Below are positions 1 to 64,000 of a DNA stretch of 64,000 bases, in pieces; position 1 is the first letter of the stretch, and every line of letters starts with the position of its first letter. The translations under genes and the position numbers were made by a program. Under the pieces are notes generated by a model. That model searched no databases. It was not told the origin of the DNA and saw only the letters and a program-made list of their open reading frames with translations. Source of the DNA: Desulfurispora thermophila DSM 16022 (GTDB lineage Bacteria > Bacillota > Desulfotomaculia > Desulfotomaculales > Desulfurisporaceae); contig NZ_AQWN01000003.1 of the NCBI RefSeq assembly GCF_000376385.1, positions 124,001 through 188,000 on the forward strand. Direction: 5' to 3'.

Positions 1-165
1 GTGGGGGCAATCAGCGTTTCTGGTCCGGCTTCACGGATGACGGAAGAGAAAATGTCCAATATCGCTGGTTCCCTTAAAATGGTAGTCAAAGAGATATCCC
101 GCCAGATAGGCGCAGGTGTCGAGCCTAATGCTAGTCCACATTTAGACATAAAAATTAGATCTTGA
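1..165 (+). CDS. IclR-family transcriptional regulator, C-terminal end (partial)
   Basis: The reading frame is open from the first base and stops with TGA at 163-165. The 54 visible residues read VGAISVSGPASRMTEEKM and then a helix ending SRQIGA. This is the usual end of the effector-binding domain of IclR-family regulators (GAISVSGP followed by a final amphipathic helix). The DNA-binding half lies outside the window. Its place at the head of a catabolic block with repeated palindromic operators makes it a candidate regulator of those genes; that link is inference. Confidence 0.8.
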   Translation: MGAISVSGPASRMTEEKMSNIAGSLKMVVKEISRQIGAGVEPNASPHLDIKIRS

Positions 166-207
166 ATGGCTGAAGACGGTTTTTGTTAGTTTTTAGGGGG
201 AGTAAGA

Positions 208-1350
208 TTGTCTATTTCAGTACAAACTGGTGGTTGGGGATTACATCCAGAGGAGCGGTGGCGGCGTTTCAGGGCTGTACAGAAACATTTGATGGAGCGG
301 GAGATCGATTTTCTATTGGTGGTGGGGCGGGAAAATCTGATTTATTTCACCGGCACTACTCAGATTGAGTGTGCGGCAATGATTATTCCGGCGCGAGAAG
401 AACCGCTGTTGGTTGCTTTATGGTTGGATGCACCCTATTTAAAAGAAATAACCGGTTTAACGGTTGAGAGCTATGTATTCCCGCAGGAAAATCTGGGCCA
501 GCGGATAGCCCGAATTATCCGGCGCCTGGGCTACCAGCGACCGACCATTGGTTTTGAGAAGTATTTTGTTGAGTTTAGCGTCTTTGATGTCTTGCGGCAG
601 GAGTTTCCCGCTGCTAGGTTAGCGGGGGCAGGTGATATTCTCTATCGTGTACGCTCAGTAAAGAGCGGAGAAGAGATCAAAGCCATTCGCCAGGCCTGCC
701 GACTGGTGGTTGTTGGAATGGAGGCCGCCGTACGGGTTATACGAGCTGGGGTCACCGAATTAGATGTGTTGGCTGAAGCAGAGTACAAGATGTTACGTTG
801 TGGTTCCGGTGGTTCACCTTTCCGGCCTCAGGTGGTGGCCGGAGAACGAACTTTGCTTACCCACCCCTGCGCTTCTAACCGCTCCATTCAAGAAGGGGAA
901 GTAGTTGTGGTGCACCTCGGCGCCACCTGGAATGGTTACTGTGCTAAGATGTGTCGCACTGTGGCGGTGGGTGATATACCGGAAAGTCAACTGTCATGCT
1001 TTGAACTTATCCGGCAGGCGCAGGATGCAGCTATTAATTCTCTAAGGCCGGGAGTTAGAGCTTCTCAAGTGGACGCGGCAGCTAGAGAAATTGTCGCTTC
1101 GGCGGGATACGAAAGATATTACCTCTCCAACGTGGGTTACGGTGTAGGGTTAAGGCAAAGCGAGTTTTATCCCATTATCGGCAAAAATAGCCAGGATGAA
1201 ATTCAGGCCGGCATGGTGGTAGACTTGTTGCTCCCAACAATTTACCTCCAAGGGTATGGTGGGCCACGCCTTACGGACTGTGTGCTTGTCACCGAATCGG
1301 GGCCAGAATTACTTACCGATTATCCCAGAGAGTTGATCCTGGCAGGTTGA
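208..1350 (+). CDS. Creatinase/M24-fold protein lacking the metallopeptidase ligands
   Basis: The 380-residue protein has the layout of M24 (Xaa-Pro dipeptidase/creatinase) proteins: a creatinase N-domain (about 15-150) and a pita-bread domain (about 155-375). TTG at 208 is chosen because AGGGGG lies just upstream. The five metal ligands of M24 aminopeptidases appear to be replaced: His236 and Lys247 stand where the two Asp belong, Tyr311 replaces the His of GHG, Leu341/342 replaces the first Glu and Thr356 the second. His219, near the place of the catalytic His of creatinase, is kept. A metal-independent C-N hydrolase like creatinase, or a non-enzymatic relative, is more likely than a peptidase. 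The substrate is unknown. The gene lies 42 bp after the IclR gene and ahead of the ferredoxin unit. Confidence 0.75.
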   Translation: MSISVQTGGWGLHPEERWRRFRAVQKHLMEREIDFLLVVGRENLIYFTGTTQIECAAMIIPAREEPLLVALWLDAPYLKEITGLTVESYVFPQENLGQRIARIIRRLGYQRPTIGFEKYFVEFSVFDVLRQEFPAARLAGAGDILYRVRSVKSGEEIKAIRQACRLVVVGMEAAVRVIRAGVTELDVLAEAEYKMLRCGSGGSPFRPQVVAGERTLLTHPCASNRSIQEGEVVVVHLGATWNGYCAKMCRTVAVGDIPESQLSCFELIRQAQDAAINSLRPGVRASQVDAAAREIVASAGYERYYLSNVGYGVGLRQSEFYPIIGKNSQDEIQAGMVVDLLLPTIYLQGYGGPRLTDCVLVTESGPELLTDYPRELILAG

Positions 1351-1398
1351 ATTTTTATCTCTCTTCTTTAAAACACAATTTTTTAATGACTTCAAGAA

Positions 1399-1424
1399 GG
1401 AATTTATAAATAAAGGGAGAATTT
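1399..1424 (+). promoter_or_regulatory. Direct-repeat element GGAATTT-N13-GAATTT, copy 1
   Basis: GGAATTT at 1399-1405 and GAATTT at 1419-1424 are separated by 13 bp. The same pair with the same spacing is found at 7314-7339 and 12805-12830, each time some 50-70 bp before a TTTGATA palindrome. This suggests an activator site or promoter element of a shared regulon. The role is inferred only from recurrence. Confidence 0.5.
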
Positions 1425-1448
1425 ATCGTTCTATAAAGACGTATTGCA

Positions 1449-1463
1449 TTTGATAATGTCAAA
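1449..1463. promoter_or_regulatory. TTTGATA palindromic operator, copy 1
   Basis: TTTGATAATGTCAAA is a 7-1-7 inverted repeat with one mismatch. It ends one base before the ribosome binding site of the ferredoxin gene at 1481. Better copies stand before other genes of the block, so this is probably a regulator binding site. Confidence 0.6.
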
Positions 1464-1480
1464 CAAAGGAGGGATGAGTC

Positions 1481-2095
1481 TTGCGCGCGGTAACCTTATG
1501 CGCGGTAGTGGATGTGGATAAATGCAAGGGCTGCACACGCTGTGAAAGGGTTTGCCCGGTGCTGGCCATTAAGGTGAAAAGCAAAAAAGCAGTGGTAGAT
1601 GTGGAAAACTGTCTGGGTTGTGCTAACTGTGAGCAGCGCTGTCCGGAAATGGCCATCACTATGGTCCACCTTGAACAGTCGCGGATAGTACAGGAGAGCC
1701 TGGCGGAGGTAGATATGGCGGCTGTCATTGATCTATGCCGTAGGGCGCATCTGCATCCCAAGCAGATTATCTGCTACTGTACAGCTACCAGGGCCGAGGA
1801 AGTGGCTGCGGCGATACTTAAGGGAGCTAAATCACCGGAAGAGATCTCACGGCGCACGGGTGTGCGTACCGGGTGCAAGGTGGAATGCATCCAGCCGGTA
1901 TTGCGGTTGCTGCATGCAGCGGGAATTACACCGGAGCGGCCTGCCAGAGGTTATCAATGGTATGGCTTGACGCCTACGGTTTGGGATATTCCGGAAGAGG
2001 TAAAGAAAAAATACGCTCAACGCGGGTTTTACTTCGATGAAGATCGCAAACTGCTGGATTCACTGGTTGGAGCCAGTGAAAAGGGGGGAAGGTAA
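1481..2095 (+). CDS. Fe-S protein: two [4Fe-4S] motifs plus a BFD-like [2Fe-2S] domain
   Basis: The 204-residue protein carries two CxxCxxCxxxC motifs (Cys15/18/21/25 and Cys44/47/50/54), typical of 2[4Fe-4S] ferredoxins. A second domain at about 95-145 resembles bacterioferritin-associated-ferredoxin (BFD-like) domains, with Cys98-x-Cys100 and Cys132-x3-Cys136; the last pair is spaced by three rather than the usual two residues. The remaining C-terminus (about 150-204) is unrecognised. TTG at 1481 follows AAAGGAGGG at good distance. The gene overlaps the next by one base (TAATG), so the two are co-translated. It probably passes electrons for an oxidoreductase of the block, but its partner is not evident. 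Confidence 0.8.
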   Translation: MRAVTLCAVVDVDKCKGCTRCERVCPVLAIKVKSKKAVVDVENCLGCANCEQRCPEMAITMVHLEQSRIVQESLAEVDMAAVIDLCRRAHLHPKQIICYCTATRAEEVAAAILKGAKSPEEISRRTGVRTGCKVECIQPVLRLLHAAGITPERPARGYQWYGLTPTVWDIPEEVKKKYAQRGFYFDEDRKLLDSLVGASEKGGR

Positions 2096-3537
2096 TGTTA
2101 CGAGCACCTGTTATGCCTCTGCCGCCGCGTCGTTCCCAGTACGGGGTAGCACCTGAACTGGTTCGCAAGCGGGCCGCAGAATTGCCGGATATGGTATCCG
2201 TACTGGTGCGGGATCTTTTCCCGGATGCAGCACCGGTTATTTACCCGGGTGAAGGTGGCCTGGAGGTGATCCGGACAGCCACCCGGAAGCAGATGGAAAA
2301 AGTGGACCTGAGCATGATCAAGCCCGGCGACTCTGTGAATGTACTTGGTTCACATCACGGGTTCACTTTGCTGGGTGGAGCGCCTTATGCCGAAATGCTC
2401 AAGACCATCCGGGATGTTGTGCGGGAACGCACAGGCTGTACGGATATACGCCTGCGGGTAGGTGTGGGACTGCGTTTCCGGGAGAGTGAAGAGTATATTA
2501 AGTCATTTGGCCTGGACGAATACTATGAAGGCAAGGCCGCCGGAGTGGCTCCGGTGGATGAGGGGGTTGCCATAGAGACCGAAATTGGTACTCTTTACGG
2601 CATCAAAAAAATATACGATGCCCGGTGGATTATCCACGCCCATAACAGTGACGTGCGGGAAGTGCACTTTCACCGTCAGGTGGACCGGGCGGTAAAACCC
2701 TTCGGTATGTCTTATGCGCGCATAGAAACCCGTTCCACTTATCACCAGAACCTGGGTCCGCGGGCGGCTAACTTTGTGGCCAGGGCAATCTTTGACTCTC
2801 CTTTTGTGCAGGAGAAATTTGCCTGCGCTATATTTCTTATGATGTCGCCCAGCGGGGTGGTAGGGGTAGACGCGGACAACGATCTTTATGCGCTCAACGA
2901 CCGGGTTACTTATTGGGGTTGCCGGGATTATGGCAAGATGATGACCCTGTTGGGTGAGATTGACGAGGCCATCACCATTCTGGACTTCCCTAGCCCGGTG
3001 CCATATGTATTTGCGGCGGGGGTCATTTTCGCCAACTTTGCAGGGGCTAATCGGGACATTTTCGACTTGGACGATCCGTTGCCGCCGTACACCTGGTATA
3101 CGGAGGCCTTTTACGGTGAAGACGGGCGGCCTTTGATTGAAGGGGTACCGCCAGTAAACCCGGCGATTAAAGTAGTTATCCATAATTATGCCTGGGGTGG
3201 GTATCCCAGTGCCTTCTTTACCGAGCACATTCCGACCGTTGTAGTGGGTCGGGAACAGGCAGAGTTGCTTAACCGGGACCCGCAAAACATCAGCTACACC
3301 AAACACGCGTTGCTTGCGGAGGATTTGGACACGGCAGTGTGTTTTGCTAAACGGGTTGCGGGTACGGATAAGATCCTTGCCTTTGATGGTGCTTCAGGAG
3401 CTTTAAACATCAGCCGTTCCCTGGGCGAATACCTGCTGCAAAAAGCTCCTCTTGTTTCGCGTCGAGTAGACGAGGAACTGCTGCCCAAATGGTTGAAGCA
3501 GAGGGGTATCGATCCTTCTCGATTTAAGATTTGTTAA
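2095..3537 (+). CDS. Unrecognised 480-residue protein; possible remote LarA-like enzyme
   Basis: I do not recognise the family with confidence. The ATG overlaps the stop of the ferredoxin gene. No signal peptide or membrane segment is seen. Histidines cluster at His87/88, His181, His183, His191, His193 and His217. His191, Lys201 and His217 have the same 10- and 16-residue spacing as His174, Lys184 and His200 of lactate racemase LarA, where the Lys carries the nickel-pincer nucleotide and the last His binds nickel. The preceding stretch (about 120-180) also looks loosely like the LarA first domain, but nothing matches LarA His108 at the expected place and the C-terminal half shows no LarA motif. 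LarB and LarC are encoded 18 kb downstream, which makes the idea worth testing. An unrelated soluble enzyme is equally possible. Confidence 0.6.
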   Translation: MLRAPVMPLPPRRSQYGVAPELVRKRAAELPDMVSVLVRDLFPDAAPVIYPGEGGLEVIRTATRKQMEKVDLSMIKPGDSVNVLGSHHGFTLLGGAPYAEMLKTIRDVVRERTGCTDIRLRVGVGLRFRESEEYIKSFGLDEYYEGKAAGVAPVDEGVAIETEIGTLYGIKKIYDARWIIHAHNSDVREVHFHRQVDRAVKPFGMSYARIETRSTYHQNLGPRAANFVARAIFDSPFVQEKFACAIFLMMSPSGVVGVDADNDLYALNDRVTYWGCRDYGKMMTLLGEIDEAITILDFPSPVPYVFAAGVIFANFAGANRDIFDLDDPLPPYTWYTEAFYGEDGRPLIEGVPPVNPAIKVVIHNYAWGGYPSAFFTEHIPTVVVGREQAELLNRDPQNISYTKHALLAEDLDTAVCFAKRVAGTDKILAFDGASGALNISRSLGEYLLQKAPLVSRRVDEELLPKWLKQRGIDPSRFKIC

Positions 3538-3561
3538 GGAGTTGGCAGGAGGTTGGCTCAA

Positions 3562-4383
3562 ATGGAAAAGCACATTCTCCCTCCCGATGATATTCGCTAT
3601 TCCATCTTCAAAGGGATGGAAGATCATATCTTTCAGGCTGGGGTGTTCTTTACTCAGCCGGCGGTGGTGGCCGGCCTGATCGAAAGTGAAAATGAAGCCA
3701 ATTCTCTGGGGTTAGAGGTACGGAGTAAAGTGCGGGAGGGAATGAGTGTGCTGGCCGGCCAGGCGGTACTCACTCTTATCGGTCCGGCTCTGGCTCTGGC
3801 CGTGGCCGAAGATCGAGTGCTGGGTTGGATCGGCAAGGCTTCAGGCGTAGCCACCGCCGCTCGTTCGTTTCGTGAGATGCTTCCCGACCGTATCCGGGTG
3901 GTGTGTGGGGGATGGAAAAAGCTTCCTCTGTCCTGGCGACATAATTTGCGTCGGGCCGCGGCTGTGGGTGGTGTGGCTACCCGGATCGTTGATGATCCCT
4001 TCATCTACCTGGATAAAAACTATATCCGTATGTTTGGGGGTATCACTGGCACCCTGCAGGCGGTGGCATCTCTACCCGGTGAAAAGGTCATTCAACTGCG
4101 CGGTGAGTGGGGTGATATAACCGAAGAGGCTGCCCAGGCGCTAATCAACGGGGCTACCGTCTTAATGGTAGACACCGGTTGCGTGGAAGATGTGACCCGG
4201 GTGGCCGGGTACCTGCACGGACGTGGATGGCGGCATAGAGTGCGTCTTGCTTTTTCCGGCGGAATTAAAAGGGAGGATCTATCGACCATCGCAGCGCTGG
4301 ATGTGGACATTATAGATATAGGGCGTTCGGTGTTGGATGCGCCAATGACTGATCTGCGCTTTGATGTTCTGGGGCCAGCGTAG
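3562..4383 (+). CDS. Quinolinate/nicotinate phosphoribosyltransferase (NadC/ModD)-like protein
   Basis: The protein has the two-part build of type II phosphoribosyltransferases: an N-terminal domain with an EVRSKVREGMSVLAGQ-like segment, then a barrel starting with GVATAARSFREM. The barrel ends with SGGI (about 249-252) and DIIDIGRS, as in NadC. The NadC segment with the catalytic Lys/Arg (DTRKTTPGLR) is strongly altered here to VCGGWKKLPLSWRHN, so the substrate may not be quinolinate; ModD proteins are similar relatives of unknown role. ATG at 3562 is preferred over TTG at 3553 because GCAGGAGG ends 9 bp before the ATG and would touch the TTG. The gene follows the 480-residue gene by 24 bp, probably in one operon. 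Confidence 0.75.
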   Translation: MEKHILPPDDIRYSIFKGMEDHIFQAGVFFTQPAVVAGLIESENEANSLGLEVRSKVREGMSVLAGQAVLTLIGPALALAVAEDRVLGWIGKASGVATAARSFREMLPDRIRVVCGGWKKLPLSWRHNLRRAAAVGGVATRIVDDPFIYLDKNYIRMFGGITGTLQAVASLPGEKVIQLRGEWGDITEEAAQALINGATVLMVDTGCVEDVTRVAGYLHGRGWRHRVRLAFSGGIKREDLSTIAALDVDIIDIGRSVLDAPMTDLRFDVLGPA

Positions 4384-4433
4384 GGGTGGTACTAGATATA
4401 ACCCCCCTAGTTTTATGTAATCCAAAAACAATG

Positions 4434-4449
4434 TTTATCATTATCAAAC
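4434..4449. promoter_or_regulatory. TTTGATA operator, degenerate copy before the hydratase gene
   Basis: TTTATCATTATCAAAC keeps the right half (TATCAAAC) exactly and a weaker left half. It lies directly before the ribosome binding site of the gene at 4466. Confidence 0.45.
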
Positions 4450-4465
4450 AAACGGAGTTGAGACC

Positions 4466-5248
4466 ATGCCGCGAATTGAAGAGTGGGCTGAACGGCTATT
4501 GCAGGCGGAAGAAACCGGAGTACCTACCGAACCGCTGACAGCAGCTTGGCCGGAAATTGATATTCCCACAGCCTATCAGGTTCAATTGAAGGTAATAGAA
4601 CACAAATGTGCCCGGGGTCAAAGGGTGGTGGGAATGAAGATTGGCCTGACCAGTAGGGCCATGCAACAGATGTTGGGAGTTTATGAGCCGGATTACGGTC
4701 ATATTCTTGACAGCATGGTGCTGCTTGAAGGTGAGCCAGTACGTCTGTCAAGGCTGATTCAGCCAAAAGTAGAGGCAGAAATAGCTTTTGTGCTGCGGGA
4801 GCGGCTAACCGGTCCCGGGGTTACTGTGGCCGATGTATTGCGGGCTACGGCTGGTGTGTTGCCTGCATTAGAGATTATTGACAGCAGAATCAGAGACTGG
4901 AAGATAAAAATTCAGGATACCATTGCCGACAATGCTTCCTCGGCGGCCATTATTCTGGGTGGGAAGTTTATGTCGGTGGAAGGGTTGGACTTGCGTCTAC
5001 TCGGACTGGTATTGGAAAAGGATGGGGAAGTCTTTGCTACTGGGGCGGGAGCCTCGGTACTTGGCCACCCGGCGGCAGCGGTGGCCTGGCTGGCTAACGC
5101 GGTGGCCTGTTATGGATTGAGCTTGGAGCCGGGTATGGTGGTGCTTTCCGGCTCGTTCACCCAGGCAGTGGCGGTGAGCCCCGGTTCGGTGATCCGCGCT
5201 TCCTTCGATCACCTTGGCTCCGTAACCGCAAAATTTATAGATGCTTAG
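4466..5248 (+). CDS. 2-oxopent-4-enoate hydratase / 4-oxalocrotonate decarboxylase family
   Basis: This is a 260-residue member of the MhpD/DmpE/DmpH (fumarylacetoacetase-fold) family. It adds water to 2-hydroxypenta-2,4-dienoate to give 4-hydroxy-2-oxovalerate, or in sister enzymes decarboxylates 4-oxalocrotonate. The metal-site segment PKVEAEIAFVL (about 95-105) is present, as are the KIGLTS and GSFTQAV segments. The next two genes encode the dehydrogenase and aldolase that act directly after such a hydratase, so hydratase activity is the likely role. ATG at 4466 follows CGGAG. A TTTGATA-type half operator sits just upstream, so the trio may have its own control. Confidence 0.85.
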   Translation: MPRIEEWAERLLQAEETGVPTEPLTAAWPEIDIPTAYQVQLKVIEHKCARGQRVVGMKIGLTSRAMQQMLGVYEPDYGHILDSMVLLEGEPVRLSRLIQPKVEAEIAFVLRERLTGPGVTVADVLRATAGVLPALEIIDSRIRDWKIKIQDTIADNASSAAIILGGKFMSVEGLDLRLLGLVLEKDGEVFATGAGASVLGHPAAAVAWLANAVACYGLSLEPGMVVLSGSFTQAVAVSPGSVIRASFDHLGSVTAKFIDA

Positions 5249-5275
5249 TTTACTAACTTTAAGGAGGGTGTCCCT

Positions 5276-6172
5276 TTGGAAAAAATAAAGGCGGCGATTG
5301 TCGGGCCAGGTAATATCGGTACCGACCTGATGTATAAGCTGTTGCGTAGCAAGTACGTGGAAGTAGCCATGATGGTGGGAATTTACCCGAAATCCGAGGG
5401 CTTGGCCCGGGCTAGTTCGCTGGGCATTAAAGCTTCACACGAAGGGATCGATGCAGTACTGCGGGAACCGGAGATAAAGATTGTCTTTGATGCTACCGGA
5501 GCCAAGCCTCATCTTAAACATGCTCCCCTGCTCAGAGAGGCGGGCAAAATTGCTATCGACCTCACTCCGGCGGCAGTAGGTCCTTACGTAGTCCCCGTGG
5601 TTAACATAGATCAGCATCTGGACGCCATGAACGTGAACATGGTCACCTGCGGTGGCCAGGCTACCGTGCCCATTGTGGCGGCAATTAACCGGGTGGCGGG
5701 CGTTCAATATGCAGAGATTGTTGCTTCCATTTCAAGTAAAAGTGCCGGGCCGGGAACTCGCCAGAACATCGATGAGTTTACCGAGACCACAGCCAGGGCT
5801 CTGGAAGTGGTGGGCGGAGCTCAAAAGGGCAAGGCCATTATTATCCTTAATCCAGCCGAGCCCCCAATCATGATGCATAACACCATCTACACTCTGGTGG
5901 AACATCCGGATGAGGATAAAATTCGCGATGCGGTGCACAATATGGTACGGCGCATTCAGGAGTACGTTTCCGGTTACCGGCTCCGGGTAGAGCCGCTGGT
6001 GGAAGGAAACAAGGTGACTACGATCATTGAAGTGACCGGGGCGGGTGACTTCCTGCCCACTTATGCGGGCAACCTGGATATTATGACTTCGGCTGCCGCA
6101 CGGGTGGGCGAGTTGATGGCCATGCGCCTGCTGGGGATTTACAGTCGGAAGGATGTGGAAAGCTGTGCCTAA
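5276..6172 (+). CDS. mhpF: Acetaldehyde dehydrogenase (acylating), MhpF/DmpF type
   Basis: The 298-residue protein oxidises acetaldehyde with NAD+ and CoA to acetyl-CoA, normally in a channelling complex with the aldolase encoded next. The dinucleotide-binding loop GPGNIGTD is at 10-17. Cys125 in [10 protein letters not shown] is the thiol that carries the acyl group. Length and motifs match DmpF/MhpF closely. TTG at 5276 is supported by AAGGAGGGTG 6-8 bp upstream. The gene overlaps or abuts the aldolase gene. Confidence 0.93.
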
Positions 6173-7184
6173 GATCAGAATTATGGATACCACCTTGCGG
6201 GATGGAATGCACGCCATGGCCCACCAGTTCACCCCGGAACAGATGGCCATGGTGGCGGCCGCCCTGGATGAGGCCGGTGTGGATGTAATCGAAGTTTCTC
6301 ACGGCGACGGCCTGGCCGGTTATTCATTCCAGTACGGCTTTGCCGCGGCTACAGACGAGGAGTATCTGCGCGCAGTTGCTCCAGTGCTCAAGCGGGCAAA
6401 GCTGGCAGCCCTGGTACTGCCCGGTATCGGTACTTGTAAGGACATGCAGATGGCGGTTAAAGCCGGGGTAAAGGTTTTTCGTATTGCCACCCACGTTACC
6501 GAGGCGGACATATCGGAAGAGCACATGGGCCTGGCCAAAGAGATGGGGGCGGAAGTGGTAGGCTTTCTGATGATGTCCCACACCGTAGACAAAGAGAAGA
6601 TTGCCGAGCAGGCTAAGTTGATGGAAAGTTACGGTGCGGACGTGGTCTATGTGGTGGACTCGGCAGGAGCCATGACTCCGCCGGAGGTTAAGGAAAAGGT
6701 TAGCTACGTGTGCTCCTGTCTGAAGGTTCCGGTGGGCTTTCATGCCCATAACAATCTGGGACTAGCCATCGGCAATACGCTGGCAGCGGTGGAAGCTGGG
6801 GCCACGGTGGTGGATGGGACCCTGCGCGGCCTGGGAGCCGGGGCAGGTAATGCTCCTACCGAAGTTCTGGTGGCAGCCCTTAAAAAGGTTGGCTTTGAGG
6901 TAGACGTGGACCTCTATAAGATCATGGATGCTGCCACTGTCCTGGAGCCCATGATGCGTCGCCCGCAGGTTTTCGATAATGCGTCTATCATGCTTGGTTA
7001 TGCCGGTGTGTACTCCAGTTTCCTCCTGCACACCTACCGGGCGGCGGAGAAGTTTAGCCTGGATCCGCGGGACATTTTGATGGAACTGGGGCGCCGCAAA
7101 ATTGTAGGCGGTCAGGAAGACTACATTATTGATGTGGCTTACGAGATGGCTCAGAACAAACACAAACAGGTTGTGGCTGGTTGA
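6153..7184 (+). CDS. mhpE: 4-hydroxy-2-oxovalerate aldolase, MhpE/DmpG type
   Basis: The protein cleaves 4-hydroxy-2-oxovalerate to pyruvate and acetaldehyde, and the aldehyde passes to the neighbouring dehydrogenase. The metal/catalytic signature [10 protein letters not shown] lies near the N-terminus, [15 protein letters not shown] carries the metal-binding histidines, and [17 protein letters not shown] is the usual barrel motif. Two starts fit. ATG at 6153 overlaps dmpF by 20 bp and has no spaced ribosome binding site. GTG at 6165 gives the more usual N-terminus (V-P-K-I-R-I) with GGAAGG about 12 bp upstream, and may be the true start. A strong hairpin follows at 7212. Confidence 0.92.
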
Positions 7185-7211
7185 CAGACTGCTTGATATG
7201 TAATAGCAATG

Positions 7212-7241
7212 GGGGTTCGGTTTTTTTCGAAACCGAACCCC
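7212..7241 (+). terminator. Stem-loop terminator after the aldolase gene
   Basis: A perfect 12-bp stem (GGGGTTCGGTTT paired with AAACCGAACCCC) with a 6-base loop lies 28 bp after the aldolase stop. No U-run follows directly, so termination efficiency is uncertain. Confidence 0.7.
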
Positions 7242-7313
7242 TGTAACTGAGCATTTTTATCACGATTAATATATACTCAAAAGATTATTTATGGATTTTT
7301 ATGTAGAATGGAA

Positions 7314-7339
7314 GGAATTTTAAAAATCACGTCGAATTT
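7314..7339 (+). promoter_or_regulatory. Direct-repeat element GGAATTT-N13-GAATTT, copy 2
   Basis: GGAATTT at 7314-7320 and GAATTT at 7334-7339 have the same 13-bp gap as copies 1 and 3. The element sits 28 bp before the first of two TTTGATA operators ahead of the alcohol dehydrogenase gene at 7608. Confidence 0.5.
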
Positions 7340-7366
7340 AAAAAGCATAAGAAAAAACAGAATACT

Positions 7367-7383
7367 GTTTGATAATATAAAAC
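7367..7383. promoter_or_regulatory. TTTGATA palindromic operator, copy 2
   Basis: GTTTGATAATATAAAAC is an 8-1-8 inverted repeat with one mismatch. It includes a GATAAT that could serve as a -10 box. An identical 17-mer lies 72 bp further on. Confidence 0.6.
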
Positions 7384-7438
7384 ATCAGGGGTTGCCTTTT
7401 ATATGGCTGATTTTTTAGTTCCCAATAATCAGAATATA

Positions 7439-7455
7439 GTTTGATAATATAAAAC
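7439..7455. promoter_or_regulatory. TTTGATA palindromic operator, copy 3
   Basis: This repeats the 17-mer of 7367-7383 exactly, centre to centre 72 bp (about seven helical turns), which would allow two regulator dimers on one DNA face. It lies about 150 bp before the start at 7608. The remainder of 7185-7607 is AT-rich and holds no gene that I can support. Confidence 0.6.
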
Positions 7456-7607
7456 AAATATTGTGAGCCTTTTAAAAGAAACCCAGGGAGGTGATTTTAA
7501 AAAAAATAGAGAGGTATGGTGTGGAAGTAATTCATTGGTATTGTTTGCAGGATTTTGAGCTCGCAGGAAAATACTAAAAATTCTAAAAATAAGGAGGTTG
7601 TGTTATT

Positions 7608-8810
7608 ATGTTCCCAATGCTCAAGGTGGTTCAATATTATACTCCTCAAAAAGTAGTGTTTGGCGTAAATGCCGTAGACAACATTGGTCAGTACATCAAA
7701 GAAATGGGTATAAGCGGAAAGGCTATCATTGTAACTGATCCCGGGGTGGCTCAGGCGGGTATTGCTGACCGGATTGCGCAGGCTCTCAAGAGGGATGGGT
7801 TTGAAGCAGCGGTTTTTGACCAGGGTAAACCTGAACCGGATAATGTGGTCTGTGACCAGGCTGCTGAATTTGCCCGTAAAGAAGGCGGAAGTTTTGTAAT
7901 TGGTCTGGGTGGTGGTAGTGCCATCGATATCGCCAAGGTGGTTGCTCAGCTCCTGGTCCTGCCGGGTAAAACTGAGGATTATCTGGTTAATACCACCTTC
8001 CCCAAAAAGGGAGCACCTATTATTGCCATTCCCACCACGTCCGGAACAGGTACAGAATGTACGATGTATTCAGTAATAACCTTTGCTAAAGATGGCATAA
8101 AGGGCTTTTTCGGTACGCCGACCATTTTGCCGGACATGGCGCTGGTGGATCCTACCCTGACTGTAAGTATGCCGCCTAAAGTTACTGCTTCCTCTGGTAT
8201 CGATGCTCTGTCACATGCTATTGAAACGATGATGGCCAAGCAGGAAAACCCACTCACTGATGCAATTGCTCTTAAGGCGATTGAGTTCATTGCAGAAGCA
8301 CTGCCGGTGGCCGTTTACGAGGGTGATAACCTGGAGGCCCGGGTCAAGATGGCTTATGCTTCAATGATGGCCGGTATGGCTTTTAATGATCCGGGAATCG
8401 TAGAAGGTCACGCTCTGGCGCATACCCTCGGTTCCGTATACCATGTGCCGCATGGTGTTGGTTGTGCAGTTGCTCTGCCCTATGCGATGGAGTATAACAT
8501 GGGTCATTGCATGGAGAAGCTGGCTCGCATTGCTGTGGCTTTGGGTCAGAATACCGCTGGCATGAACGTCCGCCAGGCAGCCCAGGCTGCTGTATATGCG
8601 GTCAAACAGTTGGTGGAAGATGTTGGCATCCCAACTAGCTGGGCACAATTCGGTAAGAAGGAAGATATTCCAATGTTAGCCGGGATGATGGTTGAAAGCC
8701 CATGGATTACCGCTTTTTACGGCTGGTCCAAGCGGCCGATGACCAGAGAGGCGGCAGTAGAACTGCTGACCAGAAGTTATGAAGGCCGTCTGGGAGATAA
8801 ACTGTATTAA
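7608..8810 (+). CDS. Iron-containing alcohol dehydrogenase (first of three)
   Basis: This 400-residue group III (FucO/AdhB-like) NAD(P)-dependent alcohol dehydrogenase has the coenzyme loop GLGGGSAIDIAK and the PTTSGTGTECT segment. The iron ligands are the Asp and His of GIDALSHAIE and the two His of GHALAHTLGSVYHVPHG. ATG at 7608 has AAGGAGG at ideal distance. It probably interconverts an alcohol and the aldehyde used by the AOR encoded at 9377. It carries the fullest upstream control region of the block, with two operators and one direct-repeat element, so it is likely induced by the pathway substrate. The substrate cannot be read from the sequence. Confidence 0.92.
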   Translation: MFPMLKVVQYYTPQKVVFGVNAVDNIGQYIKEMGISGKAIIVTDPGVAQAGIADRIAQALKRDGFEAAVFDQGKPEPDNVVCDQAAEFARKEGGSFVIGLGGGSAIDIAKVVAQLLVLPGKTEDYLVNTTFPKKGAPIIAIPTTSGTGTECTMYSVITFAKDGIKGFFGTPTILPDMALVDPTLTVSMPPKVTASSGIDALSHAIETMMAKQENPLTDAIALKAIEFIAEALPVAVYEGDNLEARVKMAYASMMAGMAFNDPGIVEGHALAHTLGSVYHVPHGVGCAVALPYAMEYNMGHCMEKLARIAVALGQNTAGMNVRQAAQAAVYAVKQLVEDVGIPTSWAQFGKKEDIPMLAGMMVESPWITAFYGWSKRPMTREAAVELLTRSYEGRLGDKLY

Positions 8811-8826
8811 AGCCAGGGGTAAATTA

Positions 8827-8866
8827 GGGAACAGGTTAGACCATCCTGTCTTCCTGCTCCCTCTTC
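8827..8866 (+). other. Imperfect hairpin between alcohol dehydrogenase and ferredoxin genes
   Basis: AGGGAACAGG pairs imperfectly with CCTGCTCCCT, with a second short GAC/GTC stretch inside. It may slow or end transcripts of the dehydrogenase gene; there is no U-run. Confidence 0.35.
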
Positions 8867-8901
8867 CAGTTATGATAATAACGTTTTGGAGGTGACCGCC
8901 A

Positions 8902-9363
8902 GTGTCGAAGGTACTGGTAGTGGACCCGTCTTTATGTACCGGGTGCCATCGTTGTGAAATGTGGTGCTCGCTGACTAAATATGGTGAAGTAAATCCTTCC
9001 CGCAGCAATGTTTATGTGATTCGCCGGGAGCCGTCGGTAGATGTACCCGTAGTATGCATGCAGTGTGGCTTATGTATAGATGTTTGCCCTACCGGAGCAC
9101 TTAAGCGGGATGGAACCACTGATGCAGTGGTAGTGGATGAAAATATCTGCACCGGCTGCGGTACCTGTGTGAAGGTCTGCCTTTATGGAGTGCTCAGAAT
9201 TGATGAAGAAACAGATCTGGCGGCCAAGTGCGACCTGTGTTCCGGTTCACCGGCATGTGCAAGCCATTGCCCGCATGGTGCTCTTCGATACGAGGATGCA
9301 GGTAAAGCTGCGGCCAGGCGCCGGGAGATTTGGGCTATGGCCCACGCAGTAAGGATCAGATAG
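8902..9363 (+). CDS. Polyferredoxin, electron-transfer partner of the AOR
   Basis: The 153-residue HycB/AOR-associated ferredoxin has four cysteine groups: CTGCHRCEMWC near residue 12, CMQCGLCIDVC at about 54, CTGCGTCVKVC at about 90 and CDLCSGSPACASHC at about 113. This would hold up to four [4Fe-4S] clusters. GTG at 8902 is preceded by TGGAGGTGA. The aldehyde oxidoreductase gene begins 13 bp after its stop, so the two form one operon and this protein should take the electrons from aldehyde oxidation. It is cytoplasmic, with no Tat or Sec signal. Confidence 0.9.
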   Translation: MSKVLVVDPSLCTGCHRCEMWCSLTKYGEVNPSRSNVYVIRREPSVDVPVVCMQCGLCIDVCPTGALKRDGTTDAVVVDENICTGCGTCVKVCLYGVLRIDEETDLAAKCDLCSGSPACASHCPHGALRYEDAGKAAARRREIWAMAHAVRIR

Positions 9364-9376
9364 GAGGTGTTAGTTA

Positions 9377-11260
9377 ATGTGGTACGGATTTGCCGGTAAG
9401 CTGCTAAGGGTTAACCTGACCAGCGGTGAATTTAAAGTAGAGGAACTGGATAAAAACGAATTGCGCAAGTATATGGGCTGTACTGGCTATGCAGCCAGGC
9501 TTCTCTATCAGGAAATGCCCGGAGGAATTGATCCCCTGGCTCCAGAAGCTAAAGTGGTGCTTGCCACTGGTGCTGTAACCGGTACTCTTTGTCCCAGCGG
9601 TGGAAGCTATGAGGTTTGCTACAAGTCACCTTTGACCGGTACCTGGAATCAGGCCCGGTCAGGAGGGGCTTTTGGTCCAAAGCTCAAATATGCGGGATTT
9701 GATTTTGTCGTTATTGAAGGTAAGGCAGAAGAGCCAGTCTACTTGTATATCCACGATGGTGAGGTGGAAATTAAACCAGCTAAACACCTTTGGGGGCTGA
9801 ACGTTGAAGAAACCACAGATGCCCTTATTCGCGAACTTGATGATCCTGAAATCTCTGTGGCTACCATAGGTCAGGCGGGTGAAAATGGGGTCCTGTATGC
9901 TGCTTTAATCAATGATAGGGGACGGGCTGCCGGTCGCGGTGGTATTGGAGCAGTGTTTGGCAGTAAAAATTTGAAGGCGGTTGTGGTGAATGGTCGGGGC
10001 GGCGTTAAAGTGGCCCGCCCGAAGGAATTTGCGGAGGCTGTTGAGAAGGCAGAGCAATGGTTGAAAAATTACCCCTTCGCCAGCATTCCTTCTCTGGGTA
10101 CGGTTGGCCTGGTATCGCTAAACAACAGCCTGGGAATCCTGCCGACAAAGAACTTCCAGACAGCTTATTTTGAACAAGCCGATCAGGTTTCAGGTGAAAC
10201 CCTCAACCGGAAATATCAAATTAAACGGCGGGCTTGCTATGGTTGTAGCTTTGCCTGCGGGCGTTATACTTCAGTAAGTAATGGAAAGTTTGCTACGCCT
10301 CCCATGGAGGGTCCGGAATACGAAACTGTAGATATGCTGGGGCCCATTTGTGGGGTTGCCGACCTGGAGGCTATTATTAGAGGAAATTACCTCTGCAACA
10401 TTTATGGTTTGGATACAATTAGCACGGGCATGAGCATTGCTTTTGCTATGGAGTGTTATGAAAAAGGATTGCTAACCGACAGTGACACGGAAGGAATGCC
10501 TTTGCGGTGGGGTGATGGAGAAGTAGTGGTCAAATTGGTGGAAAAAATTGCCCACCGGGAAGGAATTGGCGCATTGCTGGCCCAGGGTGTAAAACGTATG
10601 GCTGAACAGTTCGGTCCTGCCGCTGAAGAGGCAGCTATCCATGTGAAAGGACTTGAACTGCCGGCTCACGAGCCGCGTTCTGAATCCAAGGTGCTCGCTG
10701 TGCAGTATGCCGTTTCTCCGCGGGGGGCCTGTCATATGCACCCCAACTGGGCAAGCACCTGGGACTTCGGTCAACTTGATTGCGGCATGAAGGAATTCGG
10801 GTTGCCCTGGCCGCCCGCAGGGATACAGGATGAATCGTCTCAGAAAGGCGTTGTTTACCGGTATGTGGCGTTACAGGGTGAAATCAGCGAAATCCTGGGA
10901 GCATGTATTTTCTACTCATGGGGTACGGAAGGCAGTTGCATCACGCCGCAGCTTTACGCCGAGATTGTCAGTGCTCTCACCGGGTGGGATGTGACAGCCG
11001 CAGAATTAATGACGGCAGCAGAGCGTTCCTGGAATCTCAAGCGGTGTTTTAACGCCCGTGAAGGTTTTACCCGCAAGGATGATAAGTTACCCAGGCGTTT
11101 TGTCCAGGCTATCCCGAATGGTCCTTCCACAGGGGCCAGGGTGGAGAACCTGGATGCAATGCTTGATGCTTATTATGAAGCTATGGGTTGGGACAGGCAG
11201 ACCGGTCTTCCTGTTCCTGAAAAACTGAGGGAATTGGGTCTGGAATTTGTGGTAAACTAG
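9377..11260 (+). CDS. aor: Aldehyde:ferredoxin oxidoreductase (tungsten/molybdenum), AOR 1
   Basis: The 627-residue enzyme oxidises an aldehyde to the acid, reducing ferredoxin, with a bis-pterin tungsten (or molybdenum) cofactor. The N-domain segment YKSPLTGTWNQARSGG and the GRAAGRGGIGAVFGSKNLKAV motif are typical. The cubane ligands are Cys287, Cys290 and Cys294 (CYGCSFAC) with Cys510 as the likely fourth. ATG at 9377 follows TAGGAGGTG. It works with the ferredoxin upstream and the MoaD-like protein downstream. Both aromatic and aliphatic aldehydes are possible; AOR families do not reveal this by eye. Confidence 0.93.
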   Translation: MWYGFAGKLLRVNLTSGEFKVEELDKNELRKYMGCTGYAARLLYQEMPGGIDPLAPEAKVVLATGAVTGTLCPSGGSYEVCYKSPLTGTWNQARSGGAFGPKLKYAGFDFVVIEGKAEEPVYLYIHDGEVEIKPAKHLWGLNVEETTDALIRELDDPEISVATIGQAGENGVLYAALINDRGRAAGRGGIGAVFGSKNLKAVVVNGRGGVKVARPKEFAEAVEKAEQWLKNYPFASIPSLGTVGLVSLNNSLGILPTKNFQTAYFEQADQVSGETLNRKYQIKRRACYGCSFACGRYTSVSNGKFATPPMEGPEYETVDMLGPICGVADLEAIIRGNYLCNIYGLDTISTGMSIAFAMECYEKGLLTDSDTEGMPLRWGDGEVVVKLVEKIAHREGIGALLAQGVKRMAEQFGPAAEEAAIHVKGLELPAHEPRSESKVLAVQYAVSPRGACHMHPNWASTWDFGQLDCGMKEFGLPWPPAGIQDESSQKGVVYRYVALQGEISEILGACIFYSWGTEGSCITPQLYAEIVSALTGWDVTAAELMTAAERSWNLKRCFNAREGFTRKDDKLPRRFVQAIPNGPSTGARVENLDAMLDAYYEAMGWDRQTGLPVPEKLRELGLEFVVN

Positions 11261-11368
11261 CATAAAAGGGTAACTTCATTAACTGCTGTTCCGCTACGAT
11301 ATATTGCAGTCGGGGTTGTTATTTGGGGTCGCACGATCTGATAAAAATTTGTTTTGTGTTATTCGCCC

Positions 11369-11411
11369 GCCCCTTTTATACCCCGGGCTTAGCCCGGGGG
11401 ATAAAAGGGGC
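11369..11411. repeat. Long near-perfect inverted repeat (20-bp arms)
   Basis: Two 20-base arms with a single mismatch flank a 3-base loop (TTA). The arms begin GCCCCTTTTAT and close with GGGC/GCCC. It lies 109 bp after the AOR stop and about 65 bp before the moaD-like gene. There is no U-run. It could be a transcript-stabilising or terminating hairpin, or a REP-like palindromic element. The rest of 11261-11475 shows nothing else. Confidence 0.7.
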
Positions 11412-11475
11412 ATCCCCGTAGATCGACTAATACATAACCAAATTTGCTTCCATAAAAAAAGGAGTTTAAATAGAA

Positions 11476-11709
11476 ATGCAGGTAAAAGTAAAATTATTGG
11501 GTATTCTTTCTTTTTCCTACCCTGCCTTCAGCAAATTTCATCTTGTTCAACTAAAAGAAGGAGAGACAATTAGAGAGTTACGGGAACGTTTAGGGTTGCC
11601 TTTAAATGAGGTTCGCTTTGTTTCCGTTAATGGGAAAATGGTGGGAGAAGAGTATGTGCTGGTTGAGGGAGATGAGGTTGTTTTCCTCCCGGCTGCCAGC
11701 GGAGGATAA
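11476..11709 (+). CDS. MoaD/ThiS-family sulfur carrier protein 1
   Basis: The 77-residue beta-grasp protein ends in Gly-Gly (AASGG), the C-terminus that is adenylated and thiocarboxylated in MoaD and ThiS. The segments VKLLGILSF, TIRELRERLGLP and VEGDEVVFLPAASGG match MoaD. ATG at 11476 follows AAAGGAG. Small MoaD-like proteins of this kind commonly accompany AOR genes and probably supply the dithiolene sulfur for tungstopterin. An overlapping ORF in another frame (11304-11573) has no ribosome binding site and is not a gene. Confidence 0.88.
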   Translation: MQVKVKLLGILSFSYPAFSKFHLVQLKEGETIRELRERLGLPLNEVRFVSVNGKMVGEEYVLVEGDEVVFLPAASGG

Positions 11710-11840
11710 GAAGCTGTAAAAATATCACAAAACGATAGAATTACATATATTTTTACCGTCATTGATGACGTTTCTGCAGCAGCTATTATTTTCGGGTGGG
11801 GCATTTATCTTATTTTAGCTTTGTCAGGAGATGGTTATTC

Positions 11841-12737
11841 TTGGAGCTAAACCTGCTGCAAAAAACCGAGCTCTGGATTACCGACATTGAACTTCACGGG
11901 GCAAATCTTAACGAAATAGCCGCCGTTACCGCCCGTGTATTGGGATTACCTGCTGAAGCAGTGATGGTGGTAGATGTACGGGACCGGGTGGTGGTGCTGG
12001 ATATCATGCAGCGCACAGTAATGGCTGAACAAATTGTAGGGCGGGAAAAAGAACTGCTTGCAGTCCTGAATCGCGTACCGGGGGTTCGGGCCACATCCAG
12101 TACGACTGTTCACGCCCAGGGCATATTGGGCTTAATTGCTGCCGATCCGGAACAGCGGCAGGAATTGCTGGATCGTTCCACTCACCTGGCGCAGCAGGTG
12201 AGGGCTGGTGTGGCTCGTCGGGGGATGGTTTTTGCTTCTGGCCGGGAAGTCCAGGAAGGTCTTATTGAAGATACAAATTCGCCTTATTTGATCGACCTGT
12301 TTGAGCAGCACGGATACAGGATGCGTTTTGGAGGCATTCTGCCGGACGACCTGGATCTGATTACCGGTCGCCTCCGGTCGGCGGTGGCAGATGGTTACGG
12401 CCTGGTTATCACCACCGGCGGGGTTGGTGCGGAGGATAAAGACTGGATGGTGGAGAGCGTTTCCCGGCTCGATCCAACGGCGGCAACTCCCTGGATTCTC
12501 CATTTTCATGCGGGAATGGGGCGCCATTTGAAAGACGGTGTGCGCATTGCGGTAGGTCAGGTGGAGTTAACCACTCTGGTGGCTTTACCCGGTCCCCACG
12601 ACGAGGTGCAGTTGGCGGCTCCCGTCTTACTGGAAGCGTTGGAAGCAGGTTTGGGCAAAGAAGTTTTGGCCGACACGTTAGCTCGAGTGTTGCGGGAAAA
12701 GTGGCGCCGGGCAATGGTTTACGAGCACCATGGATGA
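11841..12737 (+). CDS. MoaB/CinA-like molybdopterin-binding-domain protein
   Basis: The C-terminal half (about 140-260) is a MoCF_biosynth domain with GREVQEGLIEDTNSPYL and VITTGGVGAEDKDWM, as in MoaB/MogA/CinA proteins that bind or adenylate molybdopterin. The N-terminal 130 residues are not recognised. TTG at 11841 is preferred because TCAGGAGA lies at the right distance; the longer frame from 11796 has no ribosome binding site. Position after the AOR and MoaD-like genes suggests a role in tungsten or molybdenum cofactor assembly. A small perfect hairpin (CGTCAT-TG-ATGACG, 11757-11770) separates it from moaD. Confidence 0.8.
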   Translation: MELNLLQKTELWITDIELHGANLNEIAAVTARVLGLPAEAVMVVDVRDRVVVLDIMQRTVMAEQIVGREKELLAVLNRVPGVRATSSTTVHAQGILGLIAADPEQRQELLDRSTHLAQQVRAGVARRGMVFASGREVQEGLIEDTNSPYLIDLFEQHGYRMRFGGILPDDLDLITGRLRSAVADGYGLVITTGGVGAEDKDWMVESVSRLDPTAATPWILHFHAGMGRHLKDGVRIAVGQVELTTLVALPGPHDEVQLAAPVLLEALEAGLGKEVLADTLARVLREKWRRAMVYEHHG

Positions 12738-12804
12738 AAGAGTAGGACGGGGATTTTTAAAAACGTTTTTTAAAAATGTGCAAAAATTTTTAGGAAGAAT
12801 AGAA

Positions 12805-12830
12805 GGAATTTTATAATTAATGTTGAATTT
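12805..12830 (+). promoter_or_regulatory. Direct-repeat element GGAATTT-N13-GAATTT, copy 3
   Basis: GGAATTT at 12805-12811 and GAATTT at 12825-12830 have the same spacing as copies 1 and 2. The element lies 27 bp before the best palindromic operator of the window. Confidence 0.5.
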
Positions 12831-12856
12831 ATACCAGTAGTGCTAACAAAATATCA

Positions 12857-12887
12857 AAATGGTGTTTGATAATATCAAACACCATTT
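12857..12887. promoter_or_regulatory. Perfect 31-bp palindromic operator (15-1-15)
   Basis: Fifteen-base arms, each containing GGTGTTTGATA or its complement, flank a single central A at 12872 with no mismatch. A one-base centre cannot form a good RNA loop, so a DNA-binding dimer site is more likely than a terminator. It gives the regulon core GTTTGATAATATCAAAC. Confidence 0.75.
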
Positions 12888-12912
12888 AAAAGCTAATTTA
12901 TTATAAATGGGA

Positions 12913-12927
12913 TACGATATTGTCAAA
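12913..12927. promoter_or_regulatory. TTTGATA operator, degenerate second copy before alcohol dehydrogenase 2
   Basis: TACGATATTGTCAAA matches the operator right half as in copy 1 (TGTCAAAC) and keeps GATA on the left. It is centred 48 bp after the perfect copy, as a second site of the pair. The rest of 12738-13085 is AT-rich; a tiny ATG-GTT-AAA-TGA frame behind GGGGAGG at about 12980 is too short to call. Confidence 0.4.
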
Positions 12928-13085
12928 CAACAAACCTTTTCTAAGTTTTAGCAATTAAGGGGGGTCGAAAGACCTATTGGGGAGGTGGAATTAATGGTTA
13001 AATGAACAATCTACATTAACGTATCAACTTGTTGTTGCAATGATGGATAGTTCAAACTTTTAAATTTTAGCAAAGGAGGATTTTT

Positions 13086-14273
13086 ATGTCTGGTTACTCA
13101 AAGTGGTTCAGGATTCCAAGAGATATTGTTTTCGGATGGGGCTGTCTAGAATATCTTAAACAGTTGGAAGGAAAGAAAGCCGTAATTATAACGGATAAAG
13201 TAATGCAGGAGCTCGGCTTTGTAGAAAAAGTAAAAAGTTATCTGGCTGAAGCAGGAATTGAAAGCGCCGTCTTCGACGAAGTAGAACCGGATCCTTCCCG
13301 TCAAACGGTCATGAAAGGCGCTAAGTTAATGCATGAATACCAGCCAGATTTAATCGTAGGTTTAGGTGGCGGATCTGCCATTGATGCCGGTAAAGCTATG
13401 TGGATCTTTTACGAACATCCTGATGTAACCTGGGAACAAATTTTTGTTCCTTTTACCGGAGTTCCTAAGCTAAGAAATAAGGCCAGATATGTGGCTATTC
13501 CTTCTACAAGTGGTACCGCTACCGAAGTAACCCTTGCCGCAGTAGTCACCAACCGCGATGTTCAACCTAATGTTAAAGAATTTACCCTCTCCTATGAAGT
13601 CACGCCCGACATAGCTATTTGCGATCCTGAACTACCTTCCACTATGCCGCCGGTAGTTACCGCTAATACCGGTTTTGACGTAATCGTCCATGCCGTCGAG
13701 GCGTACGTTTCAGTAAACGCTACTGATGTGACTGATCCAATTGCATTGAGATCGGCTGCTATGGCCTATGAGTGGCTGCCCAGGGCTTTTGCTAACGGTT
13801 CCAATAAAGAAGCAAGGGAGAAAATGCACACAGCTTCCCTGATGGCAGGATTTACTTTCACTAATACTGCTCTGGGACTGGTACATAGTACCGCTCACCA
13901 GATCGGAGCAGAATATGGAGTACCACACGGTCGGGCGAACGCAATCATGTTACCATATGTGGTTCAATATAATGCTCCAGCAGCATCTTCCCGTTATGCA
14001 GATCTTGCGCGAGCCTTTGGGTTCGATTCGGTAGATCCATTTGAAGGGACAATCAAGTTCATTAGTGCAATTCGGGGATTGCAGAAACTTCTTGGTATCC
14101 CTGCGTGTCTGAGAGAGGCAGGGATTGAGGAAGATGACTTCATGAAGAAGGTAGATATGCTGGCCCAGAATGCCATGAAAGATGGTAGTACGCCAGCCAA
14201 TCCGCGAGTGCCGACTGTGGAAGAAATCAAGAAAATCTTCCTTTGTGCCTACCACGGAAATGACGTCCTATAA
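13086..14273 (+). CDS. Iron-containing alcohol dehydrogenase (second of three)
   Basis: The 395-residue group III alcohol dehydrogenase has the coenzyme loop GLGGGSAIDAGK, the PSTSGTATEVT segment, the Asp/His pair in GFDVIVHAVEAY and the distal His pair in VHSTAHQIGAEYGVPHG. ATG at 13086 has AAAGGAGG at good distance. It is only distantly similar to the copies at 7608 and 17596, so the three are not a recent duplication and probably differ in substrate. The upstream region carries the direct-repeat element and the perfect palindromic operator. Confidence 0.92.
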   Translation: MSGYSKWFRIPRDIVFGWGCLEYLKQLEGKKAVIITDKVMQELGFVEKVKSYLAEAGIESAVFDEVEPDPSRQTVMKGAKLMHEYQPDLIVGLGGGSAIDAGKAMWIFYEHPDVTWEQIFVPFTGVPKLRNKARYVAIPSTSGTATEVTLAAVVTNRDVQPNVKEFTLSYEVTPDIAICDPELPSTMPPVVTANTGFDVIVHAVEAYVSVNATDVTDPIALRSAAMAYEWLPRAFANGSNKEAREKMHTASLMAGFTFTNTALGLVHSTAHQIGAEYGVPHGRANAIMLPYVVQYNAPAASSRYADLARAFGFDSVDPFEGTIKFISAIRGLQKLLGIPACLREAGIEEDDFMKKVDMLAQNAMKDGSTPANPRVPTVEEIKKIFLCAYHGNDVL

Positions 14274-14285
14274 GATTTTTAATGT

Positions 14286-14310
14286 AGTACGGGGCTTTAG
14301 GCCCCGTACT
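14286..14310 (+). terminator. Strong stem-loop after alcohol dehydrogenase 2
   Basis: A perfect 10-bp stem (AGTACGGGGC with GCCCCGTACT) and 5-base loop lie 13 bp after the stop codon. No U-run follows, so it may be a partial terminator or processing site between this gene and the membrane protein gene. Confidence 0.5.
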
Positions 14311-14344
14311 ACCAAACACCCTTCTAACTAAGGGAGTGAACATT

Positions 14345-15205
14345 ATGGGTATTGAACCTTTGATGGTAATTGGAGCCCTCGGCGGGGGCATACTGGGGGC
14401 AGCCATGGGGGCTCTCCCGGCCATTACGCTGTGGGGTGCTGTTTTGATGGTTGCCGGTCTGGCCGGGCTTGTCACCGGTAAACCCGCATTAGTATGGGAT
14501 ATTGCATTTAACCCGCTTTTCGGTGCACATATTGTATATGCCGGCGGAGCGGCTGCCGCTGCCTATGCATGGTCAAAAGGGGTTATAGAAAGTGGGTTAG
14601 ATATACTCAAACCCTTATCCGGTTTTGGTAGACCAGGTATTCTTTTGGTTGGTGGAATATTCGGCGTTATCGGTATGGTTTTGGAACGCGTAGGCACTGG
14701 CTTGGCGCTCCCTACTGACACTGTAGCGTTATCTGTGGTCATTACAGGTTGGTTAGCCAGGCTGCTTTTTGACCCTAAATGGCGAACTAATCGTGGGAGA
14801 GGTGGAGAAGGTGAAACTTGGTGGCCTAACAGTAAAGAATTGAGCTTGCTTATAGTACTTGGATGTGGAGTAGGATTAGCAGGGGGAATAGCTGCGGCTA
14901 AAATAGGTGATGTGCTTATACCTTTCGGATTGGCGCTATTGTTTCTTATCTATTTACAGATGGGATTTAATGGGTTGCCATGGCATCATATCGTCATAGT
15001 GGCAGGTATGGCTGCAATTGAAGGAAACGGAACTGTTAATGCCATTATTTGGGCAACACTGCTTGGGGCAGTGACAGCTATTATAGCAGGTTTGCTTAAT
15101 AAGCTTTGGATTATTAGAACTAATTCATATATAGACCCTCCAGTTACCAGTATAGCGATAGGTAAAAGTATTATAATTGCTTTAGCTGCGTCTGGATTAT
15201 TATGA
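14345..15205 (+). CDS. Multi-pass membrane protein of unknown family
   Basis: The 286-residue protein has about seven or eight hydrophobic segments (near 5-25, 30-45, 60-78, 97-115, 125-142, 170-190, 195-212, 225-250 and the C-terminal 265-286). I do not recognise the family. The hydrophilic stretch near 145-165 (RTNRGRGGEGETWWPN) is probably a cytoplasmic loop. ATG at 14345 is chosen because AAGGGAG lies 8 bp upstream; an earlier GTG at 14336 would overlap it. Its position between alcohol dehydrogenase 2 and the second AOR group suggests a transporter for the substrate or product. That is inference from position only. Confidence 0.75.
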   Translation: MGIEPLMVIGALGGGILGAAMGALPAITLWGAVLMVAGLAGLVTGKPALVWDIAFNPLFGAHIVYAGGAAAAAYAWSKGVIESGLDILKPLSGFGRPGILLVGGIFGVIGMVLERVGTGLALPTDTVALSVVITGWLARLLFDPKWRTNRGRGGEGETWWPNSKELSLLIVLGCGVGLAGGIAAAKIGDVLIPFGLALLFLIYLQMGFNGLPWHHIVIVAGMAAIEGNGTVNAIIWATLLGAVTAIIAGLLNKLWIIRTNSYIDPPVTSIAIGKSIIIALAASGLL

Positions 15206-15265
15206 AAACACCGCAAGGGGTTTCACCACTGGAGGAAGTTGAAGCCACAGGTGTTGTGAGAGGAC

Positions 15266-15283
15266 GGGGGGTAGCAGCCCCCC
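15266..15283 (+). terminator. G/C-only hairpin after the membrane protein gene
   Basis: GGGGGG-TAGCAG-CCCCCC, followed by TCTTACTCGTTT. It is a short but strong stem that probably ends the membrane-protein transcript. The region 15206-15454 otherwise shows nothing. Confidence 0.45.
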
Positions 15284-15454
15284 TCTTACTCGTTTCCCCC
15301 AGAGGTTGGGACATTGGATTTTGGTTTCAATTGGGGTTTAGCGACTGTATCACTTAAGGGACAAAAAACTCCCCTTCCAGATAAGATTACATGAATCATT
15401 GCTTTCCTCCGGTATTTGTACTGCTAAACAGTTGTGATAAGGGGTCTTCTTGTT

Positions 15455-15700
15455 ATGAAAGTAAAAGTTAAGCTGCTTGCACCTTTTAAGTTCTGTGACG
15501 ATACGGCAGAGGCCGAATTAGACATGCCTCGAAACAGTACCGTGAGGGATTTAGTCAGTTTAATTGCCGGGCGAAGCAACATAGATAAATATGGCCGGGA
15601 CCAGGTAATGATTCTTACCGGCAACAAAATAGTTGGTTATGATGACCTGATTGACAAAGACATGGAGGCATGGATTATGCTACAGCCTATGGGAGGTTAA
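15455..15700 (+). CDS. MoaD/ThiS-family sulfur carrier protein 2
   Basis: The 81-residue beta-grasp protein ends in PMGG, the Gly-Gly tail used for thiocarboxylate formation. MKVKVKLLAPFKF, STVRDLVSLIAG and the C-terminal MLQPMGG match the MoaD pattern. ATG at 15455 has AAGGGG at about 10 bp; the longer frame from 15434 lacks a ribosome binding site. It precedes the second AOR gene by 9 bp and should serve cofactor assembly for it, as the copy at 11476 does for AOR 1. Confidence 0.87.
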   Translation: MKVKVKLLAPFKFCDDTAEAELDMPRNSTVRDLVSLIAGRSNIDKYGRDQVMILTGNKIVGYDDLIDKDMEAWIMLQPMGG

Positions 15701-15709
15701 GGTGAGCTG

Positions 15710-17563
15710 GTGGATATGAAACATGGTTATACAGGCACGATTTTGTGGGTGAATTTAACGGAAAAGAAATGGTGGTTAGAAGAAACTGATGATGATTTTG
15801 CTTCCAAATGGCTGGGAGGCAGCGGTTTTGGCGCCGTTACTTTAGCGAGGAATACTGATGCCCAAACAGATCCCCTTGGTGAGAATAATGTCCTGGGATT
15901 TTTTACGGGGCCCCTTACAGGGACGGTTGTGCCGTCTTCGGGACGGCATTCGGTAGTCGGTAAGTCACCACTGACGGGGATTTGGGGAGAGGCCAGTGTG
16001 GGGGGGAGCTGGGGCAGAGAGCTGAAACGGGCCGGCTACGATGGTATAGTATTGCTGGGGAAGGCCGATTCTCCGGTATATCTCTGGATAAACGAAGGCG
16101 GGGTAGAAATAAGGGATGCCGCGGAACTCTGGGGGCTGGATACTTATCAAACCGCGGAGAGACTACAGGAATTACATCCTGGTGCCCAGGTGTGTGCTAT
16201 TGGCCCTGCAGGTGAACGTTTGGTTAGAATCGCCGGACTTTTTACCGATGGTAAAGAAGGGCGGGCGGCGGCACGTTGCGGCCTTGGGGCAGTTGCAGGC
16301 TCCAAAAACGTGAAAGCTCTTGTAGTGCGGGGAACAAGAAAACCGACCCTGGCCTTCGAGGAAGAACTGAAAGCCAAAGTAAGAGAGGCTGTAAAAAGGA
16401 TTAAAGAAAAAACTAAGGCTCTAAGAGAGTTCGGTACGCCAGGTCTGGTAATACCCTGTGAGCAAATAGGCGATTTCCCCGTGCGAAACTGGCGGGATGG
16501 AAAGTGGGAAGAAGGAGCAAAAAGTATTAGCGGTCCACGGATGGTTGAAACTGTACTCAGCGGTCGCTTCCACTGCGCAGGTTGCCCTATAGGTTGCGGG
16601 CGCCGGGTAAACATTACCGGTGGACCATATAAGGGAGTTAACGGCGGTGGCCCCGAGTATGAAACTCTTGGCCTAATGGGGGGGTCCTGCCTTATAGATA
16701 ACCTGGAAGCCATCTGCTATGCCAACGAACTTTGCAACCGTTACGGCATAGACACCATAGATGCAACGAATCTGATTGCTTTCAGTATAGAAGCATTTGA
16801 GCGTGGTGTTATTGGGAAGGAAGAAACAGGCGGCCTGGTTTTGCGGTGGGGCGACCCCGGGATTTTAATTGAACTCATTCACCAGATTGGGCAGAACAAG
16901 GGCTTTGGTGCCGTCCTGGCCGGGGGTTTTAAGACTTTACTTAACGGATTAGGTGCGGAAGCAGAAGAATTTGCCATCCATGTCAAGGGTATGGGTTTCC
17001 CGGCCCACGACCCAAGGGCGTACAATAGCATAGCTCTCGGATATGCTACTGCAAACAGGGGGGCATGCCATTTAGAAGGGTTTAGCCATGCCTTTGAGCG
17101 CAACGTGGCCATGCCTGAATTTGGGATCAGCGAACCAGTTGACCGGTTTTCTGTTGAGGGAAAAGGGAAACTTGTGGCCCTCGCTCAAAATCTCATGAGT
17201 GTTTTTGACTCGCTGGCATTATGTAAGTTTTTGTTGTTTGGCGGTGTCGGAATAAGGGATCTGGCGGAATGGGTTAAGTTGGGTACGGGCTTTGACTTTA
17301 CTCCGGAAAAACTCATGGAAACCGGAGAAAGAATATTCAACTTGAAGCGCCTTTTCAACGTAAAATGTGGCATCAGCCGCAAGGATGATATTTTACCACC
17401 CCGCATCCTTAAGCAAAAACGTGGTTGTGGGGGAGCCGCTGAAAATTTACCCCCCCTGGACAGGATGCTTGACGAGTATTATGCCGCCCGTGGCTGGGAT
17501 GAGGACGGTATTCCCACTCGAGAAACATTAGAAAGATTGGGACTGGTTGATTTTATTTTTTAG
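15710..17563 (+). CDS. aor: Aldehyde:ferredoxin oxidoreductase (tungsten/molybdenum), AOR 2
   Basis: This 617-residue AOR-family enzyme has GKSPLTGIWGEASVGGSWG, GRAAARCGLGAVAGSKNVKAL, the cubane ligands Cys289, Cys292 and Cys296 (CAGCPIGC) and a fourth Cys near 505 (LALCKFLL). It differs widely from AOR 1. It lacks an adjacent ferredoxin gene and has the MoaD-like gene upstream instead of downstream. GTG at 15710 follows GGGAGG; ATG at 15716 is an alternative. With alcohol dehydrogenase 3 directly downstream it forms an alcohol-aldehyde-acid module. Confidence 0.92.
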   Translation: MDMKHGYTGTILWVNLTEKKWWLEETDDDFASKWLGGSGFGAVTLARNTDAQTDPLGENNVLGFFTGPLTGTVVPSSGRHSVVGKSPLTGIWGEASVGGSWGRELKRAGYDGIVLLGKADSPVYLWINEGGVEIRDAAELWGLDTYQTAERLQELHPGAQVCAIGPAGERLVRIAGLFTDGKEGRAAARCGLGAVAGSKNVKALVVRGTRKPTLAFEEELKAKVREAVKRIKEKTKALREFGTPGLVIPCEQIGDFPVRNWRDGKWEEGAKSISGPRMVETVLSGRFHCAGCPIGCGRRVNITGGPYKGVNGGGPEYETLGLMGGSCLIDNLEAICYANELCNRYGIDTIDATNLIAFSIEAFERGVIGKEETGGLVLRWGDPGILIELIHQIGQNKGFGAVLAGGFKTLLNGLGAEAEEFAIHVKGMGFPAHDPRAYNSIALGYATANRGACHLEGFSHAFERNVAMPEFGISEPVDRFSVEGKGKLVALAQNLMSVFDSLALCKFLLFGGVGIRDLAEWVKLGTGFDFTPEKLMETGERIFNLKRLFNVKCGISRKDDILPPRILKQKRGCGGAAENLPPLDRMLDEYYAARGWDEDGIPTRETLERLGLVDFIF

Positions 17564-17595
17564 AACCTTACTGAGAGAGGGAGGATTAGTTCAAA

Positions 17596-18750
17596 GTGGA
17601 AGTATTTACGTTCCAGCTGAAGACCACAGTTTGTTTTGGGGCCAATATAGTGTCAAGCATCGATGACAGGTGTCGCGACTACAATGCAAGACATGTTCTG
17701 ATTGTTACGGATCAGGGAGTAGAGAAAGCCGGGATTCTGGAAAAAGTTGAAAAGGTTTTAAGCGACGCAGGAATAGAGAATGTGGTCTTCGATGATGTTG
17801 AGCCGGATCCGGGCCTGGAAACCATTCATCGTTGTGCCTCATGTTTCAGGGAAAATAAATGTGATTTGTTTTTAGCGATTGGCGGGGGTAGTCCGATTGA
17901 CACGGCAAAGGGAGCTCGAATTATAGTAGATAACGGCGGTCATATCAGGGACTATGCCGGTGTAAATAAGGTTCCCAGAGCTCCGCGTACACCCTTGCTC
18001 GCAATTCCTACGACTTCCGGTACAGGTAGCGAAGTTACGACTTTTGCCGTTCTCTCGGATTGGGAAAATAGGATGAAAATAACCATATCAAGTCCCTTTT
18101 TGGCACCGGAGGTTGCCGTGGTTGATCCGATCCTTACGTTGACGGCTCCACCATCCGTAACCGCGGCGAGCGGGATTGATGCTCTATCCCATGCCATAGA
18201 AACCTATGTTTCACTCAAGGCACAGCCGCCTGCAGAAGCCCTCGCTTTAAAGGCTATTGAACTGATAGGGGAAAGTCTTAGAGCCGCAGTGGCTGACGGA
18301 AGTAATAAAGAAGCACGTACCAAAATGTCTTTAGGCAGTTTGTTAGCCGGCATGGCGTTCAATAATTCTTTGCTGGGACTTACCCATTCCATCGGAGCAG
18401 CTTTGAGCGGGCACGCGCACGTGAGCCACGGGATGGCGGTAGGTCTTCTCCTGCCCTATGTCATGGAGTTTAACGCAATGGCCAGATTAGAAAAATATGG
18501 CAAAATTGCAATTGCCCTGGGCGAGGATGTCAAGGGCTTGAGTCTAAGAGAAGCGGCTTTGCGTTCAGTTAAAGCCGTACGCGAGTTGGTGGAGGATATT
18601 TCCTTGCCGCGCAGGTTGGGTGAAGTAGGGGTGACCGGGGATATGATTGAGGGTATGGCCAAGGATGCCATGGGACATGGCATGCTCAAGTTTAATCCTC
18701 GAGTGGTTACGGAAAAAGATATCATGGCCATACTGCAGAAGGCTTTATGA
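17596..18750 (+). CDS. Iron-containing alcohol dehydrogenase (third of three)
   Basis: The 384-residue group III alcohol dehydrogenase has AIGGGSPIDTAKG, PTTSGTGSEVT, the GIDALSHAIETY metal pair and the distal ligands in LTHSIGAALSGHAHVSHG. GTG at 17596 follows GAGAGGGAGG. It lies 32 bp after AOR 2 and 18 bp before the decarboxylase gene, so the three are probably one transcript. Together they could oxidise an alcohol to an acid that the UbiD-type enzyme then decarboxylates, or run the reverse direction. Confidence 0.92.
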   Translation: MEVFTFQLKTTVCFGANIVSSIDDRCRDYNARHVLIVTDQGVEKAGILEKVEKVLSDAGIENVVFDDVEPDPGLETIHRCASCFRENKCDLFLAIGGGSPIDTAKGARIIVDNGGHIRDYAGVNKVPRAPRTPLLAIPTTSGTGSEVTTFAVLSDWENRMKITISSPFLAPEVAVVDPILTLTAPPSVTAASGIDALSHAIETYVSLKAQPPAEALALKAIELIGESLRAAVADGSNKEARTKMSLGSLLAGMAFNNSLLGLTHSIGAALSGHAHVSHGMAVGLLLPYVMEFNAMARLEKYGKIAIALGEDVKGLSLREAALRSVKAVRELVEDISLPRRLGEVGVTGDMIEGMAKDAMGHGMLKFNPRVVTEKDIMAILQKAL

Positions 18751-18768
18751 AGGAAGAGGATGATTACA

Positions 18769-20124
18769 ATGAGTTACCGTACTCTCCGCAGCTGGTTGGA
18801 AGCGCTGGAAACCAGGGGATATATGAAAAAAGTCAAAAGGGAAGTTGACCCGGTTTTCGAATTGGCTGCTGTGGCCAAGAAGGCTGACGGGCAGTGGGCG
18901 GTCAAGTTTGAAAAAGTGAAAGGGTATTCCATGCCCGTAGTAGCCGGCATATTGTCCACCAGGCAGATGATTGCCGAGGCTATGGGTGTAAGCATAACTG
19001 AAGTAGTGCCTATATTTGCCGGGGCTCAAGCCAATCCCGTGCCGTGCCGTCTCATTGATAGGGCGCAGGCTCCTGTCAAAGAAGTTGTCATACGGGAACA
19101 TTTTGACCTTGTTTCTATGCTTCCTATTCCGACCCACCACGAGAAGGATGCCGGGCCGTATATTACTGCCGCTCTTCTTATTGCCAAAGACCCTTCAACT
19201 GGGGTTCGTAATGTTTCCATTCACAGGCTTCAGGTGCTGGGGCCAAACAAGCTGGGCATCCTAATTTTACCCCGCCACCTGTGGCATATATTCCAAAAAA
19301 CGGAAGAAAATGATCAGCCGCTGGAAGTCGCACTGGTTATCGGTGTAGATCCCCTTACCTTGCTGGCATCACAGGCAATTACACCCCCTGGGGTAGATGA
19401 ACTGGAAGTTGCCGGAGCCCTTCATGGAGAGTCCCTCCAGTTAGTCAAATGTGAAACAGTGGATATAGAAGTACCGGCGCATGCAGAAATAGTATTAGAA
19501 GGGCGGTTGCTGCCCGGGGTGCGTGAAATGGAAGGGCCTTTCGGTGAGTATCCGAAGTATTACGGGCCTGCCAGCAAAAAACCCGTAATTGTTATTGAGG
19601 CTGTTACCTGCAGGCGTCAGCCGATCTATCAAACCATCGTGGCAGCGACAAAGGAGCATTTGCTGTTGGGAGCTATTCCGCGGGAGGCAGGTCTCTTCCA
19701 AATCGTCAAGCAGGCAGTCCCTACGGTTCAGGCAGTGCACTTAACACCTGGAGGCGCATGTCGCTACCATGCTGTTGTCGCCATTGATAAGAGAAACGAA
19801 GGAGAGGCTAAAAATGCCATGTTTGCCGCCTTTGCCAGCAGTGCGGAAATTAAGCACGTAGTAGTTGTAGATAAAGACGTGGATATTTTTAACTCCGAAG
19901 ATGTGGAGTGGGCCATTGCTACCCGTTGCCAGGCCAGTAGAGATGTGATCATGATATCTGGAGCACATGGAAACAAACTCGATCCTTCCAGCGATGACGG
20001 TGTGAGTGATAAAATGGGCATTGATGCAACTGTGCCGCTTGGTGCCCCGGCGGAACGTTTTGAGAAAATTAAAATCCCGGATTTTGAAAAGATCAGGCTT
20101 GAGGATTACTTAGAGGAGAGATGA
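18769..20124 (+). CDS. UbiD-family prenyl-FMN-dependent (de)carboxylase
   Basis: The roughly 451-residue UbiD-type enzyme decarboxylates, or in anaerobes carboxylates, aromatic or unsaturated acids. The catalytic Arg-Glu-Glu set of the family is visible: Arg153 in NVSIHRLQV, Glu255 and Glu260 in MEGPFGEYPKYYG, with the family's five-residue spacing between the two Glu. ATG at 18769 is preferred over ATG at 18760 because AAGGAAGAGG ends directly at the earlier codon. UbiX, which makes the cofactor, is not in the window. Neighbours suggest an acid produced by the AOR/alcohol dehydrogenase module as substrate. Confidence 0.9.
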   Translation: MSYRTLRSWLEALETRGYMKKVKREVDPVFELAAVAKKADGQWAVKFEKVKGYSMPVVAGILSTRQMIAEAMGVSITEVVPIFAGAQANPVPCRLIDRAQAPVKEVVIREHFDLVSMLPIPTHHEKDAGPYITAALLIAKDPSTGVRNVSIHRLQVLGPNKLGILILPRHLWHIFQKTEENDQPLEVALVIGVDPLTLLASQAITPPGVDELEVAGALHGESLQLVKCETVDIEVPAHAEIVLEGRLLPGVREMEGPFGEYPKYYGPASKKPVIVIEAVTCRRQPIYQTIVAATKEHLLLGAIPREAGLFQIVKQAVPTVQAVHLTPGGACRYHAVVAIDKRNEGEAKNAMFAAFASSAEIKHVVVVDKDVDIFNSEDVEWAIATRCQASRDVIMISGAHGNKLDPSSDDGVSDKMGIDATVPLGAPAERFEKIKIPDFEKIRLEDYLEER

Positions 20125-20126
20125 TA

Positions 20127-20546
20127 ATGGTCACCGTAGGCACGGTCAAACGGGGGCTGTATATGGGTTTTAATACTACCTGGGAATTGGCTAAAGTGGT
20201 GGTCCCAGTATATATTGTAGTGACGTTTTTGAAATATACTCCCGCCATGAACTTTATTGTGCAGTTTTGTGAACCGGCAATGAAAATATTCGGGTTGCCG
20301 GGTGAAGCTTCTATTGTGCTGGTGTTGGGTAACCTGTTAAACAATTATGCCGCCATAGGGGCCATTTCCTCGCTACACCTTTCGGCCAAGGCCATAACCA
20401 TTTTGGCCGCCATGCTACTGATATCCCACAGCCTGCCCATTGAATCGGCGGTTTCCAAAATGACCGGGGTGAGCCCCATGCTTATGGGCGGATTCAGGTT
20501 GGTTATGTCCTTACTGATGGGGGCGGCTTTAAATCTTTTATTGTAA
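20127..20546 (+). CDS. Nucleoside-recognition (gate) domain membrane protein 1
   Basis: The 139-residue protein has about four hydrophobic segments and the gate-domain pattern IFGLPGEASIVLVLGNLLNNYAA. ATG at 20127 lies at better distance from GAGGAGAG than ATG at 20121, which overlaps the ubiD stop. It pairs with the next gene; the two look like the two halves of a SpmA/SpmB- or YjiH-like membrane unit. Such proteins are of uncertain function and may act in transport. The neighbours LarB and LarC suggest cofactor precursor or nickel movement, by position only. Confidence 0.75.
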   Translation: MVTVGTVKRGLYMGFNTTWELAKVVVPVYIVVTFLKYTPAMNFIVQFCEPAMKIFGLPGEASIVLVLGNLLNNYAAIGAISSLHLSAKAITILAAMLLISHSLPIESAVSKMTGVSPMLMGGFRLVMSLLMGAALNLLL

Positions 20547-20555
20547 GGGGGAAGA

Positions 20556-21047
20556 ATGTTGGATTGGCTGGCGTTCGTCCGGGAGGTGGGAAGTGGTTCG
20601 CTGAAGAGCGTAGCCATGATGGCTGCCATCATTTTTCCTATTATGATCCTAATGGAAATTGCCAGGGAGGCACAGTTGCTGGAGCGATTTTCGGAAAAAA
20701 TATCTCCTTTGCCGAAATTTTTTGGTATGAGTAGGGAGGCCTCTCTACCGCTTCTAATTGGTAGTATTCTTGGTTTGACCTATGGTGCCGGGGTAATTAT
20801 TGAACAGGCTAGAAACGGGAGAATTACCTGGCGGGACATGTTTTTAGTGAACGTTTTTCTCTCTCTGTGCCATGCTGTAATTGAGGATACGGCGCTGTTT
20901 ATTGCACTGGGGGCTGAGCCGGTGGTTATTTTGGGGGGACGCGTGGTTCTGACAGTAGTTATAACTTATCTTGTAAGCCACAGCGGTTGGGTGGCCAGTA
21001 TGGAACCGGTGTTGAGCGTAAAAAAAATGTCAGGGAAAGAACGATAG
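20556..21047 (+). CDS. Nucleoside-recognition (gate) domain membrane protein 2
   Basis: The 163-residue protein has four hydrophobic segments and the pattern FFGMSREASLPLLIGSILGLTYGAG, matching the partner at 20127. ATG at 20556 follows AAGGGGGA. It lies 9 bp after gene 1 and 36 bp before larB, in the same transcript. Substrate and role are unknown. Confidence 0.75.
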   Translation: MLDWLAFVREVGSGSLKSVAMMAAIIFPIMILMEIAREAQLLERFSEKISPLPKFFGMSREASLPLLIGSILGLTYGAGVIIEQARNGRITWRDMFLVNVFLSLCHAVIEDTALFIALGAEPVVILGGRVVLTVVITYLVSHSGWVASMEPVLSVKKMSGKER

Positions 21048-21083
21048 CCTAAATTTTATTTTCTTTCGGAGTGGAGTGGACGC

Positions 21084-21863
21084 ATGAAGGAGCAAAAACT
21101 GAAAGAGCTCTTGGACTGCCTCGTGAAGATGGAAATTACAATTGATCAAGCAATGGAAAAACTTAAAACCTTGCCTTATGAGGATCTGGGTTTTGCCAAA
21201 ATTGATCACCATCGGAGCATACGCTGCGGATTTCCGGAAGTGATCTTTTGTGAAGGGAAAAAACCAGAGCAGGTTGCCAAAATTTTTCATAAACTTGCCG
21301 GTACTCATCAAACTGTCCTGGGCACACGGGCTGATGAGCGGGCGTATTCGGCTGTTCGGGAAATTTGTCCTGATGTTAGCTACTTTGCTACCGCCCGCTG
21401 CCTGGTTTTCGGGATGCCGAAAAAACCGGTGTTTCCGGGCATGGTCCTTGTTATTAGCGCAGGAACTGCCGATCTTCCCGTGGCCGAGGAGGCTGCTATT
21501 TGTGCCCGGGCTATGGGTAACTCTGTTGAGCAGTTGTTTGATGTAGGCGTTGCTGGGCTGCACCGTTTGCTGGATCGGCAGCAATTGCTTCAACAGGCGG
21601 CGGTAATCATTGTCGTAGCTGGTATGGAGGGAGCTCTACCCAGCGTTGTCGGTGGTCTGACTGACCGACCTGTGATTGCTGTACCGACGAGTGTCGGTTA
21701 TGGGGCAAGCTTTGGTGGCCTGGCCGCGCTGTTAGGGATGCTCAACAGTTGTGCGGCTGGAGTTGGTGTTGTTAACATAGATAATGGTTTTGGGGCCGCT
21801 GCCCTTGCGACAGCCATAAACAGATTACTCAATAATTTTAGTTCAAAGGAGATGCGAAAGTGA
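21084..21863 (+). CDS. larB: LarB, pyridinium-3,5-biscarboxylic acid mononucleotide synthase
   Basis: The 259-residue protein has the LarB N-terminal segment and a PurE-like AIR carboxylase domain (about 120-250) with VISAGTADLPVAEEA, GMEGALPSVVGGL and VPTSVGYGASFGGLAALLGML. LarB carboxylates nicotinic acid adenine dinucleotide and releases AMP, the first step to the nickel-pincer nucleotide. It overlaps larC by four bases (GTGA). LarE, which inserts sulfur, is not in the window, so it must lie elsewhere if the route is complete. Confidence 0.93.
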   Translation: MKEQKLKELLDCLVKMEITIDQAMEKLKTLPYEDLGFAKIDHHRSIRCGFPEVIFCEGKKPEQVAKIFHKLAGTHQTVLGTRADERAYSAVREICPDVSYFATARCLVFGMPKKPVFPGMVLVISAGTADLPVAEEAAICARAMGNSVEQLFDVGVAGLHRLLDRQQLLQQAAVIIVVAGMEGALPSVVGGLTDRPVIAVPTSVGYGASFGGLAALLGMLNSCAAGVGVVNIDNGFGAAALATAINRLLNNFSSKEMRK

Positions 21864-23044
21864 AAGTACTTTACCTGGACTGCTTTGCCGGGATCAGTGG
21901 CGATATGATGCTGGGTGCGTTAATAGACGCTGGCGTTCCTCCGGCCGTCATACAAAGTCAGCTGGATCTTTTGGGTTTGGAAGGCTATTCTCTGAAAATT
22001 TATCAAGATAAAACCCATGGTTTTCAGGGAACCAGGTTCCTGGTCGAAATGGAACAAGATCACCAACCTCACAGGACATGGGAAGATATTAGCTCTATCA
22101 TTGAGAACAGCGGGCTGCATCCGCAAGTTAAACGTTACGCCGTGGATATTTTTGAGAAGCTCGCCCGGGTGGAAGGAAAGGTACACGGAGTAGATTTCCG
22201 TCAAGTTCACTTTCACGAGATCGGGGCAGTCGATTCAATCGTGGATATAGTGGGGACGGCCATCGCTTTACACGAGGCAGGCGTAGAAAAAGTATATTGT
22301 TCGCCTCTGCCCACTGGATATGGAACTATTCAATCGCATCATGGTGAACTGCCCGTTCCGGCACCAGCTACAGCTGAACTTCTCAAGGGCTTTCCCATTC
22401 GCCCTGTGAACGTGAAAGGAGAACTTGTTACTCCTACGGGAGCGGCCATAGTAGCCGCCCTTGGCAGAGGCTTTGGCCCCCTGCCGGCCATGAAGGTTGA
22501 GCAAATAGGATACGGGCTTGGAACTAACGATTATGGGATCCCTAATTTTTTGCGGATTTTTATCGGCGGGGAAATTATTGAACAACAGCCAGCAGCAGAA
22601 CAGGATATTTCTATCCTACAAACCAACATTGACAATTTAAATCCGGAAATACTGGCTTATGTGATGGAGAAACTGCTGGCCTCAGAGGCTCACGATGTTT
22701 GGCTGACCCCAATAATTATGAAAAAGGGTCGCCCAGGTAATTTGTTGACTGTACTTTGCCGACCGGAGAAAGAAGAGGAATTGATGCAAATTATCTTTGC
22801 CGAAACCAGCACTCTGGGCATGCGGATACGCCGGGAAAAACGTTGTTGCTTACCCCGGAAACATGTTAATGTGGAAACAGAGTTTGGGACGGTGCGCGTG
22901 AAAGTTTCTGGTTGCCGTGATGGTTCGGGTTGGCAAATAAGCCCTGAGTACGAAGACTGTCGCCGTCTCGCCCTTGATAAAAAAGTCCCTTTGAAAAATG
23001 TTTATTTGTGTGCCATCAGAGCAGCTCAAAAGGCTTTAGAGTAG
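21860..23044 (+). CDS. larC: LarC, nickel-insertion protein for the pincer cofactor
   Basis: The 394-residue protein begins VLYLDCFAGISGDMMLGALIDAG, the LarC signature, and has a second domain (about 265-394) with NIDNLNPEILAYVMEKLL. LarC uses CTP to insert nickel into the cofactor. It is a single uninterrupted frame here, whereas in Lactobacillus plantarum LarC is made through a frameshift. GTG at 21860 follows AAGGAGATG and overlaps larB. The next 450 bp hold no gene, so larC ends the operon. Confidence 0.93.
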   Translation: MKVLYLDCFAGISGDMMLGALIDAGVPPAVIQSQLDLLGLEGYSLKIYQDKTHGFQGTRFLVEMEQDHQPHRTWEDISSIIENSGLHPQVKRYAVDIFEKLARVEGKVHGVDFRQVHFHEIGAVDSIVDIVGTAIALHEAGVEKVYCSPLPTGYGTIQSHHGELPVPAPATAELLKGFPIRPVNVKGELVTPTGAAIVAALGRGFGPLPAMKVEQIGYGLGTNDYGIPNFLRIFIGGEIIEQQPAAEQDISILQTNIDNLNPEILAYVMEKLLASEAHDVWLTPIIMKKGRPGNLLTVLCRPEKEEELMQIIFAETSTLGMRIRREKRCCLPRKHVNVETEFGTVRVKVSGCRDGSGWQISPEYEDCRRLALDKKVPLKNVYLCAIRAAQKALE

Positions 23045-23100
23045 GCAGTTATCCTTGTGCTGGTTGCGTTGTATAATATAACCTAATATTTGTCATATTT

Positions 23101-23185
23101 GTCCACTTTGGTCATCTTTCTTTCTCCTGCCTTTGCTGTTGGTTTGGCAACTTCCAGCATAGCAGGTTTGATGGTCAAGGTGGAC
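23101..23185. repeat. Imperfect inverted repeat in an intergenic region
   Basis: GTCCACTTTGGTCAT at 23101 and ATGGTCAAGGTGGAC at 23171 are inverted copies with 3 mismatches in 15. Between them CCTGCC...CCAGCATAGCAGG forms a second partial stem. It could be a large terminator after larC or the remnant of a small mobile element. No transposase fragment could be confirmed. The stretch 23045-23494 has no gene. Confidence 0.4.
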
Positions 23186-23437
23186 AACTTTTTCTCCAGC
23201 GTTTTGCACTAATATGGTCAATTTTTATGTCAGCAAATACTCCCGCCGTATCAAACAAGCCGGGTTTCCCCAGATAAAAAACCTGTAAACCTTTGATTTT
23301 ACCATGATCCCCAGTCTCAACAAATCATAGATACTACCACTAGCCAGGAGAGAATATACATTTTTTATAAATAGTTTACCAGAAAGTTAGCTCAATATAT
23401 ATTGACAGCAATTTCTAAAAAATTAGAATATTTGTCA

Positions 23438-23461
23438 GAAGCATTGTATGAAGCATTGTAT
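23438..23461 (+). repeat. Tandem 12-bp duplication
   Basis: GAAGCATTGTAT occurs twice in direct succession with no mismatch, just before the intron-maturase remnant. Confidence 0.7.
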
Positions 23462-23494
23462 TAATTTTAAGTAAGTTTTAAAAGGAGGGGTGTC

Positions 23495-23676
23495 ATGGCC
23501 GTTGATAAACTGAGCCAGTCCAGTAGAGAAATGATACAGAAGCTAAATCCCATAATCCGGGGGCAGGCTAACTGCTTAGAGTTGCCAACTACCAGAGAAA
23601 ATTTAAAGAATTAATGTTCTGGATACGACGTAGGTTTCATCCAGCGCTGTATGTGTGTTTTTGTACCTCAAAGTAA
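23495..23676 (+). pseudogene. Group II intron maturase, decayed C-terminal fragment
   Basis: From ATG at 23495 the frame gives a peptide with SREMIQKLNPIIRGQANC. This matches the maturase X (GIIM) region of group II intron reverse transcriptases, where NPIIRGW-N-Y is the conserved core. The match leaves frame at about 23577. In the next frame from 23578 it continues RVANYQRKFKELMFWIRRRFH to a stop at 23674, as in the GIIM tail. One missing base explains the shift. The reverse transcriptase domain is absent, so this is a dead fragment. An AGGAGG before the ATG seems accidental. Confidence 0.7.
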
Positions 23677-23700
23677 ATAAAATTATGGGGAGGAATCCAT

Positions 23701-23871
23701 TTGGAAGACATTATTAAACAAATTCTTTTGCTTTCAGGCATTAACACCAAAGAGGAGAGTTTGACACTCCTTTTACAACAGCTGGAAGGGCTTAAAGAAG
23801 CATCTTCAGCATTTGCAATATTCCCCGTTAATGAGGTTGTTCCTTCATTAGTGTTTGATGCGGAGGTGTAG
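23701..23871 (+). CDS. GatC/AtzG-like small subunit of the amidase
   Basis: The frame from TTG at 23701 gives 56 residues with a predicted helix (EDIIKQILLLSGI), a second helix (ESLTLLLQQLEGLKEAS) and a tail VNEVVPSLVFDAEV. This resembles the small GatC or AtzG partners of amidase-signature enzymes, which also end in a P-x-x-x-F segment. GGGGAGG lies 7 bp upstream. The gene stops 5 bp before the amidase start, which fits a two-subunit enzyme. Confidence 0.65.
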   Translation: MEDIIKQILLLSGINTKEESLTLLLQQLEGLKEASSAFAIFPVNEVVPSLVFDAEV

Positions 23872-23876
23872 GTTGG

Positions 23877-25280
23877 GTGACCGCACTATATTATAAAACT
23901 ATTGCTGAGCTGGCCCCATTGCTTGAAAAAAAGGAATTGTCACCAGTTGAACTCCTTCAGTCCATTTTTTCCCGAATAGATGACCTTGATTCTAAACTAA
24001 ACTCGTACATCACGTTATTGCGCGATGAGGCATTAGAAAGTGCTAAAAAGGCAGAAACCGAAATAATGGCAGGTCATTACAAGGGACAACTTCACGGCAT
24101 TCCTATAGGATTAAAGGATCTTTTCTATACTAAAGGGATTCGTACGACTGCTGGTTCTGCTATTCTTAAAGATTTTGTGCCACAATACAACGCTACAGTT
24201 GTTGAACGACTTTTAGGAGCAGGGGTCGTTTTGACCGGTAAACTTAATATGCATGAGTATGCCTTTGGCGCTACCAACGAAAACTCACATTTTGGTGATG
24301 CCCACAACCCTTGGAATTTTGATCACATCACGGGAGGATCCAGTGGCGGAAGTGCAGCAGCTGTAGCTGCTGGATTAAGTGTGGCGTCTTTGGGGTCGGA
24401 TACCGGAGGTTCTATTCGTACTCCTTCGGCCTTGTGTGGGGTTGTAGGGCTCAAACCGACATTTGGCCGCGTAAGTAAGTATGGTGTAGTACCGCTTGCG
24501 TGGTCACTTGATCATATAGGACCCATAGCACGTGGAGTCGAGGACATTGCCATTATACTTGAAGAAATTGCTGGGTATGACCCCAAAGATCCAACTACAA
24601 AAAACAAGCCGGTGGAGTCATATCGTTCTGAGCTATTTAAAGGAATTGATGGACTTAAAATTGGTGTACCTATGAACTACTATTTCGATGATACCCATCC
24701 TGAAGTAGAAACAATGGTAAGAACTGCTATCCAAGCCCTTCAATCATTAGGGGGAGAGATTGTCGAGGTTACTATTCCTGAGCTTGCTCTTTCGATGTTT
24801 GCAGAAATAGTAACTATAAGCTCGGAAGCATCGGCCTACCATCATGAAACACTCGTAACCAACGCTGTAGCGTATGGTGATGATGTACGTCTTTTACTTG
24901 AGGGAGGCGAACTTTTTTCTGCCGTCCAATATGTAAAGGCGCAACAAGCAAGGCGAGTTATTCAAGAGGGTTTCAAAAGGACTTTCCAACAGGTTGATGT
25001 ATTGATTGCTCCCACAGTTCCTATCATGGCACCGAGGATTGGGGAACGACAAGTGGAGGTTAATGGGAAATTTAAAGATCCCGTTATGGAGTTCGTTCGA
25101 TTGGCTGCACCGTGTAATCTTACTGGTCTCCCCTCAGTCTCAGTTCCTGTTGGCCTTTCTTCTTCTCGCTTGCCAGTAGCAATGCAAATAATAGGCAAAC
25201 CCTTTGATGAATCGACAATTCTTCGAGTAGCGGCAGCGTACGAAAAGGAGTTCCCTTTAAACCTCATGCCAATTGAATAG
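23877..25280 (+). CDS. Amidase-signature hydrolase (GatA/AtzE-like)
   Basis: The 467-residue amidase has the Lys-cis-Ser-Ser triad segments: Lys in PIGLKDLFYTKG (about 80), GGSSGGSAAAVAAG (about 155) and GSDTGGSIRTPSALCG (about 178). GTG at 23877 follows CGGAGGTG. Length and motifs are close to GatA, but a lone gatA-like gene with only a small GatC/AtzG-like partner and no gatB argues for a catabolic amide hydrolase rather than tRNA amidation. The region is more AT-rich than its surroundings. It may hydrolyse an amide in the catabolic block; the substrate is unknown. Confidence 0.88.
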   Translation: MTALYYKTIAELAPLLEKKELSPVELLQSIFSRIDDLDSKLNSYITLLRDEALESAKKAETEIMAGHYKGQLHGIPIGLKDLFYTKGIRTTAGSAILKDFVPQYNATVVERLLGAGVVLTGKLNMHEYAFGATNENSHFGDAHNPWNFDHITGGSSGGSAAAVAAGLSVASLGSDTGGSIRTPSALCGVVGLKPTFGRVSKYGVVPLAWSLDHIGPIARGVEDIAIILEEIAGYDPKDPTTKNKPVESYRSELFKGIDGLKIGVPMNYYFDDTHPEVETMVRTAIQALQSLGGEIVEVTIPELALSMFAEIVTISSEASAYHHETLVTNAVAYGDDVRLLLEGGELFSAVQYVKAQQARRVIQEGFKRTFQQVDVLIAPTVPIMAPRIGERQVEVNGKFKDPVMEFVRLAAPCNLTGLPSVSVPVGLSSSRLPVAMQIIGKPFDESTILRVAAAYEKEFPLNLMPIE

Positions 25281-25462
25281 CTATAGCTGTGTTAAGTTGG
25301 ATAAGATGCTTCGCCGAAGGTCAGCAGGAGAGCCCATTTTAATTTCAGAATATTGAATATTTGCCAACCTTTTGATTACTTAATTCACCTAAATATCATC
25401 ATAATATTAGCCTCCTGGATACTCAACATCAGGGCCCCATTAAAGTATGCTTTCCTTAAAAT

Positions 25463-25493
25463 AAAAAACACCTCCAATTGTAAGGTGTTTTTT
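25463..25493. terminator. Bidirectional intrinsic terminator
   Basis: AAAAAACACCT and AGGTGTTTTTT form an 11-bp stem with a 9-base loop. The A-run and T-run let it work on both strands, between the amidase gene and the minus-strand methyltransferase remnant. The rest of 25281-25621 holds no gene that I can support. Confidence 0.85.
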
Positions 25494-25621
25494 AGTGTCA
25501 CGTCGCTCGGCATTCGCCTACCATTTCAGATTGCACAGCTAGAAAATGAAAGCAACAAGGGGTGTAGTGGTACGTCTGTACATTTTGCCCTCAATGCCCT
25601 GGTATTAGGGGATTTCTATTT

Positions 25622-26231
25622 TTAAAGTTTCCAAGTTGAGCATAGGAAAATGCCTATTTCACTATCCTCTTCATATACCAGGGGGTTTAGCCCATACTTG
25701 ATAAGGACTTCCTTCAAGTTGCTCCGGATAAATTCTTCGTAAAAGCTTCCCTCCAGTCGCTCTACCAGGGTTACTCCCAGCCGCCAAAAACGCCCGGCGG
25801 GCGCATTTATCCAGTCCATGATCAGCACCCTGTATCGCGTTACCCGGCGCATTTCGGCCAGGGCGCGTTCCCTCTGTAGCCGGGGCATTTCATGCAGGGC
25901 CATGCAAATGACGCTTATATCAAAAGAATCATCATCAAACTCCAGCTTAGAAGCATCCATAAGCTAAACTTTTAGCCTTTCGGGTGGCTCGGGACAGCAT
26001 GGCCGGGGAGAAATCGATACCTGTGACGCGGGCACCGCGTTTGGCCAACTCCATGGCCATAATGCCTGTACCGGTACAAACATCCAGTACTGCTGAATTG
26101 CTTACATCTCCCAAAAGTGAGGCAGCCTTTATTATCCTGGGGTACATGGCTGGAAGCACAAAAAAGTCATATATTGGTGCTGCAATATTAAAGAAGCGGC
26201 GGATACGGTGTGTCTGTTCGCTGTGAGGCAT
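25622..26231 (-). pseudogene. Class I SAM-dependent methyltransferase, broken by deletion/frameshift
   Basis: Two frames make up one protein. The upstream part (26231-25947) has the UbiE-like start and the SAM-binding motif VLDVCTGTGIMAMELAKRG, then ends soon after MLSRATRKAKS. The downstream part (25960-25622) resumes with MDASKLEFDDDSFDISVICMALHEMP and runs to a normal end. In intact relatives about 8-10 residues join these two motifs; here only about three codons remain and the frame changes, so roughly 20 bases seem lost. The two pieces overlap by 14 bp. The gene is probably inactive unless the break is a sequencing error. Confidence 0.75.
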
Positions 26232-26383
26232 ATGTAAATACTCTCCTTAGTGTTTTCTGTATTTTTACTCTAAAAAATCTCAATGGATTTTAAATATTTA
26301 GTGTCTTAACTGCCTATTGTAAAATAGAATTGGTTGAGATTGCAATAAAAATTCCCCTGTGGCGGGATCAGGTGGAGGAGAGT

Positions 26384-27151
26384 ATGTCTGATACTATTTT
26401 CATGATCCACGGGATGATGTGCAATAATTTGTGTTGGGAGAACTATAAAAATTTCTTCGTAGCTAAAAATTTCAAATGCATTACACCAAATTTACGCTAT
26501 CACGATATGAACCCGGAAGATGAGCCGGATCCGCGCATTGCTACCACCGGCTTGTTGGATTATGTTGATGATTTGGAGAAGGAAATAAAAAAGCTGGGTG
26601 CCCCACCCATCATTATGGGGCACTCCATGGGCGGTTTATTGGCTCAGATACTTGGCAGCCGTGGTTTGGCGAAAGCGCTGGTGTTGCTGACTCCGGCAGC
26701 ACCTTACGGAATTCCGGCACTAAAGTATTCGGTGATAAAAAGTTTTGCAGGAGTAATCAGACAGTGGGGATTCTGGAAAAAGTCTTTTCGATTTTCCTTT
26801 GATGAGATGGTTTATTCGGTGATGCATTTGCTGCCCCGCAATGAACAGGAAGAAGCATACAAACGTATGGTTTATGAGTCGGGGCGGGTGGCCTTTCAAA
26901 TAGGACTTTGGATGCTGGATTTTACCAGGGCATCCAAAGTTGACCCGGAAAAAGTGCAGTGCCCGGTGCTGGTGATTGCCGGCCGGGAGGACAGGATTAC
27001 GCCGGCTACGGTGGTTAGAAAAGTGGCCGAAAAATATAAGCACGTGGCTACTTACAGGGAGTTTGCAAACCACGCCCACTGGGTGATTGGTGAACCGGGC
27101 TGGGAAGATATTGCCCAGTATATTTATGAGTGGCTATTGCGGCTAAAATGA
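26384..27151 (+). CDS. Alpha/beta-hydrolase
   Basis: The 255-residue alpha/beta-hydrolase has the nucleophile elbow MGHSMGG at about 85-91, the acid in AGREDRITPATVV and the catalytic His in FANHAHWVIGEPGW. HGMMCNNLCWENY near the N-terminus is the oxyanion-loop region. ATG at 26384 is chosen because GGAGGAGAG lies just upstream; a longer frame from 26330 lacks a ribosome binding site. It is divergent from the broken methyltransferase. Esterase, lipase or C-C hydrolase activity is possible. Confidence 0.85.
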   Translation: MSDTIFMIHGMMCNNLCWENYKNFFVAKNFKCITPNLRYHDMNPEDEPDPRIATTGLLDYVDDLEKEIKKLGAPPIIMGHSMGGLLAQILGSRGLAKALVLLTPAAPYGIPALKYSVIKSFAGVIRQWGFWKKSFRFSFDEMVYSVMHLLPRNEQEEAYKRMVYESGRVAFQIGLWMLDFTRASKVDPEKVQCPVLVIAGREDRITPATVVRKVAEKYKHVATYREFANHAHWVIGEPGWEDIAQYIYEWLLRLK

Positions 27152-27260
27152 TTTCAGACGTTTTTTTGCCAGCAAATAGTGTATGCTAAAAAATAGAGCG
27201 GGTCGGTCGGTCTCGCACTTTTAGGATTGCTAGGTTTTGTTGTATAAGGGGGTGCTTGTC

Positions 27261-27935
27261 ATCTGCGGCCGCTATACGCTGACTGTTTCTCCGGAAAAAA
27301 TCAGCCAGACCTTTGGCGTTATGGTTCAAATCCAGTACGGCCCCCGCTATAACATTGCACCCGGGCAAACAGTGCCGGTCATCGGAGGTGAGGGAGCCGG
27401 GCGGTGGCTGGCGCTCATGCGCTGGGGACTTATTCCCCACTGGGCTAAAGAAGCCAGCATTGGTCACAAGCTGATTAACGCCCGGGCGGAAACCATGGCC
27501 GATAAGCCTTCTTTCCGGGATTCCTTTCGCCATCGCCGTTGCCTGATCCCTGCCGATGGCTTTTACGAGTGGAAAAGGGATGGCAAATCCAGCATTCCGT
27601 ACAGGATTGTGCTGCCCGGGCAGGAGCTGTTTGCCTTTGCCGGTCTCTGGGACAGGTGGGATGCGCTCGAGGGGAGCGTTTTCTCTTTCACAATAATCAC
27701 TACCGCCGCCAGCCCGGCCATGCAGGGGATTCACGCCAGAATGCCCGTGATCTTGAGTGACGAGCGGGAGTATGCCGCCTGGCTGGAAGGCTCGGATATT
27801 GGAACGCTGGAAAAAATGCTTCGCCCCTATGAGGGAAGGCTGCACATTTACCCGGTCTCCCGCCTGGTCAACTCGCCCAGGAATGATATGCCGGAACTGG
27901 TGCGGGAGCGAGAGGATTCAATCAAAGAGCGATAA
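27261..27935 (+). CDS. SRAP-domain protein (YedK/HMCES), abasic-site crosslinking
   Basis: SRAP proteins attach covalently to abasic sites in single-stranded DNA through the thiol and amine of Cys2, exposed when Met1 is removed. The family core is complete: CGRYTLTVSPEKI at the N-terminus, RYNIAPGQTVPV, INARAETMADKPSF, RCLIPADGFYEWKR and IHARMPVIL (the active-site His). The codon before the Cys is ATC, and AAGGGGGTG ends 6 bp before it, so ATC at 27261 is proposed as the start. GTG at 27252 would give three extra residues before the essential Cys and leave it internal. A terminator follows. Confidence 0.88.
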   Translation: MCGRYTLTVSPEKISQTFGVMVQIQYGPRYNIAPGQTVPVIGGEGAGRWLALMRWGLIPHWAKEASIGHKLINARAETMADKPSFRDSFRHRRCLIPADGFYEWKRDGKSSIPYRIVLPGQELFAFAGLWDRWDALEGSVFSFTIITTAASPAMQGIHARMPVILSDEREYAAWLEGSDIGTLEKMLRPYEGRLHIYPVSRLVNSPRNDMPELVREREDSIKER

Positions 27936-27957
27936 TCGGAATGGAATTACAAAACAG

Positions 27958-27984
27958 GCCCGCTGAGTGCGGGCTTGTATTTTT
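27958..27984 (+). terminator. Intrinsic terminator after the SRAP gene
   Basis: GCCCGC-TGAGT-GCGGGC is followed by TTGTATTTTT, a standard stem and U-rich tail 23 bp after the stop. Confidence 0.85.
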
Positions 27985-28093
27985 GGTAATATTGCTGGGA
28001 TAGGTGAGTTTTTGGTTTCAAAATATGTGCAGGGATGGGTGAGCAGGAAATTATCTGCGGCATGTGGAACTGTAAACCGAAATTAGAGAAAAT

Positions 28094-28122
28094 TTGTGCT
28101 TTATCGGCACAGTATAGATAAT
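28094..28122 (+). promoter_or_regulatory. Candidate sigma-A promoter of the McrBC-like pair
   Basis: TTGTGC and GATAAT are 17 bp apart, about 25 bp before the ribosome binding site of the gene at 28148. It is a fair but imperfect match. Confidence 0.4.
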
Positions 28123-28147
28123 CAGCAGAATAAGGTAGGTGAGTGCG

Positions 28148-29884
28148 GTGGGAATTACAGCTCTGCTACAGGAATTAATGCAAAGCTATACCAGTGCCCG
28201 TAGGGAAAGTTTTAAGAACCATCCATTGCACAACCTTCTCAAAGAAATTATTCACCAACTGGAAGAGTTGCCGGTCATACGCGACTATCCGGAAATAAAA
28301 GTTAAGGGTTCATTGGGGAAGGGCAATTGGGTTACGGTGCCCTGGATAGCATTACTGGATTCACGCATCACTACGTCTACGCGGAATGGCGTTTATATTG
28401 TCTTTTTGTTTGCTGCCGACATGTCGTTTGTTTACCTGACGCTAAATCAAGGTGTAGAAAATATATATGAACAATTTTGGACGAAGGAAGCAAAGGAGGT
28501 TCTGCGCAGTAAAGCGGTGGCTCTGCGGCAACGTCCGGATGTACGTCGACTACCAGGTTTTCGCCTGGACTGGGATATAGACCTGGCGGCGGACAGCGGG
28601 GTGGGCGCAAAGTATGTGGACTCAACAATAGCGTATAAGGCTTATGAGCGTACGGCTTTGCCTGCAGACAAAAGCCTGGCAGAAGATATTGCCGCTCTGC
28701 TGCAGGTGTACCGCGCATACGCGGATGAAGAAGGCACTACAGCCTCCAGTACAACTGCTGTTTTTCATGCGGATCCTGTGGAAAGGACAGGTGAAAGTGG
28801 CCTGAAAAGGCTCATTGACCAGGCATACCAGCGCATTACAGCCAGGGGATTCAGTTATCCCAGAGCGGAATTCTCTGCTTTTTGTGTCTCCTTAAAGAGC
28901 AAGCCTTTTGTGCTCTTAACCGGCATATCGGGAACCGGGAAAACCCGACTGGTGGAGCTTTTGGCACGTCAGTTTGGGGTTAGCGAGTATACCATTGCCG
29001 TACGCCCTGATTGGAGTGACAGCACGGATTTGCTGGGCTACCGGGATTTACAGGGGAATTTTCGTCCCGGCCCCTTGCTGGAAATATTAAGAGAAGCTAA
29101 TGCTCACCCGGATAAACCGTACTTTATTTGTCTTGACGAGATGAACCTGGCTCGAGTGGAGCATTATTTTGCCGAGTTTTTAAGTGTTATAGAAAAGCGT
29201 GACCGTTTGGAAGGTAAAATCGTAACTCCGCCGGTGTTGGGAGGTCTGGTCAGGGACAGTTCCTGGTCAGAGGTATATATTTCCGATAATGTGTTTATTA
29301 TCGGCACAGTTAATATGGATGAAACTACCCATCCTTTTAGCCGCAAGGTTTTGGACCGGGCCAATGTATTTGAATTTAACCATGTGGACCTTACATATCG
29401 CGTATATCCTCAGAAAGAGTTTGATGGAGTTTTGGATTGGACACCCCTACGCCCGGCTTATTGCCGGCTGGCGGAATTCTATAATCAGGATCCCCCTTTT
29501 TTTAATCAAGTCATTGCTGTGCTTCAGGAGCTGAACGCAATTTTGGAACCAGGTTATTTCCACATTGGTTACCGGGTGCGGGATGAAGTGTGTTTATTCC
29601 TCTGGCATGCTCGGGAAGCCGGGTTAGTGGATGACTTGAGTCTTGATCTGCAGATACAGAGCAAAATTCTTCCCAGAGTGCAGGGGAGCTCAAGCACTAC
29701 CAGACAGGTACTTGTCAAGCTCTGGAATTGGGTGACTGGTCTGGCTGTGGCCGAGGATGATCCCGACCTGCTGGGCAGAACAGCAGAACCACCGGAAGAT
29801 GTCCGCTATCCCAAAACTGCGCGCAAGATAAGTGTGATGCTGCGGCGTCTGGAAGAAGACGGATACACATCATATTGGGTGTGA
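28148..29884 (+). CDS. McrB-like AAA+ GTPase subunit with N-terminal MrcB_N (DUF3578) domain
   Basis: The 578-residue protein starts with an MrcB_N-type domain (about 1-165, with IKVKGSLGKGNWVTVPWIALLD). This domain is thought to recognise the target, often modified DNA. The AAA+ motor has Walker A GISGTGKT at 259-266, Walker B ICLDEMN with Asp330/Glu331, and the McrB signature NMDETTHPFSRKVLDRA. McrB-type motors hydrolyse GTP to move DNA and activate the nuclease subunit. GTG at 28148 is chosen because AAGGTAGG lies 8 bp upstream; GTG at 28139 would overlap that site. The nuclease gene begins 8 bp after its stop. Confidence 0.88.
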   Translation: MGITALLQELMQSYTSARRESFKNHPLHNLLKEIIHQLEELPVIRDYPEIKVKGSLGKGNWVTVPWIALLDSRITTSTRNGVYIVFLFAADMSFVYLTLNQGVENIYEQFWTKEAKEVLRSKAVALRQRPDVRRLPGFRLDWDIDLAADSGVGAKYVDSTIAYKAYERTALPADKSLAEDIAALLQVYRAYADEEGTTASSTTAVFHADPVERTGESGLKRLIDQAYQRITARGFSYPRAEFSAFCVSLKSKPFVLLTGISGTGKTRLVELLARQFGVSEYTIAVRPDWSDSTDLLGYRDLQGNFRPGPLLEILREANAHPDKPYFICLDEMNLARVEHYFAEFLSVIEKRDRLEGKIVTPPVLGGLVRDSSWSEVYISDNVFIIGTVNMDETTHPFSRKVLDRANVFEFNHVDLTYRVYPQKEFDGVLDWTPLRPAYCRLAEFYNQDPPFFNQVIAVLQELNAILEPGYFHIGYRVRDEVCLFLWHAREAGLVDDLSLDLQIQSKILPRVQGSSSTTRQVLVKLWNWVTGLAVAEDDPDLLGRTAEPPEDVRYPKTARKISVMLRRLEEDGYTSYWV

Positions 29885-29892
29885 ATTGTATT

Positions 29893-32331
29893 ATGGTTAC
29901 CAATCTGTTGATTATAGAAACCGATTACTTCGACGTTATTTGGAAAGGTCCGCGGCCGGAAAAAGTGCTGCAGGTTCTGCCGTCATTGCAGGCGGGTAAT
30001 GTTGCTAAGACAGTTATCCGGGGGAATTATAACTATCTGGCAATTTACCACAGTGAGTTGGGTGAGTTGGGGCCGGAAGTAAAGCATCCACCCTTGTTTT
30101 TTGAACAGCAGAACTATGAGTTGATCGTGGAAACGAAAAAAGCTGGTCATTTAAGCGTGTGGCACGAAAACCCGCTACTGAGGTCGGCTGTCCGGCCAGT
30201 TGACCGTTATGGGAAAGTCTATTCAGCTATCATAAACTTTGGCAGTGAAGTGGGAAATTCGGAGTTTGTTTTTCTCTGGAACGGGCGCCAGGTGCTAACT
30301 GTCGATATTGAGACATTCCCGTCCAAAATTGATTATCGTTTAGATTATGAGCAAATGTTGCAGGAAGTTCATACCGGGGTTCTGGGTTTGGTTTTCAATG
30401 TACTGACCAAAACATACCGTGCGGTTTCTTTCCGCAAATCCGGGCCAGCGCCAACTGGTGTGGAGTGGATGGCCATACTGCGTTATCTGATTAGGGACCT
30501 GGAAGTGGCAGTTCAAACTGTGGCGCGTCATCCTCACCATGCTCTGGTGCAGGCCGAGCGGATGTGCCGTTTGGATCAGGTACGCCGCCCGGCAAGAACA
30601 GCCAGGAACTGGTTGTTGCGTCACCCAGAGCAGTGGCAGGTTATCAACAGTAAAGTCCCACAACCGGTTTACGGCGGAAAGATTCCTGCTACCCATAAGC
30701 AAATAACCTATGATACACCTGAAAACCGCTTTGTACGCTGGGTCCTGGAACAAATACTTAAACGCTTGAGATATTTAGGGACAAAATACCGCCAGCAGGC
30801 ACATTGCTCCAGCCAGCAGGAGGTAAGTGCTTTTTTTCTTGAGTGTGAGACCAGAATAAAACGGCTGCTACAATTGAATTTCCTCAAAAATGTAAAGAAC
30901 GAGCATTTCAAATATAACATAACTTTGGTTTTGCAGTTTGGTGCTGGTTATCGAGAGGTGTTGCGTTCTTATTTGTTGCTACTCCGCGGTTTAAACATTC
31001 GGGGTGAAGTTTTGCGGGTGGGGTTGAAATCTATACATGAGCTTTACGAATACTGGTGTTTCTTACGGCTCAGGGAAATTCTCAACCACTATTGCCAGCT
31101 GCGCTCTCAAGATATTATTAGCGTACAGGGAAACGGGATTACGCTGAAACTAAAAAAGGGGTCGGACAGTCGCATCATTTTTCAATCCCCAGATGGCGCG
31201 TTTATTGAGCTGGGTTATAACGCGTATCCCGATGTTCATTCCCCCACAACGCCCCAGCGTCCGGATATGCTGCTAACTTTGGACCGTAAAACGCCAGGTG
31301 GGCGGCACCGGTACATCATGGATGCCAAATACCGGATTGATACAAGTTCTGAATATATTAGAAGGTACGGTGCACCTGGCCCCAGGGAAGAGGATATTAA
31401 TGTCATGCACAGGTACCGCGATGCTTTTCTGGCGGGTGATTCGGTCAGACAGGTGTATTCCCGGGATGTTCTGGGGGCGTGCATCCTTTTCCCCTGGAGG
31501 GGTGATTTCATACAGCACCACTTTTACCACAGCCTTTCCAAAGTGGGGATTGGAGCGCTTCCCTTTCTGCCAGGCGCAACCGGTTTAGTGGAACAATTTC
31601 TCAGGAGGTTGCTGGAGTGGCCAAATACAGCCCATATGGACCGTGCCATATTGCCGCGGGACCACGAGGTTTTTTGGGGACGGCGTTACCGCAACAACCC
31701 GGTGCTGGTGGGGACGCTGGGCCGGAAAAAGCGACGTGAACGCCTGGAATTTGCCCGAAGGGCGGGTTACTATCACATTCCAGTGGATAAATTTTCCGCG
31801 ACCAGGTTGGGGTTTGAGTATGTGGCGTTTTTTGTGGATGGCTGTGTGGAGTGTTTTGCCCAGACAGGTGAGACCACAGTGGTGAGGGAAAGGGATTTAC
31901 CCGGGATTACTGAACTGCGACCGATACACGGCGCTGGGGATAGGCTTTATTACAAAATAAACCTTTTGCCGGAAAGCTGGCAGTCTTTAGACCCGCCCAT
32001 TACGAATCCGCTCAAGCGCCGTTTTGATTTTATAGGTACCACTCTGGAAGCATTGCTTACTGCGCGAACTATTGATGAACTGCGCCTCAAGCATGAGACA
32101 GAGCGGCGATTGCTGGAAGCGCTAAGGGCGTACGGTATAGCCTTTGAAGTGATTGCGCTGGATGATGGTCGTTGGGAATTACTGCTGGCTGGCAAAAAGA
32201 CAACAGTTCGCCCGCAAATTAGCGCTGATGGTCTGGAAATCTGGATCGCCGGGGCGACCAGTCCGCACCGGGTTCCGGGCAGTATTGTTAGACAAAGGCC
32301 GGAATACGTGGTTGAGCTGTTAGAGGGTTGA
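29893..32331 (+). CDS. McrC-like DUF2357 nuclease subunit (PD-(D/E)XK)
   Basis: The 812-residue DUF2357-family protein is the usual partner of MrcB_N/McrB motors. A PD-(D/E)XK nuclease core is visible: RPDMLLTL at about 456-463 and MDAKYRID at 476-483 (Asp477, Lys479). The first 350 residues are the DUF2357 part that should contact the motor. About 300 further residues after the nuclease are unrecognised; the family is often near 500-650, so the tail is unusually long. ATG at 29893 is used, although GTG at 29875 overlapping mcrB is possible. No DNA methyltransferase is adjacent, which fits a type IV-like enzyme that cuts modified or foreign DNA. Confidence 0.82.
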   Translation: MVTNLLIIETDYFDVIWKGPRPEKVLQVLPSLQAGNVAKTVIRGNYNYLAIYHSELGELGPEVKHPPLFFEQQNYELIVETKKAGHLSVWHENPLLRSAVRPVDRYGKVYSAIINFGSEVGNSEFVFLWNGRQVLTVDIETFPSKIDYRLDYEQMLQEVHTGVLGLVFNVLTKTYRAVSFRKSGPAPTGVEWMAILRYLIRDLEVAVQTVARHPHHALVQAERMCRLDQVRRPARTARNWLLRHPEQWQVINSKVPQPVYGGKIPATHKQITYDTPENRFVRWVLEQILKRLRYLGTKYRQQAHCSSQQEVSAFFLECETRIKRLLQLNFLKNVKNEHFKYNITLVLQFGAGYREVLRSYLLLLRGLNIRGEVLRVGLKSIHELYEYWCFLRLREILNHYCQLRSQDIISVQGNGITLKLKKGSDSRIIFQSPDGAFIELGYNAYPDVHSPTTPQRPDMLLTLDRKTPGGRHRYIMDAKYRIDTSSEYIRRYGAPGPREEDINVMHRYRDAFLAGDSVRQVYSRDVLGACILFPWRGDFIQHHFYHSLSKVGIGALPFLPGATGLVEQFLRRLLEWPNTAHMDRAILPRDHEVFWGRRYRNNPVLVGTLGRKKRRERLEFARRAGYYHIPVDKFSATRLGFEYVAFFVDGCVECFAQTGETTVVRERDLPGITELRPIHGAGDRLYYKINLLPESWQSLDPPITNPLKRRFDFIGTTLEALLTARTIDELRLKHETERRLLEALRAYGIAFEVIALDDGRWELLLAGKKTTVRPQISADGLEIWIAGATSPHRVPGSIVRQRPEYVVELLEG

Positions 32332-32414
32332 TAAATATCCCCTTGTACAGCGGGCAGTCCAATTGGACAGCGGCCACCTTTTTGTGTTGAGATTAATCGA
32401 AGAAGATGTGGTGC

Positions 32415-33968
32415 CTAACGCCTCCGGATCACGCTCATATAACGCGCCAGTTCGCCCGGGGTGAGGCCGCCCGTGAGCAGCAGCACCAGCAAGTAGACCA
32501 GGCTGCCGCCCAGTATTTCCACAGTGAGAGCCAGGGCCGGGCTGGAAGCAAAAAGCGGCCAGGACAGGCCCTTTAGCAGGTAGATGGCCGTGGCGGCGGC
32601 CAGCCCGGCCAGCAGGGGTTTTTGCCCCTGCCGGAGCAAAGGGGTGGGCCAGCTGAGCAGCTTTTTCAGGGAATGGTAGTTGAGCAGGCTGTTCAGGAGC
32701 AGCGAGCCGCTCACGGCTATGGCTGCGCCCCGGATGTGCAGCACAGGGGTGAGCAGGCCGATGCCGGCCAGTTTGACGGCCGAGGCCAGCAGCAGGTTGC
32801 GGAAGGGCAGGTCGGCCCGGCCCAGTCCCTGCAGCATGCCGGTGAAAGTTTGTTGCAGGTAGAGGAAGGGGCCGCTTATCGCCAGAATTTGCAATGCCTC
32901 GCCCGCGGCCGGGTAACCAAATAACACGCCACAGAGTTCGTGCGGGAGCATCAAAAAAAAGACGGCGGCCGGCACACTGATGATGATGGTCAGGCGTACC
33001 GCTTCCGCAGCCCGCTGGCTCAAAGCGGGCCAGTGGCCGGCTGCGGCGGCTTCACTGATGGCGGGCAGCAATGCCGTGGCCAGGGCGATGGTGATCACAC
33101 CGGGCGTGAACAGCAGCGATTCGGCAATGCCCGCCAGCTGCCCGTAAGCCGCCGTGGCTGCGCCGGTGCTCAGACCTCCGGCCTGCAGGCAGTGGGGGAT
33201 GAGCATGGCCTCCACCGACATGATGGCCGTGGCCACCACCCGGGCCAGGGTGACCGGAACACCCAGGCCCAGCAGCCGGCGGGCGCCGCTCCAGAGCGGG
33301 CCGGTTGTGCCTGGTACAACGCCCTGCCAGCTGGCCCGCCGGGTCAGGTAAATGTAGATCATTAAACCCAGGCCGCACAGTTCTCCGCAGACTACTCCTG
33401 CTGAAAGGCCAAGAGACGCGTACACAACGCCCCTGGGCAGCAAAAGATAAGCGGCCGCCAGGCCGGTGCATACGCGCACCACCTGCTCGGCCATCTGGGT
33501 GAGGGCGGTGGGCTCCATGCGGGAGAGGCCCTGGAAAAAACCCCGGAAGACCGAGCAGAGCGACACGACGAAGACCCCGGGCAGCAGGGTCATCAGGCAC
33601 AAGTAAGCATCCGGGTTGGGGAGGATGTGGGCGCGCAGCCCGGGCAGCAGGGTCAGGAAAAGCGAATACACGGTCACGTTGGCCAAAACCACCATGGCCA
33701 GTGACTGGTGCAGGATATGTCGCACCGTCGCCCAGTTACCCCGGGCCTTTTCTGCCGCCACATATTTGGCCATGGCCACCGGGATGCCCAGGCTGGCCAG
33801 CACCTGCAGCATTACATATATAGGAAAGACCATGTTAAAAAGCCCGATTCCTTCGGGTTTTATTAATCTGACCATCCAGATCTGGTATACAAAGCCAATG
33901 AATCGGTTAAAAATACTGGCGGATAGCAATACAGCCGCGCCATATACAAAGGACTCCCGGGCGGACAT
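32415..33968 (-). CDS. spoVB: SpoVB-like polysaccharide/lipid flippase (MOP superfamily)
   Basis: The 517-residue integral membrane protein has about 14 hydrophobic segments and the MOP/MATE pattern MSARESFVYGAAVLLSASIFNRFIGFVYQIWMVR at its start. Stage V sporulation protein B and its relatives move lipid-linked peptidoglycan precursors across the membrane, for cortex synthesis in spore formers. ATG at 33968 has AGGAGGGG at good distance. It runs towards the McrC-like gene and away from the EF-G gene. A 12-bp palindrome (GTCCAATTGGAC, 32357-32368) lies in the gap between the two convergent genes. Several SpoVB paralogues exist in such genomes, so the exact role is open. Confidence 0.85.
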   Translation of the reverse strand: MSARESFVYGAAVLLSASIFNRFIGFVYQIWMVRLIKPEGIGLFNMVFPIYVMLQVLASLGIPVAMAKYVAAEKARGNWATVRHILHQSLAMVVLANVTVYSLFLTLLPGLRAHILPNPDAYLCLMTLLPGVFVVSLCSVFRGFFQGLSRMEPTALTQMAEQVVRVCTGLAAAYLLLPRGVVYASLGLSAGVVCGELCGLGLMIYIYLTRRASWQGVVPGTTGPLWSGARRLLGLGVPVTLARVVATAIMSVEAMLIPHCLQAGGLSTGAATAAYGQLAGIAESLLFTPGVITIALATALLPAISEAAAAGHWPALSQRAAEAVRLTIIISVPAAVFFLMLPHELCGVLFGYPAAGEALQILAISGPFLYLQQTFTGMLQGLGRADLPFRNLLLASAVKLAGIGLLTPVLHIRGAAIAVSGSLLLNSLLNYHSLKKLLSWPTPLLRQGQKPLLAGLAAATAIYLLKGLSWPLFASSPALALTVEILGGSLVYLLVLLLTGGLTPGELARYMSVIRRR

Positions 33969-34201
33969 GCAATCACCCCTCCTGTCATTTGTATGAGGCG
34001 CGGCGGAAAAAAATGATGTTGTTAAAATTGTTAATCTAAAAAGAGGAAAAAGTTCAAACTGTGTAGAATAACAAACGGGTGTATCCCGACACCTGAAGCG
34101 TGAACTGGCGCCGGTGGCCCGGTAACGGGCGGACTGGCGCTATAAGCATATTCATAGCAAACCCGCTATACCATATATTTACAAAAAGGAGGCCAGCAGT
34201 T

Positions 34202-36223
34202 TTGAAAAATTATCCCAGTGCCCAAATTCGCAACATTGCTGTGGTAGCCCACGGCGGGGCGGGTAAAACATCCCTGGTGGAAGCCATGCTCTTTAATACC
34301 GGAGTTTTGAGCCGGCTGGGCCGTGTGGAAGACGGCACCACCACAGCCGACTACCATCCGGAAGAAGTCTCCCGGCAGATGACCATTCATACCAGTCTGG
34401 TGCCCTGCGAGTGGAAAAATTGCAAATTAAACCTTTTAGATACACCCGGCTATGCCGACTTTATTAGCGAGGTCAAAGGCGCGCTGCGGGTGGCTGATGG
34501 CGCCGTGTTTGTGGTTTCGGCCGTGGACGGCGTGGAAGTACAGACCGAGATTATCTGGGACTTTGCCGAACAGGCCAACCTGCCCCGTATGGTCTTCATC
34601 AACAAGATGGACCGGGAAAACGCCAACTTCTACAAAGTGCTTGATGAATTGAAAGAAAGTTTCCATGCCAATTTCGCTCCTATCCAGTTGCCCATTGGTC
34701 AGGCGCTGGACTTCCAGGGTGTAGTGGACATTGTAGATCAAAAGGCCTACCGCTTTGAAAACGGCAAGGCTGTGCCCACCGACATTCCCGCCGACCTGGC
34801 CGACGCGGTGGCCGAGTACCGGGAAAAGCTGGTGGAAGCCGCCGTGGAAGCAGACGACGAACTGATGATGAAGTATCTGGAAGGTGAAGAGCTCACCCTG
34901 GAGGAAATCAAGCTGGGGTTGGCCAAAGGTGTGCAGACGGCCAAGGTGGTACCCATCTTGTGCGGCTCGGCCACCAAAAACATGGCCATTACCAACCTGA
35001 TGGACTTCCTGGTGGACAACTTCCCGGCTCCCGTTGTTGATGAGAGCAAACCCCTGGCCGTGCTGGTGTTCAAGACACTGGCCGACCCCTATGTGGGCAA
35101 GATGAACTTCGTGCGTGTCTATTCGGGCACTTTGAAGAGCGACAGCAACGTCTACAACGCTAAGAAAGAAAAAATGGAGAAGATCGGCCAGATCCTTTAC
35201 GTGCGGGGCAAAACCTCCACTCAAACCCCGACCCTGCCGGCCGGCGACATTGGCGTGCTGGTCAAGCTACAGGACACCGGCACCGGGGACACCCTGTGCG
35301 AAAAGGATAAGGCTGTTGAACTGGAAGGCATTCAGTTCCCCGAACCCACCTTCATGGTGGCCATCACGCCCAAGAGCAAGGGCGACGAGGACAAACTGGG
35401 CAACGCCATCAGCAAGATCCTGGAGGAAGACCCGGCTGTCCGCCTGCGCAAGAGCGTGGAAACCAAGGAAACCCTGCTCATTGGTATGGGCGAAATGCAC
35501 CTGGACATCATCATGGAGCGCCTCAAGCGCCGCTACGGCGTGGACGTGCTCACCGACACCCCCAAGGTGCCTTACCGCGAGACCATTCGCGCCCAGGTAC
35601 AGGTGGAAGGCAAGCACAAGAAACAGACCGGTGGTCACGGCCAGTACGGTCACGTCTGGTTGCGACTGGAGCCCCTGCCGGACAAAGAATTCGAGTTCGG
35701 CGAGGAAATCTTCGGCGGTGCCGTACCCCGCAACTACTTCCCGGCCGTGGAAAAAGGTATTCGGGAAGCCATGGCGGAAGGCGTGTTGGCTGGCTACCCG
35801 GTCACCGGCGTGAAGGCCGTGCTTTACGACGGCTCCTACCACCCGGTGGACTCCTCGGAAATTGCCTTTAAGATTGCTGCCGCCCAGGCTTTCAAGAAGG
35901 GCGCCCTGCAGGCCAAGCCGGTGCTTCTGGAACCCATCATGGAAGTGGAAGTGACTGTGCCCGAAAGCTTCATGGGTGACATCATCAGCGACTTCAACAC
36001 CAAGCGCGGCCGCATCCTGGGCATGGATCCGGCCGGCAAGAACACCAAAGTGCGGGCCCATGTGCCTCTGGCGGAAATGTACCGCTATGCCATCGACTTA
36101 AAGTCCATGACTCAGGGTCGCGGCTCCTTCAAGATGGAGTTCTACAGCTACGAAGAAGTGCCCGCCCGCCTGGCGGAAGACGTGATCAAAAAGGCCAAAG
36201 CAGCTGCCGAAGCGGAAAAATAA
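34202..36223 (+). CDS. Elongation factor G-like GTPase (FusA2-type paralogue)
   Basis: The 673-residue protein has the five-domain layout of EF-G. G motifs: AHGGAGKTSL (G1), DTPGYADF (G3) and NKMDRE (G4). Canonical EF-G has AHIDAGKT at G1, so the GG-AGKTSL variant and absence of rpsL/rpsG/tuf neighbours point to the second-copy EF-G2/FusA2 group. This may act in ribosome recycling or under stress rather than main translocation. TTG at 34202 is chosen because AAAGGAGG lies 9 bp upstream; the open frame from 34100 has no such site. A strong terminator follows. Confidence 0.88.
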   Translation: MKNYPSAQIRNIAVVAHGGAGKTSLVEAMLFNTGVLSRLGRVEDGTTTADYHPEEVSRQMTIHTSLVPCEWKNCKLNLLDTPGYADFISEVKGALRVADGAVFVVSAVDGVEVQTEIIWDFAEQANLPRMVFINKMDRENANFYKVLDELKESFHANFAPIQLPIGQALDFQGVVDIVDQKAYRFENGKAVPTDIPADLADAVAEYREKLVEAAVEADDELMMKYLEGEELTLEEIKLGLAKGVQTAKVVPILCGSATKNMAITNLMDFLVDNFPAPVVDESKPLAVLVFKTLADPYVGKMNFVRVYSGTLKSDSNVYNAKKEKMEKIGQILYVRGKTSTQTPTLPAGDIGVLVKLQDTGTGDTLCEKDKAVELEGIQFPEPTFMVAITPKSKGDEDKLGNAISKILEEDPAVRLRKSVETKETLLIGMGEMHLDIIMERLKRRYGVDVLTDTPKVPYRETIRAQVQVEGKHKKQTGGHGQYGHVWLRLEPLPDKEFEFGEEIFGGAVPRNYFPAVEKGIREAMAEGVLAGYPVTGVKAVLYDGSYHPVDSSEIAFKIAAAQAFKKGALQAKPVLLEPIMEVEVTVPESFMGDIISDFNTKRGRILGMDPAGKNTKVRAHVPLAEMYRYAIDLKSMTQGRGSFKMEFYSYEEVPARLAEDVIKKAKAAAEAEK

Positions 36224-36233
36224 GCAGGCAGAG

Positions 36234-36265
36234 AAAAGCAGCAGGTGTAGTGCCTGCTGCTTTTT
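36234..36265 (+). terminator. Intrinsic terminator after the EF-G-like gene
   Basis: AAAAGCAGCAGG pairs with CCTGCTGCTTTTT around a 7-base loop, giving a 12-bp stem and U-run 10 bp after the stop. Confidence 0.9.
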
Positions 36266-36315
36266 AGTCCAACCTGCCGGGAAATAGGTTTTCCGGCGGT
36301 GGAGAGGGGAAAAAT

Positions 36316-36498
36316 ATGCTGGCTGCACTGCTGTTAATCATAGTTTCCTCGGCCATCATCGCCAGTACGTTCACATTTGTGGCCCAGGGTTTACAGTGGC
36401 AAAACGCCCCTGCCTGGAGCAGCGTTTTCGGGGTGCTCTCTTTTCTGGGCCTGGTGCTGGCCCTGGTGGCCAGTTACACGGGGCGCAAACGTGATTAG
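36316..36498 (+). CDS. Small two-helix membrane protein, unknown
   Basis: The 60-residue protein has two hydrophobic stretches (about 2-24 and 35-54) and a basic C-terminus (GRKRD). ATG at 36316 follows GGAGAGGGG. No family recognised. It lies alone between the EF-G terminator and the convergent mutase gene. Confidence 0.6.
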   Translation: MLAALLLIIVSSAIIASTFTFVAQGLQWQNAPAWSSVFGVLSFLGLVLALVASYTGRKRD

Positions 36499-36545
36499 TA
36501 CTACAGTTTTGACGCAAGCACACCCGTTAGCCTTACGCTGAAGTG

Positions 36546-36947
36546 CTAGGCTGTCTTAACCACCGAATTGATCCAGTCCACAATTTCCTCAATGGTGGTG
36601 CCCGGAGTGAAGATCTCCTGGGCGTAGCCACCCTCTTTGAGCGCCTTAATATCGTCTTCGGGAATGGTGCCGCCGGCCATCAAAATGATGTCCTCGGCGC
36701 CATTTTCTTTGAGTAATTCCTTCACGCGGGGGATGAGGGTCATGTGTGCCCCGGAAAGGATGCTCAGCCCCACCACATCCACGTCTTCCTGAATGGCCGC
36801 CTCCACTATTTGCTCGGGGGTCTGGTGCAGCCCCGTGTAAACAACTTCCATGCCGGCATCGCGCAGACCCCGCGCTACTACCCGGGCGCCCCGGTCGTGG
36901 CCGTCCAGGCCGGGTTTGGCCACCAGGACTCTGATTTTTCTCTGCAT
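36546..36947 (-). CDS. mcmB: Methylmalonyl-CoA mutase, cobalamin-binding subunit
   Basis: The 133-residue protein is the B12-binding domain alone. [18 protein letters not shown] carries DxHxxG, whose His binds the cobalt of the cofactor, and [11 protein letters not shown] and AGGTIPEDD are the other cobalamin contacts. ATG at 36947 follows GGAGGAGGAATGG. The catalytic subunit is the next gene upstream (123 bp gap), so the mutase is split in two chains as in many Clostridia and archaea. It interconverts succinyl-CoA and (R)-methylmalonyl-CoA, in propionate metabolism. Confidence 0.92.
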
Positions 36948-37070
36948 GAACCATTCCTCCTCCAGATAAGGTTTGTGCTTGCTCTCATGAAGGTCGGGTG
37001 ATGAAGTTACAGCTGCTGGCTGCTTGGTGGATGAAAGCGTGTCGTGTGCAGTGCTGGCTGGTTATTTAAT

Positions 37071-38732
37071 TTAAAAGATGGGCTTTTCTTTGTATTCGCC
37101 AAAGACCTCTTTCAACACCTGGATGATCTCGCCTTCGGTGGCGTAAGCGCGCACGCACTCCAGAATGTAGGGGATGAGGTTTTCCGGGCCTTCGGCGGCC
37201 TTGCGCAGGGCGTCCAGAGTTTCCCGCACCCGGATGTTGTCCCGCTCGCGGCGCAGCTTTTGCAGGCGCTCCACCTGCTCTTTTTCAATCTGCGGGTCGA
37301 TTTTCAGGATCTCAATTTCCAGCTTTTCGTCCGGGTTGGCAAACTCGTTCACGCCCACCACAATGCGCTGCTTTTTGTCCACGGCCCGCTGGAACTGGTA
37401 GGCGGCGTCGGCGATCTCCTGCTGGAAGAAGTTCTGGTCGATGGCCTTGAGCACGCCGCCCCTTCTTTCTATTTCCGCGAAATATTTTTCCGCTTCCTCT
37501 TCCATCTTGTTGGTCAGGGCCTCCACATAGTAGGAACCGGCCAGGGGGTCGATGACATTGGGCACACCGGTTTCGTAGGCCAGGATCTGCTGGGTGCGCA
37601 GCGCGATTTGCACGGCCTTTTCCGTGGGCAGAGCCAGCACTTCGTCCATAGAGTTGGTGTGCAGCGACTGGGTGCCGCCCAGCACGGCGGCCAGGGCCTC
37701 GTAGGCGGTGCGCACAATGTTGTTTTCCGGCTGCTGGGCCGTCAGGCTGCAGCCCGCGGTCTGGGTGTGGAAGCGCAGCAGCCAGGAGCGGGGGTCCTTG
37801 GCCCCGTATTTTTCCCGCATGTGGCGGGCCCAGATGCGGCGCGCGGCCCGGTACTTGGCGATCTCTTCAAAGAAGTCGATATGGGCGTTGAAGAAGAAGG
37901 ACAGGCGGGGGGCGAAGTCGTCCACATTCAGGCCGGCGGCTATGCCGGCTTCCACATAGGCGAAGCCGTCGGCCAGGGTGAAGGCCAGCTCCTGTACGGC
38001 GGTGGCTCCGGCCTCCCGGATGTGGTAGCCGCTGATGCTGATGGTGTTCCACTTGGGCACATATTTGCTGCCGTACTCAAAAATGTTTGTGATCAGGCGC
38101 ATGGAGGGCTCGGGCGGGAAGATCCAGGACTTCTGGGCGATGTACTCCTTCAGGATGTCGTTTTGAATGGTGCCCGTGAGTTTTTCCGAGGGCACGCCCT
38201 GCTTTTCCGCCGTGGCGATGTACATGCACCAGAGGATGGCGGCCGGCGCATTGATGGTCATGGATGTGCTGATTTTGTCCAGGGGGATGCCGTCGAAAAG
38301 AATTTCCATGTCCTGCAACGAGTCAATGGCCACCCCCACCCGGCCCACTTCGCCGAAGGCCCGGGGGTGGTCGCTGTCGTAGCCCATGATGGTGGGCATG
38401 TCGAAGGCCACGCTCAGTCCGGTCTGGCCGTTGGCCAGCAGGTATTTATAGCGCTGGTTGGATTCCCTGGCGGTGGCGAAGCCGGCAAACTGGCGCATGG
38501 TCCAGAGCCGCCCCCGGTACATGTTGCGCTGTACACCGCGGGTGTAGGGGTACTCGCCCGGCATGCCCAAATCCCGCTGGTAATCGAAGTCGGGCAGGTC
38601 CAGAGGGGTGTACAGGTCCTTGACCGGCATGGAGGATACCGTCTCAAATTTAAAGTCCCGGTCCTTCATCTGGTCCCTTTTTTCCCGCCAGCTGTCGTAG
38701 GCCTGTTTGATTTCCGCGCTTTTATCACACAT
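37071..38732 (-). CDS. mcmA: Methylmalonyl-CoA mutase, catalytic subunit
   Basis: The 553-residue subunit has the substrate-site segment [43 protein letters not shown] and the [20 protein letters not shown] motif. It lacks the C-terminal cobalamin domain, which is encoded separately at 36546. ATG at 38732 follows AAAGGAGCG. MeaB and CobO, needed to protect and to make the adenosylcobalamin cofactor, are encoded directly upstream. No methylmalonyl-CoA epimerase gene is seen in the window. Confidence 0.95.
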
Positions 38733-38843
38733 ATCTTGTTCGCTCCTTTCTAACTAACTGAAACCCGGCACTCCAGGTGGGTTCGCGCAGGCAAGGCACA
38801 TCCGCTAAGTCAACACCGTAGTGCAAATTTTTACATTGTGGGT

Positions 38844-39785
38844 TCAATGCAGAATGTTCCGCAACAAGATGCCGGCCGCCGTGTAAGGGTCCAGCTGGCG
38901 GCTGTAGACCTGCTCCAGCAGCGGGGCGGCCTGGCTGTCCCCCTGCACGGTATCCACAATCCGCTGGCGCAGGCTCTGGTGAACAATGTCCACCAGCTCT
39001 TGCTGCAGCCTCTGCCGTTGCTTTTCCCGCCATTTATCGCTCAACATGCTTTCCCGCTGGTGCCGCTGCAGTTCCTGCCACAGCTCGGCAATGCCGGTGC
39101 CCTGCAGGGTGGAGGTTAGAACCACCGGCGGCCGCCAGCCGTTGAGCAGGGGGCTCAAATCCAGCATGCCTTCGATATCGACCTTGATCTTTTCCGCTCC
39201 CCCCAGGTCGCATTTATTGATCACAAAAATGTCGGCTATTTCCATGATGCCCGCCTTGATGGTCTGGATGTGGTCGCCGGCTCCCGGCGTGAGCACCACC
39301 ACTGTGCTGTCGGCGTAATTCATAATGTCCAGTTCGGACTGTCCCACCCCCACGGTTTCAATGATGATCACCTGGCAGCCGTAGGCGTCCAGCACCTTGA
39401 CCACATCCTTGGTGGCCCGGGCCAGACCTCCCAGATTGCCGCGGGTGCCCATGCTGCGGATGAAGACGCCTCTGTCCAGGGCGTGCTCCTGCATGCGAAT
39501 GCGGTCACCCAGCAGAGCACCGCCCGAAAAAGGGCTGCTGGGGTCCACGGCGATGATGCCCACCGTCAGGCTTTCCCGCCGTATCTCTCTGGTCAGTTCG
39601 TCTACCAGAGAGCTTTTGCCGGCGCCCGGCGAGCCGGTTATGCCGATCACAAAGGCCCGCCCTGTGTGCGGGTAGAGGTCGCGCAAGATCTCCTGCCGGC
39701 CGGGGTCTTCATTTTCCACCAGGGTGATCACCCGGGCCACGCTGCGCCGGTCACCCTGCAGTACTTTGGCAGCCAGTTGTTGCAA
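38844..39785 (-). CDS. meaB: MeaB, G-protein chaperone of methylmalonyl-CoA mutase
   Basis: The 313-residue SIMIBI-class GTPase (ArgK/MeaB) has the P-loop GITGSPGAGKSSLVDEL near 48-65, DPSSPFSGGALLGDR, ETVGVGQSE and NKCD. MeaB controls loading of adenosylcobalamin into the mutase and rescues inactivated enzyme. The start is TTG at 39785 with GGGGTGACG upstream. The mutase gene follows after 111 bp. Confidence 0.93.
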   Translation of the reverse strand: MQQLAAKVLQGDRRSVARVITLVENEDPGRQEILRDLYPHTGRAFVIGITGSPGAGKSSLVDELTREIRRESLTVGIIAVDPSSPFSGGALLGDRIRMQEHALDRGVFIRSMGTRGNLGGLARATKDVVKVLDAYGCQVIIIETVGVGQSELDIMNYADSTVVVLTPGAGDHIQTIKAGIMEIADIFVINKCDLGGAEKIKVDIEGMLDLSPLLNGWRPPVVLTSTLQGTGIAELWQELQRHQRESMLSDKWREKQRQRLQQELVDIVHQSLRQRIVDTVQGDSQAAPLLEQVYSRQLDPYTAAGILLRNILH

Positions 39786-39825
39786 TTTTCGTCACCCCCT
39801 GATTTCACTGCGGAATATTGCATCT

Positions 39826-40356
39826 TTAGTACTCAATACCCTCCCGGGCCGGTACGCCCTGGTAATAGGGATGCTTGTGCAGCGTCATTTCGGTTACCAG
39901 ATCGGCTGCGGCAATGATTTCCGGCGGTGCATAGCGCCCGGTGAGCACAAGTTCCATATGCTCAGGCTTATTCTGGATCAGCTCCAGCACAGCATCGAGG
40001 GGTACCAGACCGTAGTCCAGGGCTACGTTGATCTCGTCCAGGATGATCAGGTCGTACTGGTTTTGCATTATAGCCTGGCGGGCTTTTTCCAGCCCGATCA
40101 AGGCCTGGGCTTTGTCCTCGGGTTTGGGGCCATCTTTGCAAACAAAGTTGGGCAGGCCGGCCTGGATTATCTCAAACCCCGGCAGGTTTTTGACGGCATT
40201 GAGCTCACCGTAGGTCTTCCAGCCCTTCATGAACTGGATCATCAACACCCGGTAGCCGTGTCCGGTGGCCCGCAGCCCCATTCCCAGGGCGGCGGTGGTT
40301 TTGCCTTTGCCATTGCCTGTATAGACCTGGATACACCCTTTCTCTTTCAGTGACAT
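39826..40356 (-). CDS. cobO: Cob(I)yrinic acid a,c-diamide adenosyltransferase, CobO/BtuR type
   Basis: The 176-residue CobA/CobO-family enzyme attaches the adenosyl group to cobalamin. Its ATP loop VYTGNGKGKTTAALGMGLR is near the N-terminus, and ILDEINVALDYGL is a typical central motif. ATG at 40356 follows AAGGAG at a slightly long distance. As first gene of the mutase group it should supply adenosylcobalamin to the mutase. Confidence 0.93.
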   Translation of the reverse strand: MSLKEKGCIQVYTGNGKGKTTAALGMGLRATGHGYRVLMIQFMKGWKTYGELNAVKNLPGFEIIQAGLPNFVCKDGPKPEDKAQALIGLEKARQAIMQNQYDLIILDEINVALDYGLVPLDAVLELIQNKPEHMELVLTGRYAPPEIIAAADLVTEMTLHKHPYYQGVPAREGIEY

Positions 40357-40740
40357 GGGTGGGCCATCACTCCTTGCAGGTTTTTAAATTTAGATCAATA
40401 TGCAACATTTACAATATTTATAATTGTCAGACAGATAAGTAAATAATGCAATAACTGTGCCCGTTGGGGACGAGAAGAAGTAGGGTAAGCGGGAGAAAAG
40501 GGGCCTGTTCAGAAATTGTCAGCCGGGTGGACAGGTGCGGGGTGGAGGTGCTGTGTGAAAGTGGGGATGGGTAACTGGAAGGCGCGGCTGTCTACTTGGT
40601 GGTCATTTAGTTAATTGGCCGGGTGCGGAAAGCGATGGAGTGCAGGGAAGCCGGAGAAATAAAAAAGGGGAAAATGGCGGAACAGGTCCTGTGCTGGTTC
40701 TGTATATGAATGTAAACATATTCTAATTTGGTGAAAACAA
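40357..40740. other. 384-bp stretch without a gene
   Basis: It lies between the divergent start of cobO and the end of the small membrane protein gene. I looked for a cobalamin riboswitch ahead of cobO (GCCACTG box on the minus strand) and found none. Short ORFs here lack ribosome binding sites. Confidence 0.6.
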
Positions 40741-40770
40741 AGATGCCTACCCGGTGGGAGGCATCTTTTT
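40741..40770. terminator. Bidirectional hairpin over the end of the small membrane gene
   Basis: AGATGCCT and AGGCATCT form the stem around a GC-rich loop, with T-runs on both sides (TTTTT on +, TTTGTTTT on -). On the minus strand it overlaps the stop codon of the gene at 40747 and ends the HGD-like operon. Confidence 0.75.
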
Positions 40771-40959
40771 GCGCCAGAACAAATATACAATCAAGCCCAG
40801 CCCCACAAAAACCAGGGCAAAGAGCCCCCATGCGAGCACTTCGCTGACCGGGCGGCCGGAACGGTAGGTGTCCCAGGCCACCCAGATGCCGCTGCCCAGC
40901 ATGAAGAGAAGTATGGCGTAATTTATGAACAGGGCCAGATAGGTGTAATCAGTAGACAT
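40747..40959 (-). CDS. Small membrane protein at the end of the HGD-like operon
   Basis: The 70-residue protein has two transmembrane stretches (about 8-29 and 41-63) and a basic tail. ATG at 40959 has AAGGTG 8 bp upstream, and the gene starts 13 bp after the activase stop, so it belongs to that operon. No family recognised; it could anchor a partner to the membrane. Confidence 0.65.
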   Translation of the reverse strand: MSTDYTYLALFINYAILLFMLGSGIWVAWDTYRSGRPVSEVLAWGLFALVFVGLGLIVYLFWRKKMPPTG

Positions 40960-40972
40960 GTGTTTTCACCTT

Positions 40973-41929
40973 CTAGATGTTGTCCCAGCGCTGGCAGCGG
41001 GAGCCCCAGCGGCCAATGACTTTACCTTCCTCCAGGATCTCTACAATCTCGCAGCTGTTGGGACAGCCGGTACACTCAAAGCTGCCCGTTTTGTAAGGCA
41101 AATCGGCCACGTGGAAGCCCTTGAAACTGGTGCTGCCCTTGCGGGCGGCCTCCTCCTGGGCCAGGTAGGCGGCGCCGATGGCGCCCATCACGTTGTAATA
41201 CTTGGGCACGGTAACGGGCAGGCCCAGGGCTCTTTCAAAGGCGGCCTTGATGCCCTTGTTGGCGGCCACGCCTCCCTGGAAGACCACCGGGGGCAGAATT
41301 TCCTTACCCTTGCCCACGTTGTTCAGGTAGTTGCGCACCAGGGCTTCACACAGGCCGTTGATGATGTCGGCAATGGGAAAGCCCATCTGCTGCTTGTGGA
41401 TCATGTCGGATTCGGCAAACACCGTGCAGCGGCCGGCAATGCGCACCGTGTTCTGGGAAGAGATGGCGATATCGCCAAAGTCGGTAATGGGTATACCCAG
41501 GCGGGCGGCTTGCTGGTCCAGGAAGGATCCTGTCCCGGCAGCGCAGACAGTATTCATGGCGAAGTCGGTGACCACACCGTTGCGGAGGATGATGATCTTG
41601 GAGTCCTGGCCGCCGATTTCCAGCACGGTCTGCACATCGGGCACGATCTGGGCGGCCGCCACGGCATGGGCGGTGATCTCGTTCTTGATCACGTCCGCTC
41701 CTACCATCACGCCGGCCAGGTAGCGGCCGCTGCCGGTGGTGCCGGCCGCCAGCACTTTTACCCTCTGGCCGTACTCCTGGTTGATTTGGGCCAGGCCCTG
41801 CTGGATGGTTTCAATGGGGCGACCGCGGGTGCGCAGGTACAGGCCGGTAATCACTTCGCGCTGCTGGTTGATCAATACGATGTTTGTGCTGACAGAGCCT
41901 ACATCGATTCCCAGAAATGCTTCGATCAT
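40973..41929 (-). CDS. 2-hydroxyacyl-CoA dehydratase activase-type ATPase (HgdC/BcrD family)
   Basis: The 318-residue ASKHA-fold ATPase has GIDVGSVSTNIVLI, EIGGQDSK, NTVCAAGTGSFLDQQA and GRCTVFAESDMIHKQQ. The Cys of the last two motifs hold the [4Fe-4S] cluster shared by the dimer in HgdC. Such proteins drive single electrons into a dehydratase or reductase at the cost of ATP. A C-terminal CTGCPNSCEI motif adds three cysteines not found in plain HgdC, perhaps for a second cluster. The partners are the two HGD-like proteins encoded upstream in the same operon. Confidence 0.88.
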   Translation of the reverse strand: MIEAFLGIDVGSVSTNIVLINQQREVITGLYLRTRGRPIETIQQGLAQINQEYGQRVKVLAAGTTGSGRYLAGVMVGADVIKNEITAHAVAAAQIVPDVQTVLEIGGQDSKIIILRNGVVTDFAMNTVCAAGTGSFLDQQAARLGIPITDFGDIAISSQNTVRIAGRCTVFAESDMIHKQQMGFPIADIINGLCEALVRNYLNNVGKGKEILPPVVFQGGVAANKGIKAAFERALGLPVTVPKYYNVMGAIGAAYLAQEEAARKGSTSFKGFHVADLPYKTGSFECTGCPNSCEIVEILEEGKVIGRWGSRCQRWDNI

Positions 41930-41966
41930 AGTAAGACCCTTTCTCTTTATTCCTAGTAAATATAGT

Positions 41967-43079
41967 TTACATTGCCGCGGCCGGCTGGCTGGCCACGGAC
42001 AGGGCGGGCCACTTTTTGCGCCGCATCAGGTCGACGAAGGCTTCCAGACGGGTGGTCATGCCCGCCTTGCCGGTTTGCTCATCCAGGAAGAAAGTCAGCA
42101 CCGGGATGTTGTAGCGGGCGCTCACCGAGGTGAGTACGGTTTTGGCCACGATTTCCGGAATGCAGGTGAAGGGGGCCAGCTGGATCACGCCGTCGTAGCC
42201 GTGCTGGGCGTAGACAATGGTGTGACCCACGGTTTCCCGCCCGTGCCCGCCAATGCACAGGGGAATGAAGGGACGGGCGGCCTGGTGCACCTGCTGGGTA
42301 ATACTGGTATGGCTGATGGTGTTGTCCCGGGTCCAGCCGGTCAGGTACATGGAGCGGTCCACCTCCACACCCAGGTGGCCCAGCGTTTCTTCGATCTCCA
42401 GGTTGCTGGCCGGTTCCAGTAAAACGTAGATCTCGCCCACCAGGCCCACTTTCAGGACGGGCCTTTCTTTGTCCTGGGGCAACGCCTGCAGTTCCGCCAG
42501 CGCGGCCGCTTCGGCCTGGGCGATCTGGTCGATGGTGGTGGCCTGGTCCAGATAATTCAAGACGCGGCGGTAGGTTTTGCTGGTGCTGCCCTTTTGTACT
42601 TCCCTGGGCCGGATGACGTGGGTGAGCGCTTCAATGCGGTCTAAAGCTTGCAGCTTGCGCCAGCCGCGCTTGATGCACTCCCAGACCGCCCGGTAGGACA
42701 GGCGGGCCCGGTTCAAGCGGCGGATGTTGCGCAAAAAGTCCACCGGGTGCAGCAGGGGCGGTTCAAAAACAATCAGCTCCACCGGGTAGCCGATGTGGTG
42801 CAAGATCTTTTTGTGCACCTGCCCGTACTGCCCGGCCCGGCAGGGCCCCACGCCGCCGCTGGTGACTATAATTTCCGCCCCCATCTGGCAGGTCTCCACA
42901 TAGGTGCCCATGAGGACTTTGAGGGGAAAGCAGGCAAACTCGGGCGCGTATTGCACGCCATAGTCCAGGGTGCGCTTGCTGGGGCGGGGCGGCAGGATCA
43001 CCTCGTTGCCCAGGTCTTCCAGCAACATTTTGAAAGCCCGGTATGATTCGCCCATGTGCGGAAAGGTTACTCTGGGCAT
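41967..43079 (-). CDS. 2-hydroxyglutaryl-CoA dehydratase-like (DUF2229-type) Fe-S protein B
   Basis: The 370-residue protein has an HGD-D-like fold pattern. Cysteines stand at YAPEFACFPLK, YVETCQMGAE, GPCRAGQYGQ, IPLCIGGHGRE and APFTCIPE, and the end FFLDEQTGKAGMTTRLEAFVDLMRRKK is shared with the next gene. These fit ligands for a [4Fe-4S] or double-cubane cluster. ATG at 43079; the upstream partner gene ends 6 bp before. Conserved in Firmicutes with an activase, but no substrate is known to me. Confidence 0.78.
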   Translation of the reverse strand: MPRVTFPHMGESYRAFKMLLEDLGNEVILPPRPSKRTLDYGVQYAPEFACFPLKVLMGTYVETCQMGAEIIVTSGGVGPCRAGQYGQVHKKILHHIGYPVELIVFEPPLLHPVDFLRNIRRLNRARLSYRAVWECIKRGWRKLQALDRIEALTHVIRPREVQKGSTSKTYRRVLNYLDQATTIDQIAQAEAAALAELQALPQDKERPVLKVGLVGEIYVLLEPASNLEIEETLGHLGVEVDRSMYLTGWTRDNTISHTSITQQVHQAARPFIPLCIGGHGRETVGHTIVYAQHGYDGVIQLAPFTCIPEIVAKTVLTSVSARYNIPVLTFFLDEQTGKAGMTTRLEAFVDLMRRKKWPALSVASQPAAAM

Positions 43080-43085
43080 GGCTTT

Positions 43086-44063
43086 TTAAGCCCCCTTTTT
43101 GCGTCTGACCATGTCCACGAAGGCTTCCAGCCGGGTCATCACGCCGGCCTCGCCGCTGTGCTCGTCAATGGTCAGGCTCATGAACGGCACCTGCGGGTAG
43201 TCGTGGGCGGTCAGTTCCATCAGTTTATCTACCATGGAGTCCGGCCCGCAGCCAAAAGCGGTCAGGTGGATGATGCCATCCACCCTGCGCTGCCGGAAAA
43301 AGTAAAAGGCTGCTTTGAGGGCCAGATCGCTAAAGGTCCAGAACATGGTTTTGTCCAACTCGCTGTCCTGCTGCTGCAGGGCTTTTACCGGCACGTTTTC
43401 CATGGTGTACACGCGAACGCCCAGCCGGTTGAGCTTGCCCAGCAGGTCAAAGCTGACAAAGGGATCGTGCACCAGGTACGGGTAACCCAGCACGGCAAAG
43501 GTGAGGTTTCCTGCGGCCGGCCGGGCGGGCAGCGGTTTGCCCTGCGTCAGGTGGGCCAGGGCGGCGGGCGGGAAGTAGCCCCGGGTTAAGAGCCGGGTCA
43601 GGGCTTTTTCCGCCCGGCGGGCCTGCCAGTAGGCTCTGGCTATCTGGCGCAAAGGCTTCTTAAAAAACTGCCCGATGCTTTTGTAGGCGGGCCAGAGCCC
43701 GGTTTTTCTGTCCCGCACGTCAATCCAGGTATCCAGCACGGGGAGCTGACAGCTCAGGCCGTACTTGACCATATCCGGCATGCCCAGGAATTTGGGACAG
43801 TATATGGTACGCTTGTTGAGACAGACTATGCGGGGTACGAATAAATAATCCACTTTGTCCTTGAGGGACAGCACATGGCCAATATAAACTTTTACTGGCA
43901 GACAGGCGTCTGCCAGCGCTTCCTTAACTCCCTGGTCCAGCAGTTTTTTAGTGGTGGCCCCCGATGTGACCACCTGCATGCCCAGCCCGGTGAAAAAGGC
44001 GTGCCAGGCCGGGTACTGGGTGAAATACATCAGCGAGGCCGGAATGCCGATTTTATACTGCAA
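43086..44063 (-). CDS. 2-hydroxyglutaryl-CoA dehydratase-like (DUF2229-type) Fe-S protein A
   Basis: The 325-residue homologue of the previous protein shares the ending SLTIDEHSGEAGVMTRLEAFVDMVRRKK. Cysteines lie in ADACLPVKVYIGH, RIVCLNKRTIYCPKFLG, YGLSCQLP and TAFGCGPDS. It begins with TTG at 44063, supported by GGAGGAATAAAAG. The two proteins probably form a heterodimer served by the activase at 40973. It is the first gene of the operon. Confidence 0.78.
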   Translation of the reverse strand: MQYKIGIPASLMYFTQYPAWHAFFTGLGMQVVTSGATTKKLLDQGVKEALADACLPVKVYIGHVLSLKDKVDYLFVPRIVCLNKRTIYCPKFLGMPDMVKYGLSCQLPVLDTWIDVRDRKTGLWPAYKSIGQFFKKPLRQIARAYWQARRAEKALTRLLTRGYFPPAALAHLTQGKPLPARPAAGNLTFAVLGYPYLVHDPFVSFDLLGKLNRLGVRVYTMENVPVKALQQQDSELDKTMFWTFSDLALKAAFYFFRQRRVDGIIHLTAFGCGPDSMVDKLMELTAHDYPQVPFMSLTIDEHSGEAGVMTRLEAFVDMVRRKKGA

Positions 44064-44238
44064 CTTTTATTCCTCCAGCCGGGCTACAGTGCTGTTGTGA
44101 AAGATTATTCATTTCTTATACTCTAAGTTAATTCTACCAACCTATTTAAAATCCTGCTGCCGGGGCAAAGTATCTGCGCGTGGAGCAGGAAAGAGGTTAA
44201 TCATGGCGAAAACATTCAGATAAAATAGAAACAGGGTG

Positions 44239-44859
44239 ATGGCAGTGGCATTGATCAATTTGCAGCCGGCCTACCAGCTGGCCCGGGAAAAGCTGGCCAC
44301 CGGCGATCCGGAACTGATGGCCCGATACGGGGAAGTGGACTTTCGAGACAATGTCTTTACCGTACCTTTTCTGGGTGCCAGGTACCAGGTGGAGTACCCG
44401 TCCGGCCAGGTGCGACGGGAGGGGGCGGAGCAGGCGGTGCCGCTGGAAGTGGCCATCTGCATTCTGCACTACCTGACCGGTATCACGCCCGTGCCTGTGC
44501 AGGGCAAATACATCGCCTTCCGGGAAATACCCGGGGCGGCGATTTACATTGACCCCTTCACCAAAAGGACTATTAACCCGCTGGTGGCCATGTTCCAAAA
44601 CCGCGTGGCCGACTTGCCGGTCGTGGGGCAAAAGCTGGGCGGCCGGCCGGTGGAACTGGGTGACGCGGCAGTGACCATTCCCGTGCTGCCCCGGGTGCCC
44701 GTAACCTATGTGCTGTGGGAAGGCGATGAGGAGTTTCCGCCCAGCGGTAATGTGCTCTTTGACGCGTCGGCCGCTTTTCACCTCACGGCGGAAGATTATG
44801 TGATGCTGGCCAGCCTGCCGGTTTATACTATGAAAGGGTTGCTGGCCGCGGGAAAATAA
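44239..44859 (+). CDS. DUF3786-like protein
   Basis: A roughly 206-residue soluble protein resembling DUF3786 proteins of anaerobes (LEVAICILHYLTGITPVPVQGKYIAFREIP then a YIDPFTKRTINPL segment). These are often found near corrinoid or Fe-S proteins and have no established function. Starts at 44236 (GTG), 44239 (ATG) and 44245 (GTG) are all possible; AGGGTG fits the last best. It is divergent from the HGD-like operon and 19 bp before the Nudix gene. Confidence 0.7.
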   Translation: MAVALINLQPAYQLAREKLATGDPELMARYGEVDFRDNVFTVPFLGARYQVEYPSGQVRREGAEQAVPLEVAICILHYLTGITPVPVQGKYIAFREIPGAAIYIDPFTKRTINPLVAMFQNRVADLPVVGQKLGGRPVELGDAAVTIPVLPRVPVTYVLWEGDEEFPPSGNVLFDASAAFHLTAEDYVMLASLPVYTMKGLLAAGK

Positions 44860-44878
44860 ATGACAGGAGCGGTGCGCA

Positions 44879-45421
44879 ATGCGAGAGTTGCAGGAAAAGA
44901 CCATTTCTTCCCGGACTGTTTATCAGGGTAAAATCTTCAATGTGCGCCAGGACCAGGTGGAACTGCCGGGTGGCAAAACCGCCAGCCGCGAGGTGGTGGA
45001 GTATTCCGGCGCGGTGGCTGTGGTGCCCCTGACCGGGGACGGCAAAGTGGTGATGGTGCGCCAGTACCGCTATGCGGTGCAGGAGGTGCTGCTGGAAATT
45101 CCGGCCGGCAAGTGCAATCCCCGGGAGGATGCGCTGGATTGCGCGGTGCGCGAGCTGAGCGAGGAAACCGGCCTCCAGGCCGGCCGCTGGGACAGGCTCT
45201 GCACTTTTTACACCACGCCCGGCTTTACCACGGAAAAGCTGACTGTTTTCCTGGCCCGGGAGCTCACTTTCGGGCAGGCCCACCCGGATGAGGATGAGTT
45301 GGTTCAGGTGGAGGTCGTCCCGCTGGAGGAGGCGCTGCGCATGATTGAGCAGGGACAGATCAAGGACGGCAAAAGCATTGTGGGGCTGCTGGCAGCTGTA
45401 AGGCAGATGGGTAATGAGTGA
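44879..45421 (+). CDS. nudF: Nudix hydrolase, ADP-ribose pyrophosphatase type
   Basis: The 180-residue protein carries a complete Nudix box, from GKCNPRED to RELSEETGL, at about 78-100. Together with the FYTTPGFTTEKLTVFLA segment this matches ADP-ribose pyrophosphatases, which split ADP-ribose to AMP and ribose 5-phosphate. ATG at 44879 follows AGGAGCGG. It probably shares a transcript with the DUF3786-like gene. A terminator follows. Confidence 0.92.
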   Translation: MRELQEKTISSRTVYQGKIFNVRQDQVELPGGKTASREVVEYSGAVAVVPLTGDGKVVMVRQYRYAVQEVLLEIPAGKCNPREDALDCAVRELSEETGLQAGRWDRLCTFYTTPGFTTEKLTVFLARELTFGQAHPDEDELVQVEVVPLEEALRMIEQGQIKDGKSIVGLLAAVRQMGNE

Positions 45422-45425
45422 AAAT

Positions 45426-45462
45426 AACAGCCGCTTGCTGTGGAGGCAGGCGGCTGTTTTTT
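45426..45462 (+). terminator. Intrinsic terminator after the Nudix gene
   Basis: AACAGCCGC and GCGGCTGTT-type arms with an inner continuation (TTGC/GCAG) make a 13-bp stem followed by TTTTTT. Confidence 0.85.
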
Positions 45463-45550
45463 GTGTGCATGGTGCTACAAATATTTCTATGTACGGGTGC
45501 GCACGGGGCTGGTGCGGGATTGGTGTGCCTGCTCTGATTCTGCTTATGTA

Positions 45551-46195
45551 TTAGATATCCCGGCAAATAATGGCATCGCCTTCCACCCAGGCCAGGATCG
45601 GGCCGCTTAAGTGCACAAAAAGGGTTTCCGGGGCGGTGATGCTGCCGATCTGCAGGCTGGAGGGCTTCAGTTCCAGGGCGGTCACGTAGGCGTGCGGATC
45701 CCGGGTGCCGGCCTGGACCCGGCCCCGGCATTTGCCCCAGATGACCACACTGCCCGCGGCAATGATCTCGGCTCCAGGGTGGACATCGCCCACCAGCACC
45801 AGTCCGCCGCTGCTGGTGAGCACCTGACCGCTGCGCAGGTGTTGCCAGTGCAGGCTGGCTTCCGCCCGGCCTTCGCGCCGGGTTGCCAGGTTGCGCAGGT
45901 TAGGTGCCTGGGCGGGGGCAGGGGCGGGGCTGGATGCCTTGCTGACCGGTGGCCAGCGCACATCCTGGCAGTACACCAGCCCGTATTGCTGGCAAATCTG
46001 CACCAGTTCGGAATTTTTCTCCTGCGGGATGCTCTTGTTGCCGAAAAATGCAAAACGGGCGCCGCGGAAAAAGTTGCCGGCGACAGACATTTTATTATGT
46101 AAGTTTTTCTTAATATCCTCCCATTCCCGGTCACAATCCAACAAAATGGCCAAACCCTCGCGGGTACCTTTAATACAAATTGCTTCCCGGGTCAT
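45551..46195 (-). CDS. minC: Septum-site determining protein MinC
   Basis: The 214-residue protein has the MinC N-domain (IKGTREGLAILLDCDREWEDIKKNLHNKM) and the C-terminal beta-helix (about 105-205: LTSSGGLVLVGDVHPGAEIIAAGSVVIWGKCRGRVQAG). MinC blocks FtsZ ring assembly away from midcell when recruited by MinD. A proline/alanine-rich linker (PAPAPAQAP) joins the domains. It stands alone here, without minD or mreBCD neighbours. ATG at 46195, with GGGGTAG upstream. Confidence 0.9.
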   Translation of the reverse strand: MTREAICIKGTREGLAILLDCDREWEDIKKNLHNKMSVAGNFFRGARFAFFGNKSIPQEKNSELVQICQQYGLVYCQDVRWPPVSKASSPAPAPAQAPNLRNLATRREGRAEASLHWQHLRSGQVLTSSGGLVLVGDVHPGAEIIAAGSVVIWGKCRGRVQAGTRDPHAYVTALELKPSSLQIGSITAPETLFVHLSGPILAWVEGDAIICRDI

Positions 46196-46375
46196 GTCCG
46201 GCTACCCCTTTCAGAAAATTTTTCTACAAAAAGTTACTTCGCCCGCCGGTGCCAAAATCCTGCTGGACCGGGCAGGTAAAAATCATATGTTGTCACATTT
46301 CCACGGGTATACGGTCATGCAAATGCCGGCGCAGCGGTATACTAGAATAAATTATATTGCGTGGGGGTCTCATAA

Positions 46376-47869
46376 ATGTTTGAACGTCCGCTGAAAATCC
46401 TGCTGGTTTCCTCCGAGGTGGCACCCTTTGCCAAAACAGGCGGTTTGGCCGATGTGGCCGGTTCATTGCCCAAGGCCCTGGCCACCGTACCCGAGGTCGG
46501 CCCTGGGCACGACGTGCGGGTGGCCATGCCCATGTACAAGGGGGTGGGCAACTACAACTATCTGCTGGACTTTCCGGTCCGCATGCCCCAGCGCACGGCC
46601 ACGGCCATCATCCGCCAGGGGGAAATCAGTGCGCAGTACCAGCAAAAAAGCAGCAAAATACCGGTTTACCTGATCAACAACTACCATTACTTTCACCGTC
46701 AGGGTATGTACATGTTTCCCGACGAGGCGGAAAGGTTTATTTTCTTCTGCCGGGCGGTGCTGGAAATGTTGCCCCTGCTGGATTGGCAGCCCGATATCAT
46801 CCACTGCAACGACTGGCACACCGGGCCCATTCCTTTCCTGCTGCATGCCCGCTACCGGCAAAATGTTTTCTACCGGCCCATAGCCACTCTGTTCACCATT
46901 CACAACCTGAAATACCAGGGCATTTTTCCGCGGGAAGTGTTGCGCCTGCTGGAGGTGGGGGAGGAGTATTTCCACCCCGCGAGCATAGAGTTTTATGGTC
47001 AGGTTAACTTTATGAAGATGGGCCTGGTTTACGCTGACCTGATCAACACCGTGAGCAAAACCTATGCGCGGGAGATTCAGGGACCGGAGTTGGGAGAAGG
47101 TCTGGACGGTCTGTTGCGCCAGCGGGCCGGGCAGCTGTACGGGATAGTGAACGGCATCAACTACCACGAGTTCGACCCGCGCCATGACCAGCGCATATTT
47201 AAAAATTACCATCAGGATAATCTGGGCGCCCGCAAGGAAAACAAATTTGGACTGCAGAAGGAAATGGAACTGCCCGTGCAGGATGTACCGGTGCTGGGGC
47301 TAATCTCCCGCCTGGTGGACCAAAAGGGCCTGGATTTGCTGCTGGAAATCATGGATGACCTGATGCAGATGGAAGTGCAGCTTTTCATCCTGGGTATGGG
47401 CGATCCGTATTATGAGCAGGCTTTCAGGGATGTGAAGCAGAGGTATCCGCAAAAGGCGGGCTTGCATCTGGGATTCAATTCCGTGCTGGCCCAGCGCATT
47501 TACGCCGGTGCGGATATTTTCTTGATGCCTTCCCGCTTTGAGCCCTGTGGCCTGGGGCAGCTGATTGCCATGCGCTACGGGGCCGTGCCCGTGGTGCGCG
47601 CCACAGGCGGGCTGGCCGACACTGTGGTGGACTATAACCCCATTCTGGATACGGGCACCGGATTTGTTTTCCAGGAGTACAGCGGTAGGGCTTTTTACCA
47701 CGCTATCGGCCGGGCGCTGCAGCTTTACCACGGTCAGCCACTGGCCTGGCAAAAGCTGATTCAGCGCTGTATGGAGAAGGATTATTCGTGGGCCCGCTCG
47801 GGTGTGGAGTATTTGCAGCTTTACTATGAAGCGCTGCGGGCCCGGCAGTTGGGCGAGAAGATTGCCTGA
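46376..47869 (+). CDS. glgA: Glycogen/starch synthase, ADP-glucose type
   Basis: The 497-residue GT5 enzyme adds glucose from ADP-glucose to alpha-1,4-glucan. KTGGLADVAGSLPKALA is the donor-binding motif; HCNDWHTG and the C-domain SRFEPCGLGQLIAMRYGAVPVVRATGGLADTV are both present. ATG at 46376. Other glycogen genes (glgC, glgB) are not adjacent. It may support storage polysaccharide before sporulation. Confidence 0.95.
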   Translation: MFERPLKILLVSSEVAPFAKTGGLADVAGSLPKALATVPEVGPGHDVRVAMPMYKGVGNYNYLLDFPVRMPQRTATAIIRQGEISAQYQQKSSKIPVYLINNYHYFHRQGMYMFPDEAERFIFFCRAVLEMLPLLDWQPDIIHCNDWHTGPIPFLLHARYRQNVFYRPIATLFTIHNLKYQGIFPREVLRLLEVGEEYFHPASIEFYGQVNFMKMGLVYADLINTVSKTYAREIQGPELGEGLDGLLRQRAGQLYGIVNGINYHEFDPRHDQRIFKNYHQDNLGARKENKFGLQKEMELPVQDVPVLGLISRLVDQKGLDLLLEIMDDLMQMEVQLFILGMGDPYYEQAFRDVKQRYPQKAGLHLGFNSVLAQRIYAGADIFLMPSRFEPCGLGQLIAMRYGAVPVVRATGGLADTVVDYNPILDTGTGFVFQEYSGRAFYHAIGRALQLYHGQPLAWQKLIQRCMEKDYSWARSGVEYLQLYYEALRARQLGEKIA

Positions 47870-48031
47870 TGCTGCCGGGCATCACCGGTGAGGACGTAGC
47901 GAGTGTGGCTTGAGCATTGCACATGCTCACCTATAACCCAATAAAATGCTGACCTTTGCACAGTGCTCGCTGGCAACAATATACCCGGTGCTGCCGCAGT
48001 AAAGATGTAGTGACAAAGACAAAAAAATATG

Positions 48032-48046
48032 CTGTACAAAGTACAG
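48032..48046. promoter_or_regulatory. Palindrome upstream of the sigma-54 activator gene
   Basis: CTGTAC-AAA-GTACAG, a perfect 6-3-6 inverted repeat in an AT-rich stretch about 50 bp before the activator gene. A possible operator. A second hairpin, GAGCAT-TGCAC-ATGCTC, lies at about 47913-47929. Confidence 0.4.
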
Positions 48047-48094
48047 TATTCATTGTTAAAATATTCATATAAGTCTAAATATTAAAACCTGGCG

Positions 48095-49561
48095 GTGGTT
48101 GGTTTGCTGTACCAGGAAAGCGCCCTGTTTCCCCGTGCCAGTATGCGGCGCCAAGCATGCACGGCGGAACACTTGCTGAAAACCATCTTTGCCAACAAGC
48201 ACGAAGGGTTGCTGGTGATTGACGACAACGGCCTGGTGACACAAATTACCATGTCCCTGGCGGAAGTGTTGCATCAGGTGCCATCGGAGATTGTGGGCCA
48301 CCCCCTGGTGGAAGTAAGCCGGCACGGCAGTTTCAAAAGATTGCTCAGAGTGTTGCAGAGCGGTCAGCCCGAACACAACAGCCTGGAAACGCTGGATGGC
48401 CGTTGTGTGCTGGTAAATTATCTGCCCGTCTTTGAAGAGCAGAAGTTGCTGGGAGCGGTTGCCCATGTGACTTTCCTCAACTGTCTGCCTACCGAGTGTA
48501 CGGCAATGGCCGGCCAGTACCAGAGCAAAAAAAACAAGTCTGTCCGGTTAACCACTACTGTCCAGTACACAGTGGAAAACATCGTTGGCACCAGCCCGCA
48601 GCTCATTGATCTGAAGGAAACCATCTTGAAAGTGGCACCGCGCAATTCCACCATCCTGATCACGGGCGAGTCGGGTACGGGCAAGGAGCTCTTTGCCCAG
48701 TCCATCCACGCGGCCAGCCTGCGCCGGTCCGGTCCCTTTATCAAGATCAACTGCGCGGCCATTCCTGATACCCTGCTGGAGTCCGAGTTCTTCGGCTACG
48801 AGGAGGGTGCCTTCACCGGCAGCAAAAAAGGTGGTCAGGTGGGCAAACTGGAGTTGGCCAACGGGGGGACCGTGTTTTTGGATGAAATCGGCGAGCTTTC
48901 CTTCAACCTGCAGGCCAAGTTGCTGCGCTTTATCCAGGACCGGGAAATCCAGAAGCTGGGCAGTGGCCGTACGCTGGTCAGCGATGTGCGCATTGTGGCT
49001 GCCACCAATGTGAATCTGGATCAGTTGGTTAAGTATAAAAAGTTTCGCGAAGATCTGTATTACCGGTTGAATGTGGTCAACATTCATATTCCGCCCCTGC
49101 GGGAGCGCCGGGAAGATATCCCGGCTTTGGTGGATTGCTTTATCCAGAAGTTCAACCGCCTTTTCCGCATGCAGGTGGGCGGAGTGGCTCCCGAAGTGCA
49201 GGCGGTGTTCCAGCGCTATAGCTGGCCGGGCAATGTGCGGGAGCTGGAAAACATCATCGAGCGGGCTTTTAATGTGCTGGACGGCAATAAAATCACTCTG
49301 GCTCACCTGCCGGCCCACCTGATGGCCCTCTCGTCCGACCCCGGCGTGGTTAGCGCGGAAGCCAGCAGTGAAAAGGGTAACGGTATCGCCAGCGCCTTGC
49401 TCAGCGGCCAGGGTCTGGATGAGATCCTGGAGCAGAGCGAAAAAATGATTATCATGCAGGCGCTGCTTTTGTGCAAGGGCAACAAAGCCCGGGCGGCCAG
49501 CATGTTAAATATTTCCCGCCCGGGCTTGTACAAAAAATTGCTCAAATACGGTTTGACCTGA
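48095..49561 (+). CDS. Sigma-54-dependent transcriptional activator with PAS domain
   Basis: The 488-residue regulator has a PAS-type sensor (about 20-125, starting HLLKTIFANKHEGLLVIDDNG), an AAA+ domain (about 165-395) with Walker A GESGTGKE near 191 and GAFTGS near 238 (the loop that touches sigma-54), and a Fis-type helix-turn-helix at the end (GNKARAASMLNISRPGLYKKL). It has no receiver domain, so it probably senses a ligand directly. GTG at 48095 lacks a clear ribosome binding site; ATG at 48143 is an alternative. The beta-oxidation genes downstream have -24/-12 promoters, making them its likely targets. Confidence 0.9.
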   Translation: MVGLLYQESALFPRASMRRQACTAEHLLKTIFANKHEGLLVIDDNGLVTQITMSLAEVLHQVPSEIVGHPLVEVSRHGSFKRLLRVLQSGQPEHNSLETLDGRCVLVNYLPVFEEQKLLGAVAHVTFLNCLPTECTAMAGQYQSKKNKSVRLTTTVQYTVENIVGTSPQLIDLKETILKVAPRNSTILITGESGTGKELFAQSIHAASLRRSGPFIKINCAAIPDTLLESEFFGYEEGAFTGSKKGGQVGKLELANGGTVFLDEIGELSFNLQAKLLRFIQDREIQKLGSGRTLVSDVRIVAATNVNLDQLVKYKKFREDLYYRLNVVNIHIPPLRERREDIPALVDCFIQKFNRLFRMQVGGVAPEVQAVFQRYSWPGNVRELENIIERAFNVLDGNKITLAHLPAHLMALSSDPGVVSAEASSEKGNGIASALLSGQGLDEILEQSEKMIIMQALLLCKGNKARAASMLNISRPGLYKKLLKYGLT

Positions 49562-49592
49562 CCTGTAAAGCAGGATTAACAGCAAAGACCCG

Positions 49593-49620
49593 GCACCACC
49601 GCGCGGTGGTGCTTTTCTTT
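49593..49620 (+). terminator. Intrinsic terminator after the activator gene
   Basis: GCACCACC-GCGC-GGTGGTGC followed by TTTTCTTT. Confidence 0.9.
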
Positions 49621-49740
49621 ACAGCCTGCGGGTCAATTGCGTAATGGCTGGTTAACAGCTATCTGCAGGGTATGACGTTGCCCGGCCGGTTAAGAGCAGG
49701 AGGGAGAAGGGGTGAAGAGTCCGGGGGCAACCCAAAAGTC

Positions 49741-49759
49741 GTTGCATAATATTTGCAAC
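49741..49759 (+). promoter_or_regulatory. Possible sigma-54 promoter / palindrome before acyl-CoA dehydrogenase 1
   Basis: GTTGCATAATATTTGCAAC keeps the TTGC box and the 10-bp -24/-12 spacing but has TG instead of GG at -24. It is also a perfect palindrome (GTTGCA-N7-TGCAAC), so it may be a binding site rather than a promoter. It ends 39 bp before the start at 49799. Confidence 0.4.
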
Positions 49760-49798
49760 ATTCAATAAAGTCAGAAAATATACAGGGGGGATGCTCTG

Positions 49799-50938
49799 AT
49801 GGACTTTGACCTGAGTAAAGAGCAGCAGCTAATTCGGGATGTAGTGCGGGACTTTGCCCAGCAGGAGATTGCGCCCAAAGCGGCCGAGATAGACCGCACC
49901 GGCCAGTTTCCCCTGGGGATCCTGCAACGCATGGCGGAAATGGACCTGATGGGGCTGCCCTTTCCCGAGGAGTACGGTGGGGCGGGAGCTGATTATGTCA
50001 GCTACTGCCTGGCGTTGGAGGAGATCTCCCGCGCCTGCGGTTCTACGGGGATAACTTACGAGGCCCATATTTCTCTGGGCTGTATGCCGATCTACCTGTT
50101 TGGGACCGAGGAGCAAAAGCGCCAGTTTTTGACTCCCCTCTGCCGGGGTGAGTGTGTGGGTGCCTTTGGTCTTACCGAGCCCAATGCGGGTTCGGATGCG
50201 GGAGGCACGCAGACCAGGGCAGTGCGGGAAAACGGTTACTGGATGATCAATGGCAGTAAGTGTTTTATCACCAATGCCAGTTACGCCAAGTTCGTTACCA
50301 TCACCGCGGTGACCGACAAAAGCAAAGGTAAGAAAGGAATCAGCTCCATCATTGTGCCCGTGGACACGCCGGGATTTACCATCAAAGCGGGCTACGAAAA
50401 GCTGGGCCTGCACGGGTCCAACACCACCGAGCTGTATTTTGATGATGTGCGGGTGCCCGAGGAAAACCTGTTGGGCAAGGAGGGAGAGGGGTTAAAACAG
50501 TTTTTGCAGGTGCTGGACGGGGGCCGGATTGCCATCGGGGCCATGGCCACGGGGTTGGCCCAGGCTGCGCTGGACGCCGCTTTGAAGTACGCCCAGGAAC
50601 GCTACCAATTTTCCCAGCCAATAGGCAAGTTCCAGGCCATCCAGTTCAAGCTGGCCGACATGGCCATGCAGGTGGAACTGGCCCGCAATATGTACCTGAA
50701 GGCGGCCTGGCTGAAGGACCGGGGGCGGCCCCACACCAAAGAGGCCTCTTTTGCCAAGCTGTTTGCATCGGAAATGGCCACCCAGGCTGCCCTGCAGGCC
50801 ATCCAGATTCACGGTGGTTATGGCTATACCAAGGATTTTCCGGTAGAGAGAATACTGCGCGATGCCAAGCTGTGTGAAATCGGCGAGGGCACTTCGGAAA
50901 TCCAGCGCCTGGTCATCGCGCGCTGTCTGGGGTTGTAA
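49799..50938 (+). CDS. Acyl-CoA dehydrogenase 1
   Basis: The 379-residue flavoprotein makes the 2,3-double bond in acyl-CoA and hands electrons to Etf[18 protein letters not shown] and [14 protein letters not shown] are FAD/substrate motifs, and the C-terminal [11 protein letters not shown] holds the catalytic base region (Glu of the EGTSE motif). ATG at 49799 follows AGGGGGG. It is similar but not identical to the one at 55218; the two probably differ in chain length. Confidence 0.93.
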
Positions 50939-50962
50939 TTGTTGGGGGCGACAACGGGTTTG

Positions 50963-50988
50963 GGCCACCCGCTTTAGTGCGGGTGGCC
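50963..50988 (+). terminator. Perfect hairpin between acyl-CoA dehydrogenase 1 and ligase 1
   Basis: GGCCACCCGC-TTTAGT-GCGGGTGGCC is a 10-bp stem, with no U-run. It may give partial termination or protect the upstream transcript. It also shows that the in-frame GTG at 50977 is not the start of the ligase gene. Confidence 0.6.
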
Positions 50989-51018
50989 AGTATTAAAACT
51001 AAAGGAGGCGATACAACA

Positions 51019-52680
51019 GTGGAAGTGGGCAAAATCACCATTGGCGGTCTGCTGGACGAGATGGCGGCAAGATACCCGGATAACGACGCCCTGGTATATG
51101 TGGAGCCGCCGCTCCGCTACACCTACCAGCAGTTTCGTGATGTCTGCAACCAGGCGGCCAAGGGCTTGATGAAGATCGGCATTCAAAAGGGCGAGCACAT
51201 CTCCATCTGGGCCAACAATGTGCCCGAGTGGGTGATCACCCAGTTCGCCACGGGCAAAATGGGTGCCGTGCTGGTAACGGTGAACACCAATTACCGTACC
51301 TTCGAATTGGAGTATTTACTCAAACAGTCGGATTCCACCACGCTGCTCTTGATTGCCGGCATAAAAGGACGGGAGTATCTGGACATGGTCTACGAGCTGT
51401 GTCCCGAACTGTATAGCTGCGCGCCCGGCCAGCTGCAGTCGGCCCGCCTGCCGTTGCTCAAAAACGTAATTTACATCGGGCCGGAAAAAATGCCCGGTAT
51501 GTACAACTGGATCGACATCATGGAGATGGGCAACCAGGTGAGCGATGAAGAACTGGCCGCCCGGCAGGCCTCTTTGCAGCCCGACGAAGTGATCAACATG
51601 CAGTACACTTCGGGCACCACCGGCTTCCCCAAGGGCGTCATGCTCACCCACACCAACCTGATTGGCAACGCCTGCAGCGTCGCGGAGTGTATGGCCTTCA
51701 CCCACCGGGACCGCCTGTGTATTCCCGTGCCCTTCTTTCACTGTTTCGGCTGTGTGCTGGGCACGCTGACCTGTGTGGTTTCGGGTGCCACCATGGTGCC
51801 GGTGGTGGCCTTCCATCCTGCTGCGGTGCTGCGCACGGTGGAAAAAGAAAAATGTACCGCCCTGCACGGCGTGCCCACCATGTTCATCGCCGAGCTGGAG
51901 GAGTTGAGCAAGCAGAAATACGACACCTCCTCACTGCGCACGGGCATTATGGCCGGCGCGCCCTGCCCCATCGAGGTGATGAAGGCGGTGGTCAACACCA
52001 TGGGCGCGCGGGAAATCTGTATCACCTACGGGCAGACCGAGGCCTCGCCGGGTATCACCATGACCCGCACGGACGACCCCATTGAGCTGCGGGTGAGCAC
52101 TGTGGGCCGGGCGCTGCCCAATGTGGAAGTGAAGATTGTCAACCCGGAAACGGGCGAAACCGTGCCGCCGGGTGTGCAGGGCGAGTTGTGCACGCGGGGC
52201 TACCACGTGATGAAGGGCTACTACAACATGCCGGAGGCCACCGCTTCGGCCATTGACAAAGAAGGCTGGCTGCACACCGGTGATCTGGCCGTGATGGATA
52301 AAAGCGGCTATTGCAAAATCACCGGCCGCCTGAAAGACATGATCATCCGGGGTGGCGAGAACGTTTATCCGCGGGAGATTGAGGAGTTTTTGTACACCAA
52401 CCCCAAGATCAAGGACATCCAGATCGTGGGGGTGCCCAGTGAGAAGTACGGCGAGGAAGTGGTGGCCTTTATCCAGCTCAAAGAGGGTGAGCAGGCCACG
52501 CCGGAGGAAATCAAAGAGTTCTGCCGGGATAAGATCTCCCGTCACAAAATTCCCGCCTATGTCTTTTTTGTGGATCAGTATCCCACCACGGCCAGCGGCA
52601 AGATCCAGAAATACAAGCTGCGTGAGCGGGCCATCAAAGAGCTGGGCCGGGAGAAGGCGGCGCAGATCGAGACGGCATAA
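51019..52680 (+). CDS. Fatty-acyl-CoA ligase (AMP-forming) 1
   Basis: The roughly 553-residue ANL-superfamily enzyme activates a fatty acid with ATP and CoA. The P-loop MQYTSGTTGFPKGVMLTH, the YGQTEASPGITMT adenylate motif, the HTGDLAVMD hinge and the C-terminal catalytic Lys in TTASGKIQKYKLRE are present. GTG at 51019 is preferred because AAAGGAGG lies 10 bp upstream and the longer frame starts inside a hairpin. It sits 80 bp after acyl-CoA dehydrogenase 1. Confidence 0.92.
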   Translation: MEVGKITIGGLLDEMAARYPDNDALVYVEPPLRYTYQQFRDVCNQAAKGLMKIGIQKGEHISIWANNVPEWVITQFATGKMGAVLVTVNTNYRTFELEYLLKQSDSTTLLLIAGIKGREYLDMVYELCPELYSCAPGQLQSARLPLLKNVIYIGPEKMPGMYNWIDIMEMGNQVSDEELAARQASLQPDEVINMQYTSGTTGFPKGVMLTHTNLIGNACSVAECMAFTHRDRLCIPVPFFHCFGCVLGTLTCVVSGATMVPVVAFHPAAVLRTVEKEKCTALHGVPTMFIAELEELSKQKYDTSSLRTGIMAGAPCPIEVMKAVVNTMGAREICITYGQTEASPGITMTRTDDPIELRVSTVGRALPNVEVKIVNPETGETVPPGVQGELCTRGYHVMKGYYNMPEATASAIDKEGWLHTGDLAVMDKSGYCKITGRLKDMIIRGGENVYPREIEEFLYTNPKIKDIQIVGVPSEKYGEEVVAFIQLKEGEQATPEEIKEFCRDKISRHKIPAYVFFVDQYPTTASGKIQKYKLRERAIKELGREKAAQIETA

Positions 52681-52683
52681 AAA

Positions 52684-52751
52684 GACCGGCAGCCAAAAGC
52701 CCGTTTCCTTGCAGGTAAGGGTGGAGACGGGTGCAGATAGCGCTGCCGGTC
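52684..52751 (+). ncRNA. Nested-stem RNA structure after ligase 1 (candidate)
   Basis: An outer perfect 10-bp stem (GACCGGCAGC/GCTGCCGGTC) encloses an inner 9-bp stem (CCCGTTTCC/GGAGACGGG, one G-U) with a 14-base loop. It starts 3 bases after the ligase stop codon. It does not match a riboswitch class I know. It may be an elaborate terminator or 3' processing structure. Confidence 0.4.
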
Positions 52752-52811
52752 AGATGGGGTTTATGTATTTTAATAATAACATATCAACTTCTGTTTACAA
52801 CCATTTATTTT

Positions 52812-52856
52812 CCCGGCGCCTGCCACTGGTCGGTGCCGGGAAACACAGCTTTTTTG
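52812..52856 (+). terminator. Probable terminator between the two ligase genes
   Basis: CCCGGCGCC and GGTGCCGGG form a 9-bp stem with one mismatch; TTTTTT follows 8 bases later. The rest of 52757-53040 holds no gene. Confidence 0.55.
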
Positions 52857-53044
52857 TAATTTTGGAAATATGTTGTGCCGGGTGCCGTTAACGGCCGGCG
52901 GGGCTCCGGCGCTCCCGGAGACATGTACAAAAGTTTACATAATTTGCATACCTGGAAGACTGGCGGGTTGCGGGGCGGGGTGTTGTTCTGGTGCGGGTAT
53001 GGTCCCGGGTGAGTATTGTTTAAAACATTTTATATAATCTGAAT

Positions 53045-53062
53045 ATTGGCAAGATAATTGCT
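53045..53062 (+). promoter_or_regulatory. Sigma-54 (-24/-12) promoter of acyl-CoA ligase 2
   Basis: TTGGCAAGATAATTGCTA matches TGGCACG-N4-TTGCA/T closely, with exact GG-N10-GC spacing (GG 53048-53049, GC 53060-53061). It lies about 50 bp before the ATG at 53114. The activator encoded at 48095 is the obvious candidate to use it. Confidence 0.75.
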
Positions 53063-53113
53063 AATAATTCAGGCGTAACTTTCAATTTAAACATTCTGAA
53101 AGGAGTTGTTGGC

Positions 53114-54748
53114 ATGTCCCAGGTGCACAACATGGTGGATTACGACAAAACCTACGCCGAATTCAAGCTCGAGGTGCCGGAATATTTCAATTTTGCCCGC
53201 GATGTTTTGGATAAGTGGGCAGAAAATCCTGATAAACTGGCTATGTGGTGGGTGGACGACGAGGGCAACGAAGTGAAGAAAACCTTTGCCCAGCTCTGTC
53301 AGGACTCGCGCAAGGTGTGCAACATGCTGGCCGCCCAGGGTGTGAAAAAGGGCGACGTAGTAATCGTGATTCTGCCTCGCTACATCGAGTGGTGGGTGAT
53401 CAACATCGCCTGCCTGCGCATGGGCGCTGTGATCAGCCCGGGTACCACCCAGCTCACGGCCAAGGACATCAAATACCGCTTCGAGGCCTCGGAAGCTGTC
53501 TGCATTATCACAGACAACAGCATCGCTCCCCGGGTGGACGAGGTGGTAAACGAATGTCCCACTGTTAAGAGCAAGATCCTGGTCAAGGGCAGCCGGGAGG
53601 GCTGGCTGAGCTACGACGAGCTGTTTGCCGCCGCCTCGGACCAGTTTGAAACAGTCAATACGCGCAGCGACGACAACGCTATCCTGTACTTCACCTCGGG
53701 TACCACGGGCTATCCCAAGATGACCGTACACACCCACGCCTCCTATCCCATCGGGCACAAGATTACGGGCACCTTCTGGCTGGACCTGCGGGAAGACGAC
53801 CTGCACTGGAACCTGAGCGACACGGGCTGGGCCAAGGCGGCCTGGAGCTCCTTCTTCGGTCCCTGGAACATGGGAGCGGCCATCTTTGTGCACCACACGG
53901 CCCGCTTTGACGCCAAAAAGACATTGGAACTGTTGAGCAAGTACCCCATCACCACAATGTGCGGTGCGCCCACCAACTACCGCATGCTGGTGTTGGAAGA
54001 TCTGAAGGCGTACAAGTATCCCACTCTGCGCCACTGTGTGGCGGCTGGCGAGCCCTTAAACCCCGAAGTGATTGAGGTCTGGAAGGAAGCCACGGGCATC
54101 ATTATCCGCGACGGTTACGGCCAGACCGAGACTGTGCTGCTGGCCGGCAGTTACCCCTGCATTGAGCCGCGTTTCGGCTCCATGGGCAAACCGGCACCCG
54201 GCTTTGAGATCCACGTCATTGACGACGAGGGCAACATATTGCCACCCAACCAGGAGGGCGACATTGCCATCCGGGTCAAGCCCAACCGGCCGGTGGGCCT
54301 GTTCAAGGAATACTGGAAGAACCCGGAGAAGACGGCCAGCGCCTACCGGGGCGACTGGTACATCACCGGGGACCGCGCCTACCGGGACGAGGACGGCTAC
54401 CTGTGGTTTGTGGGCCGGGCCGACGACGTGATCCTGGCGGCCGGTTACCGCATCGGGCCCTTTGAGGTGGAGAGCGCGTTGCTGGAGCACCCGGCCGTGG
54501 CCGAGTCGGCGGTTGTTTCCAGTCCGGACGAATTGCGGGGCGAGGTGGTCAAGGCCTTTGTGGTGCTGGCGCCCGGCTACCAGCCTTCCGATGAGCTGGT
54601 GAAGGAACTGCAGGAGCATGTCAAGAAAGTGACCGCGCCTTACAAGTATCCGCGCAAAGTGGAATTCGTGGACAGCCTGCCCAAGACGGTGAGCGGTAAA
54701 ATCCGGCGGGTGGAGCTGCGCGAAAGAGAGTGGGGCAAGAAGAAATAA
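53114..54748 (+). CDS. Acyl-CoA synthetase (AMP-forming) 2, medium-chain/aryl type
   Basis: The 544-residue ANL enzyme has the ACSM/benzoate-CoA-ligase style N-terminus (VPEYFNFARDVLDKWAENPDKLAMWW), the P-loop YFTSGTTGYPKM, YGQTETVLLAG and the final catalytic Lys in KTVSGKIRRVELRE. It is clearly a different subfamily from ligase 1. ATG at 53114 follows AAAGGAG. Its own sigma-54 promoter lies upstream and a strong terminator follows. Medium- or branched-chain, or aromatic, acids are possible substrates. Confidence 0.92.
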   Translation: MSQVHNMVDYDKTYAEFKLEVPEYFNFARDVLDKWAENPDKLAMWWVDDEGNEVKKTFAQLCQDSRKVCNMLAAQGVKKGDVVIVILPRYIEWWVINIACLRMGAVISPGTTQLTAKDIKYRFEASEAVCIITDNSIAPRVDEVVNECPTVKSKILVKGSREGWLSYDELFAAASDQFETVNTRSDDNAILYFTSGTTGYPKMTVHTHASYPIGHKITGTFWLDLREDDLHWNLSDTGWAKAAWSSFFGPWNMGAAIFVHHTARFDAKKTLELLSKYPITTMCGAPTNYRMLVLEDLKAYKYPTLRHCVAAGEPLNPEVIEVWKEATGIIIRDGYGQTETVLLAGSYPCIEPRFGSMGKPAPGFEIHVIDDEGNILPPNQEGDIAIRVKPNRPVGLFKEYWKNPEKTASAYRGDWYITGDRAYRDEDGYLWFVGRADDVILAAGYRIGPFEVESALLEHPAVAESAVVSSPDELRGEVVKAFVVLAPGYQPSDELVKELQEHVKKVTAPYKYPRKVEFVDSLPKTVSGKIRRVELREREWGKKK

Positions 54749-54759
54749 ACCTGTGTGCC

Positions 54760-54790
54760 AGCCGGGCCGCGCGCCCGGCTTTGTTTTTTT
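54760..54790 (+). terminator. Intrinsic terminator after ligase 2
   Basis: AGCCGGGC-CGCGC-GCCCGGCT followed by TTGTTTTTTT. Confidence 0.92.
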
Positions 54791-54823
54791 GGTATGATTT
54801 TTACTATTCAAAACTCAATATCG

Positions 54824-54852
54824 TTTACAAAATGATGAAAAATTTTTATAAT
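54824..54852 (+). promoter_or_regulatory. Sigma-A promoter upstream of acyl-CoA dehydrogenase 2
   Basis: TTTACA and TATAAT are exactly 17 bp apart, near consensus. Transcription would begin near 54859 and run through about 360 bases of leader before the ATG region at 55218. I see no supported gene in that leader (54868-55135); a 68-codon frame from 54951 has no ribosome binding site. Confidence 0.7.
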
Positions 54853-54857
54853 ATGAT

Positions 54858-54867
54858 TGAACGTTCA
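54858..54867. promoter_or_regulatory. Palindromic operator at the predicted start site
   Basis: TGAACGTTCA is a perfect 10-bp palindrome placed 5 bp after the -10 box. A repressor such as a TetR-type protein bound here would block the sigma-A promoter. The repressor gene is not in the window. Confidence 0.5.
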
Positions 54868-55135
54868 GTCACGTGGCTGAGTAATTTGTCGACAAAGGAG
54901 GGGTGGTGAGGTAAATCGGGGTGTGCACGGTGTAAGCGATAGTAAACACAGTGGCCACCAAAATCAAGCGCTTTATTTTGCTGGCTGGGGCGGGTCTTGC
55001 CGGCCCGTGTGACTACGCTGGAGCTTGTTTGTCTATCTTTTTCGGCCGGGGCAAGGATGTGCAAACAATGTCCGGGGTGTCTTGCCATCAGGACAGATGC
55101 GGCTTTGGCGGCACTGTTCAAAGTATTCTAAATTA

Positions 55136-55153
55136 TTGGTATGTTATTTGCAA
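55136..55153 (+). promoter_or_regulatory. Sigma-54 (-24/-12) promoter of the acyl-CoA dehydrogenase 2 unit
   Basis: TTGGTATGTTATTTGCAA has GG (55138-55139) and GC (55150-55151) 10 bp apart and a full TTGCA -12 box. It lies about 65 bp before the start at 55218, inside the sigma-A leader, so the unit has tandem promoters. Confidence 0.7.
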
Positions 55154-55217
55154 ATAGCACACAGCAATTTACCAGGTTCGCTGGTCAAAAATTGCCAGAT
55201 ATTAAGGAGGAATTGCT

Positions 55218-56357
55218 GTGGATTTCATCCTGACAGAAGAACAGGAGATGTTGCGTAAAACTGTGCGCGATTTTGCCGAAACTGAAATAGCGCCCAAAGC
55301 CGGGGAAATGGATGAGAAGGAAGAATACGACTGGTCGCTGTGGGCCAAAATGGGTGAGATGGGTCTGACTGGCATTCCCTACCCCGAGGAGTACGAAGGG
55401 GCGGGCATGGACAACCTGAGCTACGCCATTGCGGTGGAGGAGCTGTCGCGGGTCTGTGCCTCGTCGGGCGTGCTGATTTCGGCCCACACCTCGCTCTGCG
55501 CCTGGCCCATCTACGCTTTCGGCACAGAAGAACAAAAGAAGAAATACCTGGTCCCCCTGTGCAACGGGGAAAAGATCGGGGCCATGGGCCTGACCGAGCC
55601 TTCGGCCGGGTCGGATGCCGGGTCGCTCAAGCTTTCCGCCACCCGGGACGGCGACTATTATGTGTTGAATGGCACCAAGATCTTCATTACCAACGCCTTC
55701 CACGCGGACATATATGTGATCATTGCCAGCACGGACCGGTCCAAGAAACACAAGGGCACCACTGCCTTCATTGTGGAAAAGGGCACGCCGGGCTTCAGCT
55801 TTGGCAAGAAGGAGCACAAAATGGGTATTCGCGCTTCTTCCACCTACGAACTGGTCTTTGAAAACTGCCGGATACCCAGGGAAAACATGCTGGGCGAAGA
55901 GGGCATGGGCTTTAAGATCATCATGATGACCCTGGACGGCGGGCGGATTGGCATTGCCGCCCAGGCGCTGGGCATCGCCCAGGGTGCCTTTGAGCAGGCC
56001 CTGGAGTACAGCAAAATCCGGGAACAGTTTGGCAAGCCCATCTCGGCCAACCAGGGCATTCAGTGGATGCTGGCCGACATGGCCACCCGGATTGAGGCGG
56101 CCCGTTTGCTGGTCTACCAGGCGGCCTGGCTGAAGGACCATAAGCTTCCCTACAGCAAGCAGTCGGCCATGGCCAAGCTGTACGCTTCCGAGACCGCCAT
56201 GTGGGTGACCACCAAAGCGGTGCAGATCTTCGGCGGCTATGGCTACACACGGGAGTACCCCGTGGAGCGCATGATGCGCGACGCCAAGATCACGGAAATC
56301 TATGAGGGTACCAGTGAAGTGCAGCGGATAGTCATTGCTTCCCACCTGTTAAAATAA
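55218..56357 (+). CDS. Acyl-CoA dehydrogenase 2
   Basis: The 379-residue FAD enzyme introduces the 2,3-double bond of acyl-CoA. Motifs: [33 protein letters not shown] and the catalytic-base region [11 protein letters not shown] at the C-terminus. GTG at 55218 follows AAGGAGGAA. It resembles butyryl-CoA/short-chain dehydrogenases. It precedes etfBA by about 160 bp, which fits electron delivery to that flavoprotein. Confidence 0.93.
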
Positions 56358-56520
56358 AGAGAATAGATAATTGATTAGATATTATATATTTATTTAGTAT
56401 TTAAGGCTGACAAGCCTTGAGCTGGCCTTTGGGAGCTCTACCCCGGGCACCAAGAGGTTGCACATCATGCGCTGGCGAAAGCTGATAATTTGACCGGGCA
56501 GTATGCAAAGGAGGACAAAT

Positions 56521-57291
56521 ATGAAAATTGTAGTTTGCCTAAAGCAGGTTTTTGACACAGAAGCCAAGATTACCCTGGATGCCAGCGGGCAGATCAATAA
56601 GCAGGGTGTAACCCTGATCATCAACCCCTATGACGAGTACTCGGTGGAAGAAGCCCTGCGCCTGAAAGAAAAGTATAAGGGCGAAGTGACCGTGATCACC
56701 GTGGGCAGCGACGAAGCCCAGAGCGCACTGCGCCAGGCGCTGGCCATGGGCGCGGACAAGGCCGTGCTGGTCAACCCCGGCGACATCGAGCTGGACGAAT
56801 ACGCCACCTCCATCATTCTGGCCAAAGCCATTTCCACCCTGGAGTACGATCTGGTCTTTGGCGGCTACATGGCCATTGACGACGGTTCCTCCCAGGTGGC
56901 CGCCCGGGTGGCCGACCTGTTGGGTTTGCCGCTGGTTAACACCGTGACCAAGCTGGAAGTGGCCGACGGCAAAGCCGTGGCTACCCACGACATCGACGGC
57001 GGCAGCGAAGTGGTGGAAGTACCCCTGCCGGCCATGATCACTTCCCAGGTGGGCTTGAACGAGCCTCGTTATCCTTCCATGAAGGGCATCATGCAGGCCA
57101 AGAAAAAACCCATGACCAAGCTGTCCCTGGCCGACCTGGGGCTGGATGCTTCCCAGGTGAAGCCCAAAGTGAAGCCGCTCAGCTATTTCCTGCCCTCACC
57201 ACGGCAAGCTGGTAGGATTATCCCTGGCGAACCCGCTGAAGCTGTAGCAGAACTGGTCAAGGCTCTGCGGGAAGAAGCAAAAGTTATCTAA
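56521..57291 (+). CDS. etfB: Electron transfer flavoprotein, beta subunit
   Basis: The 256-residue subunit begins MKIVVCLKQVFDTEAK and has GADKAVLV and the recognition-loop region LPLVNTVTKLE with PSMKGIMQAKKKPM. It binds AMP or, in bifurcating forms, FAD. ATG at 56521 follows AAAGGAGG; the frame from 56503 would include that site. etfA follows after 34 bp. It accepts electrons from the acyl-CoA dehydrogenases. Confidence 0.95.
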   Translation: MKIVVCLKQVFDTEAKITLDASGQINKQGVTLIINPYDEYSVEEALRLKEKYKGEVTVITVGSDEAQSALRQALAMGADKAVLVNPGDIELDEYATSIILAKAISTLEYDLVFGGYMAIDDGSSQVAARVADLLGLPLVNTVTKLEVADGKAVATHDIDGGSEVVEVPLPAMITSQVGLNEPRYPSMKGIMQAKKKPMTKLSLADLGLDASQVKPKVKPLSYFLPSPRQAGRIIPGEPAEAVAELVKALREEAKVI

Positions 57292-57325
57292 TAAACTTTA
57301 CAGAGAGTTTAGGAGGGTATCAGGA

Positions 57326-58309
57326 ATGGCAAAAGGAATTTGGGTATTTGTCGAGCAACGTGACGGCAAAGTTAGAAAGGTAACCTACGAGCTGCTGAGC
57401 GAAGGGCGCAAGATTGTCGACAATTTTGGCGGCGAGCTGGCGGCCGTGCTGGTGGGCAGCAATGTTTCTGATATGGCGGCCAGTTTTGGCGAATACGGTG
57501 CCGACAAGGTCTATGTGGTGGACAGGCCCGAGCTGGCCAACTACACCACAGACGGTTACTCCAATGTGCTGGCCGAGCTGATCAAGAAATATGAGCCGGC
57601 TGTGGTGCTGCTGGGCTGCACGCTGGGCGGCCGCGACCTGTCGGCCATGGTGGCCCAGAAGGTCAACACCGGTCTGCTCACCGACTGCACCGATATGTAC
57701 CTGGAAGACGGCAACCTGGTCTTTGTGCGGCCAATTTACGCCGGCAAGGCACTGACCAAGGTGTGCTGCCTGGATACCAGCCCCATCATGGCCACTATCC
57801 GGCCCAACGTCTTTGCTGTGAGCGAACCCCAGGCCGGCCGGGCGGCCGAGGTGATCAAGGAGGACGTCCCGCCCGGTGACATCCGCCAGATCATTAAGGA
57901 AGTGGTCATGCAGATAAGCACCCGCCCCGAGCTCACCGAGGCCAATGTGGTCGTGTCCGGCGGCCGCGGCCTGAAGGGCCCGGAAGGCTTTGCCCTGCTG
58001 GAGCAGCTGGCCGATGTGCTGGGTGCAGCTATCGGTGCATCCCGGGCGGCCGTGGACGCGGGCTGGATCCCGCACTCCCTGCAGGTGGGCCAGACCGGCA
58101 AGACCGTGTCACCCGTGCTGTACATCGCTTGCGGCATATCGGGCGCCATCCAGCACCTGGCCGGTATGAGTTCCTCCAAGTGCATTGTGGCCATTAACAA
58201 AGACCCCGAGGCCAACATCTTCAAGGTGGCCGACTATGGCATAGTGGGCGACCTGTTTGATGTGGTGCCCATCCTGACCGAAGAGCTGAAAAAGGTGCTG
58301 GCCTCTTAA
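57326..58309 (+). CDS. etfA: Electron transfer flavoprotein, alpha subunit
   Basis: The 327-residue subunit carries the FAD domain: VVSGGRGLKGPEGFALLEQLADVLGAAIGASRAAVDAGW, then GQTGKTVSPVLYIACGISGAIQHLAGM. It starts MAKGIWVFVEQRDGKVRKV after AGGAGGGTATCAGG. It lacks the extra N-terminal ferredoxin domain found in some bifurcating EtfA proteins. It should pass electrons to the Fe-S protein encoded next. Confidence 0.95.
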   Translation: MAKGIWVFVEQRDGKVRKVTYELLSEGRKIVDNFGGELAAVLVGSNVSDMAASFGEYGADKVYVVDRPELANYTTDGYSNVLAELIKKYEPAVVLLGCTLGGRDLSAMVAQKVNTGLLTDCTDMYLEDGNLVFVRPIYAGKALTKVCCLDTSPIMATIRPNVFAVSEPQAGRAAEVIKEDVPPGDIRQIIKEVVMQISTRPELTEANVVVSGGRGLKGPEGFALLEQLADVLGAAIGASRAAVDAGWIPHSLQVGQTGKTVSPVLYIACGISGAIQHLAGMSSSKCIVAINKDPEANIFKVADYGIVGDLFDVVPILTEELKKVLAS

Positions 58310-58530
58310 TCTTTGCTAGCTGTGGTGCGGTTTTGAACAAGCGTCGCAGCTTAGATTGCTTGTCCGGGAGCTGCCGGAAATGCCCGCTAATTATGTATCC
58401 TGCGCACCCAAACCCTCCTTGCTCGCTGGATTTATATCATAATAGAGGGGTTTTCGGCAGTTTCTCTTTATTTTTTCCTGCGGCGAATATTTTCCGGTAT
58501 GAGCAGTCCTTTAAATGAGGAGGAATTGTT

Positions 58531-59688
58531 GTGGCCGAGCCATTGATGATTTTTGACGAGGTAAGGGATGTCATCGTCGCTTCGGGTGGCGAGGAAATAA
58601 CCAAGTGCATGCAGTGCGGCCTGTGCACCGCGGTCTGCCCGTGGCACAGGATGGAGAAAGAAGCCGAGTTCAACACCAGAGGCATGTTCCACATGGGCCG
58701 GCTGGGCTATGATGGCTACGAGTCGGACGACTTTTTGTTTGCCTGCACTACCTGCAACCAGTGTGCCGTGTTCTGCCCGCGGGGCATCAAGATCCCCGAC
58801 CTGGTGCGCAGCATGCGCAGCGTGATTGCCGAGACAGGCGGCATTCCCAAAAACTTGAAAGCTGTGGTGGGCAGCATCAACAGCCAGGGCAACCCCTGGT
58901 CCCAGGAGCGCTCGGCGCGGGCCGACTGGATGAAGGGCTATGAAGTGCCCGCTTTCACACCGGACAAAGAATATTTGCTCTACGTCTGCTGCACCTCGGC
59001 TTACGACGGCCGCAGCCAGAAAGTGGCCCGGGCCATCGTGGATCTGCTCAAAGCGGCCGGGGTGAGCTTTGGCGTGCTGTCCGGCGAAGAGCAGTGCTGC
59101 GGCGAGTCCGTGCGCAAGATCGGCGCCGAGCAGGAGTTCACCAACCTGGCCGAATACAACATCAAGCTGTTCAAGGACAAAGGCGTGCAAAAGATCATCA
59201 CCACATCGCCCCACTGCTACTACACCTTCAGTAAGGAATACCCCGAGCTGGGCGCCGACTTTGAGGTCTTCCACTACACGGAAATACTGGCCGATATGCT
59301 CAAGCAGGGCAAGCTCAGCCTGAGCAAGCCGGTACAGGGTAAGGTTATTTACCACGAGCCCTGCTATTTGGGCCGCCATTCCCGTATTTTCGATGCACCG
59401 CGCGACTTGCTGGGTGCCATTCCCGAGATCGACGCGGTGGAGTATAGCCGGAACAAGGATCTCAGCATGTGCTGCAGCGGCGGCGGGGCGCGCATCTGGA
59501 TGGAAACCGAGGCCGGTATGCGCTTCTCCGACGTGAAAGTGCAGGAAGCGGCGGAAAAAGAGGTCAACTACATCGCTACGGCCTGTCCGTACTGTATCGT
59601 CATGCTGGAAGACAGCGTGAAGAACCAGAACCTGGACGAGAAGATCGCCGTGAAGGACATCAGCGAACTGTTACAGGCCAGCCTGTAA
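58531..59688 (+). CDS. HdrD-like Fe-S oxidoreductase, soluble, partner of EtfAB
   Basis: The 385-residue protein has two [4Fe-4S] motifs (CMQCGLCTAVCP at about 27-38 and CTTCNQCAVFCP at about 73-84) and two CCG domains (CC-TSAYDG...EEQCCGES at about 153-190, and YHEPCYLGRH...MCCSGGGAR at about 278-320). In syntrophic Firmicutes relatives carry an N-terminal NarI-like membrane domain and pass electrons from Etf to menaquinone; that domain is absent here. GTG at 58531 follows GAGGAGG. It lies 221 bp after etfA. It may feed a thiol/disulfide, or a separate membrane partner. Confidence 0.88.
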   Translation: MAEPLMIFDEVRDVIVASGGEEITKCMQCGLCTAVCPWHRMEKEAEFNTRGMFHMGRLGYDGYESDDFLFACTTCNQCAVFCPRGIKIPDLVRSMRSVIAETGGIPKNLKAVVGSINSQGNPWSQERSARADWMKGYEVPAFTPDKEYLLYVCCTSAYDGRSQKVARAIVDLLKAAGVSFGVLSGEEQCCGESVRKIGAEQEFTNLAEYNIKLFKDKGVQKIITTSPHCYYTFSKEYPELGADFEVFHYTEILADMLKQGKLSLSKPVQGKVIYHEPCYLGRHSRIFDAPRDLLGAIPEIDAVEYSRNKDLSMCCSGGGARIWMETEAGMRFSDVKVQEAAEKEVNYIATACPYCIVMLEDSVKNQNLDEKIAVKDISELLQASL

Positions 59689-59796
59689 TCAGTAATACAT
59701 TATGCCCATCGGGCAGGAAAAAGCCGGTCTGGTGCTTGGGGGGGTACCAGTCTGTCAGCTTAGCCATTGGAAAAGGTGGAGAAAGGGGAAAGCAAA

Positions 59797-60978
59797 GTGC
59801 GAGAAGTAGTCATTGTTAGCGCCGTGCGCACGGCGGTGGGGAAATTTGGCGGTACGCTGACCGGAGTGCCCGCGGTGGACCTGGGCGCGCTGGTCATTGC
59901 CGAAGCGGTAAAGAGGGCCGGTATCGCGGTCGAGCAGGTGGACGAAGTGATCATGGGTAATGTGCTGCAGGCCGGCCTGGGGCAAAACCCGGCCCGCCAG
60001 GCGGCCATCAAGGGGGGCATCCCGCAGGAAGTGCCGGCCTGGACGGTGAACATCGTCTGCGGTTCCGGCCTGAAAGCGGTCAGCCTGGCCGCTCAGCAGA
60101 TCATGTGCGGAGAGGCCGACATCGTGGTGGCCGGCGGCATGGAGAACATGAGCGCCACCCCCTATGTGGTGGACAAAGCCCGCTGGGGTTACCGCATGGG
60201 AGACGGCAAGCTGGTGGATGCCATGATCAAGGACGGCCTGTGGTGTGCTTTCAACAACTACCACATGGGGATTACGGCGGAGAATATTGCCGAGCGTTAC
60301 GGCATCACCCGGGAGGAGCAGGATCGTCTGGCACTGGCCAGCCAGGAGAAGGCCATTGCCGCCATTGATGCGGGCCGCTTTAAAGAGGAGATTGTGCCCG
60401 TGCCCATTCCCCAAAAGAAAGGCGAGCCGCTTTTATTTGAAGTGGACGAGTTTCCGCGCCGCGGCACCAGTCTGGAGGCCCTGGCCAAACTGCCGCCCGC
60501 CTTTAAAAAGGACGGCACGGTCACGGCCGGCAACGCTTCGGGCATCAATGACGGTGCGGCCGCCTGTGTGGTCATGTCGGCCGACAAAGCGCGGGAACTG
60601 GGCGTGAAGCCCCTGTTTGTTATCCGCAGTTCGGCCACGGCCGGGGTGGATCCCGCCGTGATGGGCCTGGGTCCCATACCGGCTACCCGCAAGGCCCTGC
60701 AAAAGGCCGGCTTGACGGTGGCCGACCTGGACCTAATTGAAGCCAACGAGGCCTTTGCTGCCCAGGCCTGCGCCGTGATCAAGGAGCTGGAACTGCCCCT
60801 GGAAAAGGTCAATGTCAACGGCGGGGCAGTGGCCATCGGTCACCCCATCGGCGCCAGCGGGGCGCGGATCCTGGTCACCCTGCTCTATGAAATGAAGCGG
60901 CGCGGCAGCCACCTGGGACTGGCCACACTTTGCATTGGCGGCGGACAGGGTTGCGCTATGGTTGTGGAAAGTATTTAA
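59797..60978 (+). CDS. thlA: Acetyl-CoA acetyltransferase (thiolase)
   Basis: The 393-residue thiolase cleaves 3-ketoacyl-CoA with CoA, or condenses two acetyl-CoA. [11 protein letters not shown] holds the nucleophilic Cys, [11 protein letters not shown] the His, and [11 protein letters not shown] the second catalytic Cys. GTG at 59797 is preferred because AAAGGGGA lies 8 bp upstream and gives the usual length; an in-frame TTG at 59767 lies earlier. It starts the last part of the beta-oxidation run, with the dehydrogenase gene following. Confidence 0.95.
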
Positions 60979-61018
60979 TAATCTTAAATATATAGAATAT
61001 TCAGGAGGTTGACTCTTG

Positions 61019-61870
61019 ATGGATATTAAAAAGATCATGGTTGTGGGTGCCGGTCAAATGGGTTCGGGCATCGCGCAAGTGGCCGCTGCGGCTGGCTTTG
61101 CCGTGGTGCTGAACGATATCAAAGACGAATTTGTGCAGCGCGGGCTGGGGATAATCAACAAAAACCTGAGCCGCGATGTGCAAAAGGGACGCCTGGATGA
61201 AGGGCAAAAGGCTGAGATTCTGGCCCGGTTGACTCCTTCCACCAGCTTGAGCGATGCTGCGGATTGCGACCTGGTGATTGAGGCCGCCATAGAGAATATG
61301 GACATCAAGAGCAAGATCTTCAAGGATCTGGACCAGATCTGCCCGGCCCATACCATTCTGGCCACCAACACCTCTTCCCTGCCCATCACGGAAATCGCCG
61401 CCGTGACCAAACGGCCGGAGAAAGTGATCGGCATGCACTTCATGAATCCGGTGCCCGTGATGAAGCTGGTGGAAGTGATCCGCGGCCTGGCCACTTCCGA
61501 CGAAACATATGAAATTATCAAGACCATGAGCGAGAAGATGGGCAAGGTGCCGGTGGAGGTCAACGATGCTCCCGGCTTTGTCTCCAACCGGGTGCTGCTG
61601 CCCATGATCAACGAGGCCATCTATTGCGTGTACGAGGGCATTGCCACGCCCGAGGCGGTTGACCAGGTGATGAAGCTGGGCATGAACCACCCCATGGGTC
61701 CGCTGGCCCTGGCCGACCTGATTGGTCTGGACACCTGCCTGTACATCATGGAAGTGCTGCACAAGGGCCTGGGCGACAGCAAGTACCGGCCCTGCCCGCT
61801 GCTGCGCAAATATGTGGCCGCCGGCTGGCTGGGGCGCAAGACCGGGCGCGGCTTCTACAAGTACGAGTGA
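61019..61870 (+). CDS. hbd: 3-hydroxybutyryl-CoA dehydrogenase
   Basis: The 283-residue enzyme oxidises 3-hydroxyacyl-CoA with NAD(P)+. [18 protein letters not shown] is the nucleotide-binding loop, [15 protein letters not shown] carries the catalytic His, and [15 protein letters not shown] the substrate side. ATG at 61019 is 10 bp after AGGAGG; a TTG three bases earlier is also possible. It lies 40 bp after the thiolase gene. Confidence 0.95.
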
Positions 61871-61893
61871 TTTGTTGACGGGGAGGTTTTAAT

Positions 61894-62676
61894 GTGGCCT
61901 GGGAAAACATCCTGCTGGAGATTGAAGACGGCATTGCCGTGGTTACCATCAACCGGCCCAAGGTTTTAAACGCCTTGAACGCCGCCGTCCTGGCCGAATT
62001 GGACGCCGCCATGGATCAGCTGGCGGCCGACGACCAGGTGCGGGTGATCATCATCACCGGCGCGGGCGAGAAGTCCTTTGTGGCCGGTGCCGACATCGCC
62101 TTTATGAGCCAGCTTAGCCCCATGGAAGCCAAGCAATTTGCCCGCAAGGGGCAGCAGGTTTTCAGCAAAATTGAAAACCTGCCCAAGCCCGTGATCGCCG
62201 CCATTAACGGCTTTGCCCTGGGTGGTGGCAACGAGCTGGCCATGGCCTGCGACATCCGCATTGCCAGCGAAAAAGCCAAATTCGGCCAGCCCGAAGTCAA
62301 CCTGGGCCTGATTGCCGGCTTTGGCGGCACCCAGCGCCTGACCCGCCTGGTCAACCCGGGTATGGCCAAGGAGATCCTCTTCACGGCCGATATGTACGAC
62401 GCGGAGACCGCCCTCAAAATCGGGCTGGTCAACCACGTGGTGCCGGCGGAAGAGTTGATGAACTTCTGCAAGAGCATGGCCAAGCGCATTGCCGCCCGCG
62501 GCCCCATTGCCGTGCGGTTGAGCAAGGAAGCCGTGAACGACGGCCTGGAGATGGATCTGGAAAAGGCCTTCATCCACGAGGCCGATCTGTTTGGCCTGGT
62601 CTTCACCACGCAGGACCGGGCGGAGGGCATCGATGCCTTCTTGAACAAGCGCAAGCCCGAGTTCAAGAATAAGTAA
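61894..62676 (+). CDS. crt: Enoyl-CoA hydratase (crotonase)
   Basis: The 260-residue crotonase-fold enzyme hydrates 2-enoyl-CoA. SFVAGADIAFM and FALGGGNELAMACD form the oxyanion hole, with the two catalytic Glu in NELAMAC and PEVNLGLI. GTG at 61894 follows GGGAGG. It lies 23 bp after hbd and completes the beta-oxidation enzyme set. A terminator follows at 62749. Confidence 0.95.
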   Translation: MAWENILLEIEDGIAVVTINRPKVLNALNAAVLAELDAAMDQLAADDQVRVIIITGAGEKSFVAGADIAFMSQLSPMEAKQFARKGQQVFSKIENLPKPVIAAINGFALGGGNELAMACDIRIASEKAKFGQPEVNLGLIAGFGGTQRLTRLVNPGMAKEILFTADMYDAETALKIGLVNHVVPAEELMNFCKSMAKRIAARGPIAVRLSKEAVNDGLEMDLEKAFIHEADLFGLVFTTQDRAEGIDAFLNKRKPEFKNK

Positions 62677-62748
62677 AGGCGATTTTGCCCGAAAGCAAGT
62701 CTGGATGTGTTGCCTTTAAAGGGATTTGAGCGGGGGTTGAGGAATAAT

Positions 62749-62781
62749 AAAAAGCAGGTCTCGTCCGGGACCTGCTTTTTT
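62749..62781 (+). terminator. Intrinsic terminator after the crotonase gene
   Basis: AAAAAGCAGGTC and GACCTGCTTTTTT around an 8-base loop. It ends the beta-oxidation transcript. Confidence 0.93.
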
Positions 62782-62861
62782 CCAGGAGAAAGATAAATAG
62801 AGAATATTGAGAATATTGAAAACTATTGTTGGCACGAGCGTGTGAAAAGGGGGTTTTGTAT

Positions 62862-64000
62862 ATGCTGACAGTGCCCCGGGAGGAAATAACCGCCCGCTGG
62901 CAGGGACTGCAGGCCGCGCTGGGCGGGGCCGGAATGGCCGGCGCCCTGCTCTGGCAGGGTGCCGATCTCTACTACTACACCGGCGTTTTCCAGCAGGGCG
63001 TGCTCTGGGTGCCCGCTGCCGGCCAGCCGGTGTTCTGTGTACGGCGCAGCTATGAAGAGGCAGCCCGCTACGCCCAGCTGGACCAGGTGGTGCGGATAAA
63101 CAGTTACAAGCAGCTGTCCGAGGTGCTCCAGTCCTGCGGCTATACGCTGGACGGGGTGATCGGGCTGGAGTACGATGTTTTACCCGTGCAATATTATGAA
63201 ATGCTGCGGCAGCTTTTCCCGGCCGCCCGCTGGCAAAATGTGTCCCATCTGATCCGGCAGCAGCGGGCGGTGAAATCCGCCTTCGAACTGAAGTTGATCC
63301 GGCAGGCGGCGGCCGCTCTGGATGATGCGTACTCTGCCCTGAGCGGCGAACTGCAGCCCGGGCAGGCCGAGCACCAGATCGCGGCCCGGCTGGAGCAGTT
63401 GCTGCGCCAGCGGGGTCACCAGGGCGTGGTGCGCCTGCGGGGGCTGAACAGCGAGTTCCATTACGGCTGTGTACTGGCCGGGCCCAGCGGCGGGGTGGCC
63501 AGCTATTTCGACGGCCCGCTGGGGGGCTGCGGCCTGAGCCTGGCTTACCCCATGGGGCCGGGCCGGGAGGTCTGGCAAACCGGGCAGCCCCTGATGATCG
63601 ACTATGTGGCCTGTCTGGAGGGGTATTGCGTGGACATGTCCCGCGTCTTTGTGGCCGGCCAGCTGCCGCCCCTGCTGGAAAAGGCACACCAGGTGGCGCT
63701 GGAAATTGAACAGGCCATAGTGGAAAGCGTCCGGCCGGGGCGGCCGGCCGAGGAAGCCCACCTGTTGGCCCTGACCATGGCTGAAAAGGCGGGGCTGGCC
63801 GAGCATTTCATGGGGCACGGCAGCCCGGTGGGCTTCATCGGCCACGGCGTGGGGCTGGAACTGAACGAACTGCCCGTGCTGGCCCGGGGCATCAAAGCGC
63901 TCCTTGTAGCCGGTATGGTCATCGCCGTGGAGCCCAAATTCATCTTCCCCGGCCTGGGTGCGGTGGGCACCGAGAGCACCTACCTGCTCACCGAGCACAA
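62862..64000 (+). CDS. M24 aminopeptidase (Xaa-Pro type), partial at right edge
   Basis: The frame is open from ATG at 62862 to the window end (379 codons visible). The metal ligands expected of M24 peptidases are all visible: Asp in MIDYVACLEG, Asp in CVDMSRV, His in GHGVGLELNE, Glu in IAVEPKFIF and Glu in GTESTYLL. So this protein should be catalytic, unlike the relative at 208. GC content is high as in region D. An AAAAGGGGG stretch lies 12 bp before the ATG. The stop codon is beyond the window. Confidence 0.88.
   Translation, partial: MLTVPREEITARWQGLQAALGGAGMAGALLWQGADLYYYTGVFQQGVLWVPAAGQPVFCVRRSYEEAARYAQLDQVVRINSYKQLSEVLQSCGYTLDGVIGLEYDVLPVQYYEMLRQLFPAARWQNVSHLIRQQRAVKSAFELKLIRQAAAALDDAYSALSGELQPGQAEHQIAARLEQLLRQRGHQGVVRLRGLNSEFHYGCVLAGPSGGVASYFDGPLGGCGLSLAYPMGPGREVWQTGQPLMIDYVACLEGYCVDMSRVFVAGQLPPLLEKAHQVALEIEQAIVESVRPGRPAEEAHLLALTMAEKAGLAEHFMGHGSPVGFIGHGVGLELNELPVLARGIKALLVAGMVIAVEPKFIFPGLGAVGTESTYLLTEH

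Follow-up and report, generated by a model that had tools for sequence, protein, structure and literature searches.

The SRAP (YedK/HMCES) gene of Desulfurispora thermophila DSM 16022 at positions 27,261–27,935 (+ strand) of the window, the whole 64,000-nucleotide stretch of DNA analysed here, is very probably a working abasic-site crosslinking gene whose translation would start at an AUC codon. The gene is intact, and a genome-wide search revealed only one SRAP copy. Its reading frame is open from an in-frame TAG (27,231–27,233) to the stop codon at 27,933–27,935 and matches Pfam family PF02586 over the full length of the profile (1–214 of 214), with 246.8 bits against a cut-off of 27.1. The active-site residues Asn75, Glu105 and His160 of YedK (PMC9436759) align with the N of LINAR, the E of GFYEW and the H of GIHAR, respectively. 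Counted from the ATC, the protein has 223 residues after the initiator Met, and dN/dS against relatives is 0.11–0.13.

The codons following the TAG read GTT TTG TTG TAT AAG GGG GTG CTT GTC ATC TGC. Profile alignment to the family Cys identifies the TGC (27,264–27,266) as the codon of the N-terminal cysteine, which is essential in YedK (PMC9436759) and is residue 2 of the window protein provided that the ATC (27,261–27,263) is the start. The ATC lies 6 bases downstream of an extended Shine–Dalgarno (SD) sequence, AAGGGGGTG (27,246–27,254), the spacer being CTTGTC (27,255–27,260). The initial annotation had placed an ATC directly before the Cys of an SRAP gene, at this distance from the same motif and with no ATG, GTG or TTG in that position, and both readings hold; its coordinates and statements are correct, except that it overlooked the in-frame TTG codons at 27,237 and 27,240.

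The gene upstream encodes an alpha/beta hydrolase and ends 109 bases before the ATC. Downstream, there is a McrBC-like pair comprising a MrcB_N + AAA_5 protein (28,139–29,884, + strand), labelled PDC-M26A by PADLOC, and a DUF2357/PDDEXK_7 protein (29,875–32,331, + strand), whose genes overlap by 10 bases. Elsewhere in the window, at 25,622–26,231 on the minus strand, two overlapping ORFs in different frames together resemble, by eye, one SAM methyltransferase, possibly with a frameshift.

The codon preceding the Cys was compared across relatives. The order was represented by 113 genomes, 41 of which had an SRAP match, and a class-level search returned the identical 113 genomes; the distinct N-termini of the order comprised 21 with ATG, eight with TTG, one with GTG and seven with ATC, plus one that was masked. 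A wider set, drawn from the order, a phylum sample, named genome contigs and viral contigs, contained 234 distinct N-termini with the Cys, after rows identical over 120 bases had been merged and fragments lacking the N-terminus left out: 194 had ATG, 21 GTG, 12 TTG and seven ATC, and no other codon occurred. Two Cys-less rows were set aside from this count, a masked one (L141) and L201 (genome G386), an SRAP in a frame from about position 421 that reads M-S-G-R-F, with Ser replacing the essential Cys2. Since 227 of the 234 N-termini carry a canonical start at exactly this position, the codon before the Cys is the start throughout the family. Distant relatives do carry an ordinary ATG-TGC.

The seven ATC rows are the window gene, the genes of G022, G008 and G084, two copies in G085 (Desulfofundulus thermosubterraneus DSM 16057, genus g9 of the sample being taken as Desulfofundulus) and a truncated gene in G051. 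The window genome belongs to a different family of the same order than Desulfofundulus. The two nearest intact relatives share 69 and 72% identity with the window SRAP, both D. thermosubterraneus copies share 73%, and all of them carry ATC at the same codon, pointing to more than coincidence. On a phylogenetic tree built from 95 of the 99 rows meeting the length and score criteria, the six intact ATC genes group together on a single branch with an SH-aLRT of 99, requiring one change of codon; the truncated G051 gene was excluded from the tree, the codon counts and the dN/dS calculations. In the latter gene (L133, Cys at 3,048), the SRAP ends about 66 residues after the Cys and a dinB-like stretch is fused in frame upstream, so that SRAP loss also occurs within the clade. 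Searches for the ATC-type SRAP pattern gave no matches in the viral contigs and none among 82 genomes from the class to which G115 belongs. ATC thus occupies the place of the start codon in one clade, and it is not a sequencing slip. The comparison with relatives, proposed as a check of the initial annotation, thus gave ATC-TGC in all seven N-termini of the nearest clade, with a strong SD at equal spacing; the observation is confirmed, and its interpretation as a start is supported.

Several species share this AUH codon at the predicted start, and in each it follows an extended SD with the same motif and at the same proper spacing. Duplex energies were calculated with a sequence that we take to be the anti-SD, the 16S rRNA 3' end having been sought in G000 and G051 with no match. 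Within 4–20 bases upstream of the ATC they ranged from −12.5 to −15.5 kcal/mol in the seven sequences, with −13.9 kcal/mol for the window gene.

Two other genes served as controls. GlmS, which also begins with Met-Cys-Gly, has ATG directly before the Cys (ATG-TGY) in all six genomes searched, and ATC is therefore neither a habit of Cys-start genes nor a sign of a changed code. The infC gene, a well-known case of an AUU start, reads as ATT-started in nine of nine loci of the order (L142–L150; a tenth genome yielded no infC), including AAGGAGGTTGATAAT-ATT-TCC-AAG in the window genome, which indicates that weak AUH starts are in use in this order.

Initiation could proceed as follows. The extended SD helix would position the 30S subunit with AUC in the P site, where the initiator fMet-tRNA would read it with a third-position mismatch, probably with a yield below that of AUG. 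The fMet would be deformylated and, because Cys is small, the Met would be taken off by methionine aminopeptidase, leaving Cys2 as a free N-terminus able to attack abasic sites. Since the enzyme needs an N-terminal Cys, the start could not shift, and with an immovable start the loss of the ancestral start codon would have left the gene with its old position and a weak codon. With one UTR, AUC and other weak starts gave 5–20% of AUG in C. butyricum, 7–17% in C. sporogenes and 0.1–0.3% in E. coli, while with another UTR six alternative starts reached 40–100% in the clostridia (PMC9680021). The initial annotation had called a natural ATC start rare and functionally forced. Both descriptions fit, but what Cys2 forces is where translation starts; the letter C itself is not forced, as all other relatives make do with ATG, GTG or TTG at this codon.

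Whether the ATC is in addition a selected throttle, keeping SRAP low and tying its synthesis to IF3 stringency as for infC, is a question compatible with an AUC start, as it involves no other start site. The codon has been kept although fourfold degenerate sites are only 0.35–0.44 identical between the window gene and the others, synonymous sites are near saturation and ATG is one base away, and in seven of eight internal all-Ile columns the codon varies. The SDs of the clade are also stronger than those of the other SRAP genes of the order (median −13.9 versus −12.0 kcal/mol, n = 7 versus 30, p 0.005, with related sequences counted as independent), and YedK is scarce in E. coli (0.176 ppm in a table of PMC9841429). 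However, at the rate of the family only 0.24 start-codon switches are expected in the clade, and retention of ATC may therefore be due to chance; moreover, the remaining one of the eight internal Ile columns is likewise all ATC, and one codon is kept at 15 of 83 conserved degenerate residues. Conservation in the clade is thus statistically weak by itself as evidence for the ATC start and is no proof of a throttle, and we regard such selection as possible, albeit rather unlikely. A more specific version is likewise rather unlikely: a conserved throttle would hold the yield down and tie it to the IF3 level in the manner of infC, limiting the amount of a protein that forms long-lived crosslinks and whose gene, in D. 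thermosubterraneus, follows that of the error-prone polymerase, dinB. Another idea, that ATC-TGC escapes the AUGUG double-start ambiguity of ATG-TGC described in PMC9841429, was considered and is not favoured, because the table of that paper does not predict yedK to be ambiguous and ATGTG is retained in GlmS of these genomes.

The dinB gene lies directly upstream of both D. thermosubterraneus SRAP copies, its stop codon being 38 bases before the ATC; that of the L126 copy matches the NCBIfam model of DNA polymerase IV with 377.8 bits. The dinB coordinates are 293–1,450 in L127 and 1,524–2,681 in L126, and a shared gene precedes each, which points to a duplicated dinB-SRAP block. Coupling to dinB as a general explanation is ruled out, because the window gene follows the hydrolase mentioned above.

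Concerning the start site itself, translation could begin at the upstream in-frame GTG (27,252–27,254) or at one of the two TTG codons (27,237–27,242), with the extra peptide being cut off or a free N-terminal Cys being unneeded. The GTG is a normal start codon in frame, and the codon at its position, −4 (three codons before the ATC), is GTG in five of the seven clade sequences and TTG in one, G008, where it is the sole canonical candidate. SRAP proteins were, in addition, formerly proposed to act as autopeptidases. In the seventh sequence, one of the two D. thermosubterraneus copies (G085b), codon −4 is GTA, and none of the 36 codons from the in-frame stop to the Cys is ATG, GTG or TTG; a canonical start is therefore impossible in this intact gene, where an ORF from the first ATG would encode 169 amino acids and lack the first 55 residues, including the catalytic Cys. 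Codon −4 itself lies inside the SD of the ATC, and a start there would have scant SD of its own in six of seven sequences (−0.3 to −3.2 kcal/mol with the same assumed anti-SD, the latter value being that of the window; G022 is the exception with −8.2 kcal/mol). The TTG codons, absent in frame from G008 and G085b, would put 8–9 residues before the Cys. As the initial annotation had argued, the GTG would bury the Cys, making it residue 5 (M-L-V-I-C), behind L-V-I even without the Met; with Met-Leu, Met-Phe, Met-Pro or Met-Ser N-termini, Met removal would leave the Cys unexposed. Active-site mutants of YedK lost the Met all the same (PMC9436759), so that self-processing is neither needed nor seen in these data, and in all 227 N-termini outside the clade the start is directly before the Cys. 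We therefore judge the GTG and the TTG codons to be unused, a start at any of them being highly improbable.

The chance that the ATC reflects a sequencing error, or a decaying gene deprived of its former ATG, is close to negligible: although ATT precedes the Cys in two of 47 N-termini of a Paenibacillales genus and the G051 gene of the clade is truncated, the ATC is common to independent assemblies of several species, six of the genes are intact, dN/dS is 0.09–0.30 over the 15 pairs of these six with dS up to about 2 for the window gene versus the others, and the window genome has no second copy. Both upstream starts and error or decay were rejected.

The Paenibacillales cases came from a pattern scan that matched 14 of 392 genomes, with SRAP accounting for two of the 14 loci. 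The 47 distinct N-termini of the genus concerned, a set partly overlapping the 234 rows (e.g., G475 and G436), comprised 41 with ATG, three with TTG, one with GTG and two with ATT. One ATT gene (L297) is truncated. The other (L298 in G841, Cys at 1,514 on the minus strand) is intact and has no canonical start in frame; a second copy in that genome has ATG, as do near sisters of L298 behind an almost identical leader. The weak ATT start in Paenibacillales looks like a recent, sporadic loss. The window clade differs in that its ATC is conserved and, in the window genome, the gene is single-copy.

To our knowledge, very few genes other than infC have a natural AUC start that is conserved within a clade. 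The dsg gene of Myxococcus xanthus (infC, encoding IF3) starts at AUC, as the window SRAP would, and a literature search for this start found no paper with that phrase; titles and abstracts of the open-licence literature likewise yielded no mention of an SRAP gene with a non-canonical start. With E. coli YedK and human HMCES the window SRAP shares the full-length Pfam match, the active-site Asn, Glu and His and the Cys beside the start, whereas the start in the family of these proteins is ATG (GTG or TTG in some). Among non-canonical starts, infC (AUU/AUA) and E. coli pcnB (AUU) are, like the window SRAP, chromosomal genes with a weak AUH codon and a strong SD kept across species (PMC13009471), but in the window gene the third base is C, the product is a repair protein and the chemistry of the N-terminus fixes where translation must begin. 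Conserved non-canonical starts with extended SDs also occur in S. aureus cvfC1 (AUU) and ccpN (AUA), whose yield in poor medium was about 10% of that from AUG (PMC13009471); the window gene differs from them in its AUC codon, a start predicted from sequence. A putative AUC start has been listed for E. coli CDS177 (PMC12350097). Alongside the known AUU and AUA starts, the window SRAP most likely represents a conserved start at AUC.

Because the chemistry of the enzyme pinpoints the start at single-residue resolution, the claim is testable by a single peptide or reporter. Gene callers limited to ATG, GTG and TTG would assign a wrong N-terminus to the window gene, and in G085b they would lose 55 residues together with the catalytic Cys. 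Enzymes with an N-terminal Cys could act as rulers for hidden weak starts.
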